Below, piece after piece: positions 1 to 36,931 of a stretch of 36,931 nucleotides of DNA. The notes under the pieces were generated by a model that had not been told where the DNA came from, did no database searches, and saw nothing but the letters and a program-made list of their open reading frames with translations. Position 1 is the first letter of the stretch. Each line of letters starts with the position of its first letter. The stretch spans positions 1 through 36,931 of IMG/VR virus record IMGVR_UViG_3300029448_006719. The stretch is one strand, 5' to 3'. A program made the position numbers and the translations under genes. This DNA is from a virus.

Positions 1-289
1 TACTTAAACTATTATTATTGCCATCTAAATCGCCACCCCAAGTATAACCACTTCCCCAAACTGAAGTATAACCAACATAACCATCATCACCTTTTTGATC
101 TATTGTGATTGTATTACCTGTTCCACCTGTAGAAAATTGTACTTTATTATCTTCACCTTCTTGTGATATGGATGCCGTCATATCATCATTACCTGTACCA
201 ACTTGTGATAGATAAATTTCGTTTGCATTTGCGTACTTTATAGTTTGCACACTTAAAAAAACTACACTAACGCTGATAAATATCGACAT
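1..289 (-). CDS. Curlin-repeat (CsgA/CsgB-like) secreted protein, C-terminus cut by window edge
   Basis: The ATG at 289 opens a frame that runs off the left edge; 96 codons are visible. It begins with a hydrophobic signal-peptide-like segment (residues 1-22, ending YANA) followed by curlin-type repeats: EIYLSQVGTGND, SISQEGEDNKVQF and TITIDQKGDD fit the Q-x-G-x-x-N spacing of amyloid curlin repeats. Its first 23 bases overlap the end of the FecR-domain gene, so it belongs to the same unit as the curlin, csgG and csgF genes upstream. It is probably a substrate of the CsgG channel. The C-terminus, repeat number and following genes cannot be seen. The repeat pattern is clear; which curlin subunit it resembles is not. 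Confidence 0.72.
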   Translation of the reverse strand, partial: MSIFISVSVVFLSVQTIKYANANEIYLSQVGTGNDDMTASISQEGEDNKVQFSTGGTGNTITIDQKGDDGYVGYTSVWGSGYTWGGDLDGNNNSLS

Positions 290-1385
290 TATTGACACTG
301 CCATCTCCTACGATAAATTCTCTGATTTGTATATCAGTTTGTTCTAAATTAATTTCATATTGTGATCTTTTACTTAATACGATACGAACATAATTGTTTG
401 GACCTTGTCTTGAAAAAATAAAATTTTTGCCATCATCGACAAGAATAATACCATTTTCAAGTTGACCCGTTTCTTGTTTTTTCTGAACAAAAACATCTGT
501 CAATTCAGACAAAAATTCTTGAGCCAGAATCTTATTTATTTGATCCAAAATATCTGCTAAGAAATCTTGTTGAAGAAAATCAATATCTAATTCTGTAAAT
601 TCTTCATCCTCTGAAGTTGTTGACAGTAAATCTTCATTCAACGCATCTATTTCTAAAAAATCAATACCTAAAACATTGGCACGTTTTTCTGCTTCTTCTC
701 TTGCCTCTAATTCATCAATTTCTCTTGGTGGTGATAATATAAGTAAATTGGAAATCATACTTTCATCGATATCCACAGAAATAGGTTTGAATGGTTTTGT
801 TTCTGGCGCTTCTACTCTTGTCGCTTGAAATGCTTGATTCATAATTACTTGACCTGCATCAGATTCAACAGATATTTCCCCCACAAAACAATTGCCATTT
901 GTATCACAACTTGGTAATAAGATAATAGTTGATCCACCAATTTCATCAACGATCATTGCAAAGTCTGTACCACGGACACCAATGGTTGCTGTTGGTGTTT
1001 GTATTTTTACATTATCTCTGTAATCTTTTGCAATTTGGCCAGATGCATATTTGACTGTTCCTAAAGCAGCAGTTAAAGAAAGTCCACCTTTTTTGTTTGC
1101 TGGATCATAGATAAATTCATCTATGATTAATTTTGAATGTTCAGTTATTTCTACTGTGGTGTCATCAACGAAAGTAATTCCTGTTCTTCCGTTCCCTGTC
1201 TTGACTTCATCATAAGAAAAAACATCTAACTCCTTTTGAAGTTGAAGTTCGCCACCGTCTGTTCTTTTGATGACACCTTTACCTTTAAGATCAGTTACAT
1301 TTCCAATACTGGCATCTAAATTGCTAGTGTAAAGTAACAAAAATAGAAAATACAATACTGAAAGTATTGAAATCCATTTAGTCAC
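267..1385 (-). CDS. FecR-domain periplasmic or surface protein of the curli cluster
   Basis: A FecR-type domain occupies roughly the first half: a TGNGRTGITFVDDTTVEI segment, then IQTPTATIGVRGTDF, the usual FecR signature. I chose the GTG at 1385, which gives a classic signal peptide (VTKWISIL, a hydrophobic run, then LDAS) and only 8 bases of overlap with the upstream curlin gene. A GTG at 1415 would add 10 residues; no ATG is available. The second half is acidic and glutamate-rich with no domain I recognise. FecR proteins normally sense signals for an ECF sigma factor or sit in cell-surface assemblies. No sigma factor is visible here, so a structural or curlin-binding role is more likely. 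The domain call is firm; the role is inference. Confidence 0.75.
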   Translation of the reverse strand: MTKWISILSVLYFLFLLLYTSNLDASIGNVTDLKGKGVIKRTDGGELQLQKELDVFSYDEVKTGNGRTGITFVDDTTVEITEHSKLIIDEFIYDPANKKGGLSLTAALGTVKYASGQIAKDYRDNVKIQTPTATIGVRGTDFAMIVDEIGGSTIILLPSCDTNGNCFVGEISVESDAGQVIMNQAFQATRVEAPETKPFKPISVDIDESMISNLLILSPPREIDELEAREEAEKRANVLGIDFLEIDALNEDLLSTTSEDEEFTELDIDFLQQDFLADILDQINKILAQEFLSELTDVFVQKKQETGQLENGIILVDDGKNFIFSRQGPNNYVRIVLSKRSQYEINLEQTDIQIREFIVGDGSVNNVDIYQR

Positions 1386-2088
1386 TTTGTGTAATGTCAA
1401 TATCAAAATCGTCACCTGTTACATCTAAATCTATGTTATTATCATACACGCCAGACTGCGTAATGTCAAGGGTTCCACCACCACCTGTAATATCTACAAG
1501 TATAGTGTGTCCGTTTACATCACCATCTCCGTCAACATCAATATTCATTGCAACACCCTCATCTGAGTTTGCTGAATTAGTTGAAAGTGATGATGAGTTA
1601 TCCACTGTTACAGTAACAGAAGCACTCTGACCATCTACATCTACATTAGTGACATTGTGATCACCTGTTAGTGTAAAGACAATACTTGAAGATGATGCAT
1701 CGGCAACTTCACCAATGTCAAAATCAAATACGTTGTCATCACCAACTGTAGTGATGTTTAGTGTTACAGTATCACAATTACCTGCTGATGTCGAACTACA
1801 CAATAAGTCCACAGTATTTGAATCACCTGTAAACGACCAAGTACCTTGATATGTAGCACCTTTAATTATCGCATCTATTGTATTTGTGTTACCTGTTTGT
1901 GTAATACTAAATGTCATGTTGTCACCATTTAAAGTCATGTCTGTTGTTGAATCACCAATCTCGTTATTCTGTCCGTCTTGTACGATGTCCAAATCAAGAT
2001 TGTCACCAACCTGTTCTATATAAATGTCATTTGCGTAAATTGACCCACAAAATAACGTTAATAATATAATTAACGTTTTGTTTATCAT
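1378..2088 (-). CDS. Curlin-repeat secreted protein, strongly acidic
   Basis: A 236-residue protein with a clean signal peptide (MINKTLIILLTLFCGSIYA, then NDIYIEQVGDN). The body consists of degenerate beta-solenoid-like repeats of about 20-25 residues with the curlin spacing (IYIEQVGDN, IVQDGQNNEI, FSITQTGNTNTI, LDITQSGVYDNNI). Many positions are Asp, making it far more acidic than enteric CsgA, and two Cys lie in the middle (LLCSSTSAGNCD). An AGGAG lies 7 nt before the ATG. It sits directly downstream of csgG, as a secretion substrate would, and its end overlaps the FecR-domain gene. Assignment as a curlin-like CsgG substrate is well supported by context; whether it forms amyloid is unknown. 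Confidence 0.78.
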   Translation of the reverse strand: MINKTLIILLTLFCGSIYANDIYIEQVGDNLDLDIVQDGQNNEIGDSTTDMTLNGDNMTFSITQTGNTNTIDAIIKGATYQGTWSFTGDSNTVDLLCSSTSAGNCDTVTLNITTVGDDNVFDFDIGEVADASSSSIVFTLTGDHNVTNVDVDGQSASVTVTVDNSSSLSTNSANSDEGVAMNIDVDGDGDVNGHTILVDITGGGGTLDITQSGVYDNNIDLDVTGDDFDIDITQSD

Positions 2089-2092
2089 TTAT

Positions 2093-2860
2093 TTACTCCT
2101 TATATTTCCAAACTTTCTTATCTACTCCCTGTCCTATTAATTCCATAATACCTTGTTCTATAGCAGCTCTCACTGCATAGTTAACAGGTTCATTCGTTGC
2201 TACACCTGTTTCCACTTCGACAGCAGTAGTTCCCATATCTACAAATCGAAATACATCGGCACTTGTAGCATGAGATGCAATAGTTTTTTCTGTAGCAACT
2301 GTTAGTAATACTTCACCAGTTGAAACACTCACTATTCTCATTGACACAGTAACATTATCAACTCTATATTGTTGAGTGGCGCCTATACCCAAATATCGAG
2401 CACCTGCTCCTCCACTTACTATGTTGGAATCATATCCTATAATTCCACCTTCAATAATCAATCCAGCGAATAACAATGGTTTCAATTGTTTATCGCCCTC
2501 TTCATACTGTTCACGTGTTGAACGAATCAATTGTCGTTCTTTAATTAAATTATCTAAACCACTTCTTTCAACAACTTTGAACCAAGTACCATTACCAACT
2601 TCTTGAAGTGTTTGTATTACCCAAACTTCAGCACCCTGTGTTACTGCGGTACTTAGTTGACTAAACTTTTCACTTGGTTTTCTTTGACCTGTTCTATCAA
2701 AGAAAGTATAAACTGCTACTGTGATCGGCGGTCCGTCTAATTTTGGTACTGCCTGTAAATCTAAAACTGATTGTGAAACCTTTGGTGGTTCATAATCAAA
2801 TGTCTTAGGTCCTGTTACACAGCCTGTTAAGAGAAAGAATACAAGTAACCATTTAATCAT
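2093..2860 (-). CDS. csgG: CsgG, outer-membrane curli secretion channel lipoprotein
   Basis: 255 residues, close to the roughly 277 of E. coli CsgG. It starts with a lipoprotein signal (LLTGC, lipidated Cys14) and keeps family landmarks: DRTGQRKP, STAV, VERSGLDNLIKERQLIR, IIEGGIIGYDSN, SGGAGARYLGIGA, STGEVL, VFRFVD and NEPV. CsgG forms a nonameric outer-membrane pore that exports curlin subunits. The constriction-loop segment (residues 61-71, KPSEKFSQLST) differs from E. coli KPYPASNFST: the gate positions Tyr51, Asn55 and Phe56 fall at Ser/Glu, Gln and Leu, with one extra residue. The gene follows csgF with a TAATG overlap and precedes a curlin gene. No csgE is visible. Confidence in the family is very high. 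Confidence 0.95.
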   Translation of the reverse strand: MIKWLLVFFLLTGCVTGPKTFDYEPPKVSQSVLDLQAVPKLDGPPITVAVYTFFDRTGQRKPSEKFSQLSTAVTQGAEVWVIQTLQEVGNGTWFKVVERSGLDNLIKERQLIRSTREQYEEGDKQLKPLLFAGLIIEGGIIGYDSNIVSGGAGARYLGIGATQQYRVDNVTVSMRIVSVSTGEVLLTVATEKTIASHATSADVFRFVDMGTTAVEVETGVATNEPVNYAVRAAIEQGIMELIGQGVDKKVWKYKE

Positions 2861-3297
2861 TAAAACCCGAAATCACCGATTGGAACTGTTACAGTTGTCA
2901 CGGTACCGTCTTCTTCAGTTACTCTAATCATAATAGTTCCTAAGTCGGTATCCTTTTCCCAATAGATTTCTGCCCCTTCAATCGTTGCTGTTCCTGTATT
3001 AGCACCATCTTCAGCAAACATATTATCAACTAATTGTTTTGATAAATTCGCATAGATACGTGATTCTAAGTTTGCAAGAAAACGATTTACTGTTTCATTT
3101 TCTTCTTCTCGTTTTTTATCACGTTCAGCCGCTTCTTCATCATCTTTTATCTGTTCTTTTCTTGTAAACTGTAATTGTTCTATTGCTAGAACATGAGATG
3201 AGTATCCTTGACCAGAAAAACTAGGATTATTAAAGTCATGTATTAGTTCGCTGGCCGACACAGAAACACAAAAAAACAGTATAAATAACGTTCTCAT
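2860..3297 (-). CDS. csgF: CsgF, curli assembly factor
   Basis: 145 residues with a signal peptide (MRTLFILFFCVSVSA) followed by SELIHDFNNPSFSGQ, which matches the mature CsgF N-terminus (a short strand, F-x-NP-x-F-GG) that inserts into the CsgG pore. A Lys/Glu-rich helix (about residues 46-72) and a C-terminal beta-rich domain (IEGAEIYWEKD, ending VTVPIGDFGF) follow, in the order of the E. coli protein. In enteric bacteria CsgF links secretion to nucleation on the outer surface. It lies immediately upstream of csgG with a one-base TAATG overlap, as a functional pair should. A GATAAATA box ends 8 nt before the ATG. The N-terminal motif makes the call strong despite low overall similarity. Confidence 0.88.
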   Translation of the reverse strand: MRTLFILFFCVSVSASELIHDFNNPSFSGQGYSSHVLAIEQLQFTRKEQIKDDEEAAERDKKREEENETVNRFLANLESRIYANLSKQLVDNMFAEDGANTGTATIEGAEIYWEKDTDLGTIMIRVTEEDGTVTTVTVPIGDFGF

Positions 3298-3304
3298 AAC
3301 GTTT

Positions 3305-3562
3305 CTATTTATCTGTTTTGTCTTCTTTATTCTCGTTTTCTCGCATTTCTAATACAGTATTCAGTTTAGATCGTAGTCGAATAATGTCATTATCTAACAT
3401 TCTGACCCTATCGATAAGAGCTATCAACACTTTCATTGTGTTATCTAACTTTTCAATGATTTGTGTTGTAACATAATTGTAAATAAAGTAAATGAAATAT
3501 CCCATGGCAATCGCAGCCAATGTTGCGAAACCATATTGTTCAAGTATTTGTAAAACGTCCAT
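3305..3562 (-). CDS. Small single-pass membrane protein with C-terminal coiled coil (copy B)
   Basis: 85 residues: a short N-terminal helix, one membrane segment (about residues 13-32, FATLAAIAMGYFIYFIYNYV), then an amphipathic coiled coil (IIEKLDNTMKVLIALIDRV) and a charged tail (ENENKEDKTDK). It is clearly related to the next gene upstream (3562-3843) in length, plan and sequence around AAAI-MG-FIY. The plan resembles small holin-like proteins of the BhlA/UviB type, but that is only a resemblance. Its ATG overlaps the upstream stop (TAATG) and csgF begins 7 nt beyond its stop, so the pair may belong to the curli unit, perhaps as inner-membrane partners. Function unknown. Confidence 0.7.
   Translation of the reverse strand: MDVLQILEQYGFATLAAIAMGYFIYFIYNYVTTQIIEKLDNTMKVLIALIDRVRMLDNDIIRLRSKLNTVLEMRENENKEDKTDK
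3306..3313 (-). promoter_or_regulatory. Late-promoter-like GATAAATA box before csgF
   Basis: GATAAATA on the minus strand differs by one base from the T4 late consensus TATAAATA. It ends 8 nt before the csgF ATG, so a late transcript would carry a leader of only a few bases. It also overlaps the stop of the upstream gene, so chance is possible. Confidence 0.35.
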
Positions 3563-3843
3563 TAGTCCTTTCGTGCATCCTCTTTACCATCAGAACGTGA
3601 AAGTCTATCTAAATCTGGTTTGAGATGTAATGCATGAGATACTAATAAATCTAATTTAATCATATCATGATTCATTGTCTTGATGCGATTATCTAATTGT
3701 GCAATGATACCTGTAATTGTTTTTACTTGATCAACAACACCTGCTAAAATATACTTTAGGATGATGTAAATGAATAATCCCATTGTGATTGCAGCCGCAA
3801 CAGGTAAACCAAACTGTGTAAGTATTTGAAAAAATAATTCCAT
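3562..3843 (-). CDS. Small single-pass membrane protein with C-terminal coiled coil (copy A)
   Basis: 93 residues with the same plan as its downstream neighbour: N-terminal helix, one membrane segment (about residues 13-32, LPVAAAITMGLFIYIILKYI), a coiled coil (TITGIIAQLDNRIKTMNHDM) and a charged tail. It is the first gene of the run leading into csgF and csgG. No Shine-Dalgarno is visible. A TAAATA-core box ends exactly 5 nt before the ATG, suggesting leaderless late transcription. Candidate roles are holin-like membrane lesion, or an inner-membrane scaffold for the curli secretion apparatus. Neither is proven. Confidence 0.7.
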   Translation of the reverse strand: MELFFQILTQFGLPVAAAITMGLFIYIILKYILAGVVDQVKTITGIIAQLDNRIKTMNHDMIKLDLLVSHALHLKPDLDRLSRSDGKEDARKD

Positions 3844-3848
3844 ATTTT

Positions 3849-3856
3849 TATTTAGT
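3849..3856 (-). promoter_or_regulatory. Late-promoter-like ACTAAATA box, 5 nt before ATG
   Basis: ACTAAATA matches 6 of 8 positions of the T4 late consensus TATAAATA and ends exactly 5 nt before the ATG at 3843. In T4 the start lies about 6 nt past the box, which would fall on the A of ATG. No Shine-Dalgarno is present. The box overlaps the upstream gene's stop, so it is weak alone but fits the pattern at 12392, 17271 and 24472. Confidence 0.3.
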
Positions 3857-4544
3857 CATTAGAATTAAAATGCAATATAGCGTCTTCAAAATCACTATAA
3901 TAATTACGTCCTACGTTTATCTTATATTGTTTAGCATATATTTTATGTTTTTTTGGATGAGACTTCATAATCCAATGGGGTGGAAAATATTTAAGTTTCA
4001 TATTACTTTTAACATTCTCCCATATAAAATTTTGCACACCATATCTAGGTTTTGACACATAATTATTATTAAAGTAATATTGTTGCCAATATTGAGGGTT
4101 ATCAAAATATTTTAAGTAAATATGTTTACATTGATGTGATTTAAACTTTATAAAACTATCATGCAATTCACATTTATCATCTAATTTAAAATTTTGCCAA
4201 TTACGATAGATTGCAAGAAACTCTTTATTTTTTATGGGATATGAAATCATTGGTGAAGGTTTATAATTCCAACTTACATCAATATCCATATAAATTGTTT
4301 CGTCACCCTCTTTTGCATTTATGAAATGACCATTAAAGAAGTTCATCATATTCCAATGAATATGTTTATTAATATTTTCCTTAGATAAAGGAATAATATT
4401 AAATTTAGGATCTAAACCCTTTTCATCTTCTGTATAACAATGAAACTTAACATTACGTATATCCTTTGTCAAATCATTGAGTAACTCTGTTATAGATTGA
4501 CCAAGAAGTGTTTTGCCAAACTTAACCGTACAAAAGTGTATCAA
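3852..4544 (-). CDS. Probable GT-A-type glycosyltransferase
   Basis: 230 residues. The N-terminal pattern (VKFGKTLLGQS, then KFHCYTED) and a DxD-type motif in ETIYMDIDVSW near residue 88 resemble the nucleotide-sugar-binding part of GT-A glycosyltransferases. The rest is rich in aromatic and Lys residues with no motif I recognise. Translation must begin at the TTG at 4544, since no ATG lies near, and it overlaps the PIG-L deacetylase gene by 23 bases, so the two are probably translationally coupled. The neighbours (deacetylase and methyltransferase) suggest a sugar-decorating module. The fold call is tentative. Confidence 0.5.
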   Translation of the reverse strand: MIHFCTVKFGKTLLGQSITELLNDLTKDIRNVKFHCYTEDEKGLDPKFNIIPLSKENINKHIHWNMMNFFNGHFINAKEGDETIYMDIDVSWNYKPSPMISYPIKNKEFLAIYRNWQNFKLDDKCELHDSFIKFKSHQCKHIYLKYFDNPQYWQQYYFNNNYVSKPRYGVQNFIWENVKSNMKLKYFPPHWIMKSHPKKHKIYAKQYKINVGRNYYSDFEDAILHFNSND

Positions 4545-5127
4545 GTTTAAATACCTCCACTTTTTCTGCTCCGGTATACATTCCCTTATACTCAGATAAA
4601 AGATTTACACCTTTTACATAATCTTTTGACAAATTTTTATATGCTAAAATTGCGTCTTTTTTTTGATTGTGGTATTTTGATACATCTACATAGACATTTG
4701 ATTCAAAAGTTTTATACTTTTGACAATAAGGATATACCATCATATACCATACATCAAAATTTTTATTTCTTTTTAGAGAATTACCTAGATTATGGCAAAA
4801 ACGATGATCTTGATGCCAGTCTTCATGCCAATGTGTAATTAACAAATCGTAAGATGACATATCTATTGTAGATTCTATTTCTGCAATTACATTACTGGTT
4901 GGAGATTCGTCTCTATGTTCTAAATAAATTGGATTAAAACCCAAAATCTTAGATGACGTTGGTACAAATTTTTTGTGTGGAACATTTGAACATAGAATAA
5001 TGTTATCCACATGTACTCCCTCATTTACAAATTTTGCAACCGTTCCTCCACATGATAATTCTAAATCATCTGGGTGTGCCGATAATACAAGTACTTTAGA
5101 ATAATGTTTCAAGATATAAGTCCTCAT
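4522..5127 (-). CDS. PIG-L/LmbE-family deacetylase
   Basis: 201 residues with the family's zinc-binding signature near the start (LSAHPDDLELSCGGT, residues 16-30, with His18, Asp20 and Asp21) and the second motif HWHEDWHQDHR (residues 99-109), supplying the distal metal-ligand His. This family removes N-acetyl groups from N-acetylglucosamine-containing substrates such as GlcNAc-PI, mycothiol precursors or antibiotic sugars. It overlaps the methyltransferase gene upstream by 32 bases and the glycosyltransferase-like gene downstream by 23. It probably acts on an amino sugar of a glycan, either a virion decoration or a host envelope precursor. The family call is strong; the substrate is unknown. 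Confidence 0.88.
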   Translation of the reverse strand: MRTYILKHYSKVLVLSAHPDDLELSCGGTVAKFVNEGVHVDNIILCSNVPHKKFVPTSSKILGFNPIYLEHRDESPTSNVIAEIESTIDMSSYDLLITHWHEDWHQDHRFCHNLGNSLKRNKNFDVWYMMVYPYCQKYKTFESNVYVDVSKYHNQKKDAILAYKNLSKDYVKGVNLLSEYKGMYTGAEKVEVFKLDTLLYG

Positions 5128-5647
5128 TTAATATAGAATAGTTTTCAAACTGTCCTGTTAATAATATATGCGAATATACCTTTTTAGGTGCATGTTTATT
5201 AATCATTTCTTCCCACCATCGTATTGGTTTAATAGTACAATGAGCATTTTCCCCATTTGGTAAGATTGCCATCGCAGGGTCGGTAGCGATTGCAAAAAAA
5301 ACAAACTTATTTGCTCTTTCATAAATTTGTTTGATAACACCAGGCACTTCGTTTTCTGGTATGTGTTCCATGACATCACAACAAAAAACACCGTCATATT
5401 GTTTGTTTGGAATTTCTGAGTATTCTTCAATCGCAGGGTCATATAAGTCTGGCATCATTCCAAACTTTTCTGCAAGATTTACCCTTTTGTATATTTTTGC
5501 TTTTCCACAACCAAAGTCTAATAATGATTCTGATTTTGTATCATCAATTAGACCTTTAATTTGATTATAATAAGAAAGGATCATCTGGCCATCGCCATAC
5601 CCTCCTACTTGTTTATGATATATCTTGTATTGTTCTATCGTCATCAT
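5096..5647 (-). CDS. Class I SAM-dependent methyltransferase
   Basis: 183 residues. Motif I is LLDFGCGKAK (about residues 42-51), followed by an acidic motif II region (PDLYDPAI) and a motif IV-like CCDVMEHIPENEV, the arrangement of small-molecule methyltransferases of the UbiE/Methyltransf_11 type. Two ATGs stand in tandem at 5647 and 5644 with a GAGGA just upstream. It overlaps both neighbours (nuclease-like gene upstream, deacetylase downstream). The context suggests methylation of a sugar or other small metabolite. The superfamily is clear; the substrate cannot be read from the sequence. Confidence 0.8.
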   Translation of the reverse strand: MMTIEQYKIYHKQVGGYGDGQMILSYYNQIKGLIDDTKSESLLDFGCGKAKIYKRVNLAEKFGMMPDLYDPAIEEYSEIPNKQYDGVFCCDVMEHIPENEVPGVIKQIYERANKFVFFAIATDPAMAILPNGENAHCTIKPIRWWEEMINKHAPKKVYSHILLTGQFENYSILNEDLYLETLF

Positions 5648-5969
5648 GTATCCTCACAAAGTAATCTGCATCCACAACTATAAGTGGTTTATGATTATTC
5701 TTTTTAATAACTACTATGGGTTCATAGTCTTTTGAGTTTTCAGTTGCTTGTTTATATGATTCCCAAATATTGAGTTTCTCTTGATTTTTACACTCTATCG
5801 AATAAGGAAATTTTTCTCTAGCAGCACGAGCCATGATAAGGTCTTCCCCACCTGCACCCATACTCCTAGATTCTATATCTTCAGAATGAATATTTAATTT
5901 TTCAATCAGTAAATCACGAAACCATTGTTGTAATCTACGACCTTTTGCTTTGGCCGATTGTGTTTTCAT
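5613..5969 (-). CDS. Small PD-(D/E)XK nuclease, Holliday-resolvase-like
   Basis: 118 residues. The core has a basic helix (KAKGRRLQQWFRDLL), then SRSMGAGGEDLIM with Asp43, and YSIECKNQE with Glu59-x-Lys61, giving the D...ExK metal-binding pattern of PD-(D/E)XK nucleases. The size and the early 'GRR-x-E/QQW' helix recall Hjc-type resolvases. Its ATG overlaps the stop of the upstream zinc-ribbon gene (ATGA). A role in recombination, junction cleavage or host DNA degradation would fit the adjacent nucleotide metabolism genes. The catalytic pattern is visible; the exact activity is inferred. Confidence 0.65.
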   Translation of the reverse strand: MKTQSAKAKGRRLQQWFRDLLIEKLNIHSEDIESRSMGAGGEDLIMARAAREKFPYSIECKNQEKLNIWESYKQATENSKDYEPIVVIKKNNHKPLIVVDADYFVRIHDDDRTIQDIS

Positions 5970-6115
5970 TCATCAATTTCCTCTTCATAATATTCTTCAT
6001 TATCTTGTTGGTAACCACAGAATGGACAATATTCTATTGGATAATAGTTCTCGTCCATGCTGTGCTTTATCTCATATGTAGCTTCGCATTCTTCACATAA
6101 GATTCTTGTTTTCAT
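5966..6115 (-). CDS. 49-residue zinc-ribbon-like protein
   Basis: A short ORF, MKTRILCEECEATYEIKHS at its start, with two Cys pairs (CEEC near residue 7 and CPFCG near residue 32) spaced as in a zinc ribbon, and an acidic tail (EEYYEEEIDE). It is linked to both neighbours: its ATG overlaps the NrdB stop (TAATG) and its TGA overlaps the nuclease ATG (ATGA). Such ribbons often bind nucleic acid or a polymerase, but nothing more specific can be said. The overlaps and Cys spacing make it a real gene. Confidence 0.72.
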   Translation of the reverse strand: MKTRILCEECEATYEIKHSMDENYYPIEYCPFCGYQQDNEEYYEEEIDE

Positions 6116-7428
6116 TAGAATAGTTCCTGTTGTTTCTTTTCTTCTTCAAGTACACATGTACCTTCATCATGGTCACAATTTAAATGAGCATTTGGATCAT
6201 CATATGCAACTTGCCACTCACCTGTCAAACCTGCAACTTCATATTCAGTTACACGATTCTCGAAGAAGTTTGTGTGATCGGCTGCATTTAAAATCCACTC
6301 TAACCATGGAATTGGATTATCTTTTACTTTGAAGTTTGTTTTTAGACCAAGTTGTAATAATCGTCTATCTGCAATATAACGAATATATTGTTTTACATCT
6401 TCTTTAGTTAAACCTTCTGGTTCACCCATTCCGTATGCTAAATCAATAAACTTATCTTCAAGTTCTACAACTTTTCTAGACATCTCATAGATTTCCTTTT
6501 TCAATTCATTATCTACGAGAGACGCATTTTCTGAACAGAATGCTCTGAATAAATGAGCAATACCTTCTACGTGCATTGATTCATCTCTTACTGACCACTC
6601 TACGATTTTACCACATCCTTTCATCTTACCGAATCTTTGGAAGTTTAGTAACATCACAAAAGATGCAAACAGTGAAATACCCTCGTTAAATACTGATTTA
6701 GCAAGTGCTAGCGCCATGCCTTTCTTTGTACTTACGTTAGAATTCATCATGAAGTCAACTTTGTCTGCCATCTCTTGATATTCTAGAAATGCATGAAACT
6801 CTTCATCAGGTAGTCCTAAAGTTTCATTTAATAATGCATATGCTCTTTGATGTATTCCTTCTCTTGAAGCAAATGATCCAAGCATATTTCTTATCTCATT
6901 ATTTTTAAATTTAGGTAGAAACTGATCATAGTAGTTTTGACCAACTGCAACATCTGATTGAGTAAAAAGTCTAAGAACATGAGTAACATATTCCTTTTCG
7001 ACTTCGGTCATCTTTCCACCTTTCCAATCAGTTACATCTTCAGATAAATCAACTTCATCTTCAATCCAATGCACCTTTTCATGTTTTTGTACAAACTCGA
7101 CAGCCCAAGGATAATAAAATGGCTTGTAAGTTTCAGAGAACTTGTATAGTCCACCACCACGTTTTTTTAAAATCTTTTCTGAATTCTCTAATAATTGAGC
7201 ATATCCACCGATTCTTTCACCATTAACAAAGATTTGAGGAACAGACATAATTGAACTTACTTTACTACCAAGTCTTTCTTCAACATTATTCACTCTTTGG
7301 AAAAATTCCATTTTTTCATCTTCATTCACTAAGGAATGTTCGGTATATTCGATACCATGTTCCTTAAACCAATTTTTTGCATTTAAGCAATAGCCACACG
7401 TTGGCGTTGAGTATATTTGTACGTCCAT
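6115..7428 (-). CDS. nrdB: Glutaredoxin-ribonucleotide reductase beta subunit fusion
   Basis: 437 residues in two parts. Residues 1-90 are a glutaredoxin with active site CGYC (11-14), cis-Pro in SVPQIFVNG and the GGYAQL glutathione-site loop. Residues 91-437 are a class I NrdB with the full di-iron/radical set: Asp159, Glu190, His193, Tyr197 (REGIHQRAY), Glu249, Glu283 and His286 (RDESMH). Keeping the Tyr makes it a tyrosyl-radical enzyme. It supplies deoxynucleotides by partnering the NrdA 12 nt upstream, and the fused glutaredoxin could re-reduce NrdA directly. AAGGAG lies just before the ATG. The fusion is read directly from one uninterrupted frame. Confidence 0.96.
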   Translation of the reverse strand: MDVQIYSTPTCGYCLNAKNWFKEHGIEYTEHSLVNEDEKMEFFQRVNNVEERLGSKVSSIMSVPQIFVNGERIGGYAQLLENSEKILKKRGGGLYKFSETYKPFYYPWAVEFVQKHEKVHWIEDEVDLSEDVTDWKGGKMTEVEKEYVTHVLRLFTQSDVAVGQNYYDQFLPKFKNNEIRNMLGSFASREGIHQRAYALLNETLGLPDEEFHAFLEYQEMADKVDFMMNSNVSTKKGMALALAKSVFNEGISLFASFVMLLNFQRFGKMKGCGKIVEWSVRDESMHVEGIAHLFRAFCSENASLVDNELKKEIYEMSRKVVELEDKFIDLAYGMGEPEGLTKEDVKQYIRYIADRRLLQLGLKTNFKVKDNPIPWLEWILNAADHTNFFENRVTEYEVAGLTGEWQVAYDDPNAHLNCDHDEGTCVLEEEKKQQELF

Positions 7429-7440
7429 TTCTTTCTCCTT

Positions 7441-9204
7441 TTATCCTTGACAAGAGACACATTCTGCCTCTTCTTTTGCTATGTCTGAGTAGTCTTTTAA
7501 TTTATCTAGTTTTACTTTTTGAGAGATATTCTCTGCTCTTTTCGAAACTTCAGTCCTTAAATAGTAAAGACCTTTACACTCTGTTTCCCATGCTCTCATA
7601 TGAACAGATTGTACATACTTTTTAGAAGCACCTGCTGGAAAAAATAAATTTAGTGATTGTCCTTGATCAAGATACTTTTGTCTTTGACCTCCCAACTCAA
7701 CTAATCTCATTTGATCTAATTCAACAGCAGTTTTAAAAACCTTTTTTGTATTTTCATCTAAAAATTCTAAGTGTTGAACAGAACCATTGTTTGTTACGAT
7801 TCCTGTCCAAACTTCAGATGTGTTCATCTTATGATCTTCAAGAACTTTTTCAAGAAATTTATTTTTGATTAAGTGTGAACCTGCTCTTGTTCGATGAGTA
7901 TATGCACATGCTTTGTTTGGCTCAATAGATGGTGATGTTCCAACAATCATTGAAGAATTAGCATTAGGGGCAATCGCCAGACAGTGTGCATTACGTCTTC
8001 CTGTTCCCTTCATATCTGGTGCTTCTCCTTTTTCTTTTCCAAGAATCAATGTTTGAGCATCTGCTTCACTTCTCATCCATGAAAAAATTTCTTTGTTAAT
8101 ACGACCAGATTCTTCAAATGGTATCATGTGTTTTTGTAAATATGAATGATAACCCATCGCACCTAAACCTAGACTTCTTTCTTGTTGTGCTGAATATCTT
8201 GCACGACTAATTTCATCACCTGCATGATCAACGAAGAACTGTAATACATTATCTAAAAATGTGATCAAGTCTCTTACGATTGTTGTATCTTTAAACTCAT
8301 CATACTTTTCTAAGTTCAATGATGAAAGACAACAAACAGCAGTTCTGTCTTCACTTGTTGGTAAATGTATTTCATTACAAAGATTTGAACCATGTATTTT
8401 TAATCCCTTTTCTTTTAGTGATTTTGGCATATATTTGTTTGCAGTATCAATAAAGTTAACATAAGGTTCACCTGTTCTAAATCTTGTTTCTAAAATTTGT
8501 TCCCATAATTTTCTTGCCTTCACTGTTTCTCTAACTGTGCCATCGTTAGGATCAATCAATTGCCAATCTAAATTCTTTTTTACTGCATTCATAAATTTGT
8601 CTGTTACATTTACTGCATTATGTAAATTCAAACACTTTCTACCGATGTCACCTGTTGGAATACGTATTGTCAAGAACTCCATAATATCTGGGTGTGATAC
8701 ATCAAGATAAGCTGCATAACTTCCTTTTCTGGTTTTACCTTGTCGATATGCAATCATGTCTGCATCAACTGTATGCATGAATGGAATCGGACCAGGTGCC
8801 ATGTCTGAAACAGAACGTACATTTGACCAATGACCTCCTACTCCACCACCCTTTACAGATAACCATCTTAATTCAGATGTGTGATCAATCAGTCCGTCTA
8901 GAGAATCTGGTACATATGTTAAGAAACAAGAAATCGGTAATGCTTTTGGTTTTTTATTTGGTAATGGTGCATTAGATAAAACAGGGGAAGCATACATAAA
9001 CCAACCTTGAGATGCATAATCATAAATTCTTTGTGCAAGTTTAATATCACCATAACAGTAAGCATTAGCAGCTCTCGCTAGTGCGTATTGTGGAGAGGGT
9101 TCGTCTTTAAGACAGTAGTAATCTTTTAAAAGTTTTTGTGCTTGGTCTGTAAAATTTTGATCTCGATCTGTATCAATTTTAATATTGCAATATTGTTTTT
9201 TCAT
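7441..9204 (-). CDS. nrdA: Ribonucleotide reductase class I alpha subunit without ATP-cone
   Basis: 587 residues. The catalytic triad is in SNLCNEIHLP (Asn274, Cys276, Glu278), the redox Cys pair is Cys93 (PISCF) with Cys291 or Cys292 (AVCCLSSLNL), the radical-transfer Tyr pair is 547-548 (GLYYLRT) and the C-terminal shuttle is CVSC (582-585). The protein starts almost at the ten-helix domain, so the roughly 90-residue ATP-cone of E. coli NrdA is missing and dATP inhibition through it should not occur. That suits a phage needing unrestrained dNTP synthesis. A GGAGAGG precedes the ATG. It is cotranscribed with primase upstream and the Grx-NrdB gene downstream. Confidence 0.97.
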   Translation of the reverse strand: MKKQYCNIKIDTDRDQNFTDQAQKLLKDYYCLKDEPSPQYALARAANAYCYGDIKLAQRIYDYASQGWFMYASPVLSNAPLPNKKPKALPISCFLTYVPDSLDGLIDHTSELRWLSVKGGGVGGHWSNVRSVSDMAPGPIPFMHTVDADMIAYRQGKTRKGSYAAYLDVSHPDIMEFLTIRIPTGDIGRKCLNLHNAVNVTDKFMNAVKKNLDWQLIDPNDGTVRETVKARKLWEQILETRFRTGEPYVNFIDTANKYMPKSLKEKGLKIHGSNLCNEIHLPTSEDRTAVCCLSSLNLEKYDEFKDTTIVRDLITFLDNVLQFFVDHAGDEISRARYSAQQERSLGLGAMGYHSYLQKHMIPFEESGRINKEIFSWMRSEADAQTLILGKEKGEAPDMKGTGRRNAHCLAIAPNANSSMIVGTSPSIEPNKACAYTHRTRAGSHLIKNKFLEKVLEDHKMNTSEVWTGIVTNNGSVQHLEFLDENTKKVFKTAVELDQMRLVELGGQRQKYLDQGQSLNLFFPAGASKKYVQSVHMRAWETECKGLYYLRTEVSKRAENISQKVKLDKLKDYSDIAKEEAECVSCQG

Positions 9205-9213
9205 ATACCTCTC

Positions 9214-10227
9214 CTATGTTTTTTTCCACTCTAATAATTTTGTTTTTGCCAATAAACCATTAAAAGTATTTTGTGCGATAATATCTTTAATTTGTCTTTT
9301 AGTTTTACCACTTTGAATCATATCGTTAATATCTTTTTCCTTGATATTAGAAGGCCAAATGACAACATCAAAATTTTCATCAATATAGTTCTCGATTTGT
9401 TTTACTATCTGAAAGTTTCTCGGTTCATTGTCAGGTACTAAAACAACATTGTCTTTGTAAATTCTTAAATCGCTCTGAGCAGTTGCAAGACAGTTATCCA
9501 CAAACAAACTGTCAATAGGACCTTCAACCACATAAACTTTGTGTTCCCAATTGATACGTTCAAGTCCGTAAATCTTGTCTTGATTTTCTTCAGTTTTGAT
9601 TGTGATGTATTTAGGATTTTCATTTCCAAAAGCTCTCCCTTGAATGGCAATAATTTCGTTTTTTTCATTATAAAATGGAATCACTAGTCTAGGGTGATCA
9701 CCTGTTAAACTAGGAAACTTATTATCAATAATCGTATTTACAAACTTATAAAAGTGTGGAGTATAATATAATAAATAATGTTTATCTGCAGGTATCTTTC
9801 TATTCTCAACAAACTTTTTGACAGGATGATCATGAGATAATTGTGAAACTTTCTTTAATTTTCTAAGTTTAGAAGTAGATGTCTTTAACATATCTTTTAC
9901 AAGTGGTGATAATTCATCTTCTTTAATACGTATTCCTCTTGCTTGGTCTTTGGGGATTTCTGCACGATATGATTCTGTCATAAATTCACTATACAAAGTC
10001 TCATTCACATGTTTAATTAATTTAGGAACATTAGTTCCTACACCACAATTATGACATTTATAGATAAGAGAATTTTCTTTTTGAAATACGTATCCTCTTG
10101 CTTTACTTTTACTTTTTTGAGAATCGCCGCAATATGGACAACGAAAGTTATAAAGATTATTATCTTTCTTTTTAAAGTGTCCTAATTGTGATGAAATCAA
10201 AAGTAAATACTTTTGTTCTAAGTACAT
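9214..10227 (-). CDS. 61: DNA primase, T4 gp61-like
   Basis: About 337 residues, the size of T4 gp61. An N-terminal zinc finger has CPYC and CHNC pairs (Cys32, 35, 60 and 63, counting from the ATG at 10233) and a TOPRIM domain has YVVEGPIDSLF (about residues 234-244) and VPDNEP. It makes RNA primers with helicase gp41 at the replication fork. Two in-frame ATGs exist (10233 and 10227). I chose 10227 because it lies exactly 6 nt after the -10 of a strong sigma70-type promoter, matching two other genes here; the 10233 ATG lies between the -10 and the predicted start site. No Shine-Dalgarno is visible. Confidence 0.93.
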   Translation of the reverse strand: MYLEQKYLLLISSQLGHFKKKDNNLYNFRCPYCGDSQKSKSKARGYVFQKENSLIYKCHNCGVGTNVPKLIKHVNETLYSEFMTESYRAEIPKDQARGIRIKEDELSPLVKDMLKTSTSKLRKLKKVSQLSHDHPVKKFVENRKIPADKHYLLYYTPHFYKFVNTIIDNKFPSLTGDHPRLVIPFYNEKNEIIAIQGRAFGNENPKYITIKTEENQDKIYGLERINWEHKVYVVEGPIDSLFVDNCLATAQSDLRIYKDNVVLVPDNEPRNFQIVKQIENYIDENFDVVIWPSNIKEKDINDMIQSGKTKRQIKDIIAQNTFNGLLAKTKLLEWKKT

Positions 10228-10233
10228 TTCCAT

Positions 10234-10262
10234 AATATATAATAGTATTTTTAAGTTGTCAA
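10234..10262 (-). promoter_or_regulatory. Sigma70-type promoter for the primase/nrd operon
   Basis: TTGACA at 10262-10257 (minus strand), a 17-nt spacer, then TATATT at 10239-10234. The -10 ends exactly 6 nt before the ATG at 10227, so the start site falls on or next to the start codon. The spacer and gap are identical in the promoters before 11911 and 15287. It would drive primase, nrdA, the Grx-nrdB fusion and possibly the genes below them. Confidence 0.72.
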
Positions 10263-10265
10263 GAA

Positions 10266-10892
10266 CTATTTGCCTTTAAAAATCGGATATCGATTTACAG
10301 GCTGATAATGATCCCAATTTTTCTTTTTTGGTTTTTGATCTTTTACCCTTACAAAATTCTTTAAACCCATTTTTGCTTTGTCTGGTGTCATATAATAGTG
10401 ATAACCTACAGTTTTAATATCTTGTTTCCACCAAGCAATATCAGATCTTTCTCTACCATCATAAGCCATCTTTCTTAATAATGATGCATCTTCTTCATTA
10501 TCTAAAAGTATCATACCCCCTCTATCAGTAGATAAATGTTTACTGTATTGAAAACTTAAACACATTCTTGTATTTGGTTTGTAACCACCCTCTTTCCAAT
10601 AAACAGCGGCATCAACAGTTGTTTGAGTTATGTGATAATAACCTTCCCATTTTTCCTCATTAAAACTCCAATTTAAACCTAACTTATCTAACATAATCGG
10701 CACACACAGATAAGTGTAAATTGGAACTTCAACTTTGTTTGACATGTGTGGTTGTTTAAGATATTCTAAACGTAAACTTAATTCTAAAGCATTTGTACAA
10801 CAATCAGTTGCCACACCATATGGTGCATTAAAAAACTCTGCAATAGTTTTTTCAAATTTTATAACAGGTTCGTTTCTTGTATATTCGTCCAT
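10266..10892 (-). CDS. Mini DegT/DnrJ/EryC1-family PLP aminotransferase
   Basis: 208 residues, little over half the usual 370 or so. The PLP-fold core is present: FFNAPYGVATDCCTNALEL (phosphate-binding N-terminal helix), VDAAVYW with Asp94 for the ring nitrogen, and SFQYSKHLSTDRGGM with Lys118 as the likely Schiff-base Lys followed by the conserved GG. The C-terminal small domain is largely missing. Family members aminate keto-sugars bound to nucleotides. It overlaps the radical SAM gene upstream by 34 bases, so the two are made together. It may be a compact active aminotransferase or may need a partner. The frame is intact, so this is not an obvious pseudogene. Confidence 0.82.
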   Translation of the reverse strand: MDEYTRNEPVIKFEKTIAEFFNAPYGVATDCCTNALELSLRLEYLKQPHMSNKVEVPIYTYLCVPIMLDKLGLNWSFNEEKWEGYYHITQTTVDAAVYWKEGGYKPNTRMCLSFQYSKHLSTDRGGMILLDNEEDASLLRKMAYDGRERSDIAWWKQDIKTVGYHYYMTPDKAKMGLKNFVRVKDQKPKKKNWDHYQPVNRYPIFKGK

Positions 10893-11911
10893 TTATAGTA
10901 CTCCATAGCATGATTAAACGCATCTAAAAATCTTTCATCACCAGGCATAGGTTCAATTTCTTTTTGTTTTTTCAATTCTTTTTCAATTGAACTATTTATT
11001 ACGTTTCCTAAGATATGTCTATCTGATCCCTCTCTATCAATAAATGCGGCTTCAAAATAACAGTATATATCACCTCTAGGATCAATTGCAATTTTAATTT
11101 GAGGTGATTGTTTTTTTGTTAGTTGTTTATAGTTTACACATAATAATTTATCTAATTTACCTTCAAGTAATGCCAATAAAGCATAACCATAATCAATTTT
11201 TAATGAATTATTTTTTGCCTTTATATCAAACTCAATAATTTTGTCTCTTAATTTTTGTCTATCATCAATAGGATATTGAAAAGAAAAATCCTCTCGTAGT
11301 GATAATGTATCAACACCACCTATCTCATCTATGTAATTTAAAATGTTATTTAAGTTTTCAAAGTCTGAAGGTAATATGACATGATTAACATGTAATGGTG
11401 GTTTTTTAATATTTAATTTATTATAGTCTTTTAAATTTTTTTTAACAACACGATATGCTTTTTCATTTCTAGTTGTTGATAAGGTTTGTTTTTCATCATA
11501 CCCATATAATGAAATACGAAAATGATCCACGGTTAATAAGTTAGGATTTTTTTCTATAAACTTTGGTGTTAACATATAACCATTTGTGATTAATCGAGCC
11601 TTATAACCCCTATCATTTAATTCTTTACAAAGTCTATCTATTTCTCTATATGTTAATGGTTCTAATCCACCACCTATATTATATCTATATGGATTATCGC
11701 CGGGGTCTTGATCAAAGAGAGTATCATAAAAATATTCATAATTAGGCTCTACTGCATCATAATTACGTCCACAAAAAGTACAACTAAACATACAACTAGT
11801 GCCAGGAAATAAATTAATATTTTTGGGAAATTTATAAACACCATCTATAGCGGCTTGCATATGACCACTATCAATGAAAGGTTGTATTGTTTTTAAATAT
11901 GCCGGGTGCAT
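10859..11911 (-). CDS. Radical SAM enzyme, possibly DesII-like
   Basis: 350 residues. The 4Fe-4S motif is GTSCMFSCTFCGR (Cys40, Cys44, Cys47), followed by a GGLEPLT motif for SAM amine binding and a TIM-barrel-like alternation (ARLITNGYML, FRISLYGYD, HVNHVILPSD). A late IAIDPRGDIYCYFEAAFIDR segment with a single Cys follows. There is no obvious second cluster. Pairing with a DegT aminotransferase is the arrangement of DesII/DesI-type deoxyamino-sugar routes, so sugar deamination or epimerisation is plausible. It starts at an ATG 6 nt after a sigma70-type -10, without a Shine-Dalgarno. The superfamily is certain; DesII-like is a guess from context. Confidence 0.88.
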   Translation of the reverse strand: MHPAYLKTIQPFIDSGHMQAAIDGVYKFPKNINLFPGTSCMFSCTFCGRNYDAVEPNYEYFYDTLFDQDPGDNPYRYNIGGGLEPLTYREIDRLCKELNDRGYKARLITNGYMLTPKFIEKNPNLLTVDHFRISLYGYDEKQTLSTTRNEKAYRVVKKNLKDYNKLNIKKPPLHVNHVILPSDFENLNNILNYIDEIGGVDTLSLREDFSFQYPIDDRQKLRDKIIEFDIKAKNNSLKIDYGYALLALLEGKLDKLLCVNYKQLTKKQSPQIKIAIDPRGDIYCYFEAAFIDREGSDRHILGNVINSSIEKELKKQKEIEPMPGDERFLDAFNHAMEYYKWTNIQETNLL

Positions 11912-11917
11912 TAAAAT

Positions 11918-11946
11918 ACTATAACAAATTAGTTTTAAAAAGTCAA
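11918..11946 (-). promoter_or_regulatory. Sigma70-type promoter for radical SAM/DegT pair
   Basis: TTGACT at 11946-11941, a 17-nt spacer and TATAGT at 11923-11918 on the minus strand. The -10 ends 6 nt before the ATG at 11911, the same geometry as at 10234 and 15294. The -35 overlaps the stop of the coiled-coil gene upstream. It would start a short unit of the radical SAM and aminotransferase genes. Confidence 0.68.
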
Positions 11947-12386
11947 GAAAAAGTTATACCAATATTCATCATTTTGTGTATGATAAATCCTAAAACTATA
12001 GATCCACCTATTAATAACCATCTAAATTTATCTAAAACTGCTACACGACCAGTCAAATCTTGTTGTAATCTAGATATTGATTGTGATTGTTCATTATGTT
12101 GTTTAGACATTAGAGACGTAAGCTCTTTATTATTGACTGTAATACGACTATGCAAATCTTTTATTTCGTTGTTAAATTCTGATCTTCTTTTTTCAAGTAA
12201 TTCATTTGCACCTAAAATTGCTTCCTCTTGAGAAGACAACTTTTCTTCATGAACTGCTAACATGCGATTAATAGAATTTGAAACTTCAGAAATTTTTTCT
12301 ATTGCATTATCTAATCTACCATGAATTAATTTCATATCTCTAACTTCTTTTTTTAAAACTTCAATATCTGTTTGAAAATCTGACAT
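11943..12386 (-). CDS. Tail-anchored coiled-coil protein
   Basis: About 147 residues from the ATG at 12386, almost wholly heptad-like coiled coil (DIEVLKKEVRDM, AIEKISEVSNSINRML, EIKDLHSRITVNNKEL, SISRLQQDLTGR) and ending in a single membrane segment (FRWLLIGGSIVLGFIIHKMM). I chose the inner start because a frame from 12443 would overlap the upstream gene heavily, while the ATG at 12386 follows its stop by 4 nt and lies exactly 5 nt after a perfect TATAAATA box. It is probably an inner-membrane protein with its coiled coil in the cytoplasm. No family recognised; it could be a membrane scaffold or a superinfection or lysis modulator. Confidence 0.68.
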   Translation of the reverse strand: MSDFQTDIEVLKKEVRDMKLIHGRLDNAIEKISEVSNSINRMLAVHEEKLSSQEEAILGANELLEKRRSEFNNEIKDLHSRITVNNKELTSLMSKQHNEQSQSISRLQQDLTGRVAVLDKFRWLLIGGSIVLGFIIHKMMNIGITFS

Positions 12387-12390
12387 AATA

Positions 12391-12996
12391 TTATTTATAA
12401 TAATCCTTTGTTCTATTTGCTTTCTCTTGATTCCAAAACTCATTTGGATATAAAAATAAAGTTGGCACGTTTAGTATTTTGGCAGTCACACTCCATGTGC
12501 AAGGTGATCCTAAATATAAGTGACTTTGATGTAATTTTAAAAATTTTTCGTAAATCTCTTCTTTTGTGCCGCCTCTTGAATTTCCTAAATCTACCCCTCG
12601 TAAATATTTTAATAAAATATCTATATTTTCTTTTTTATGTATTCTATTATTTTTATTAAAATTGCCATGATTGTATAATTTATCGTGATTTATAATAAAA
12701 GAGTACGTCATGGTATTCATTTTTTTTACTTTTTTTTTAGGTCTACAATTAAATTTTCCTAAAAAAAATTCATTAGGTATTTTTGTGCCAGAAATTTGAT
12801 TATTATTTAAAATTTTAAATTTAGGTCTTTTCCATTCGCCATCCCAAAACAAAGACAATGCATCAAAATAGTTTTCGTATGTTTTTTCATCTGTTTGATG
12901 ATAACACACAACATCATCGTATTTGTATAAATTAGAAAATAGTTGCATGGCACCCCATAAACTACCATCTTTTGTTAAATAATCAGTATATAGCAT
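12391..12996 (-). CDS. Possible GT-B/GT9-like glycosyltransferase
   Basis: About 201 residues from the ATG at 12996; a TTG at 13023 would add 9 residues. The most informative part is the C-terminus: SHLYLGSPCTWSVTAKILNVPTLFLYP resembles the donor-site end of GT-B glycosyltransferases of the heptosyltransferase/ADP-glycosyl type (y-x-G-s-p-s..h-A..l-x-vPt). The N-terminal half (GMLYTDYLTKDGSLWGAMQ) fits the acceptor domain start of such enzymes, but the protein is short. It overlaps the radical SAM/SPASM gene upstream by 14 bases. The stretch is even more AT-rich than its surroundings, with long T/A runs, which suggests a variable island. Tentative. Confidence 0.45.
   Translation of the reverse strand: MLYTDYLTKDGSLWGAMQLFSNLYKYDDVVCYHQTDEKTYENYFDALSLFWDGEWKRPKFKILNNNQISGTKIPNEFFLGKFNCRPKKKVKKMNTMTYSFIINHDKLYNHGNFNKNNRIHKKENIDILLKYLRGVDLGNSRGGTKEEIYEKFLKLHQSHLYLGSPCTWSVTAKILNVPTLFLYPNEFWNQEKANRTKDYYK
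12392..12399 (-). promoter_or_regulatory. Perfect T4 late-type box TATAAATA, 5 nt before ATG
   Basis: TATAAATA on the minus strand is an exact match to the T4 late promoter. It ends 5 nt before the ATG at 12386, placing the expected start on the start codon, and no Shine-Dalgarno intervenes. It overlaps the last codons of the upstream gene. Confidence 0.5.
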
Positions 12997-13792
12997 TCCA
13001 ATATTCCACAGATTCCTTTCCAATCAATGTACCTTTTGCATTACAATTTCTACACGCATCGTTTATGTCTCTATTACCGCTTAATAATTCCTTTCTAATA
13101 TAATTATAAGTATCATTATTCCAAATTTTTAACATATGCTCTTTGTGTATATTTCCAAAGGAATCTTGTTTTCTTAACCAATCATTACAACATAATATTA
13201 AATCGCCATTCCAATCAATAATTATTTTATATGCAGTATAATAACAGGGGTTAGAATTAGATTCCTCAAACATTACTCCAGCCCTATTTGTAAAATTATA
13301 CTCATCATATCTATCTGAACCGTCATCAAAGTGTCTTCGTATTTTTACTTCATCATATTTTTTTTCTAATTCATAAAAATAAGGATTCTTATCATAATCT
13401 GATATTAAAATATTATTAACACCAGTTTTTATTATATCATCAGTCATTATTTTTTTGTCAAGACTATCACCATTTGTAATTACTTCTAAATTAAATTCAC
13501 TTAACAAAGAACAAATTTCTAGAAAATTAGGATTTAAAGTAGGTTCACCAAAACCACAAATAGATATTAATCCTTTGAAGTTTTTCAACTGTGATTTTAT
13601 AAGTTTCACAGTTTCAATACTCATATGTAGTTTTTGATTTGGATATACTGTGGGGTTGCTTCTTGGACAAAAGCTGCATTTACGATTGCAAAGTTCAGTA
13701 ATATTTAACTCTACTGTTGTTAATCCACTGAAACCTTCTGTTTGTTTATTTACAGATACACGATGTTTTAAATGTTTTTCAAAATGTGACAT
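12983..13792 (-). CDS. Radical SAM/SPASM-domain protein
   Basis: 269 residues. The radical SAM motif is TELCNRKCSFCPRS (Cys35, Cys39, Cys42), followed by ICGFGEPTLNP, the usual GGE/GEP SAM-binding strand. The C-terminal part holds a SPASM-like auxiliary cluster: CYY, CCNDW and CRNC. SPASM enzymes modify peptides, proteins or sugars. No precursor peptide is obvious nearby; the partners are a glycosyltransferase-like gene downstream and the lysis cassette upstream, so a glycan role is likeliest. The ATG follows the o-spanin stop by 6 nt. The family call is strong; the substrate is unknown. Confidence 0.88.
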   Translation of the reverse strand: MSHFEKHLKHRVSVNKQTEGFSGLTTVELNITELCNRKCSFCPRSNPTVYPNQKLHMSIETVKLIKSQLKNFKGLISICGFGEPTLNPNFLEICSLLSEFNLEVITNGDSLDKKIMTDDIIKTGVNNILISDYDKNPYFYELEKKYDEVKIRRHFDDGSDRYDEYNFTNRAGVMFEESNSNPCYYTAYKIIIDWNGDLILCCNDWLRKQDSFGNIHKEHMLKIWNNDTYNYIRKELLSGNRDINDACRNCNAKGTLIGKESVEYWNAIY

Positions 13793-13798
13793 AAAGAA

Positions 13799-14200
13799 TT
13801 AATTATCACTAACTTCTTTTGTATCCTCTGAAACTGCATTTTCGTAATATACGATAATTTCTTTTTGTTGTAATAAATATCTTTTAATATCTGCTATGTT
13901 TAATGCAAGAATTTCATAATCTTTCATACTAAAAGCAACATATGCAATTTCGCCGTTAACAGCAGAAAATTCATTTATAAATTCATCATAATTATCTTCG
14001 GTGACTACGAAAATTCTTATATCATTCAATTGTAGTGGTTTTGGTTGTGTCACTATTGGTATTTTTGTTTTCTCTATTTTCGTCACCGTTTTGATTTCCG
14101 GTTCCGGCCTTAGACTTGAGCAACCAGTCAGGTAAAGGATACTCATTAGTATTACCAGTGTCTTCCATAAAGTCACGCCATAAGTTTGCTGTCGCACCAT
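13799..14200 (-). CDS. Outer-membrane spanin (Rz1-like lipoprotein), embedded start
   Basis: 133 residues with a lipoprotein signal (LWKTLVILMSILYLTGCSS, lipobox LTGC at about residues 24-27), then a Pro/Lys-rich stretch (EPEIKTVTKIEKTKIP) and a longer folded tail (YVAFSMKDYEILALNIADI). Its first 179 bases lie in another frame inside the i-spanin gene, the classic nested Rz/Rz1 arrangement. An AAGGAA lies 7 nt before the ATG, supporting this start. Spanins fuse inner and outer membranes at the last step of lysis. The roughly 70-residue C-terminal extension is unusual, since typical Rz1 proteins are short. Confidence 0.78.
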   Translation of the reverse strand: MVRQQTYGVTLWKTLVILMSILYLTGCSSLRPEPEIKTVTKIEKTKIPIVTQPKPLQLNDIRIFVVTEDNYDEFINEFSAVNGEIAYVAFSMKDYEILALNIADIKRYLLQQKEIIVYYENAVSEDTKEVSDN

Positions 14201-14525
14201 TCATTTTTCCTTCCAATTTTTTTGGATCTTTCAAAGCATCTGTGACAAGATTCATCTTACTTAGTTTATTTCTAAGAACATCACCATATCTTTCTGCTTT
14301 TTGTAAATCCTCTTGTAAAGAACTATTTAATTCTGCCATTTTTATAATATCACTTTGCAATGTCTCTACACTTTGTTGTGCAGTATCTACTGCAAATTCT
14401 AATTGAGCATTGTTTTCACGCAATTGTTTAATTGTATTCTGGGTGGTATCGTAATAGTATTTAGCACCATATCCAAGACCACCCAAAATAGTTACGATAA
14501 AAATTATACCGTATAATTTAATCAT
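14022..14525 (-). CDS. Inner-membrane spanin (Rz-like)
   Basis: 167 residues: an N-terminal membrane anchor (IKLYGIIFIVTILGGLGYGA), a long periplasmic coiled coil (about residues 25-95, with QLRENNAQLEFAV and LQEDLQKAERYGDVLRNKL), then a flexible polar tail rich in Asn, Glu and Thr. This is the i-spanin plan, and a lipoprotein gene is nested out of frame in its 3' part. Its ATG overlaps the stop of a 59-residue membrane protein (TAATG), giving a compact lysis cassette. I recall proteins of this type as conserved in marine T4-like phages. No endolysin is in the window. The call rests on topology and the nested gene. Confidence 0.8.
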   Translation of the reverse strand: MIKLYGIIFIVTILGGLGYGAKYYYDTTQNTIKQLRENNAQLEFAVDTAQQSVETLQSDIIKMAELNSSLQEDLQKAERYGDVLRNKLSKMNLVTDALKDPKKLEGKMNGATANLWRDFMEDTGNTNEYPLPDWLLKSKAGTGNQNGDENRENKNTNSDTTKTTTIE

Positions 14526-14704
14526 TATTCACTTTTGTATAATGTCCAAGCGCCATAAGCTATAGCAGCCCAAAACACAAGATACATTGGTATGAATGTT
14601 GATAAGAACAATCCAACAACACCAACGCTTATTAGTAAAACACCGTCTAATGTTGTTCTTTCTGACAGTCTTCCTTTTATCCAATTTTTAATATTTGTAA
14701 TCAT
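14525..14704 (-). CDS. 59-residue membrane protein, candidate holin
   Basis: A short ORF with a polar start (MITNIKNWIKGRLSERTTLD), then two closely spaced hydrophobic stretches (GVLLISVGVVGLFLST and YLVFWAAIAYGAWTLY) ending in a basic/acidic tail. GGAGAAA lies a few bases before the ATG and its TAA overlaps the i-spanin ATG. A small membrane protein directly before a spanin pair is the expected place of a holin or pinholin. A late-type CATAAATA box lies 56 nt upstream. Real gene: likely. Holin function: inferred from position and topology only. Confidence 0.72.
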   Translation of the reverse strand: MITNIKNWIKGRLSERTTLDGVLLISVGVVGLFLSTFIPMYLVFWAAIAYGAWTLYKSE

Positions 14705-14733
14705 AAGTTTCTCCTTATAATGTTATAATAAAT

Positions 14734-14748
14734 CAAACAACTTGTTTG
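14734..14748 (-). repeat. Perfect short inverted repeat in intergenic gap
   Basis: CAAACAA and TTGTTTG arms surround a single base between the 2OG oxygenase stop and the candidate holin gene. As RNA it could form a 6-bp stem with a 3-nt loop. It has no U-run, so it is a weak terminator candidate or a protein-binding site. Confidence 0.4.
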
Positions 14749-14759
14749 TATTCAAACTT

Positions 14760-14767
14760 TATTTATG
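14760..14767 (-). promoter_or_regulatory. Late-type promoter box CATAAATA for the lysis cassette
   Basis: CATAAATA differs by one base from TATAAATA. It lies 56 nt before the ATG at 14704 and the intervening leader carries a good Shine-Dalgarno (GGAGAAA). It overlaps the oxygenase stop. This is the natural place for a late promoter of the holin-like and spanin genes. Confidence 0.5.
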
Positions 14768-15287
14768 CATGATTTAGATGGCCAGTTATTTGTAACGTGT
14801 ATCGTGGTTCTGATCCAACGTTTAAGGCAGTGTGTTCTACTGATCCTCTCCAAACTATGGCACCACCTGCCATCCAATCACCTATTCCAATACCATCTAT
14901 TTCAAACATGTGTCCTGTTTTTTTATTTTCCAAAAAAACTACACATCGCATGACATCCTCAGTATTTTTTATATTGAACATTTTTTTATAATTAGAAAAA
15001 TGATCTCTATGAGGTGGCATGATATCACCTGTTTTCATCCTATAAAAAGTATAACCACAATTTTTCCAATTTAAAATTTTACCTAAATTTTTTGCCCAAT
15101 CAAAAATCAAATTTTGATCATTACACATTTCACCAGTAAAATTCTCATGTGTAAATCCCATATTTTTCCATTTCGATAAAGTCAACAAATCATTATATGG
15201 TTTACGTATATATGGCATATATTTATATTCGTCTTCCCATACCGGGTCAAATTCAATATGATTGTAATCAAACTTGTCAATTTTCAT
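14763..15287 (-). CDS. 2-oxoglutarate/Fe(II)-dependent oxygenase-like protein
   Basis: 174 residues. The double-stranded beta-helix motifs are PPHRDHFSNY with His93-x-Asp95, SVEHTALNVG with His152, and PRYTLQITG with Arg162 as the likely 2-oxoglutarate ligand. This HxD...H...R set marks 2OG-Fe(II) oxygenases of the prolyl-hydroxylase or aspartyl-hydroxylase-like type. Similar genes are common in marine T4-like phages, with mostly unknown targets. It has its own strong promoter ending 6 nt before the ATG and an inverted repeat after its stop, so it is probably a single-gene early unit between late genes. No Shine-Dalgarno at usual distance. Confidence 0.8.
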   Translation of the reverse strand: MKIDKFDYNHIEFDPVWEDEYKYMPYIRKPYNDLLTLSKWKNMGFTHENFTGEMCNDQNLIFDWAKNLGKILNWKNCGYTFYRMKTGDIMPPHRDHFSNYKKMFNIKNTEDVMRCVVFLENKKTGHMFEIDGIGIGDWMAGGAIVWRGSVEHTALNVGSEPRYTLQITGHLNHA

Positions 15288-15293
15288 ATCAAT

Positions 15294-15322
15294 ATTATAC
15301 CTCTATATGAATAGATTGTCAA
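15294..15322 (-). promoter_or_regulatory. Consensus sigma70 promoter for the 2OG oxygenase
   Basis: TTGACA at 15322-15317, a 17-nt spacer and TATAAT at 15299-15294 on the minus strand: both hexamers are perfect consensus with the optimal spacer. The -10 ends exactly 6 nt before the ATG at 15287, predicting a leaderless transcript. It is recognisable by unmodified host RNA polymerase, hence early. Confidence 0.85.
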
Positions 15323-15325
15323 GTA

Positions 15326-15805
15326 TTATTTACTCATTATAAATTGTTCAAAAGATAATTTTGGATTAGATGTTCCAAAGTTCTTTTTTCTCATAACTGT
15401 TTTTGCAATTAAATCTAATTCTTTACCATCCCACTTTAATGCAAACGGCATATTAATATCTGTTTGCATGTCATTAAGAACTGCTTCTGCATCTGGTCCT
15501 AATTGTGCTATTTTTTTACCATACTTTTTGTATGCTTGTTTAAATAATCTGGTTAATTCTGAAGGAGTTATTTGTTTGATATTTCTTTTATCGTTTACTC
15601 GATCTAAAAAATGTTTAGTAAAATCTACATCTATACCAACTGCTTTGAATAAACGATCAGCATATCTTTCTAATTGATCAATATCAGATTGTCTTACAGG
15701 TTTCTCAGCATTTGCATTTAAATCTGCAACAGGTTGATACATTCCATATGCTTGAGCTCTACCAGATGGTTCATATGCTAATCCATATTCTTTGAGGGAT
15801 AACAT
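15326..15805 (-). CDS. Conserved marine-myovirus protein, unknown function
   Basis: 159 residues. The N-terminus is variable; the core from about residue 60 (FTKHFLDRVNDKRN, then ITPSELTRLFKQAYKKYGKK, then DINMPFALKWDGKELDLIAKTV) looks like a compact alpha-beta domain. I recall it from T4-like marine phages but cannot assign a function; the His/Arg-rich HFLDRVNDKRN helix followed by strands recalls small RNase-toxin-like folds. It overlaps the upstream gene's stop (TAATG) and is the last gene of the long late run. It could be a minor virion protein. Confidence 0.65.
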   Translation of the reverse strand: MLSLKEYGLAYEPSGRAQAYGMYQPVADLNANAEKPVRQSDIDQLERYADRLFKAVGIDVDFTKHFLDRVNDKRNIKQITPSELTRLFKQAYKKYGKKIAQLGPDAEAVLNDMQTDINMPFALKWDGKELDLIAKTVMRKKNFGTSNPKLSFEQFIMSK

Positions 15806-16296
15806 TACTTTGCCAGTTTGAATACTGCGTTTGAAATCTTTAAAAAGTCTTTCTTAGATCCGTTTACCATATTACTGATCTTTTTTTTGTTTGAGGGATT
15901 GACTTTATCAAAAACTTGTGTAATTGCACTCGCAGTAAATAAATCAACTTTCATCGCACCATCTTTAAATTTAATTGATTTATTTTGTTTCTTCTTTACT
16001 ATATCTTTCAACATTTGCATATTGTCTTCGATAATGTATAATTGTCTTTCAAAATTATCTGTTTTATTTGCAACAGATTCAGCAAATTTACTTTTTCTTT
16101 TTTCACGCATTGTTTTTAATTTCTTTTCATGTTGTTTATATTCTTTTGTTCTTGCGTCAAATAAACTTTTCTTTTTTTTACGTACAACAGCAGGTGTTCC
16201 AGCAGTTCCTTGAACAGCAGGTCCTGTTACATTTGTTGGTGCTTCCTCTTCAACAGGTCTTCCTGTGTAAACGTTAACTTCTTTCCATTTAGACAT
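15805..16296 (-). CDS. Lys-rich protein of unknown function in late block
   Basis: 163 residues. A Pro/Thr/Gly-rich N-terminus is followed by a very basic helical stretch (VRKKKKSLFDARTKEYKQHEKKLKTMREKRKSK) and a more ordered C-terminus (DLFTASAITQVFDKVNPSNKK). It overlaps both neighbours by a few bases. The charge suggests nucleic-acid binding or a scaffold or core role in the head, but no family is recognised. Confidence 0.6.
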   Translation of the reverse strand: MSKWKEVNVYTGRPVEEEAPTNVTGPAVQGTAGTPAVVRKKKKSLFDARTKEYKQHEKKLKTMREKRKSKFAESVANKTDNFERQLYIIEDNMQMLKDIVKKKQNKSIKFKDGAMKVDLFTASAITQVFDKVNPSNKKKISNMVNGSKKDFLKISNAVFKLAK

Positions 16297-16903
16297 TTTC
16301 CAAATCCTCTAAAGAGATATAAATCTTTTCTTGTGATTTTTCATGAACCACAGAAAATATCTCTACTCCTAATATTGTATCGACAGGTGCTTCGTCATCA
16401 AAAGCAACAACGATGTCACCCTTTTTCGCTGTTAATTCTTCTTCTTGTTTATTTAGTATATCTTGTTTTAAACGATATCTTCCTTTTGGTAATTGTTCGC
16501 CAAATCCGATTACTTCCTCTGAAATTTCATCATCAAGTTCAATATCTTCTTCTTTGAGATATTTAACAAACTCTTTTTCAAACATATCTGGGTCTGATAC
16601 TGATTCTTTGAATGTATCTTTTAAAAGAAACAATGCGGCGGCATATGTTCCTAATTTACTTCTTAAACCAGGTATTTTATTGAAAATCTTTTTAATATTG
16701 AAAACTAATTTATGTAGAATCGTGTAAGCATTTTTTAATTCTGTTGTGGATAATTCAACAGCAGGTTTTGTTGATCTTTCTTGTTTAATACGATTACCGT
16801 TTTTATCAATGATTCCTAACTTATATGCTTCTGTTTTTTCAAAAGGTGTCGTTAGTAACTTAATAAATCGATAGGTTACAAATAAATCTACTGCTCTTCC
16901 CAT
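16289..16903 (-). CDS. Probable virion-associated protein, unknown function
   Basis: 204 residues. The N-terminal half is helical (MGRAVDLFVTYRFIKLLTTPFEKTEAY and LGTYAAALFLLKDTF). The C-terminal half has a short beta domain (LPKGRYRLKQDIL, KKGDIVVAFDDEAPVDTILG, IFSVVHEKSQEKIYISLEDL). I believe it belongs to a family conserved in marine T4-like phages. The ATG overlaps the upstream stop (TAATG) and has GGAAAA ahead of it. No catalytic motif is visible. Confidence 0.62.
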   Translation of the reverse strand: MGRAVDLFVTYRFIKLLTTPFEKTEAYKLGIIDKNGNRIKQERSTKPAVELSTTELKNAYTILHKLVFNIKKIFNKIPGLRSKLGTYAAALFLLKDTFKESVSDPDMFEKEFVKYLKEEDIELDDEISEEVIGFGEQLPKGRYRLKQDILNKQEEELTAKKGDIVVAFDDEAPVDTILGVEIFSVVHEKSQEKIYISLEDLENV

Positions 16904-17265
16904 TATATTTTCCTTAAAACATCAAGTACATGTTCATCTGCTCGAACATCACTTAATTCATGTTTCTCTAACATATTTAGATAAATTAAAAATGACTTCA
17001 TAATTCCCCAATGTTCTTTCTCTATTTTAAATAATAATAATGTAATGGCGGCATCTGATCCAAATACATTATTAAGAACAATGAAGTGATTTAAAAGAAG
17101 GCGTTCTCGAAGTTCGCCTGATTCTGAGAATTTTTTAAATAGTCTTTTGATATACTTGAATCGTTTCAAGTCATCATAAAACTCTAACTCTCCTTGGCAC
17201 TGAGGATTGTTGTAATTTTTAATAGCATACATAATGACATTTTCAGAAGTAATCTTCTCAAACAT
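16903..17265 (-). CDS. Conserved all-helical marine T4-like phage protein
   Basis: 120 residues, nearly all helix: ITSENVIMYAIKNYNNP, ELEFYDDLKRFKYIKRLFKKF, LRERLLLNHFIVLNNVFG, AAITLLLFKIE. I recognise this as a protein family conserved in the structural gene cluster of marine T4-like phages, of unknown function. There is no Shine-Dalgarno. An AATAAATA box ends exactly 5 nt before the ATG, suggesting leaderless late transcription. Confidence 0.7.
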   Translation of the reverse strand: MFEKITSENVIMYAIKNYNNPQCQGELEFYDDLKRFKYIKRLFKKFSESGELRERLLLNHFIVLNNVFGSDAAITLLLFKIEKEHWGIMKSFLIYLNMLEKHELSDVRADEHVLDVLRKI

Positions 17266-17270
17266 ATCAC

Positions 17271-17278
17271 TATTTATT
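17271..17278 (-). promoter_or_regulatory. Late-type box AATAAATA, 5 nt before ATG
   Basis: AATAAATA has one mismatch to the T4 late consensus. It ends 5 nt before the ATG at 17265 with no Shine-Dalgarno between, placing the expected start on the start codon. It overlaps the stop of the upstream gene. Confidence 0.42.
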
Positions 17279-17708
17279 GTATTTTACAACGCATCATATA
17301 ACAGTTTTCATCCGACATCTCGTATGAAATGTTAAGTGATAATCCACCCTCTACTTGATTTGAAATACCATCATCGTTTAAAAACTCATCATGTGGTGTG
17401 TTTTCATCTTTTCCAAATCTTCCACCAAATAGTGATAATGGTAGTGAAAAAGAACCACTGTCGCCTTCAAACATCGGCACTTCACCGAACTGTAATCCAA
17501 CTCTCATTAATTTTTGTCTTAAATTTGCAATAGCATCTTCTACAATTTTTGTTTGTTCACCTGCAATCGCTCCAACATATGCATTTAATCTTTGAATCAC
17601 TTTTGGATTAGACAATGCAGCTGGATTGATTTGATTATCCATAGGAAATCCTTGAGAGTTTGGGTTAACCCCTGCCATTTCGGACATATATTTTTTAAAT
17701 GTTTTCAT
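17274..17708 (-). CDS. Probable virion protein, unknown function
   Basis: 144 residues. The N-terminus (MKTFKKYMSEMAG) resembles the short KxxKxYxSE start seen on several late proteins here, which I suspect is a shared virion-targeting or core leader. The middle is helical (PKVIQRLNAYVGAIAGEQTKIVEDAI) and the C-terminus is beta-rich (GLSLNISYEMSDENCYMMRCKI). AAGGAAAAACA precedes the ATG. It follows a GC-rich hairpin after the upstream gene. Unknown function. Confidence 0.6.
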   Translation of the reverse strand: MKTFKKYMSEMAGVNPNSQGFPMDNQINPAALSNPKVIQRLNAYVGAIAGEQTKIVEDAIANLRQKLMRVGLQFGEVPMFEGDSGSFSLPLSLFGGRFGKDENTPHDEFLNDDGISNQVEGGLSLNISYEMSDENCYMMRCKIQ

Positions 17709-17724
17709 TGTTTTTCCTTAATAC

Positions 17725-17749
17725 CACCTGGGGCATAAAGCCCCAAGTG
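17725..17749 (-). terminator. GC-rich hairpin between two late genes
   Basis: A 10-bp stem (CACTTGGGGC with GCCCCAGGTG, one G-T pair) with a TTTAT loop, striking in such AT-rich DNA, lies 11 nt past the stop at 17761. No U-tract follows (GTATTAAGG), so it may be a partial terminator, an RNA processing site or a 3'-end stabiliser for the gene above it. Confidence 0.5.
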
Positions 17750-17760
17750 ATTATTAGTTA

Positions 17761-18237
17761 TTAGTCGTCAGATACCTCAGCAACACCTGTGTTAGCAGCT
17801 GCAGCGTGTGATGCAAGAACCACCCAAGCAGAACCTGTCCACATTAATGTTAATGTGTCACCAGCAGTTACGAAGTCTGCGTTTACAAATCCTAATGGAG
17901 TTGCAGGTGTCATTTCACTTGAACCACCGTCTGTATCGTGTACGATGATTTTGATTTGACCCTGTACTGTACCATTAGCAAGTGTAGTTGCGTTAGTACC
18001 TGCAGTTTGTAACAGTGTTAATGCTGTTGAAACTGAGATAGCAGTTTGTGTACCATCAGAAATATCTTCCACTGAGTTTGAGAAACCAATGAATGATGGT
18101 AAGTTGTTAATAAAGTTTGCGACTGAAACTTTTTTGTTGATTGGTGTTCCACTTGGATCATCAATCACGTGTAGTAAATCAGCAGAAGCAATACCTGTTG
18201 AAAGGTCTGTTAATGCTGTGATTTTTTTATCGGCCAT
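17761..18237 (-). CDS. Tail-fibre-like or surface virion protein
   Basis: 158 residues. The start MADKKITALTDLSTGIASADLLHVIDDPSG is the phage fibre pattern 'ItaLt-x-l...-adlL-x-vvDdp-g-tp-x-kKv', here with INKKVSVANFINN. A beta-rich body rich in Thr, Ala and Ser follows, with TLTLMWTGSAWVVLAS near the end. GGAGAA lies before the ATG. It probably forms a fibre, whisker or decoration protein together with the repeat proteins upstream. The pattern is clear; its exact place in the virion is not. Confidence 0.72.
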   Translation of the reverse strand: MADKKITALTDLSTGIASADLLHVIDDPSGTPINKKVSVANFINNLPSFIGFSNSVEDISDGTQTAISVSTALTLLQTAGTNATTLANGTVQGQIKIIVHDTDGGSSEMTPATPLGFVNADFVTAGDTLTLMWTGSAWVVLASHAAAANTGVAEVSDD

Positions 18238-18297
18238 AACCGTTCTCCTTTATATAAACCCCGTAGGGAATTTTACTTATAGCATATACTATAATCA

Positions 18298-18528
18298 CTA
18301 CCCGGTCGTTTCAGGTTCTGGTAAATCTAAACCCGAATCGGCCGTTTCATTCTCTAAATCTTTTAAAAACATTTCACACTGTTTTTTTGCACCTTGATAT
18401 GCGTTTAACTGTGCGATAGTTTCTACTTTTTTAGTTTCAAAGTCGGATACTAAATTTTGTAACCTTTTAATATCAGTATCTAAGTTTTCGATCCGACTTT
18501 TAATTTTTTCTATCGTCAATGCAGTCAT
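18298..18528 (-). CDS. Small coiled-coil protein, possible virion component or chaperone
   Basis: 76 residues, one long coiled coil (IEKIKSRIENLDTDIKRLQNLVSDFETKKVETI) ending in an acidic, Pro-rich tail (DSGLDLPEPETTG). AAGGAG lies before the ATG, and an AATAAATA box lies 27 nt upstream. It sits between two repeat-rich structural genes and could be a fibre chaperone or trimerisation partner. No family recognised. Confidence 0.6.
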   Translation of the reverse strand: MTALTIEKIKSRIENLDTDIKRLQNLVSDFETKKVETIAQLNAYQGAKKQCEMFLKDLENETADSGLDLPEPETTG

Positions 18529-18555
18529 AATATTTTCACTCCTTAATTATAAGAC

Positions 18556-18563
18556 TATTTATT
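18556..18563 (-). promoter_or_regulatory. Late-type box AATAAATA for the coiled-coil gene
   Basis: AATAAATA, one mismatch to TATAAATA, 27 nt before the ATG at 18528, followed by a leader with AAGGAG. The box and following bases share 15 nt exactly with the late box at 20118 (plus strand 18548-18562 equals 20110-20124). Confidence 0.55.
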
Positions 18564-20085
18564 AACTATCTGGCGCACCAGTATCGTCAGCAGCATCACC
18601 AGAAATCGAAGATGCAGCGACAAGTGTTTCGTAATGTATTCTTCCTGCTCTTCCACCTGATCCTACAGTTTTCTTAACCCAACCAGTGTGTGCGATTTCT
18701 CTTGTATCAGTATCGCCATCCTCTCCAAGACCTCTTGAAGCGGTTGCAGTTGCTGTTGTTGCACCAGTTACAATAGTGAATGTTTGTGCATTGTGACCAG
18801 TACCGATATTAATCGCAGTTCCACCAGAGGTAGCTGCAATCTTAAACGTATCATCAGTCTTGTCTCTTACAAAAACAGTTTGACCGTTAGTTACGTTAGT
18901 CATCAAAGTACCACCACCAACTTGGTTGTAAGTGATTTGATCTGTATCAGACAAACCATGACCAGCAAATGTGATCACATTCGAACTAGCATTTACAGCA
19001 CTTGTAGGAATAGTCATCTTAGGTGCTTCAACTGTTACAGCTGGTGTTGATTGATAATCAGAACCTACTGCTGTTACAGTAATCGCCGAAACTGCTCCAC
19101 CAGAAATTGTTGCAGTTGCAGTTGCAGTAGTACCAGTTAATGTTTGTGAGTTGTTACCCACATTACTAGAACCACCTGTCATATCAAGTGCAGTACCAGC
19201 TTGTGCGTTTGAAAGTGAACTTGCTAACTTAATAGTATCTTCATCGACACGAATAACAAACAATTCAGTATCATCTGAAATGTTACCACTATTTTGTGCA
19301 AGATTAGTTCCACCTTGACTGTTATAAGTCAATGATGTACCAGTTCTCAAATTGTGACCTGTAAGTGTAAATGTGTCGTTTGCAAGTGAAACATTTGAAG
19401 TTGCAAGTGTTCTTGCAGTTGGGCCAGCAACAGTAATCGTTGGTGCTTGAACGTATCTTGCACCAGAGGTTTCTGTCACAGCAATGTCCGTAACATTATC
19501 CAGACCGGCAACAGATTCCGCCGCTGTTATACCTAAAACATTTGCATCAATTTGTGTTCCACCTGATGAGAAATCAACTGGTGGTCTTGAAACAGATGCA
19601 GCAACACCAGATTCAGTAGAACCTGCCATGTCCGTGGTCATTGTCAAACCAGTGTTTGTTAGACCAACAAAGTTTTGTGCGTTGTTTCCTGTTCCTGTAA
19701 TATCAATTGCAGTTCCACCAGAAGTGGCCGCAACTTTAAAAGTGTCATCTGCTTTGTCTCTTACGAAAACAATTTGACCATCTGTAAGTCCGGCCATAGC
19801 AGTTCCACCGCCTGCATTATATGTTATTGCAGTTCCGTCTAAGTAACCGTGAGCGGTAAATGTAATTACGTTAGATGTATCGTTAACACCAGATGTTGCC
19901 ACAGTTCTAGCAGGATGTTGATCTTTAACTCTCAATCTTTCTCCACCGGCAGATGTAACAACATCTCCGACTTTAACTTCTGTTAAATACACAGCAGATG
20001 CGTTACCGTTTACAACTGCACTGCCGTTTGTAAATGTATGGGTGCCTGTTAAAGCACTACCATCATTCATATCCCAAGCACTCAT
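18562..20085 (-). CDS. Repeat-expanded virion structural protein
   Basis: 507 residues. The ends match a family I recall from marine myoviruses (start MSAWDMND, end HTGWVKKTVGSGGRAGRIHYETLVA). Between them are three copies of a roughly 75-100-residue beta-rich module (about residues 68-145, 225-325 and 362-450) with the signature VITF-x-GHG...ITYN-x-GGGT...VFVRDK-DDTFK-AATSGGTAI...NAQ-F. The second copy is the most diverged. Such modules fit a fibre or adhesin shaft. AGGAG precedes the ATG and a perfect TATAAATA lies 32 nt upstream. It appears to be a small conserved structural protein enlarged by internal duplication. Confidence 0.78.
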   Translation of the reverse strand: MSAWDMNDGSALTGTHTFTNGSAVVNGNASAVYLTEVKVGDVVTSAGGERLRVKDQHPARTVATSGVNDTSNVITFTAHGYLDGTAITYNAGGGTAMAGLTDGQIVFVRDKADDTFKVAATSGGTAIDITGTGNNAQNFVGLTNTGLTMTTDMAGSTESGVAASVSRPPVDFSSGGTQIDANVLGITAAESVAGLDNVTDIAVTETSGARYVQAPTITVAGPTARTLATSNVSLANDTFTLTGHNLRTGTSLTYNSQGGTNLAQNSGNISDDTELFVIRVDEDTIKLASSLSNAQAGTALDMTGGSSNVGNNSQTLTGTTATATATISGGAVSAITVTAVGSDYQSTPAVTVEAPKMTIPTSAVNASSNVITFAGHGLSDTDQITYNQVGGGTLMTNVTNGQTVFVRDKTDDTFKIAATSGGTAINIGTGHNAQTFTIVTGATTATATASRGLGEDGDTDTREIAHTGWVKKTVGSGGRAGRIHYETLVAASSISGDAADDTGAPDS

Positions 20086-20117
20086 ATTTTTCTCCTATAT
20101 ATAGTTCTTTATAAGAC

Positions 20118-20125
20118 TATTTATA
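20118..20125 (-). promoter_or_regulatory. Perfect late promoter TATAAATA
   Basis: Exact T4 late consensus on the minus strand, 32 nt before the ATG at 20085, with AGGAG in the leader. It lies in the gap just past the HAD nucleotidase stop. Confidence 0.72.
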
Positions 20126-20647
20126 TTATTTAAATCCCTGTCTTTTAAGTTCCGACAGTGTTTTTGCAACATTATAATGGGTAATACCTATTCCGCCAGC
20201 ATTTTCCCATTCTATCACATTTTTGGCGTAGTCGTCAATCAAAATATTGGGTTTTCCGTTAGTTGTTGCAAATTGTTTTTTTTGATCACGTAATACTAAA
20301 TTGATATCTCTTCCTCTAATTCTAGTATTCTGTTGTAACCATTGCTTCTTTCCCTTTTGGGAACCAGAAGAATCTTTTGGTGTATATGCTGATAAGATTT
20401 TTGGGTTATATCTTGCGATAAATTGATAAAGTTTTTTAGCATTAGGCATCCATTCTAATTCTGCCCAAAACTTTGCACCCATTGAAGTGATTGTATCCCA
20501 ACGTGTATTTCGATCAGCACGAATGAATAAACCACCGACAGCGGCATCAGCACCTCTTATAAAATCACAAAGTACACCGTCCATATCACAGTAAATCTGT
20601 GGTAAATCCTCTGTACTTGTCTTCATTGCTTCGACAAGTGTAATCAT
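20126..20647 (-). CDS. HAD-superfamily 5'(3')-nucleotidase-like protein
   Basis: 173 residues. HAD motif I is YCDMDGVLCDF (about residues 19-29), motif II lies in KILSAYTP, a Lys-rich motif III region follows (VLRDQKKQFA), and motif IV is NILIDDYAKNVIEW, as in deoxyribonucleotidases. The N-terminal MITLVEAMKTSTEDL may be an added leader. Such genes occur in T4-like marine phages and probably adjust nucleotide pools, or are carried in virions. It starts one base before the upstream stop ends. The superfamily is firm; the substrate is inferred. Confidence 0.82.
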   Translation of the reverse strand: MITLVEAMKTSTEDLPQIYCDMDGVLCDFIRGADAAVGGLFIRADRNTRWDTITSMGAKFWAELEWMPNAKKLYQFIARYNPKILSAYTPKDSSGSQKGKKQWLQQNTRIRGRDINLVLRDQKKQFATTNGKPNILIDDYAKNVIEWENAGGIGITHYNVAKTLSELKRQGFK

Positions 20648-20648
20648 C

Positions 20649-21458
20649 TTATACCTTTGGGTTTATTTCTACTTTAGTTTCTTTTTTACCAGTTAAAGTT
20701 TTTTCTTCTTTTTTTGGTTTTTCGCCTCTCTCTTTTTTAGAGATCGCAATCGCAGCTTGTTGAGCAGGTGAGATTGCCTCGAAGTAACTTTTACCAGAAT
20801 CAGCATTCCAAATCTTTGCTAATGCTTCTCTCATTGAAAGATTTTTATTATTTTGTATATCAGATATTGATTCTTCTTTGGCAATTGCTTTTGAAACTGC
20901 TTTTCTTCTTTTGTGTAGATACTTATCTGTAGAATCAACATCGCCGTCATTATCGATATCTTTGTCTTTTCTATCTTTAAATTTTTTCTGAACAGCTTTA
21001 GGTTGTACTTTATCTAAACCTTCACCATCATCAGATTTGTCATTAGTGTTATCTTCTTTCTTTTTAGGATCATCATGAGTGTATCCCATTTTTGCAAGTT
21101 TGTTATGATCATCTACATTTTTTGCAACTTCTTTTTTACCTGTTTTTGGATCAAACATATCATGAGGATATTTTACTTCATCACTTAATGCTTTTTCTAA
21201 ATCTTTTGATTGACCTGCGTGTGCTTGTGATGCACCTTTAAGTTTACCAGCAACTTTTTTTATTACTGATATATCTTTGTCATCAAGAGCTTCAGTTTTG
21301 TATTCTTTGCCATTGACTGTGAAGTATTTTTTACCATTTTCTCTAGCAGCCATTAGTGCTTTGGTAAACATGTTACCTTCTTTTTCTAAAGCCTTTTCAC
21401 GAATTTTTTGTGCAGTCTCACTGAGACTACCGTTTTTAAGATCAAAATATTGTCTCAT
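20649..21458 (-). CDS. Charged late protein with an EF-hand-like calcium motif
   Basis: 269 residues, rich in Lys, Asp and Glu. It carries DKDIDNDGDVDSTDKYLHKRR, a D-x-D-x-D-G-D-x-D loop as in EF-hand or dockerin calcium sites. The N-terminus (MRQYFDLKNGSLSETAQKI) and a late SPAQQAAIAISKKERG helix are typical of related proteins I recall in cyanomyophages. GGGG lies before the ATG. A virion-internal or prohead-core role is possible given the charge. Function unknown. Confidence 0.65.
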   Translation of the reverse strand: MRQYFDLKNGSLSETAQKIREKALEKEGNMFTKALMAARENGKKYFTVNGKEYKTEALDDKDISVIKKVAGKLKGASQAHAGQSKDLEKALSDEVKYPHDMFDPKTGKKEVAKNVDDHNKLAKMGYTHDDPKKKEDNTNDKSDDGEGLDKVQPKAVQKKFKDRKDKDIDNDGDVDSTDKYLHKRRKAVSKAIAKEESISDIQNNKNLSMREALAKIWNADSGKSYFEAISPAQQAAIAISKKERGEKPKKEEKTLTGKKETKVEINPKV

Positions 21459-22547
21459 TTATTTCCCCTTTATAGCACTCAGTAAGTCTTTATAAGATTT
21501 TGCAATCTTCTTTTGAAATGCGTCCTTTTCGTCTGGTTTTCTTAATCCAGCGTGTTGTAATACTGCCTTCTTTGCAATTGCTAATGGAACTTTTTGTTTC
21601 TTACCATCTTCAAATTCTATTACCTTTTGCCCTTTAAGATCGACATTTTTTCTTAATTGCATAACGATATGTTTGTTTGCACTTTCTTCATCATCGTCAT
21701 CCATATTAAACTTTGATTTTCTTGCTTCTTGAACAGGATTAACAATATAATCTCTTAATTTGTTCAATGATGATGAAGCAACAGCAAGTTTGTTAGTCCA
21801 CCATGTATCAATTTCTTCATCACCCATAGTACGTAATACTTGTTCTATTTGTTGTGCATCTTCCATAATTGTCTTACACATTCTAATCGAACTCGGTACG
21901 TCCATGTGTCCGTCTTCTTGTAAAGGTCTTCCAATCATTTGTTTCTTTCGTACTTTAACAACCTTCAAAGTTTTCTTATTTTTAATTTTCATTGGGGGAA
22001 GTTCTGAACTAGAAATAATTGATTGTGCTTCTTTTTCATCAGAAGCCATTCCGACTACTTTATTACCTTGAGCAGTATCAACAACAATAAATGGTTCTTT
22101 TAACTCATCAAGTGTTTCTTCTTTCATTTGTATTAATGCAGGTGTTTCTAAACTACCTTTTTTAATTGTTGCATTAAAAAGTGAATCTATGACTTGTGTT
22201 AGATGAACATTTGAACCTGAAATTTCCATACCACCAGGTACATTTTTTACTTTGATTTTGTCAGTTCCTACTTTTTTGATTATATCTGAAACTTGTTTTA
22301 CTATTTTAGGATTTTTAAATTTAGTCATAGATATGACACTATTTTTTGCACCCTCTTTGACTTCATCTTTTGCATCTAGATATGCGGCAACTGCCATTTT
22401 TTGAATCTTTTCTTTTGACTTTCCTTTAAACTGAGGAGCATCAGATTTTTGGAAGTCTTTTACATAATCACCCACGTCATCCTTTTTCGGGTCTAATTTT
22501 TCAAGAACCTCTCGATATGCCTCATTTATTGTTTTCATAAATTTCAT
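21459..22547 (-). CDS. Conserved late protein of marine myoviruses, unknown function
   Basis: 362 residues with several helical, charged segments: a short leader (MKFMKTINEAYREVLEKL), an amphipathic stretch (DAKDEVKEGAKNSVISMTKF), a central beta-alpha region (EPFIVVDTAQGNKVVGMASDEKEAQ) and a C-terminal helical domain (MCKTIMEDAQQIEQVLRTMG, EEIDTWWTNKLAVASSSLNKL). AGGAG and a perfect TATAAATA are upstream. The EEIDTWW helix region is one I recall in other T4-like marine phages next to head genes. No enzymatic motif. Confidence 0.65.
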   Translation of the reverse strand: MKFMKTINEAYREVLEKLDPKKDDVGDYVKDFQKSDAPQFKGKSKEKIQKMAVAAYLDAKDEVKEGAKNSVISMTKFKNPKIVKQVSDIIKKVGTDKIKVKNVPGGMEISGSNVHLTQVIDSLFNATIKKGSLETPALIQMKEETLDELKEPFIVVDTAQGNKVVGMASDEKEAQSIISSSELPPMKIKNKKTLKVVKVRKKQMIGRPLQEDGHMDVPSSIRMCKTIMEDAQQIEQVLRTMGDEEIDTWWTNKLAVASSSLNKLRDYIVNPVQEARKSKFNMDDDDEESANKHIVMQLRKNVDLKGQKVIEFEDGKKQKVPLAIAKKAVLQHAGLRKPDEKDAFQKKIAKSYKDLLSAIKGK

Positions 22548-22565
22548 GTTTTGCTCCTATTCATT

Positions 22566-22573
22566 TATTTATA
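22566..22573 (-). promoter_or_regulatory. Perfect late promoter TATAAATA
   Basis: Exact T4 late consensus, 18 nt before the ATG at 22547, with AGGAG between. It lies between the tail-fibre stop and the next gene. Confidence 0.7.
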
Positions 22574-22576
22574 AGA

Positions 22577-24466
22577 TTATGAGAATGCACCTAGGTCTGT
22601 AGTTGTTCCCCCTGTACCTGTTGGTTCCATACAATCAAATAAAACTCCTAACGCAACCCCAAAAGCATCTGTTGCAGTGGTATCAAATGGTGTTTCAGCT
22701 GCTCCTTGATTATTTGTTTTTGCTAAATCAAAATTTCCCTCTGAGGAAGGTGCGACAGTAATTGTAGATGCACTAAATCCACTTCCACTCTGTGCATCTT
22801 GAAATGTGAAATTGCCTGCACCATCAGTGGTTAATACTTGATCTGCTGTTCCGTCAGAAATACCGATATCTGTTAGTCCAATAGTAATGTTTGCTGATCC
22901 GTCAAATGATTGACCAGCAATTGTTCTTGCATTTGTTAAAGTTGCCGCTGATCCTGTAGTATTCTGGTTGCCTGTTGTGTTTACGCCAGGCAAATTAATA
23001 TTAGCAGAACCATCAAATGATACTCCACCAATATTTCTAGCAGTTTCTAATGCCGTAGCAGTAGCGGCATTACCTGAAGTATCTTGATTGCCAGAAGTAT
23101 TTACACCTGGCAGATTGATATCTGCACTACCATTAAATGACACTCCACCAATAGTTCTAGCAGTTGCAAGTGTAGTTGCTGTATCAGCATTACCTGTAAC
23201 ATCTCCTGTTAAAGCACCTACAAACCCAGTTGCAGTAATTTTACCTGTGCTTGGATTGTATGTCATATTACCATCAGCTTCGATACCAATATTACCTGAA
23301 CCTGCAGCTCCTGCTCCAAATAAAATTACATTATTTTCATTTGTACTTTCATTATCTGTTACAGTAACAGTAGTTGCCACTGCGGCAGTTCCACTTGTGT
23401 TTTGATTACCAGCAGTGTTGACACCTGGCAAGTTGATGTTGGCAGAACCATTGAATGAAACACCACCAATTGTTCTTGCATTTGTCAAAGTTGCAGCTGA
23501 ACCACTTGTGTTTTGATTACCAGCAGTGTTGACACCTGGCAAGTTGATGTTGGCAGAACCATTGAATGAAACACCACCGATAGTTCTTGATGTTTCAAGT
23601 GTTGTTGCCGTTGCGGCATTTCCTGTAATATCTGAAGATGTCAAGGCAACCGTACCAGTTGCATTTGGTAAAGTAATTGTTCTATCTGCTGTTGGGTCTG
23701 TAACTGTCAAAACAGTTTCAAATGCATCAGCCGTAGAACCCTCAAATGTAAATGAGTTTGTCACTGCTATTGTGGTTGAATCGATAGTAGTAGTTGTGCC
23801 CGAAACTGTTAGATTACCCGAAACTGTTAAGTTTTGAGAAGCAGTCACATTACCAGATGAGTCAATTGCAAGAGCATCTGTATCACTTGTATGTCCAATG
23901 TTTGTGCCATTGATTACAATATTGTCAACAGTCAATGCAGTTAACGTACCTACTGAAGTGATGTTTGTTTGTGCGGCTGTAGTAAGAGTTACATCTGCAA
24001 CATACGTCTTAATTCTAGACGCCGCCATTTTTCTATTTGTTCCACCAGCACCATCATCCACAATGAATAAGTCTGCATCTGCAAGACCAGCACCAATGTC
24101 TGTGCCACCATCTATATCTAATGTTGATATTGATCCATCATATCCACCGATATATGTTTTTAATTGTGATGCTGTAATTCTTTTTTCTGTTCCACCATCT
24201 GAAATAGCAAGTTGATCACCATCAACAACAGTAATACTTGTACCATCCGTTAGTCCGTCAATGTTAAGAATTGCTTCAACATTACCAAATTCTAACGCAG
24301 AAGCGCCAGAATTAACTTTTAAAACTTGTCCAGCAGTTCCTAAAGATAAAGATGCACCAAGTCCACCATGAGTTAAAGGAACAAATTCGCCTGACTGAAA
24401 TTCAGCCAAACCTGTGGCGTTGTTACTTCCGTCAAAAACTACTCTTACTGGCGTTTTACTAGTCAT
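22577..24466 (-). CDS. Tail fibre protein with repeated shaft modules
   Basis: 629 residues. The N-terminus (about 1-110) has the fibre pattern THGGLGASLSLGTAGQVLKV followed by two KTYI/KTYV units. The middle has TALTVDNIVINGTNI and a TLTV/NLTVSGNLTVSG beta strip. Residues 294-530 carry about five copies of RTIGGVSFNGSANINLPGVN with G-N-Q-x-T-S-G links. The C-terminus ends in a short distinct domain (FGVALGVLFDCMEPTGTGGTT). It is probably a receptor-binding or proximal fibre. Two repeat units are identical over 77 bases, a sign of recent duplication or gene conversion. A GATAAATA box ends 5 nt before the ATG. Confidence 0.88.
   Translation of the reverse strand: MTSKTPVRVVFDGSNNATGLAEFQSGEFVPLTHGGLGASLSLGTAGQVLKVNSGASALEFGNVEAILNIDGLTDGTSITVVDGDQLAISDGGTEKRITASQLKTYIGGYDGSISTLDIDGGTDIGAGLADADLFIVDDGAGGTNRKMAASRIKTYVADVTLTTAAQTNITSVGTLTALTVDNIVINGTNIGHTSDTDALAIDSSGNVTASQNLTVSGNLTVSGTTTTIDSTTIAVTNSFTFEGSTADAFETVLTVTDPTADRTITLPNATGTVALTSSDITGNAATATTLETSRTIGGVSFNGSANINLPGVNTAGNQNTSGSAATLTNARTIGGVSFNGSANINLPGVNTAGNQNTSGTAAVATTVTVTDNESTNENNVILFGAGAAGSGNIGIEADGNMTYNPSTGKITATGFVGALTGDVTGNADTATTLATARTIGGVSFNGSADINLPGVNTSGNQDTSGNAATATALETARNIGGVSFDGSANINLPGVNTTGNQNTTGSAATLTNARTIAGQSFDGSANITIGLTDIGISDGTADQVLTTDGAGNFTFQDAQSGSGFSASTITVAPSSEGNFDLAKTNNQGAAETPFDTTATDAFGVALGVLFDCMEPTGTGGTTTDLGAFS
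23391..23467 (-). repeat. 77-bp perfect direct repeat in tail fibre, copy 1
   Basis: Identical base for base to 23502-23578, 111 bases apart start to start. Both copies lie in frame in the fibre gene and encode the NLPGVN-x-AGNQNTSG module. Neighbouring modules encode similar protein with different codons. Confidence 0.9.
23502..23578 (-). repeat. 77-bp perfect direct repeat in tail fibre, copy 2
   Basis: Second copy of the element at 23391-23467, with mismatches on both sides. Perfect identity including silent positions, next to diverged copies of the same module, points to recent recombination. Confidence 0.9.
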
Positions 24467-24471
24467 ATCTT

Positions 24472-24479
24472 TATTTATC
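24472..24479 (-). promoter_or_regulatory. Late-type box GATAAATA, 5 nt before tail-fibre ATG
   Basis: One mismatch to TATAAATA; ends 5 nt before the ATG at 24466, so the expected start coincides with the start codon. An AAGGA overlaps the box about 11 nt from the ATG, so conventional translation from a longer transcript is also possible. Confidence 0.42.
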
Positions 24480-24480
24480 C

Positions 24481-25047
24481 TTAAAACTCAAACAACGTTG
24501 TTTGTTGAGTTGATGTTATATTTTGTCCATTTGTTAATGTTAATCCTGTAAAAACTAAATCTCTTGATGCTGATGCTTTAAAATTTAGTGTTGTCGCCAC
24601 AGTAGATAATCCACTTGCCGCAGTAAATAAGTTTACTTTTCTTATAGGAACACCTTCATCATTTGCAACGGCAAGTTTTTCACCAGATGCAACAGAAGAA
24701 TTATTTGGAAGTGTTACGCCATTACCAGAAATAGAAAGTGTTCCTGTTCCGTCTGAATCAATTGTCGCACCCCCAAGATTGATTGTGTTTCCTGTAAGAA
24801 ATAATTCAGCAAATCTTTTAGTTGCTGATCCGATATTTCTTGTACCGTCAGCGTCTGGTAAAATATCTTGATTAACAGCAGAAAGATCACCTCCGCCTGC
24901 ACCACCACCGCCAGAAACAGCAGTAATAGTGCCAGATATATTTACATATAATTGATTATTAGATGTATTTAATCCTATTTCACCTGATTCTAAATCTGAA
25001 GTAGTAGGTACACCTGCAATTCTTTTTATTTTAATTTTTAATGACAT
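24481..25047 (-). CDS. Fibre-associated virion protein
   Basis: 188 residues. The start (LKIKIKRIAGVPTTSDLESG, then EIGLNTSNNQLYVN) is the common phage fibre N-terminus 'P-x-x-L-x-x-GElalNt-x-d-x-lyv', followed by a Gly-rich hinge (VSGGGGAGGGDL) and NIGSATKRFAELFLTGNTINLGGATI, the usual fibre strand repeat. A beta-rich C-terminus ends in QQTTLFEF. Its ATG overlaps the upstream stop (TAATG), and the long fibre follows, so the two probably form one fibre complex. Confidence 0.8.
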   Translation of the reverse strand: MSLKIKIKRIAGVPTTSDLESGEIGLNTSNNQLYVNISGTITAVSGGGGAGGGDLSAVNQDILPDADGTRNIGSATKRFAELFLTGNTINLGGATIDSDGTGTLSISGNGVTLPNNSSVASGEKLAVANDEGVPIRKVNLFTAASGLSTVATTLNFKASASRDLVFTGLTLTNGQNITSTQQTTLFEF

Positions 25048-25856
25048 TAATTACCATCCACTTGATCTGTAAATTCTAGTTTATTAGTTGTTGAATTAAA
25101 CACTAAAAATTTTCCATTACCAAGTGATGATGTATCAACGTCATCCATTTCAAGTAAATTGACTGAACCACCGCCGCCAATTGTTGACATTTGTTTTGAG
25201 ACCATTTCTTTAAATATTCTAAATTCTCTTTTTAACTTATCTAAATCATTCATTTCTTTAGGTGCTTCGGGTAAGAACTTAGACATTCTTGATGCTATAT
25301 CTGTTTTTTCTGCAACTGTTGTTTTTTGTTCTAGGGTTTGTTCGAATGAATCTAATCTTTCAAAAAATGTCTTTAGTATATCAACTCTCTCTTGATTGTC
25401 TTCTTTATTCATTTCCTTAGTTTTTATTTTCATTTTTTCAATATAATCTCTAAAAACTTTTGCTTCTGCTGTTTTACCCATGACTTTTGCCCTTTGCTCC
25501 ATAGCAATAGCAGCTTGTATTTTATGTGCATGAGTTTTACCTGATCCTATTATTTTCTTAACAGATGCCTTTGCAGTTTCAACATCTTTGAATCCTAATC
25601 CCTGTATTGTTCCTTTTGGATTTTCATCAGTATATAAATCTGAATGTGTGTCTGGGTCTTGATTTTTTCTAGTTTTTGGAATACGAGGTGCTTCTGAAAT
25701 TAAGTTGAAAAAATCTGATAAAGATTCACCTACAGATACACGAGGTGTTAATCTTTCCTTTTTTTCTTCCTCTACTCGTCTCTTTTCTTCAGCAATTTCA
25801 TTTACCTTTTTTGTTTCTTCAGACACAAGAGACATGAATTGACTTAACTCTTGCAT
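25047..25856 (-). CDS. Coiled-coil virion protein with conserved middle domain
   Basis: 269 residues. The N-terminal coiled coil (EETKKVNEIAEEKRRVEEEKKE) leads to a basic link (RIPKTRKNQDPDTHSD), then a helical domain TIQGLGFKDVETAKASVKKI with KTHAHKIQAAIAMEQRAKVMGK, which I recall as conserved in marine T4-like phages. A second coiled coil follows, and a C-terminal GGGGSVNLLEMDDVD...LVFNSTTNKLEF strand pair resembles the fibre-linker end of fibre proteins. It overlaps the nucleotidyltransferase gene upstream by one base. It may join fibres to the baseplate. Confidence 0.68.
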   Translation of the reverse strand: MQELSQFMSLVSEETKKVNEIAEEKRRVEEEKKERLTPRVSVGESLSDFFNLISEAPRIPKTRKNQDPDTHSDLYTDENPKGTIQGLGFKDVETAKASVKKIIGSGKTHAHKIQAAIAMEQRAKVMGKTAEAKVFRDYIEKMKIKTKEMNKEDNQERVDILKTFFERLDSFEQTLEQKTTVAEKTDIASRMSKFLPEAPKEMNDLDKLKREFRIFKEMVSKQMSTIGGGGSVNLLEMDDVDTSSLGNGKFLVFNSTTNKLEFTDQVDGN

Positions 25857-27835
25857 TAGTTATCTACCTTTGCGCCTGCTCTCCATTGAATACAACTCCA
25901 ATATCTCGCCTTAGTTTTAGGACCTGGATTATCACAATTGTGTCTTGCCCTAAATGATTTTAATCTTGCAGGGTCATCTCTTTTGATTTCCATATTAGGA
26001 TCACCGAAGCGAACCACTATTACATTACCTTTTTCATTTTTAACATAAACTTTAAATTTTTTATTAGGATTCTCACTTGTTCTAATTGGATCATTTAATT
26101 TTACTTTTTTCCCTTCATATTCTGCTGCTTCTACTATTTGACCCCATTCATTTCTTAATTGAAATTCACTGAATGAATTAATTTTTTCTTCAGTCATATT
26201 TGCTTCAGCACATTCGCCACAACAATCAGGTGTTCCACAATTCACATGTTCTTCTTCTTGAATGTCAACGTCTATTTTACTTAAAATCTTTTCATATGTT
26301 TCTGTAAGTTTTACAAACCATTCATTTCCATATCTTAGTTCATATTTTTCTTGAACTGATTCATCTTTATACCAATCATCTAATTGAGCTCTTTTTATTT
26401 GTGCTGGAGTTGGAGCACCCTTTTCACCGGGTTTTCTCATTTTCTCACCAGAACCTCGTTTAATTCGTTCTCTTTTTTTATGAATGTTTGCCCATAAACT
26501 TTCATCCTTTTCACCTGGTGTTACATCTTTAGTGTGTTTACCATATTCTGTTCCAATGTCGTATGATTCTTTTCTTCCTCTTGCCTTCGCCCACAAATCT
26601 TTATCAGCAGTAGTTCTTGTCTTTCCCCCTGTAATAAATGAGTTCACTCTAGCAAATGCCCATTGTTGTGGTGTTGTACCTGGGCGATGACCTGTTCTCC
26701 AAGCAGCCATTCCTCGATTATAAACTTGTTTTAATATTCCATAAGGAATACCTGATTTTTCTGCTTTCTTAACTAGACCTTCAATCTTTTCTTGCAATTC
26801 TAAATCTAAAGTTTTTGGCATATCTTCACCAAACATTCTCTTATATGCTCTTGTATATTTGGAAGGTTTGGTTTTTCCACTTGCATCACCAGGTGCAGGT
26901 TCATATGCCGCTGGATTATCATCATCCATTTTAGCACCCTTTTTAAAATGTGCATCTCTAGCAGATTTGGTTGCTTTAGATTTTACACCTGCATAATATT
27001 TTGCAGGTTGTGTTCCTTCTTTGTCTTTTACATCTTTATCTTGTTTAACTTCATGCAACCATGCTTTGTGTACTTTTCCGTCTTTATCGTTAAATGTTAG
27101 ATAATTAGTTCCACGTTGTATAACTCTTCCTTCAATTCCACGTGCTTCTACTAAATCACCGATATTCCATATTTGACCTGTCAAATAACTATCTCGTAGT
27201 TTTTCGTAATCATCCATGACACCCATATCTTTCTGTTCTCTGATACCCATGTATTTTCGAACATCTCTAAATAATTTTTTTCCGTCTTTGAATCCTTTTG
27301 GCAAACCATCAGCAAAATCATCATACTCACCCTTATTCGCATGATATCTCATTTTAGAAGCAGACATTCCAGCCACTCCTTCAGCATCTGGGTCTCTCTC
27401 TCCAGCAGATACTACATCAATGCTGTTAAACTTATAGAAACCATGTCGTTTACCTTCTACTCCATTATATTTTCTTAACAATGTTTCAAACTCTTTTACT
27501 CGATCAGAACCTGCAACCATACGTAAATCGGTGTATCCTTGTTGATACAATTTTACTGCGATATTAATCGCTGTAATAGCACTCTTATCAGCAATAATTT
27601 TTTTTGCATGTCTTGGAAACATCTTTCTCATATACGCAACTTTCAACGCATGAGGAAGTGGATCTTTATTTTGATTTTGTGAGAAACTTGGATATATTCT
27701 GTATTCATCAGAACCTGCGACTTGTTTTGTTTTATCAATTAATTTTTCATGACCTGTTGTTGGAGGATTAAATCTACCAAACGCAAATACTACAGTTTTA
27801 CCGGGTGCCTCAAATACATTAAATTTTTTAATCAT
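25856..27835 (-). CDS. Multidomain protein with N-terminal nucleotidyltransferase (NMNAT/cytidylyltransferase-like)
   Basis: 659 residues. Residues 13-165 form a nucleotidyltransferase: GRFNPPTTGHEKLI (HxGH-like TTGH motif), MVAGSDRV, and the closing GMSASKMR (S-x-S-x-x-R type). A central basic region follows, with a domain around IPYGILKQVYNRGMAAWRTG and PQQWAFARVNSFITGG. Next comes a four-Cys cluster (CGTPDCCGEC) near residue 545. The C-terminal domain is KKFKVYVKNEKGN...FGDPNMEIKRDDPARLKSF plus HNCDNPGPKTKARYWSC. The last is found in other marine phage late proteins as I recall. Possible roles are nucleotide or NAD chemistry carried in the virion. Domains clear, combined function unknown. 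Confidence 0.75.
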   Translation of the reverse strand: MIKKFNVFEAPGKTVVFAFGRFNPPTTGHEKLIDKTKQVAGSDEYRIYPSFSQNQNKDPLPHALKVAYMRKMFPRHAKKIIADKSAITAINIAVKLYQQGYTDLRMVAGSDRVKEFETLLRKYNGVEGKRHGFYKFNSIDVVSAGERDPDAEGVAGMSASKMRYHANKGEYDDFADGLPKGFKDGKKLFRDVRKYMGIREQKDMGVMDDYEKLRDSYLTGQIWNIGDLVEARGIEGRVIQRGTNYLTFNDKDGKVHKAWLHEVKQDKDVKDKEGTQPAKYYAGVKSKATKSARDAHFKKGAKMDDDNPAAYEPAPGDASGKTKPSKYTRAYKRMFGEDMPKTLDLELQEKIEGLVKKAEKSGIPYGILKQVYNRGMAAWRTGHRPGTTPQQWAFARVNSFITGGKTRTTADKDLWAKARGRKESYDIGTEYGKHTKDVTPGEKDESLWANIHKKRERIKRGSGEKMRKPGEKGAPTPAQIKRAQLDDWYKDESVQEKYELRYGNEWFVKLTETYEKILSKIDVDIQEEEHVNCGTPDCCGECAEANMTEEKINSFSEFQLRNEWGQIVEAAEYEGKKVKLNDPIRTSENPNKKFKVYVKNEKGNVIVVRFGDPNMEIKRDDPARLKSFRARHNCDNPGPKTKARYWSCIQWRAGAKVDN

Positions 27836-28211
27836 CTTTTTTTGCCTGTCTTGCTTTCTTTACTTTTTCTATCTCACCCTTTTTAACTTTTAACATCATT
27901 CTCTTTGCTATTTTGCTGATTGCAGCCCCATATTTAGCACTTATAATCTGATCAGTTTTTGCTCTTTGCATAGGGGAAAAATTATCATAATTGGGATAGA
28001 ACTTTTTGATAATGACTTTCTTTGCCATCTTGTTTGCCTTGATTCTTTGTTTCATAGGCGATGCAATCTTTCTCATTGCTCTTTCTTTTTTTGCTTTAAA
28101 TGATGCTGTTTTTGCTAGACGTGCCATTCTACGACCAATCTTTCGTCTGGCCGCAACAGATACTGCACGTATTTCTTGAATGTCTGTTATTAAATCTTTA
28201 AATGTTCTCAT
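27828..28211 (-). CDS. Highly basic late protein, probable DNA-binding virion component
   Basis: 127 residues, mostly Lys, Arg and Ala helices (AARRKIGRRMARLAKTASFKA, AKKVIIKKFYPNYDNF, AKRMMLKVKKGEIEKVKKAR). Such charge suits packaged-DNA condensation or head-core association. It overlaps both neighbours by a few bases. No named family, though I recall similar proteins between the same neighbours in marine T4-like phages. Confidence 0.65.
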   Translation of the reverse strand: MRTFKDLITDIQEIRAVSVAARRKIGRRMARLAKTASFKAKKERAMRKIASPMKQRIKANKMAKKVIIKKFYPNYDNFSPMQRAKTDQIISAKYGAAISKIAKRMMLKVKKGEIEKVKKARQAKKDD

Positions 28212-29449
28212 CTATCCCATGCCTTTATTGCAGTAAAATTATTAAACGAAAATTCCATTCTGTCAACCAATTTTACAGCATTACCTGATACTCTGTCTAT
28301 CGCAACATAACCCTCTGGGTTTACCACTTTATAACCATTACCTGTACGAATAAAAGTATTAGTAAGTTGTCTAACACTATTTAGTTTTCGAACAATTTGC
28401 ATTTTAGCATCTATTAAATAATTTTGGAATTTAACCAATTCAATTAAATTACGTACATGTTTTTTCATTTCTATAGTATATTGTTTTTGAATATTCTGAT
28501 ATTTCTGCTTTCCAGCAGGTGATTTTACTTTATCTACTTGTTTTTGAATAGAATCTTGTACCCATTGAACATATTCAGACGCATGTTTGGTAGGATTAGA
28601 TACCTTTTCCCCCCTACGAACTTTACTATTTGTATATGTTTTCCATGATGCACCTGCAAGTTGACCTGACATTGATTCTTGTAATTTAAGAAATTGTCTT
28701 AACTTAACAGCATTAATCTTTTGAAATGTTTTCCCTACTAAAGAAAGTGTAGATGTAATTGCATCTGTTTCCTTTACATTAAATGTTGCTTTACCAGATA
28801 CATCTTTATATGTTGCATCATCTTGCCAAATAGTTGATACTTTATTCAACTTAGATACATCTGCACCAAATGATGCTTTCATATCAGGTAGTGTTTTACC
28901 TGTATAAGTCGTATGCCAAACAACACCAATTTTAGATTTCTTTATGGTCTTACCAAGATCAGAATCAACAGGGATAGCATATACAATGGTATTTGGTTGA
29001 AAAGTATAATACTTTTCGCCATCAATAGTGTCTGTTTCCACATCGTCTGTAAACATAAGATCACCTTGAAGTACATTTTTAATTCCCAATTTTGAAAATT
29101 CTCGTAATGCGATTTTAAATTTTGAATTAAGTTGACCAGATAAGTCATCATCAATCTCCTTTTCAGTTTTATATAATTTAGGGTTAACATTGAAAACAGA
29201 TTTCTTTGCAACAAAAAACTTGCCGTCCTCTGGGTCAATACCAGCAAAGATTGCCGGAGCACCATCCCACTTCACAGTCATGTTGACTGAACTTCTAGAT
29301 GAACCTGCTAACATGTCTCGTAAACTTCTTAAAAAATTAAGTGCAGCTCTTCCACCATCGACACCATAATTAATTATTTCATCTTCAAGATGTTCTAAGT
29401 GAAGATTTTTTCCACCTTTATCTTCTTGTAAACTTCTAAAACTCATCAT
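28208..29449 (-). CDS. KxDG-motif protein, RNA/DNA ligase-like nucleotidyltransferase
   Basis: 413 residues. After an N-terminal helix (LEHLEDEIINYGVDGGRAAL) comes TVKWDGAPAIFAGID with Lys60-x-Asp-Gly, the adenylation motif I of ATP-grasp-like nucleic acid ligases. Candidate later motifs are KFFVAKKSVFN, NVLQGDLMFTDD and KIGVVWHTTYTGK (motifs III-V positions). The C-terminal half is helical. It sits in the late block, not next to known repair genes, so it may be packaged. Two ATGs are in tandem; the first overlaps the upstream stop (TAATG). The ligase-like fold is plausible; activity is not shown. Confidence 0.6.
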   Translation of the reverse strand: MMSFRSLQEDKGGKNLHLEHLEDEIINYGVDGGRAALNFLRSLRDMLAGSSRSSVNMTVKWDGAPAIFAGIDPEDGKFFVAKKSVFNVNPKLYKTEKEIDDDLSGQLNSKFKIALREFSKLGIKNVLQGDLMFTDDVETDTIDGEKYYTFQPNTIVYAIPVDSDLGKTIKKSKIGVVWHTTYTGKTLPDMKASFGADVSKLNKVSTIWQDDATYKDVSGKATFNVKETDAITSTLSLVGKTFQKINAVKLRQFLKLQESMSGQLAGASWKTYTNSKVRRGEKVSNPTKHASEYVQWVQDSIQKQVDKVKSPAGKQKYQNIQKQYTIEMKKHVRNLIELVKFQNYLIDAKMQIVRKLNSVRQLTNTFIRTGNGYKVVNPEGYVAIDRVSGNAVKLVDRMEFSFNNFTAIKAWDR

Positions 29450-30570
29450 TAAATAACTCCACTATATTGCATTTTTAATTGCAAATATTGGCCAAGTTTT
29501 CCTTGTCCTGTAGAACCCTTTTCTGGTCTTACACCTGAATCACTTCTTATTGTCATTTTCATTGTCTTTTTATCACTTGTATAAAAAATGTCAATAAAAT
29601 ATTCTTGTACAGAGTTTTTGTTTAAGTATGCTTTATGATCATCTACTAAAGGTAATATCTGTGCGACATCATCTACTTTTTCATCTGCTTTATTTCCAAC
29701 TGCCTTTACTAAAATTAAAGGAACATCTTGTCCTTTTTGTTGTAAGTTAAAAGTTTCTTTACACCACTGTATAAAATCTGGTGTTGACATATTATTAATA
29801 ACTTTACACATATGTTGTCTGCAAACAACTAACATTTCATGATATAATTCATCTGCCTCAACACGATTTTCTTCGTGATAGTCAACATATAATTTTGTTA
29901 CTTCTTTATTCTTTACAAAATTATTTTTATTTGCAACATCTGAAACACCAGGTATTTTTGAATAAACTTTATTCCATAAATCGTTTTCTAATTTCTTAGT
30001 ATCAATTCCTAAGTTTTTATATTGTGTTCCTACGTAAGTATTTTTTAAAGGTTCTTTAGATGTCTTGGTACCTGCCTTTAGACTGATACCAATTTTTGAT
30101 TTATTCTTAAAAAATACAAAAATATCACCTGCATGGTTTTTAGGAATACCTGCAGGTTTTGCTCTGTAACCCCAAATAACTTTATCAATAGGTTTTGTAG
30201 AATTTAAATCATAAAGATAATTTGTTATACCAATAGCATTATTCATTTTATCTTTTAGGAATCTTTCATCCATAGATGCAAGTTTATCTATGACTAATTT
30301 TGCCGCTGATATATCTTGTCGTAAACATGTTTTCTTAACAACTGTTCCATTCATGTTTAGTTTGTATAAGAATTTCTTGAAATCTTCTATATTGGAAGGT
30401 TTAAATTTTCCGTTAAATGCCAATGCTGGAAACAACTCTGTAATTGATGCATTAAGAGTAGTATCAACTCTTTCTATAAGTTCATAACTCTCTCTAATCT
30501 TCTCTAGTTTGTGACTAAAAAAATGTTGTTTATTATCTCTGGTTTGTTGTACAAATCTTTTAATTGACAT
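29449..30570 (-). CDS. Unknown late protein, possible PD-(D/E)XK-like core
   Basis: 373 residues from the ATG at 30570; a TTG at 30573 lies just ahead. GGGAG stands 6 nt before the ATG. The middle contains HAGDIFVFFKNKSKIGISLKAGTK (Asp near 150, Ser-x-Lys near 164-166), which resembles the D...(E/S)xK strand pair of restriction-endonuclease-like folds. Other segments are helical with no recognisable motif. It is the first gene after a late-type CATAAATA box, so it opens the structural block. Nuclease activity is speculative. Confidence 0.58.
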   Translation of the reverse strand: MSIKRFVQQTRDNKQHFFSHKLEKIRESYELIERVDTTLNASITELFPALAFNGKFKPSNIEDFKKFLYKLNMNGTVVKKTCLRQDISAAKLVIDKLASMDERFLKDKMNNAIGITNYLYDLNSTKPIDKVIWGYRAKPAGIPKNHAGDIFVFFKNKSKIGISLKAGTKTSKEPLKNTYVGTQYKNLGIDTKKLENDLWNKVYSKIPGVSDVANKNNFVKNKEVTKLYVDYHEENRVEADELYHEMLVVCRQHMCKVINNMSTPDFIQWCKETFNLQQKGQDVPLILVKAVGNKADEKVDDVAQILPLVDDHKAYLNKNSVQEYFIDIFYTSDKKTMKMTIRSDSGVRPEKGSTGQGKLGQYLQLKMQYSGVI

Positions 30571-30596
30571 CAAATACTCCCATTTACTATCAGTAG

Positions 30597-30604
30597 TATT
30601 TATG
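30597..30604 (-). promoter_or_regulatory. Late-type box CATAAATA at the replication/virion boundary
   Basis: One mismatch to TATAAATA, 26 nt before the ATG at 30570, with GGGAG in the leader. It sits exactly where replication genes give way to late genes, supporting a late promoter. Confidence 0.55.
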
Positions 30605-30815
30605 TATTGTAAATCCTTATATGAAATGGGATTTCACGTTTACCAAAGGTAGGATTCTTATTTTGTTTATCACACCACTCCAAAGCATCATCTTCAAATT
30701 CAAAATTATTTACAATGATGTTTGTTTTTACATCAACACAATTATAAGGATAATTCAAATTAGAATCATCCACATCAACATAATATCTAGACTTTAATGT
30801 CTTGGAACTTCGCAT
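30600..30815 (-). CDS. 71-residue protein, unknown function
   Basis: I chose the ATG at 30815 because GGAG lies 6-8 nt before it and it reduces overlap with the helicase gene to 29 bases. The protein (MRSSKTLKSRYYVDVDD at its start) is a small beta-alpha protein with VKTNIIVNNFEFEDDALEWCDKQ, then PFHIRIYN. The layout (strand, Cys, strand, helix 'FEDDALEWC') is common in small phage proteins of unknown role. It is translationally linked to gp41. Confidence 0.62.
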   Translation of the reverse strand: MRSSKTLKSRYYVDVDDSNLNYPYNCVDVKTNIIVNNFEFEDDALEWCDKQNKNPTFGKREIPFHIRIYNT

Positions 30816-32175
30816 ACCTCTCTCCACTTTTAGATTTATCAAACAAAGGAATATCATCTTCCTGTCCACTATCAACTAAGTCTGTTTGTGCGTTTAATTC
30901 CACATCATACAACTTCATTTTAGACCTGTCAATACCCAAAACAAATCTTTTATTTACAGTTGGATCATTATATCTATTTTTCAACTGTTTTACTGTGATC
31001 TGTTGTAGTTCTTCCATTTCTTCCGTAGAGATAAGTGCAAACATAAAGTCTGCTGTTGCTGGTAAACCAAATGATTCTGAAGTATCTTCCAATCCAATAT
31101 CTGTAGATACATATCCACCTCTCGTTGTTTGTGTTGCTGAAACTATAGGTACATTTTGTTCCACTGCAAGTCCTCTTAATTCCTCTGCGATAGATTTAAT
31201 TAAAGTATAAGAATTGATGTTTGAGCCCCCCTTAAAACGACTAGAAGCACATATATTTAAGTAATCTATAAAGATAATTTCTGGTTTAAAACTTTTCTTG
31301 ATCGATAATTCTTGAAGTAATGCACGAAAATGATTTGCATGTGCTGATGCTGTAGGATATTCTTTGATGATTAGTTTACCCTTGGTTTTTGATACTAGTT
31401 TTTCAATTTTATCTTCATACATTTGTTTTGGTAAATCATGTAAATTATCGATACTTATATTCATCAAGTTTGCATCAATTCTTTCTGCAATCCTTTCCTC
31501 TGCCATTTCCATAGTAATGTAAAGTACATTGCGTCCTTGATTGATACAGTTTGCAGCCATGTGACACATAAACAAAGATTTACCAACACCTGTACCTGCC
31601 AATGCAATATTCAATGTTTTTTGTGGAAGTCCACCTTTTGTAATTTTATTAAAGTAATCTAAATCAAATGGAATACGTTCTTCTACACGATGATAATAAT
31701 CAAAACGATTTGATGCGTCTTCGAGATAATCATGACCAACTCGATTATCAAAAGAAACTGCTAATGCATCTGTTAATAAACTTGGAAGTGCATCTGGTTT
31801 ACGTGAGGAATCTCTACCTTCGATGATAGAGATTCCGTCCACGACGGCATTATAGATTGCCCTGTCTTTACAGAATTTCTCAGTTGTGTCTGTTAACCAC
31901 TCAATATCAACGACATCCTCTGTAAAGCTACTAACGATAGAAGTAATATCTTTATACTGTTGTTCAGTTAAATCTTTTCTGTTATCCAACTCAACTTCTA
32001 ATGAAGTCTTCGTTGGAAGTTTAGAATACTTTGTAGCAAATGAAACAATCTCCGAAAAGATTGCCTTTTCGTTTCTATCTTGAAAGTATTCTTCTTTTAT
32101 AAATGGTAAAACTTTTCTAGCATATTCTTCATTCGCTATTAGGTTTTCCAATATCGTCAGTGTTATATTTTTCAT
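30787..32175 (-). CDS. 41: Replicative DNA helicase, T4 gp41-like (DnaB family)
   Basis: 462 residues, close to T4 gp41 (475). The N-terminal helical domain is followed by the RecA-type motor: Walker A AGTGVGKS (193-200), YITMEMAEERIAERIDA (H1a-like) and IIFIDYLNICAS (Walker B), then SATQTTRGG with the DnaB-family sensor Gln/Arg region. It unwinds the fork and partners primase gp61 (9214-10227). The ATG at 32175 (not the TTG at 32178) is chosen, with GGAAA upstream. It overlaps the upstream gene by 47 bases. Confidence 0.96.
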   Translation of the reverse strand: MKNITLTILENLIANEEYARKVLPFIKEEYFQDRNEKAIFSEIVSFATKYSKLPTKTSLEVELDNRKDLTEQQYKDITSIVSSFTEDVVDIEWLTDTTEKFCKDRAIYNAVVDGISIIEGRDSSRKPDALPSLLTDALAVSFDNRVGHDYLEDASNRFDYYHRVEERIPFDLDYFNKITKGGLPQKTLNIALAGTGVGKSLFMCHMAANCINQGRNVLYITMEMAEERIAERIDANLMNISIDNLHDLPKQMYEDKIEKLVSKTKGKLIIKEYPTASAHANHFRALLQELSIKKSFKPEIIFIDYLNICASSRFKGGSNINSYTLIKSIAEELRGLAVEQNVPIVSATQTTRGGYVSTDIGLEDTSESFGLPATADFMFALISTEEMEELQQITVKQLKNRYNDPTVNKRFVLGIDRSKMKLYDVELNAQTDLVDSGQEDDIPLFDKSKSGERYAKFQDIKV

Positions 32176-32419
32176 CAAGTATTTCCATTAATATGTCACC
32201 GATAAGTTTAAAAAACTCATCGTTAAATTGTTCTCTTGGGATTGCATTGTTTTCGATAATATCATATTCGAATTGCATTGTCAACCCACCGTCTTTTTCA
32301 ATTGGTGTTACTTTACCGTACTTATAGATTACCCCGGCAAACTTACCTGTGTTTATACCAATGCAAGTTTGATCGGGGTGTTTTTCTGTTTGAATATAAG
32401 AAAATATCTTTTTTGTCAA
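32129..32419 (-). CDS. Conserved small protein between uvsX and gp41, unknown function
   Basis: 96 residues, starting at a TTG that overlaps the upstream stop (TTGA); no nearby ATG exists. Two beta-rich stretches (TCIGINTGKFAGVIYKYGKVTP and LTMQFEYDIIENNAIP) are followed by an acidic helix (FFKLIGDILMEILDEKY). A small gene in this position is common in marine T4-like phages. Function unknown; position suggests replication or recombination. Confidence 0.65.
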   Translation of the reverse strand: MTKKIFSYIQTEKHPDQTCIGINTGKFAGVIYKYGKVTPIEKDGGLTMQFEYDIIENNAIPREQFNDEFFKLIGDILMEILDEKYNTDDIGKPNSE

Positions 32420-32691
32420 GTAACTAGTCCACTCACGACTTCAGTATATGCTTTATTAATATTCTCATTCGATGGTGTTGCTAATATTACTCCACCACTT
32501 CTAAAAATTATAGACTTAGGATTTTCTTCACCTGTCATACAAACACCTCTCGCAAACCCCATTTGTCCGTTTTCTGTACTAACCATCATTTTTGGATTAC
32601 TAAGATGAATACCTGTTTCATCATTTTTTTCTAGTCTTCCAATAAATTCACCGTGGGGTGTTAGTACTGTTATTAAATCGCCTTGTTTCAT
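32416..32691 (-). CDS. Small Sm/LSm-like beta protein
   Basis: 91 residues. The first 35 ([19 protein letters not shown], then [11 protein letters not shown]) follow the Sm-fold pattern: a strand, a Gly-containing turn, 'G-x-l-x-x-x-d', then 'i-x-L-x-n', as in Hfq or LSm proteins. No RNA-binding motif is certain. It overlaps uvsX upstream (ATGA) and the next gene downstream (TTGA). It could bind RNA or be a small replication cofactor. The fold suggestion is low confidence; the gene is real. Confidence 0.62.
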
Positions 32692-33725
32692 TCTTCATCA
32701 CCTCCATATGAAAACTCTTTGTGTGCAGCTATTTCTAACTTTTCCATAATCTCATCTGTAAAATATGCTTGTGGATCATCATTAATAGTTTTTCCAAACA
32801 CTTTACGACCATCAGGTAGTTCATATTTTGTTGATACTTTTTTAAATATATCATACTTTTCTGCAAGTGGTAATAATCCATAATATTTGTCAAGACCTTT
32901 ATTATATGTCAGTCTTACCTCACAATTAGAATTTTCTTTTGTTAGTCTTGACTTTTGATTTTTTGCTTTAATGATATTTCCAATTACCTCAGTTCCGTCC
33001 TTTTCTTTCTTTTTTGAAAGATAAACAATACTAGATGCGGCATATTTTAAACCAGAACCACCACCCATTTCTTTCATAGGAACATAAGAACCAACAACAT
33101 CATAAGTGTGATTTGTTACAACCATTGGTACTTTTGCTTTACCAAGTTTTAAAGTTAAAATTCTAAATGCAGCCTTAAGTACTTGAGCTCTTGTCATATC
33201 TCTTGTCTCTTTTCCTTCAGAACTATCCTCGACCTCTTTTGTTGTTGATAACATTCCTAATGAATCAAGACACATAAACATCGGTCTTCTAATATCAACA
33301 TCTTGTTGCATATATCGATCTAAAACTTTAATTGCTTGTGTTCTAAATTCTTGCACAGTAGCTACAGGTAAAACTACCATTCTTGATGCATCAATACCTC
33401 TATCTGTAATCATTTTCTTTGTAATTGCTGATTCTGATTCAAAATAAACTACACCACCCTCTGGGTTTGCATCTAGAAAATGTTTACACATTCCCATTAA
33501 GAAAAATGTTTTACCTGTTGCTGATTCACCTGCAAGTGCAGTTATTTTATTTTGTGGAAGCCCACCTTTTAGTGATCCACTTAACATTGCATTAAAAATA
33601 TAAGAACCTGTATCAATAAAGTTTTCTACATCACCAGATTCTACTCCGTCTTCAACTAAATTTGCATATTCGTTTCCTGTTGTTTTAATTATGTCTTTTA
33701 AAAAGTCATTTGCATCTAATGTCAT
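32688..33725 (-). CDS. uvsX: UvsX, RecA-like recombinase
   Basis: 345 residues. Walker A is GESATGKT (66-73), Walker B lies in [12 protein letters not shown], and a [30 protein letters not shown] segment supplies loop L2 and the Gly-rich turn typical of UvsX/RecA. The C-terminus is acidic (GGDEE). It coats ssDNA for recombination-dependent replication. It is coupled by ATGA to the CmoA-like gene upstream and to the Sm-like gene downstream. Confidence 0.97.
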
Positions 33726-34429
33726 TTTATTGCTATTGCTCCTATAAAATTGTGATTACGCCAAAACACTTGTACGTCTTTGAAACCTGCTCTCTCTAAA
33801 TGATCTTTCAATTCTGGCCATGTGTTGGGTTTCAACATGTGTCTTAGTGTCTTTTCTTTATCAAGAATATCTTTGTCATCAAAGTGTTCTCTTTTGTGAT
33901 CATAGTACATGAAAGTCATCATGTCTTGAATATGTGCATTCTCAGAAAAGACTTTTTCAGAAAATACAAATGCACCACCAGGTATTAAACTATAATATAT
34001 TTCTCTTAACAAATCTGCTCTGTCTTTTTTTGGCATAAATTGTAAAGTAAAAATTGATGTAACAAAAGAGTTGACATCTTGACGCCATCTGTATTCTCTA
34101 ATGTCTTTTTGTAAAAAATTAACTAAATTATCCATATCGGGAAACATCGAATATAATTCTCTTAGTCTTTTATCCAAGTCTTCTTTAAATCCTTCAGCAT
34201 ACTCAACACCCTCATAACAAACAAATGGTTTGTGTTTTATATTTTCTTGCATAATTTGTTTTGTTAGTTTTCCTGTAGAACAACCTATGTCTAAGACTGT
34301 GGTATGTTCTTCAACGAAGTATCTTGAAAAAGAAACTACATCGTTGAGTAAATCTCTATAACCTCGAATAGATTGATCAATATGATTATCAAATCCTTCT
34401 TCTCTATGTGCAAAAGTAAAATCGTTCAT
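33722..34429 (-). CDS. cmoA: CmoA-like carboxy-S-adenosylmethionine synthase candidate
   Basis: 235 residues (E. coli CmoA 247). It aligns through most of its length with CmoA: IRGYRDLL (VPGYSNII), [12 protein letters not shown] motif I (residues 45-56), [27 protein letters not shown] (LLFNMHHDFKR), LERAGF and [11 protein letters not shown]. CmoA converts SAM plus prephenate to carboxy-SAM. E. coli Arg199, which contacts the carboxylate, falls in the segment DKEK here; alignment gives Glu or Lys depending on one gap. The gene sits between the DNA methyltransferase (TAATG overlap) and uvsX (ATGA overlap). It could alternatively be an ordinary methyltransferase. No cmoB is visible, so a tRNA role is less likely. 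Confidence 0.8.
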
Positions 34430-35565
34430 TATATATTCCTTAATACATTATTGTACATGGATTCTGCAAGTGCTTTCATCATTAATGATGGCACCATACG
34501 TCCACATCGTTCTGCTTTTTGTGCCCATTTCCCTGTTAACTTAAAATCATCAGGTAATGATGTCACTCTTTTTAATTCACCCAAAGTAAATTTTCTGTCT
34601 TCTTCCCAATGACACACTCCAGCAGTTTTTTCTGTAGCACCCATTGCTGTAATTGTTGGTGAAGGTTGAAACTGAGATGCAATCTTCAAATTAAAATGCC
34701 ATCCTTTTGGATGATAATCTGTTCCTGTAATTACTCTATCTGGGTTTCTTGGCATCAACACGCATGTTTGTTTGTAGTATGCTGTCTCTTTCCATTTTGT
34801 AGTAAGCATTTCTACTTCTTCTTTGTCATACTCTAATCCGTCAAATGCACCTTCTAATGTTGTTCTTGTTTTATTTTCTGTAGGAAAGATTGACGATAGT
34901 GTCATAAAATTTAATCCTACTTGATCCATAATATCATCTCTTACTGCCATAAAAAATACACGTCTTCTTGCTTGTGGAACTCCATACCAAGAACAGTCAT
35001 GTACTTTTGCAACAACTTGATATCCTATTTCTTCAAATGTATTTTGAATTTTATTAAAATATGTTTTTGCTTCTCCTACAGTAAGACCCTCAACGTTTTC
35101 TGCAATAATAGTCTTTGGTCTAATTCTTTCTGCAACACGTAAAAACTCAAAGAATAAATCTTCAATATTTTCTACTGTTTTTCCGTCTGAATATTTTTTA
35201 GTTTTTCCCCAGCCATCTGAATGAACTGTTCCTTCTCTGGCAAGAATACCACACATACTAAATGCTGAACAAGGTGGTGATCCGTCCAATAATTCTAATT
35301 CACCTTCTTTTAAACCTGTTGCATGTAGAAAGTCTTTACCTGTCAATTCTTTAATATCACCATCAAGAATAGTTGTGTATGGATAATTGTCTCTATAAGT
35401 ATTTCTTGCTTCTTCAACAAACTCATTGATTGCAAGAATTTTTCCACCTGCAAGACGATATCCTGTGGAACTGCCTCCACCACCTGCAAATGTAGATATG
35501 ACACGAAACTTTTTTAATGCTTCTGCATCATAAACATCTTTTAGTAAGTATGGTTTGTATTTCAT
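34429..35565 (-). CDS. C5-cytosine DNA methyltransferase with Arg in motif X
   Basis: 378 residues with the full set: motif I FAGGGGSSTGYR (26-37), motif IV GSPPCSAFS with catalytic Cys99, motif VI ENV (156-158), motif VIII QARRR (198-202), a target-recognition stretch (about 215-300), motif IX PSPTITA and motif X GRMVPSLMMKALAE (355-368). Motif X normally reads GN[SA]V; Arg356 replaces the Asn. In engineered M.MpeI an Asn-to-Lys change at this kind of position (N374K, from memory) enables carboxy-SAM use. With the neighbouring CmoA-like gene this suggests cytosine carboxymethylation. No paired restriction gene is visible. Confidence 0.93.
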   Translation of the reverse strand: MKYKPYLLKDVYDAEALKKFRVISTFAGGGGSSTGYRLAGGKILAINEFVEEARNTYRDNYPYTTILDGDIKELTGKDFLHATGLKEGELELLDGSPPCSAFSMCGILAREGTVHSDGWGKTKKYSDGKTVENIEDLFFEFLRVAERIRPKTIIAENVEGLTVGEAKTYFNKIQNTFEEIGYQVVAKVHDCSWYGVPQARRRVFFMAVRDDIMDQVGLNFMTLSSIFPTENKTRTTLEGAFDGLEYDKEEVEMLTTKWKETAYYKQTCVLMPRNPDRVITGTDYHPKGWHFNLKIASQFQPSPTITAMGATEKTAGVCHWEEDRKFTLGELKRVTSLPDDFKLTGKWAQKAERCGRMVPSLMMKALAESMYNNVLRNI

Positions 35566-36383
35566 ATGAAGTTTTCTAATGTTCCTTTATGTTGTACTAA
35601 CGTTGCCCAATCACGACATACGTCCATAATTCTTTTTCTATTGTATAGGTTTATATCCTTATTGTCAAGAAGTTTTTCAAAAATAATTGGTATCTCTGCG
35701 ACAAGTTGGAGGTTAAGGTGTTTTTTAAGTTTGAGATCATCAAATTCACTAAAATGTTGACGAATAAGATGTTTTTCATATGGTTTATTTATACCATCCC
35801 AATCAAATTGTATAAAATAATCAAACACTTCTTGATTGAGATATGGTGCAATCAGTATTTTATTATATTGTTTACCTAACATTTCTAACTGTCTTACACC
35901 TGCTGGATTTGGTGAGGAAAAATAATCTGTTCTAAATTGATCAAACTTTTCCTTTGTGTGTTTAAAATGTATCATCGCTTTTTTACTTAAACCATAATGA
36001 CCATCAGCGGCAACACCAGATATGATAACTTTTTCTTTTATCTTAGGAAACATATACAAAAATGGCCATGTACATTCAAAATGTACTTTCTTTTTACAAT
36101 CATAATTGTATGCCATTAACTTAAAGTCTTCAACTAAATTTTCAGTTGGTACTTCAATACTTGTAAATTTAAACCCAAACTTTTCACACACTTCTTGTGC
36201 CTTTAATGAATCATAAGTTGGATTTCCCTTCACATGAAAAGAATACCCATGTACATTCAATCCTAAACGATGAGAAGTAAATAAACATGTATTACTATCA
36301 ACTCCACCAGAAAGTAAAACAGCAACATCGTTTTCGTTTTGTCTTTCCTCATTAATAATCTTTTCTAATAATTTGTGTATCAT
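35562..36383 (-). CDS. Asparagine-synthetase-like ATP-pyrophosphatase (no glutaminase domain)
   Basis: 273 residues. The PP-loop is VAVLLSGGVDS (20-30), a second substrate-loop motif is IISGVAADGHYG (120-131), and APYLNQEVFDYF...KPYEKHLIRQHF (179-211) matches the AsnB synthetase domain segment PFLD...MEKHILRE. The N-terminal Ntn glutaminase domain of AsnB, with its catalytic Cys, is absent, so free ammonia or another amine would be the donor. Such enzymes adenylate a carboxylate and form an amide. Fused by ATGA overlaps to polymerase upstream and the methyltransferase downstream. A role in amidating carboxymethylcytosine is my hypothesis. Confidence 0.82.
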   Translation of the reverse strand: MIHKLLEKIINEERQNENDVAVLLSGGVDSNTCLFTSHRLGLNVHGYSFHVKGNPTYDSLKAQEVCEKFGFKFTSIEVPTENLVEDFKLMAYNYDCKKKVHFECTWPFLYMFPKIKEKVIISGVAADGHYGLSKKAMIHFKHTKEKFDQFRTDYFSSPNPAGVRQLEMLGKQYNKILIAPYLNQEVFDYFIQFDWDGINKPYEKHLIRQHFSEFDDLKLKKHLNLQLVAEIPIIFEKLLDNKDINLYNRKRIMDVCRDWATLVQHKGTLENFI

Positions 36384-36931
36384 GCAAAAAAGTCCTCTAG
36401 TGTTCCCTGTGTTCCATAAGTTCTATCAACAAACCAACCAATCTTTTCAATGATAAAGTTAAGTGGTTCAATAAATGACTTTTCAAATTGTAATTCATAA
36501 TCAACTTTAAAATCAAGTTGTTTTGGAAGTGTTGTAATAAATGATATGGATGATGATTGATAAATGTTAGGAAGTTTTAAATACAAGAATTTAATCTTGT
36601 CACCTTCTTGAATTAATGGATAGTAACTTGAAAGTTTATTTTTTTCAACAAGATGATTGTAAAGTATTCCACCCTTCACATGTATTGGTGCTCCCTTTTT
36701 GAAAAGAGTATGTGTTTCAGACCATTTCTTTAAACCATTGACACTTCTTGGATATGCAATGTCTTCTGGTGGAAGTGTGAGAAATTCTTCACGAAAGTTT
36801 TTGATAAAAGTATTTAATTCTTTCTCATCACCAGACATCATAATTTTCAATGCCTGTTTAATTTTTTCACGACATGCCGCAGGTGTTGATGATTTAACTG
36901 CCTCGATTCCCATGATTTTCAAAGTAGGTTC
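36380..36931 (-). CDS. 43: DNA polymerase gp43 (family B), C-terminal part, start beyond window
   Basis: The frame is open to the right edge; 183 codons are visible. The segments GIEAVKSSTPAACREKIKQA, PRSVNGLKKW, KKGAPIHVKGGILYNHL, EGDKIKFLYLKLPN and FEKSFIEPLNFIIEKIGW are the palm end and thumb of T4/RB69-type family B polymerases, and TLEDFFA at the end resembles a clamp-binding tail. The 5' part, with exonuclease and palm Asp motifs, lies outside. An apparent start at 36922 is an internal TTG within the frame and should not be taken as a gene start. The ATGA overlap joins it to the AsnB-like gene. Confidence 0.93.
   Translation of the reverse strand, partial: EPTLKIMGIEAVKSSTPAACREKIKQALKIMMSGDEKELNTFIKNFREEFLTLPPEDIAYPRSVNGLKKWSETHTLFKKGAPIHVKGGILYNHLVEKNKLSSYYPLIQEGDKIKFLYLKLPNIYQSSSISFITTLPKQLDFKVDYELQFEKSFIEPLNFIIEKIGWFVDRTYGTQGTLEDFFA

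Follow-up and report, generated by a model that had tools for sequence, protein, structure and literature searches.

Very abundant ocean bacteria have phages with a fibre-secretion machine that is reportedly absent from the hosts themselves, and what such a machine does for a phage is the question raised by the locus described here. Curli machines are bacterial systems that place sticky amyloid fibres on the cell surface. The locus lies at one end of a 36,931-base IMG/VR contig with T4-like replication genes (UvsX, a DnaB-like helicase, a primase and a ribonucleotide reductase), which is called the window below. The cluster as such, a near-complete curli machine, is already known, also from phages of SAR11: it is described in Zaragoza-Solas 2020 (PMC7029224), Buchholz 2022 (PMC9004378) and, in full, Wittmers 2022 (PMC9599517), and the first-pass annotation was right about curli clusters in pelagimyophages. 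To this knowledge we add late-promoter motifs, the non-classical nature of the FecR protein, a bacterial counterpart, the linkage of two small membrane-protein genes (smA and smB) to the cluster, and a contrast between the two curlins. The probable late expression, the variable curlin 2 and the non-classical FecR protein narrow the options for the purpose of the module, and bacterial operons of the same gene order point to the type of donor and to a simple explanation of why CsgE is absent.

The csg module in the window and in related phages

Pfam matches in the window place csgF, csgG, curlin 1, a FecR-domain gene and curlin 2 next to each other or overlapping at 1–3297, all on the minus strand (Table 1). 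The earlier claim of five such contiguous genes is thereby upheld, with the signal peptides of the curlins recognized by inspection, and it was correct to name the locus a curli (type VIII) secretion module of a phage, accompanied by two substrates of curlin type and by a protein with a FecR domain: judged by sequence, the window holds a CsgG pore, a CsgF that adjoins it, and secreted curlin-repeat subunits. The module reaches further upstream, to 3843, and takes in smA and smB. For the FecR-domain gene the most likely start is not 1415 but the GTG at 1385, which overlaps the stop codon of curlin 1. Curlin 2 is incomplete, as the gene runs off the contig end; in the locus L004, whose CsgG is 98% identical to that of the window, a full curlin 2 of 313 aa is followed by a CHASE2 adenylate/guanylate cyclase of 612 aa. 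Scanning the window for Rfam families and for tRNAs gave no matches. Just upstream of the module, at 3852–5647, there are genes for a PIG-L deacetylase, a methyltransferase and an unassigned 230-aa protein, possibly for surface-sugar modification, and the ribonucleotide reductase small subunit at 6115–7428 is apparently a fusion with an N-terminal thioredoxin-type domain (residues 1–81 resemble phrog_22).

Table 1. Features of the csg module in the window, in the direction of reading.
Feature	Position	Strand	Description
smA	3562..3843	-	93 aa, small membrane protein; phrog_18771 E 3.5e-37
smB	3305..3562	-	85 aa, smA paralogue; phrog_18771 E 5.7e-34
Late-promoter-like motif GATAAATA	3306..3313	-	16 nt upstream of csgF start
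csgF	2860..3297	-	145 aa; PF10614 E 3e-17
csgG	2093..2860	-	255 aa; PF03783 E 7.5e-56
Curlin 1	1378..2088	-	236 aa; Curlin_rpt E 9e-4, 3 stretches, just under curated cut-off
FecR-domain gene	267..1385	-	372 aa from GTG 1385; PF04773 E 2.8e-9; longest ORF from 1415
Curlin 2 (5' part only)	2..304	-	first 101 aa; Curlin_rpt E 8.5e-5, over curated cut-off

The module was compared with about 150 related viral loci and with bacterial operons. Among about 80 viral loci retrieved with CsgG, the recurrent gene order is csgF-csgG-curlin1-FecR-(curlin2)-cyclase, often with smA/smB beside it, sometimes on the opposite strand, and curlin 1 and FecR are found in nearly all loci of sufficient length. The Pelagibacter phage HTVC008M (KC465899) and the Methylophilales phage Melnitz (MZ577097) have the gene order of the window, including both small genes. 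The Melnitz paper found no csgA/B (PMC9004378), whereas the GenBank record of this phage lists two curlin-associated repeat proteins. The pelagiphage system of Wittmers 2022 is the same, with one or two small genes first, then CsgF, CsgG, a curlin, FecR, a second curlin and an adenylate cyclase, and no CsgE. However, that paper names a histidine kinase as well as an iron regulator, whereas the position-matched small genes here have no match to any kinase family and the FecR protein is without an anti-sigma domain; its main text is silent on promoters and signal peptides. Phage-type csg contigs also sit inside Flavobacteriaceae, Pirellulales and Rhodobacteraceae genome bins (L084, L085, L086, L087) and are likely mis-binned viral contigs.

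The missing CsgE and a bacterial counterpart

CsgF has a signal peptide by inspection, and a conserved FxNPxFxG motif opens the mature protein. CsgG carries the lipobox LLTGC, aligns nearly over its full length to E. coli CsgG structures (residues 5–252, E 4e-53), and is 58.6% identical to its counterpart in HTVC008M and 53.7% to that in Melnitz. With the E. coli csgBAC-csgDEFG system the phage module has CsgG, CsgF and curlin-repeat subunits in common; it differs in that CsgE was not found and that FecR, a CHASE2 cyclase and the pair of small membrane proteins are added, and no CsgC or CsgD is apparent among the genes of the cluster. CsgE was detected in none of 20 related viral records, including the complete HTVC008M and Melnitz, with a positive E. 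coli control.

Scanning bacterial genomes with a FecR profile revealed the order csgF-csgG-curlin-FecR-cyclase in two Caulobacteraceae MAGs and on a 705-kb Hyphomonas contig (L088, L089, L090). This is the order of the phage module, and FecR and the cyclase are therefore not phage additions. CsgE was likewise not detected in any of these three genomes, which may be incomplete. In the bacterial operons, by contrast with the phage module, FecR is preceded by either a pair of neighboring curlins or a single long one, and no curlin was found between it and the cyclase; smA/smB were not found in these operons by a search run without a positive control. The FecR search yielded no further near-full-length relatives in Hyphomonadaceae and Caulobacteraceae. 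Curli systems of the Alphaproteobacteria as a class are reported to be without csgC, csgD and csgE, and only in Gammaproteobacteria is it possible to distinguish CsgA from CsgB (PMC3521004). The first-pass remark that CsgE, CsgB and regulators are not visible is thus true of the sequence, but the absence is nothing special, since the class does without csgC, csgD and csgE and the nearest bacterial operons found have the same set. CsgE therefore does not define this subtype, and because of the CsgE-less order in Caulobacteraceae and Hyphomonas and the class-wide lack, its absence was probably inherited. A distant CsgG relative (~31% identity) occurs in a separate phage group, the large Brevundimonas phages of ~350 kb (H8–H12, GenBank phage collection), and a CsgG match in a 1.5-kb "Salmonella phage" record (H7, OR851715.1) is probably host DNA.

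Late-promoter motifs

The motif TATAAATA stands upstream of csgF in 18 of 67 relatives, against 2.0 expected, and ahead of smA in 16 of 49, against 1.3 expected; among the related loci it was never found upstream of csgG, FecR or curlin 2. HTVC008M has the exact motif 13 nt upstream of csgF, and the csgF motif of the window is a one-letter variant of it; no late motif lies upstream of smA in the window. A late sigma factor and a putative late promoter factor are encoded by HTVC008M, in which a relaxed form of the motif goes with 12 of 32 structural versus 3 of 30 early genes (p 0.012), the difference for the exact motif (8 of 32 versus 3 of 30, p 0.11) being not significant. As the late motifs precede csgF and the small pair and none precedes csgG, FecR or curlin 2, the csg module is probably a late operon with T4-type promoters, and its transcription would be late.

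Late promoters common to csg and structural genes would also suit a virion-attached amyloid, in which the curlins decorate the phage particles. We consider this very improbable, as the curlins have signal peptides (by inspection) and an outer-membrane exporter and so should leave the cytoplasm, where virions assemble.

One constant and one variable curlin

The curlin-repeat profile scores are weak. An AlphaFold2 model of curlin 1 (pLDDT 81.5, pTM 0.78) consists nearly entirely of short strands, and a fold search with it against the PDB gave nothing at E 0.001 or better. The two curlins behave differently in dN/dS and length. Curlin 1 is under purifying selection (dN/dS 0.10–0.17), whereas dN/dS of curlin 2 is ~0.8 against L004 and L007 and 0.37 against L009; its length varies from 108 to 495 aa among loci, with a coefficient of variation of 0.36 compared with 0.03–0.08 for the other five genes, and it was not detected in eight loci with complete FecR and cyclase genes. 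Curlin 2 is sometimes wholly different between phages that match closely in their other genes, and in some locus pairs the similarity breaks at or near the edges of this gene. Between the window and L004, 94.7% nucleotide identity ends at window position 196, inside curlin 2, and the alleles differ beyond; a contig-end artefact is a possible cause, but the frame beyond 196 stays open and carries a curlin repeat. These patterns suggest that curlin 2 is swapped between close relatives. Low identity does not prove exchange in every pair, as L032 and L047 differ mostly by 354 bp in length and are 94% identical in the rest, and we therefore limit the claim to pairs such as L004/L007, L025/L078 and window/L004. 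In the passages of Wittmers 2022 (PMC9599517) consulted here, curlin-2 exchange is not mentioned.

Such variability would be in keeping with a target on the surface that is subject to conflict, and superinfection exclusion, with fibres or an altered surface blocking receptors against competing phages, has been proposed in the same paper. The neighboring PIG-L and methyltransferase genes may act on the surface as well. Late expression of the module, as the promoter motifs predict it, would however protect only a cell that is already committed, so that we regard exclusion as unlikely. Most exclusion systems act early.

A FecR-domain protein probably acting outside the cytoplasm

The FecR protein consists of a signal peptide, a FecR domain, a helical linker and a C-terminal beta domain; PF04773 was matched by all 42 family members scanned, and dN/dS of the gene is 0.11–0.20. 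Its fold matches the FecR domain of PupR (Z 15.6, 137 residues) and, with a middling score, the surface-anchoring domain 5ix9 (Z 7.5), and an anchoring role is possible. A hydrophobic signal segment starts in the first few residues and is followed by the FecR region at about residue 24, leaving no cytoplasmic sigma-binding (anti-sigma) domain. With this architecture, the protein is therefore not a classical FecR sigma regulator.

This bears on the proposal that CsgG serves as a pore for nutrient or cofactor uptake with FecR as an iron-responsive regulator (PMC7029224 and PMC9599517). CsgG might stay open without CsgE, but the FecR protein has no anti-sigma domain, two curlins and CsgF are left unexplained, and late timing is poor for a gain in nutrients, which makes uptake a decidedly improbable role. 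A partnership of the FecR protein with a cyclase sensor is likelier than sigma regulation, because 28 of 73 bacterial FecR loci without csg contain a CHASE2-type cyclase (as called by similarity to the phage cyclases), 27 of these within 800 bp. Many other Alphaproteobacterial FecR relatives form the N-terminal part of a large open frame, the longest having 6,913 aa.

The N-terminal motif common to the curlins is missing from the FecR protein, and its export through CsgG is therefore doubtful. A curlin half-repeat at the FecR C-terminus was looked for: the whole-protein comparison with curlin 1 aligned signal peptides only, and Pfam Curlin_rpt was found in 1 of the 42 family members. Against the curlin 2 profile the FecR tail scored 26.7 (control maximum 17.1), but at a probability of 32%, and against the curlin 1 profile it did no better than controls; that the C-terminus itself is a curlin-like unit may thus be suggested, and not more than that.

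A surface fibre or a lysis pore

On balance, we think it somewhat more probable than not that the module is a late surface-fibre operon of the CsgE-less Alphaproteobacterial type VIII kind, with a constant and a variable curlin and a benefit that would most likely be adhesive. The operon smA-smB-csgF-csgG-curlin1-FecR-curlin2-CHASE2 cyclase would be read mainly from T4-type late promoters, CsgG would form the outer-membrane pore and CsgF would cap it, and both curlins would reach the periplasm by their signal peptides, exit through CsgG and assemble into a fibre on the infected cell. In this fibre, curlin 1 would be the constant base or nucleator and curlin 2 the variable exposed subunit, and the FecR protein would act outside the cytoplasm, pairing with the CHASE2 sensor of the cyclase, serving at the pore as an anchor or gate, or both. 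Adhesion would most likely keep cells, debris or progeny together around lysis. It counts against a fibre that Melnitz, which has the same operon, showed no visible clumping in culture (PMC9004378).

For Melnitz, a role in lysis was proposed (PMC9004378), in which a gated outer-membrane pore of CsgG, together with CsgF, would depolarize or open the cell at lysis and the curlins would be vestigial. The late promoters would fit this, as would a small membrane-protein pair tied to csg, in which smB has a faint holin match (phrog_1296, E 0.038). However, curlin 1 and FecR are kept under purifying selection in nearly all loci that are long enough, and a pore alone needs neither. Moreover, the Rz-like spanin at 13799–14200 (phrog_812, E 3.6e-16) gives the phage a lysis gene apart from CsgG. 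We regard a lysis-timing pore as unlikely; the predicted late expression, the purifying selection on curlin 1 and the variability of curlin 2 favor a surface fibre over a bare pore.

The small membrane-protein pair

smA has one N-terminal hydrophobic segment followed by a helix with a conserved 'LDNR..TMN.D' core, and an alignment of both proteins shows that smA and smB are paralogues. smA of the window has no Pfam match. Judging by position, the pair is probably what the literature calls the "histidine kinase" gene preceding csgF, but a kinase has no support here, as no kinase family is among the Pfam matches of 30 smA/smB members, and the window proteins have only 85–93 aa. For holins, too, there is only the single faint match of smB. 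YvrJ was weakly matched by 11 of the 30 members (best E 0.004), which is not decisive.

The pair is almost always linked to csg: csgF or csgG is present in 66 of 76 new loci found by smA/smB, and the other ten extend only 0.3–2.1 kb past smA. In the GenBank phage collection, smA matches only HTVC008M and Melnitz phages, all with csg, which amounts to just two independent phages. So far, smA/smB have been seen only with phage csg modules. More tentatively, the surface fibre could be the product of a virus-adapted machine, in which a constant curlin is combined with an exchangeable one, FecR and CHASE2 act as a periplasm-to-cytoplasm pair that senses secretion, and smA/smB couple the machine to late infection; we would give this fuller scheme a minor share of our confidence. 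In five loci (L252, L254, L256, L257, L259) the order is smB-csgF-smA-csgG, with smA inside the csg operon.

Follow-up and report, generated by a model that had tools for sequence, protein, structure and literature searches.

The gp43–uvsX interval and its gene content

The DNA analysed here (hereafter the window) covers positions 1–36,931 of the IMG/VR virus record IMGVR_UViG_3300029448_006719, read on a single strand, and is a fragment of a T4-like marine phage. It possesses primase, NrdA/NrdB, baseplate, tail fibre, replicative helicase, uvsX and gp43 genes. Among isolates, its UvsX is closest to that of Methylophilales phage Melnitz (77%), followed by Pelagibacter phage HTVC008M (70%). Three intact open reading frames of 273 (cmoY), 378 (cmoX) and 235 (cmoA) codons occupy positions 33722–36383 of the minus strand, between gp43 and uvsX:

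36380–36931, minus strand: gp43 DNA polymerase, C-terminal part (phrog_262, positions 674–851 of 856); flanks the cassette, not a member
35562–36383, minus strand: cmoY-like gene, 273 aa, predicted ATP-dependent amide ligase without glutaminase (SpCmoY 47.1%; PP-loop SGGVDS)
34429–35565, minus strand: cmoX-like gene, 378 aa, predicted DNA cytosine C5-carboxymethyltransferase (SpCmoX 60.3%; PDB 8YF3)
34498–34500, minus strand: motif X Arg codon CGT (R356, in GRMVP), aligned with SpCmoX Arg350
33722–34429, minus strand: cmoA-like gene, 235 aa, predicted carboxy-SAM synthase (S-B43 CmoA 54.9%; TIGR00740)
32688–33725, minus strand: uvsX recombinase (phrog_97, 7e-89); flanks the cassette, not a member

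Neighbouring genes overlap by 4 nt (gp43/cmoY), 4 nt (cmoY/cmoX), 1 nt (cmoX/cmoA) and 4 nt (cmoA/uvsX). The initial annotation had described three overlapping genes in this interval with an Asn_synthase PP-loop domain, a C5 DNA methylase domain and a CmoA-like domain; reading frame positions, overlaps and family matches, the latter far above chance level, bear out the arrangement, and profile matches the domain calls. Only the C-terminal 180 aa of gp43 lie inside the window, whose end interrupts the gene. A split polymerase beside the cassette was considered and rejected, as gp43 merely ends at the window edge and is whole in relatives.

The order gp43–cmoY–cmoX–cmoA–uvsX is seen again in many related viral contigs and is conserved within the window's own clade. 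Searching with the window CmoY retrieved 39 viral loci, in 31 of which CmoA and CmoX accompany CmoY on the fetched DNA. Three loci are truncated by contig ends (L004, L005, L021), another one (L038) has cmoA and cmoX on the contig of CmoY but at least 12 kb distant, and four (L033, L034, L037, L039) contain neither CmoA nor CmoX in their fragments. Locus L005 (positions 5001–6679 of IMGVR_UViG_3300029448_007288) is a near-twin of the window with an additional 293-aa gene (phrog_5931) between cmoY and cmoX. Its CmoY may be inactive, since eight residues are missing, the invariant K99 and E103 among them.

Far from the cassette, the window holds a cluster of two radical SAM proteins and an aminotransferase fragment at positions 10266–13792:

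10266–10892: DegT-type aminotransferase fragment
10859–11911: radical SAM protein
12983–13792: radical SAM protein with SPASM domain

CmoX and CmoA and their counterparts in phage S-B43

A natural carboxymethylcytosine pathway has already been published for Synechococcus phage S-B43 (December 2025; Yang et al., Nat Commun 2025, PMC12783734). In that phage CmoA produces carboxy-SAM (Cx-SAM), CmoX forms 5-carboxymethylcytosine at GC, and CmoY ligates glycine; biochemistry, a crystal structure and mass spectrometry of the phage DNA, which contains the glycine amide, stand behind the pathway. The same study surveyed 5,615 candidate CmoX sequences (PMC12783734), so the window is one more member of this group and a further relative of S-B43. 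Among the papers covered by our literature search, no second one on the CmoA–CmoX–CmoY pathway was found.

CmoX of the window matches the Pfam DNA_methylase profile (6e-49) and is 60.3% identical to SpCmoX of phage S-B43 over its full length (tblastn against phage records, where the best matches are S-B43 and its close relatives). Its best PDB match by phmmer is 8YF3 (E 7e-145), the next being M.HaeIII (1e-15). In that structure Arg350 of SpCmoX, aligned with Asn304 of M.HhaI, touches the carboxymethyl group, and Cx-SAM is the only donor that the wild-type enzyme uses (PMC12783734). The catalytic residues are intact: the SPPC motif (S96-P97-P98-C99, nucleophile C99) corresponds to S95-P96-P97-C98 of SpCmoX, and in the alignment the Cx-SAM contacts F26, E48, F49, D70 and R356 correspond to F25, E47, F48, D69 and R350. 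The protein therefore carries both features by which CmoX was searched for in the published survey, SPPC and Arg at the position of SpCmoX R350, and the motif X Arg noticed in the initial annotation is confirmed as R356 of GRMVP. SPPC, the R350 equivalent and the named Cx-SAM contacts are retained in all 20 full-length CmoX sequences aligned. Homology thus predicts that the window CmoX uses Cx-SAM and makes 5-carboxymethylcytosine. As cited in PMC12783734, the C5-methyltransferase M.MpeI N374K can likewise use carboxy-SAM because its motif X Asn has been exchanged for a basic residue; that enzyme is engineered and CG-specific, whereas the Arg of the window is a natural change, with CmoA and CmoY encoded alongside.

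CmoA is 54.9% identical to S-B43 CmoA over 99% of its length (tblastn against phage records, again with S-B43 and its close relatives as best matches). It matches phrog_4752 (1e-58) and the E. coli CmoA structure 4gek (2e-22). Two CmoA models are its best NCBIfam matches, both with scores under the equivalog cut-offs (TIGR00740: 4e-32, 112 bits against a cut-off of 193 bits). Equivalents of Tyr39, Asp62, Gly64 and Asp117 are retained, while E. coli Arg199 and Asn132 are not conserved, nor are they in the active S-B43 enzyme. The E. coli protein grips the carboxylate through an Arg199 salt bridge (PMC3663124). The window has E192 at this position and, a helical turn further along, R196 in place of the E. 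coli Glu, which looks like a charge swap inside one helix. The swap is common to all cyanophage-type CmoA proteins, including the active one of S-B43, which has a tenfold higher kcat than its E. coli counterpart (PMC12783734). Arg199 consequently does not discriminate in this clade, and we abandoned it as a pass/fail test of CmoA.

Taken side by side, the window and S-B43 share three full-length proteins, the catalytic Cys, the Cx-SAM contacts, the diagnostic Arg, a stand-alone PP-loop ligase, and overlapping genes in the replication region of a T4-like phage. They differ in layout, S-B43 having cmoA–cmoY–cmoX after the DNA primase-helicase gene and the window cmoY–cmoX–cmoA between gp43 and uvsX. 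The proteins are 47–60% identical, and the GC target is not assured for the window. SpCmoX modifies GC (PMC12783734); the recognition region of the window enzyme (residues 213–300, assigned to the stretch from motif VIII to motif IX) is just 39% identical to it, while the catalytic part reaches 71%, so the window enzyme may act on a motif other than GC. Dinucleotide bias was dropped as evidence on the target motif: the S-B43, S-CRM01 and RN05-S regions are poor in GC (odds ratios 0.63–0.74) and the window is not (0.96), a signal too weak to decide the target. The CG odds ratio of the window is low (0.60).

CmoY and related modification cassettes

CmoY is 47.1% identical to SpCmoY over 99% of its length (tblastn against phage records; best matches in S-B43 and its close relatives). 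The Asn_synthase match (1.6e-11) covers residues 3–129 only, the PP-loop SGGVDS is intact at residues 25–30, and, as in SpCmoY, the domain stands alone and adjoins CmoX and CmoA. Neither domain search nor sequence comparison found a GATase/glutaminase domain in the protein, which begins at its PP-loop domain. Five motifs are common to the window CmoY and SpCmoY: C-x-KK-x-HFEC, ADG-x-YG-x-SKKA, FDQFR, NKP-x2-K and H-x-NLQ. Identity to SpCmoY rises to 82% in the KK..FEC block, compared with 47% overall, and the invariant charged residues of SpCmoY are retained. An AlphaFold model (mean pLDDT 81, pTM 0.82) matches structures of AsnB (asparagine synthetase) and beta-lactam synthetase (E to 2e-9); it confirms the fold and leaves the amine undecided. 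A further PDB match, to 4mkm ('surface anchored protein'), was discarded as spurious because it consists of three weak repeats.

A ligase of a different kind is encoded by Streptomyces phage TurkishDelight (gp124). It shares the Asn_synthase domain with the window CmoY and also adjoins a CmoX-like methyltransferase and a CmoA-like gene, but it has an N-terminal glutaminase (GATase_6, GATase_7) and retains GEGSDE, both of which the window protein lacks, and none of the five CmoY motifs is intact. This fits the published description of a second, glutaminase-fused ligase cluster, for which use of ammonia has been inferred (PMC12783734).

Other phages depart from the three-gene set. Synechococcus phages S-CRM01 and RN05-S encode CmoA and CmoX, and searches of their complete genomes turned up neither CmoY nor any Asn_synthase match, hinting that they may carry bare 5-carboxymethylcytosine; RN05-S has a 25-nt gap where S-B43 has cmoY. 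Melnitz possesses, in the same gp43–uvsX slot, a C5-methyltransferase 38% identical to the window CmoX over residues 46–376. However, its motif X contains Leu (GLMVAP) rather than Arg, and it is followed by genes for a Tet_JBP dioxygenase and a protein resembling P-loop kinases. The Melnitz interval (MZ577097.1, positions 4010–8090) comprises the methyltransferase, the dioxygenase (PF12851, 3.6e-11), a 427-aa gene and the kinase-like gene, and looks like a cytosine hypermodification cassette of another type.

Predicted pathway and its alternatives

We consider it very probable that the three genes form a CmoA–CmoX–CmoY DNA hypermodification cassette, whose product would be 5-glycyl-carboxymethylcytosine. 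CmoA would convert SAM and host prephenate to carboxy-SAM. C99 of CmoX would attack C6 of the target cytosine and the carboxymethyl group would be moved from carboxy-SAM to C5, with R356 gripping the carboxylate, to give 5-carboxymethylcytosine in DNA. CmoY would then adenylate the carboxylate with ATP and join it in amide linkage to a small amine, of which glycine is the most likely. The resulting 5-glycyl-carboxymethylcytosine, or another amino-acid amide, would shield the phage DNA from host restriction and nucleases. The sequences themselves establish which genes these are, that their catalytic residues are intact, that they overlap and that they keep occurring together. Carboxy-SAM synthesis, carboxymethyl transfer and glycine ligation are here predicted from homology to the S-B43 enzymes; protection is suggested by analogy with SpCmoX-treated DNA, which resists HhaI (PMC12783734). 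The first two steps agree with the initial annotation, in which CmoA supplied carboxy-SAM to a motif X Arg C5-methyltransferase making 5-carboxymethylcytosine, a proposal that homology to the characterised enzymes upholds.

The final step is where readings diverge. The initial annotation favoured AsnB-type amidation to 5-carbamoylmethylcytosine, in which the cassette is unchanged and CmoY uses ammonia. Membership of the Asn_synthase family and the resemblance of the model to AsnB structures agree with this, as does the ammonia assignment in the published survey, although that concerns a different, glutaminase-fused cluster (PMC12783734). The absence of a glutaminase domain and the motifs in common with SpCmoY led us to rank ammonia behind glycine and other amino acids; in both similarity and motifs, CmoY is nearer to the glycine-using SpCmoY than to the TurkishDelight ligase, and we regard the ammonia reading as improbable. 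The original wording, 'or another amide', still covers a glycine amide. Attachment of an amino acid or amine other than glycine by an otherwise unchanged cassette deserves somewhat more credit but is still unlikely: 47% identity to SpCmoY leaves room for an altered pocket, yet CmoY keeps the motif blocks of SpCmoY as well as its invariant charged residues, and the KK..FEC block is conserved well above the protein as a whole. Glycine is most likely the amine, judging by the overall similarity to SpCmoY.

Domain-level annotation alone (DNA_methylase, Methyltransf_25) would lead to a simpler picture, in which CmoX just makes 5-methylcytosine, the CmoA-like protein acts in host tRNA modification, and the ligase is unrelated. 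This we find hardly credible: the motif X Arg and every Cx-SAM contact are conserved, wild-type SpCmoX accepts only Cx-SAM (PMC12783734), and the three genes are repeatedly joined across loci. Within the preferred carboxymethylation pathway, the diverged recognition region and a ligase 47% identical to SpCmoY lead us to speculate, tentatively, that the clade modifies a short motif other than GC, uses some non-glycine amine to cap the carboxymethyl group, or does both, which would represent an undescribed pattern or base.

These results place a predicted carboxymethylcytosine pathway in the conserved gp43–uvsX slot of a T4-like clade of marine phages. Judged by UvsX, the isolates closest to this clade have Methylophilales and SAR11, not Synechococcus, as hosts. 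As Melnitz carries a different modification cassette there, the slot looks like an exchangeable DNA-modification module. The window also adds a diverged set of enzymes with which target motifs and the choice of amine may be compared.
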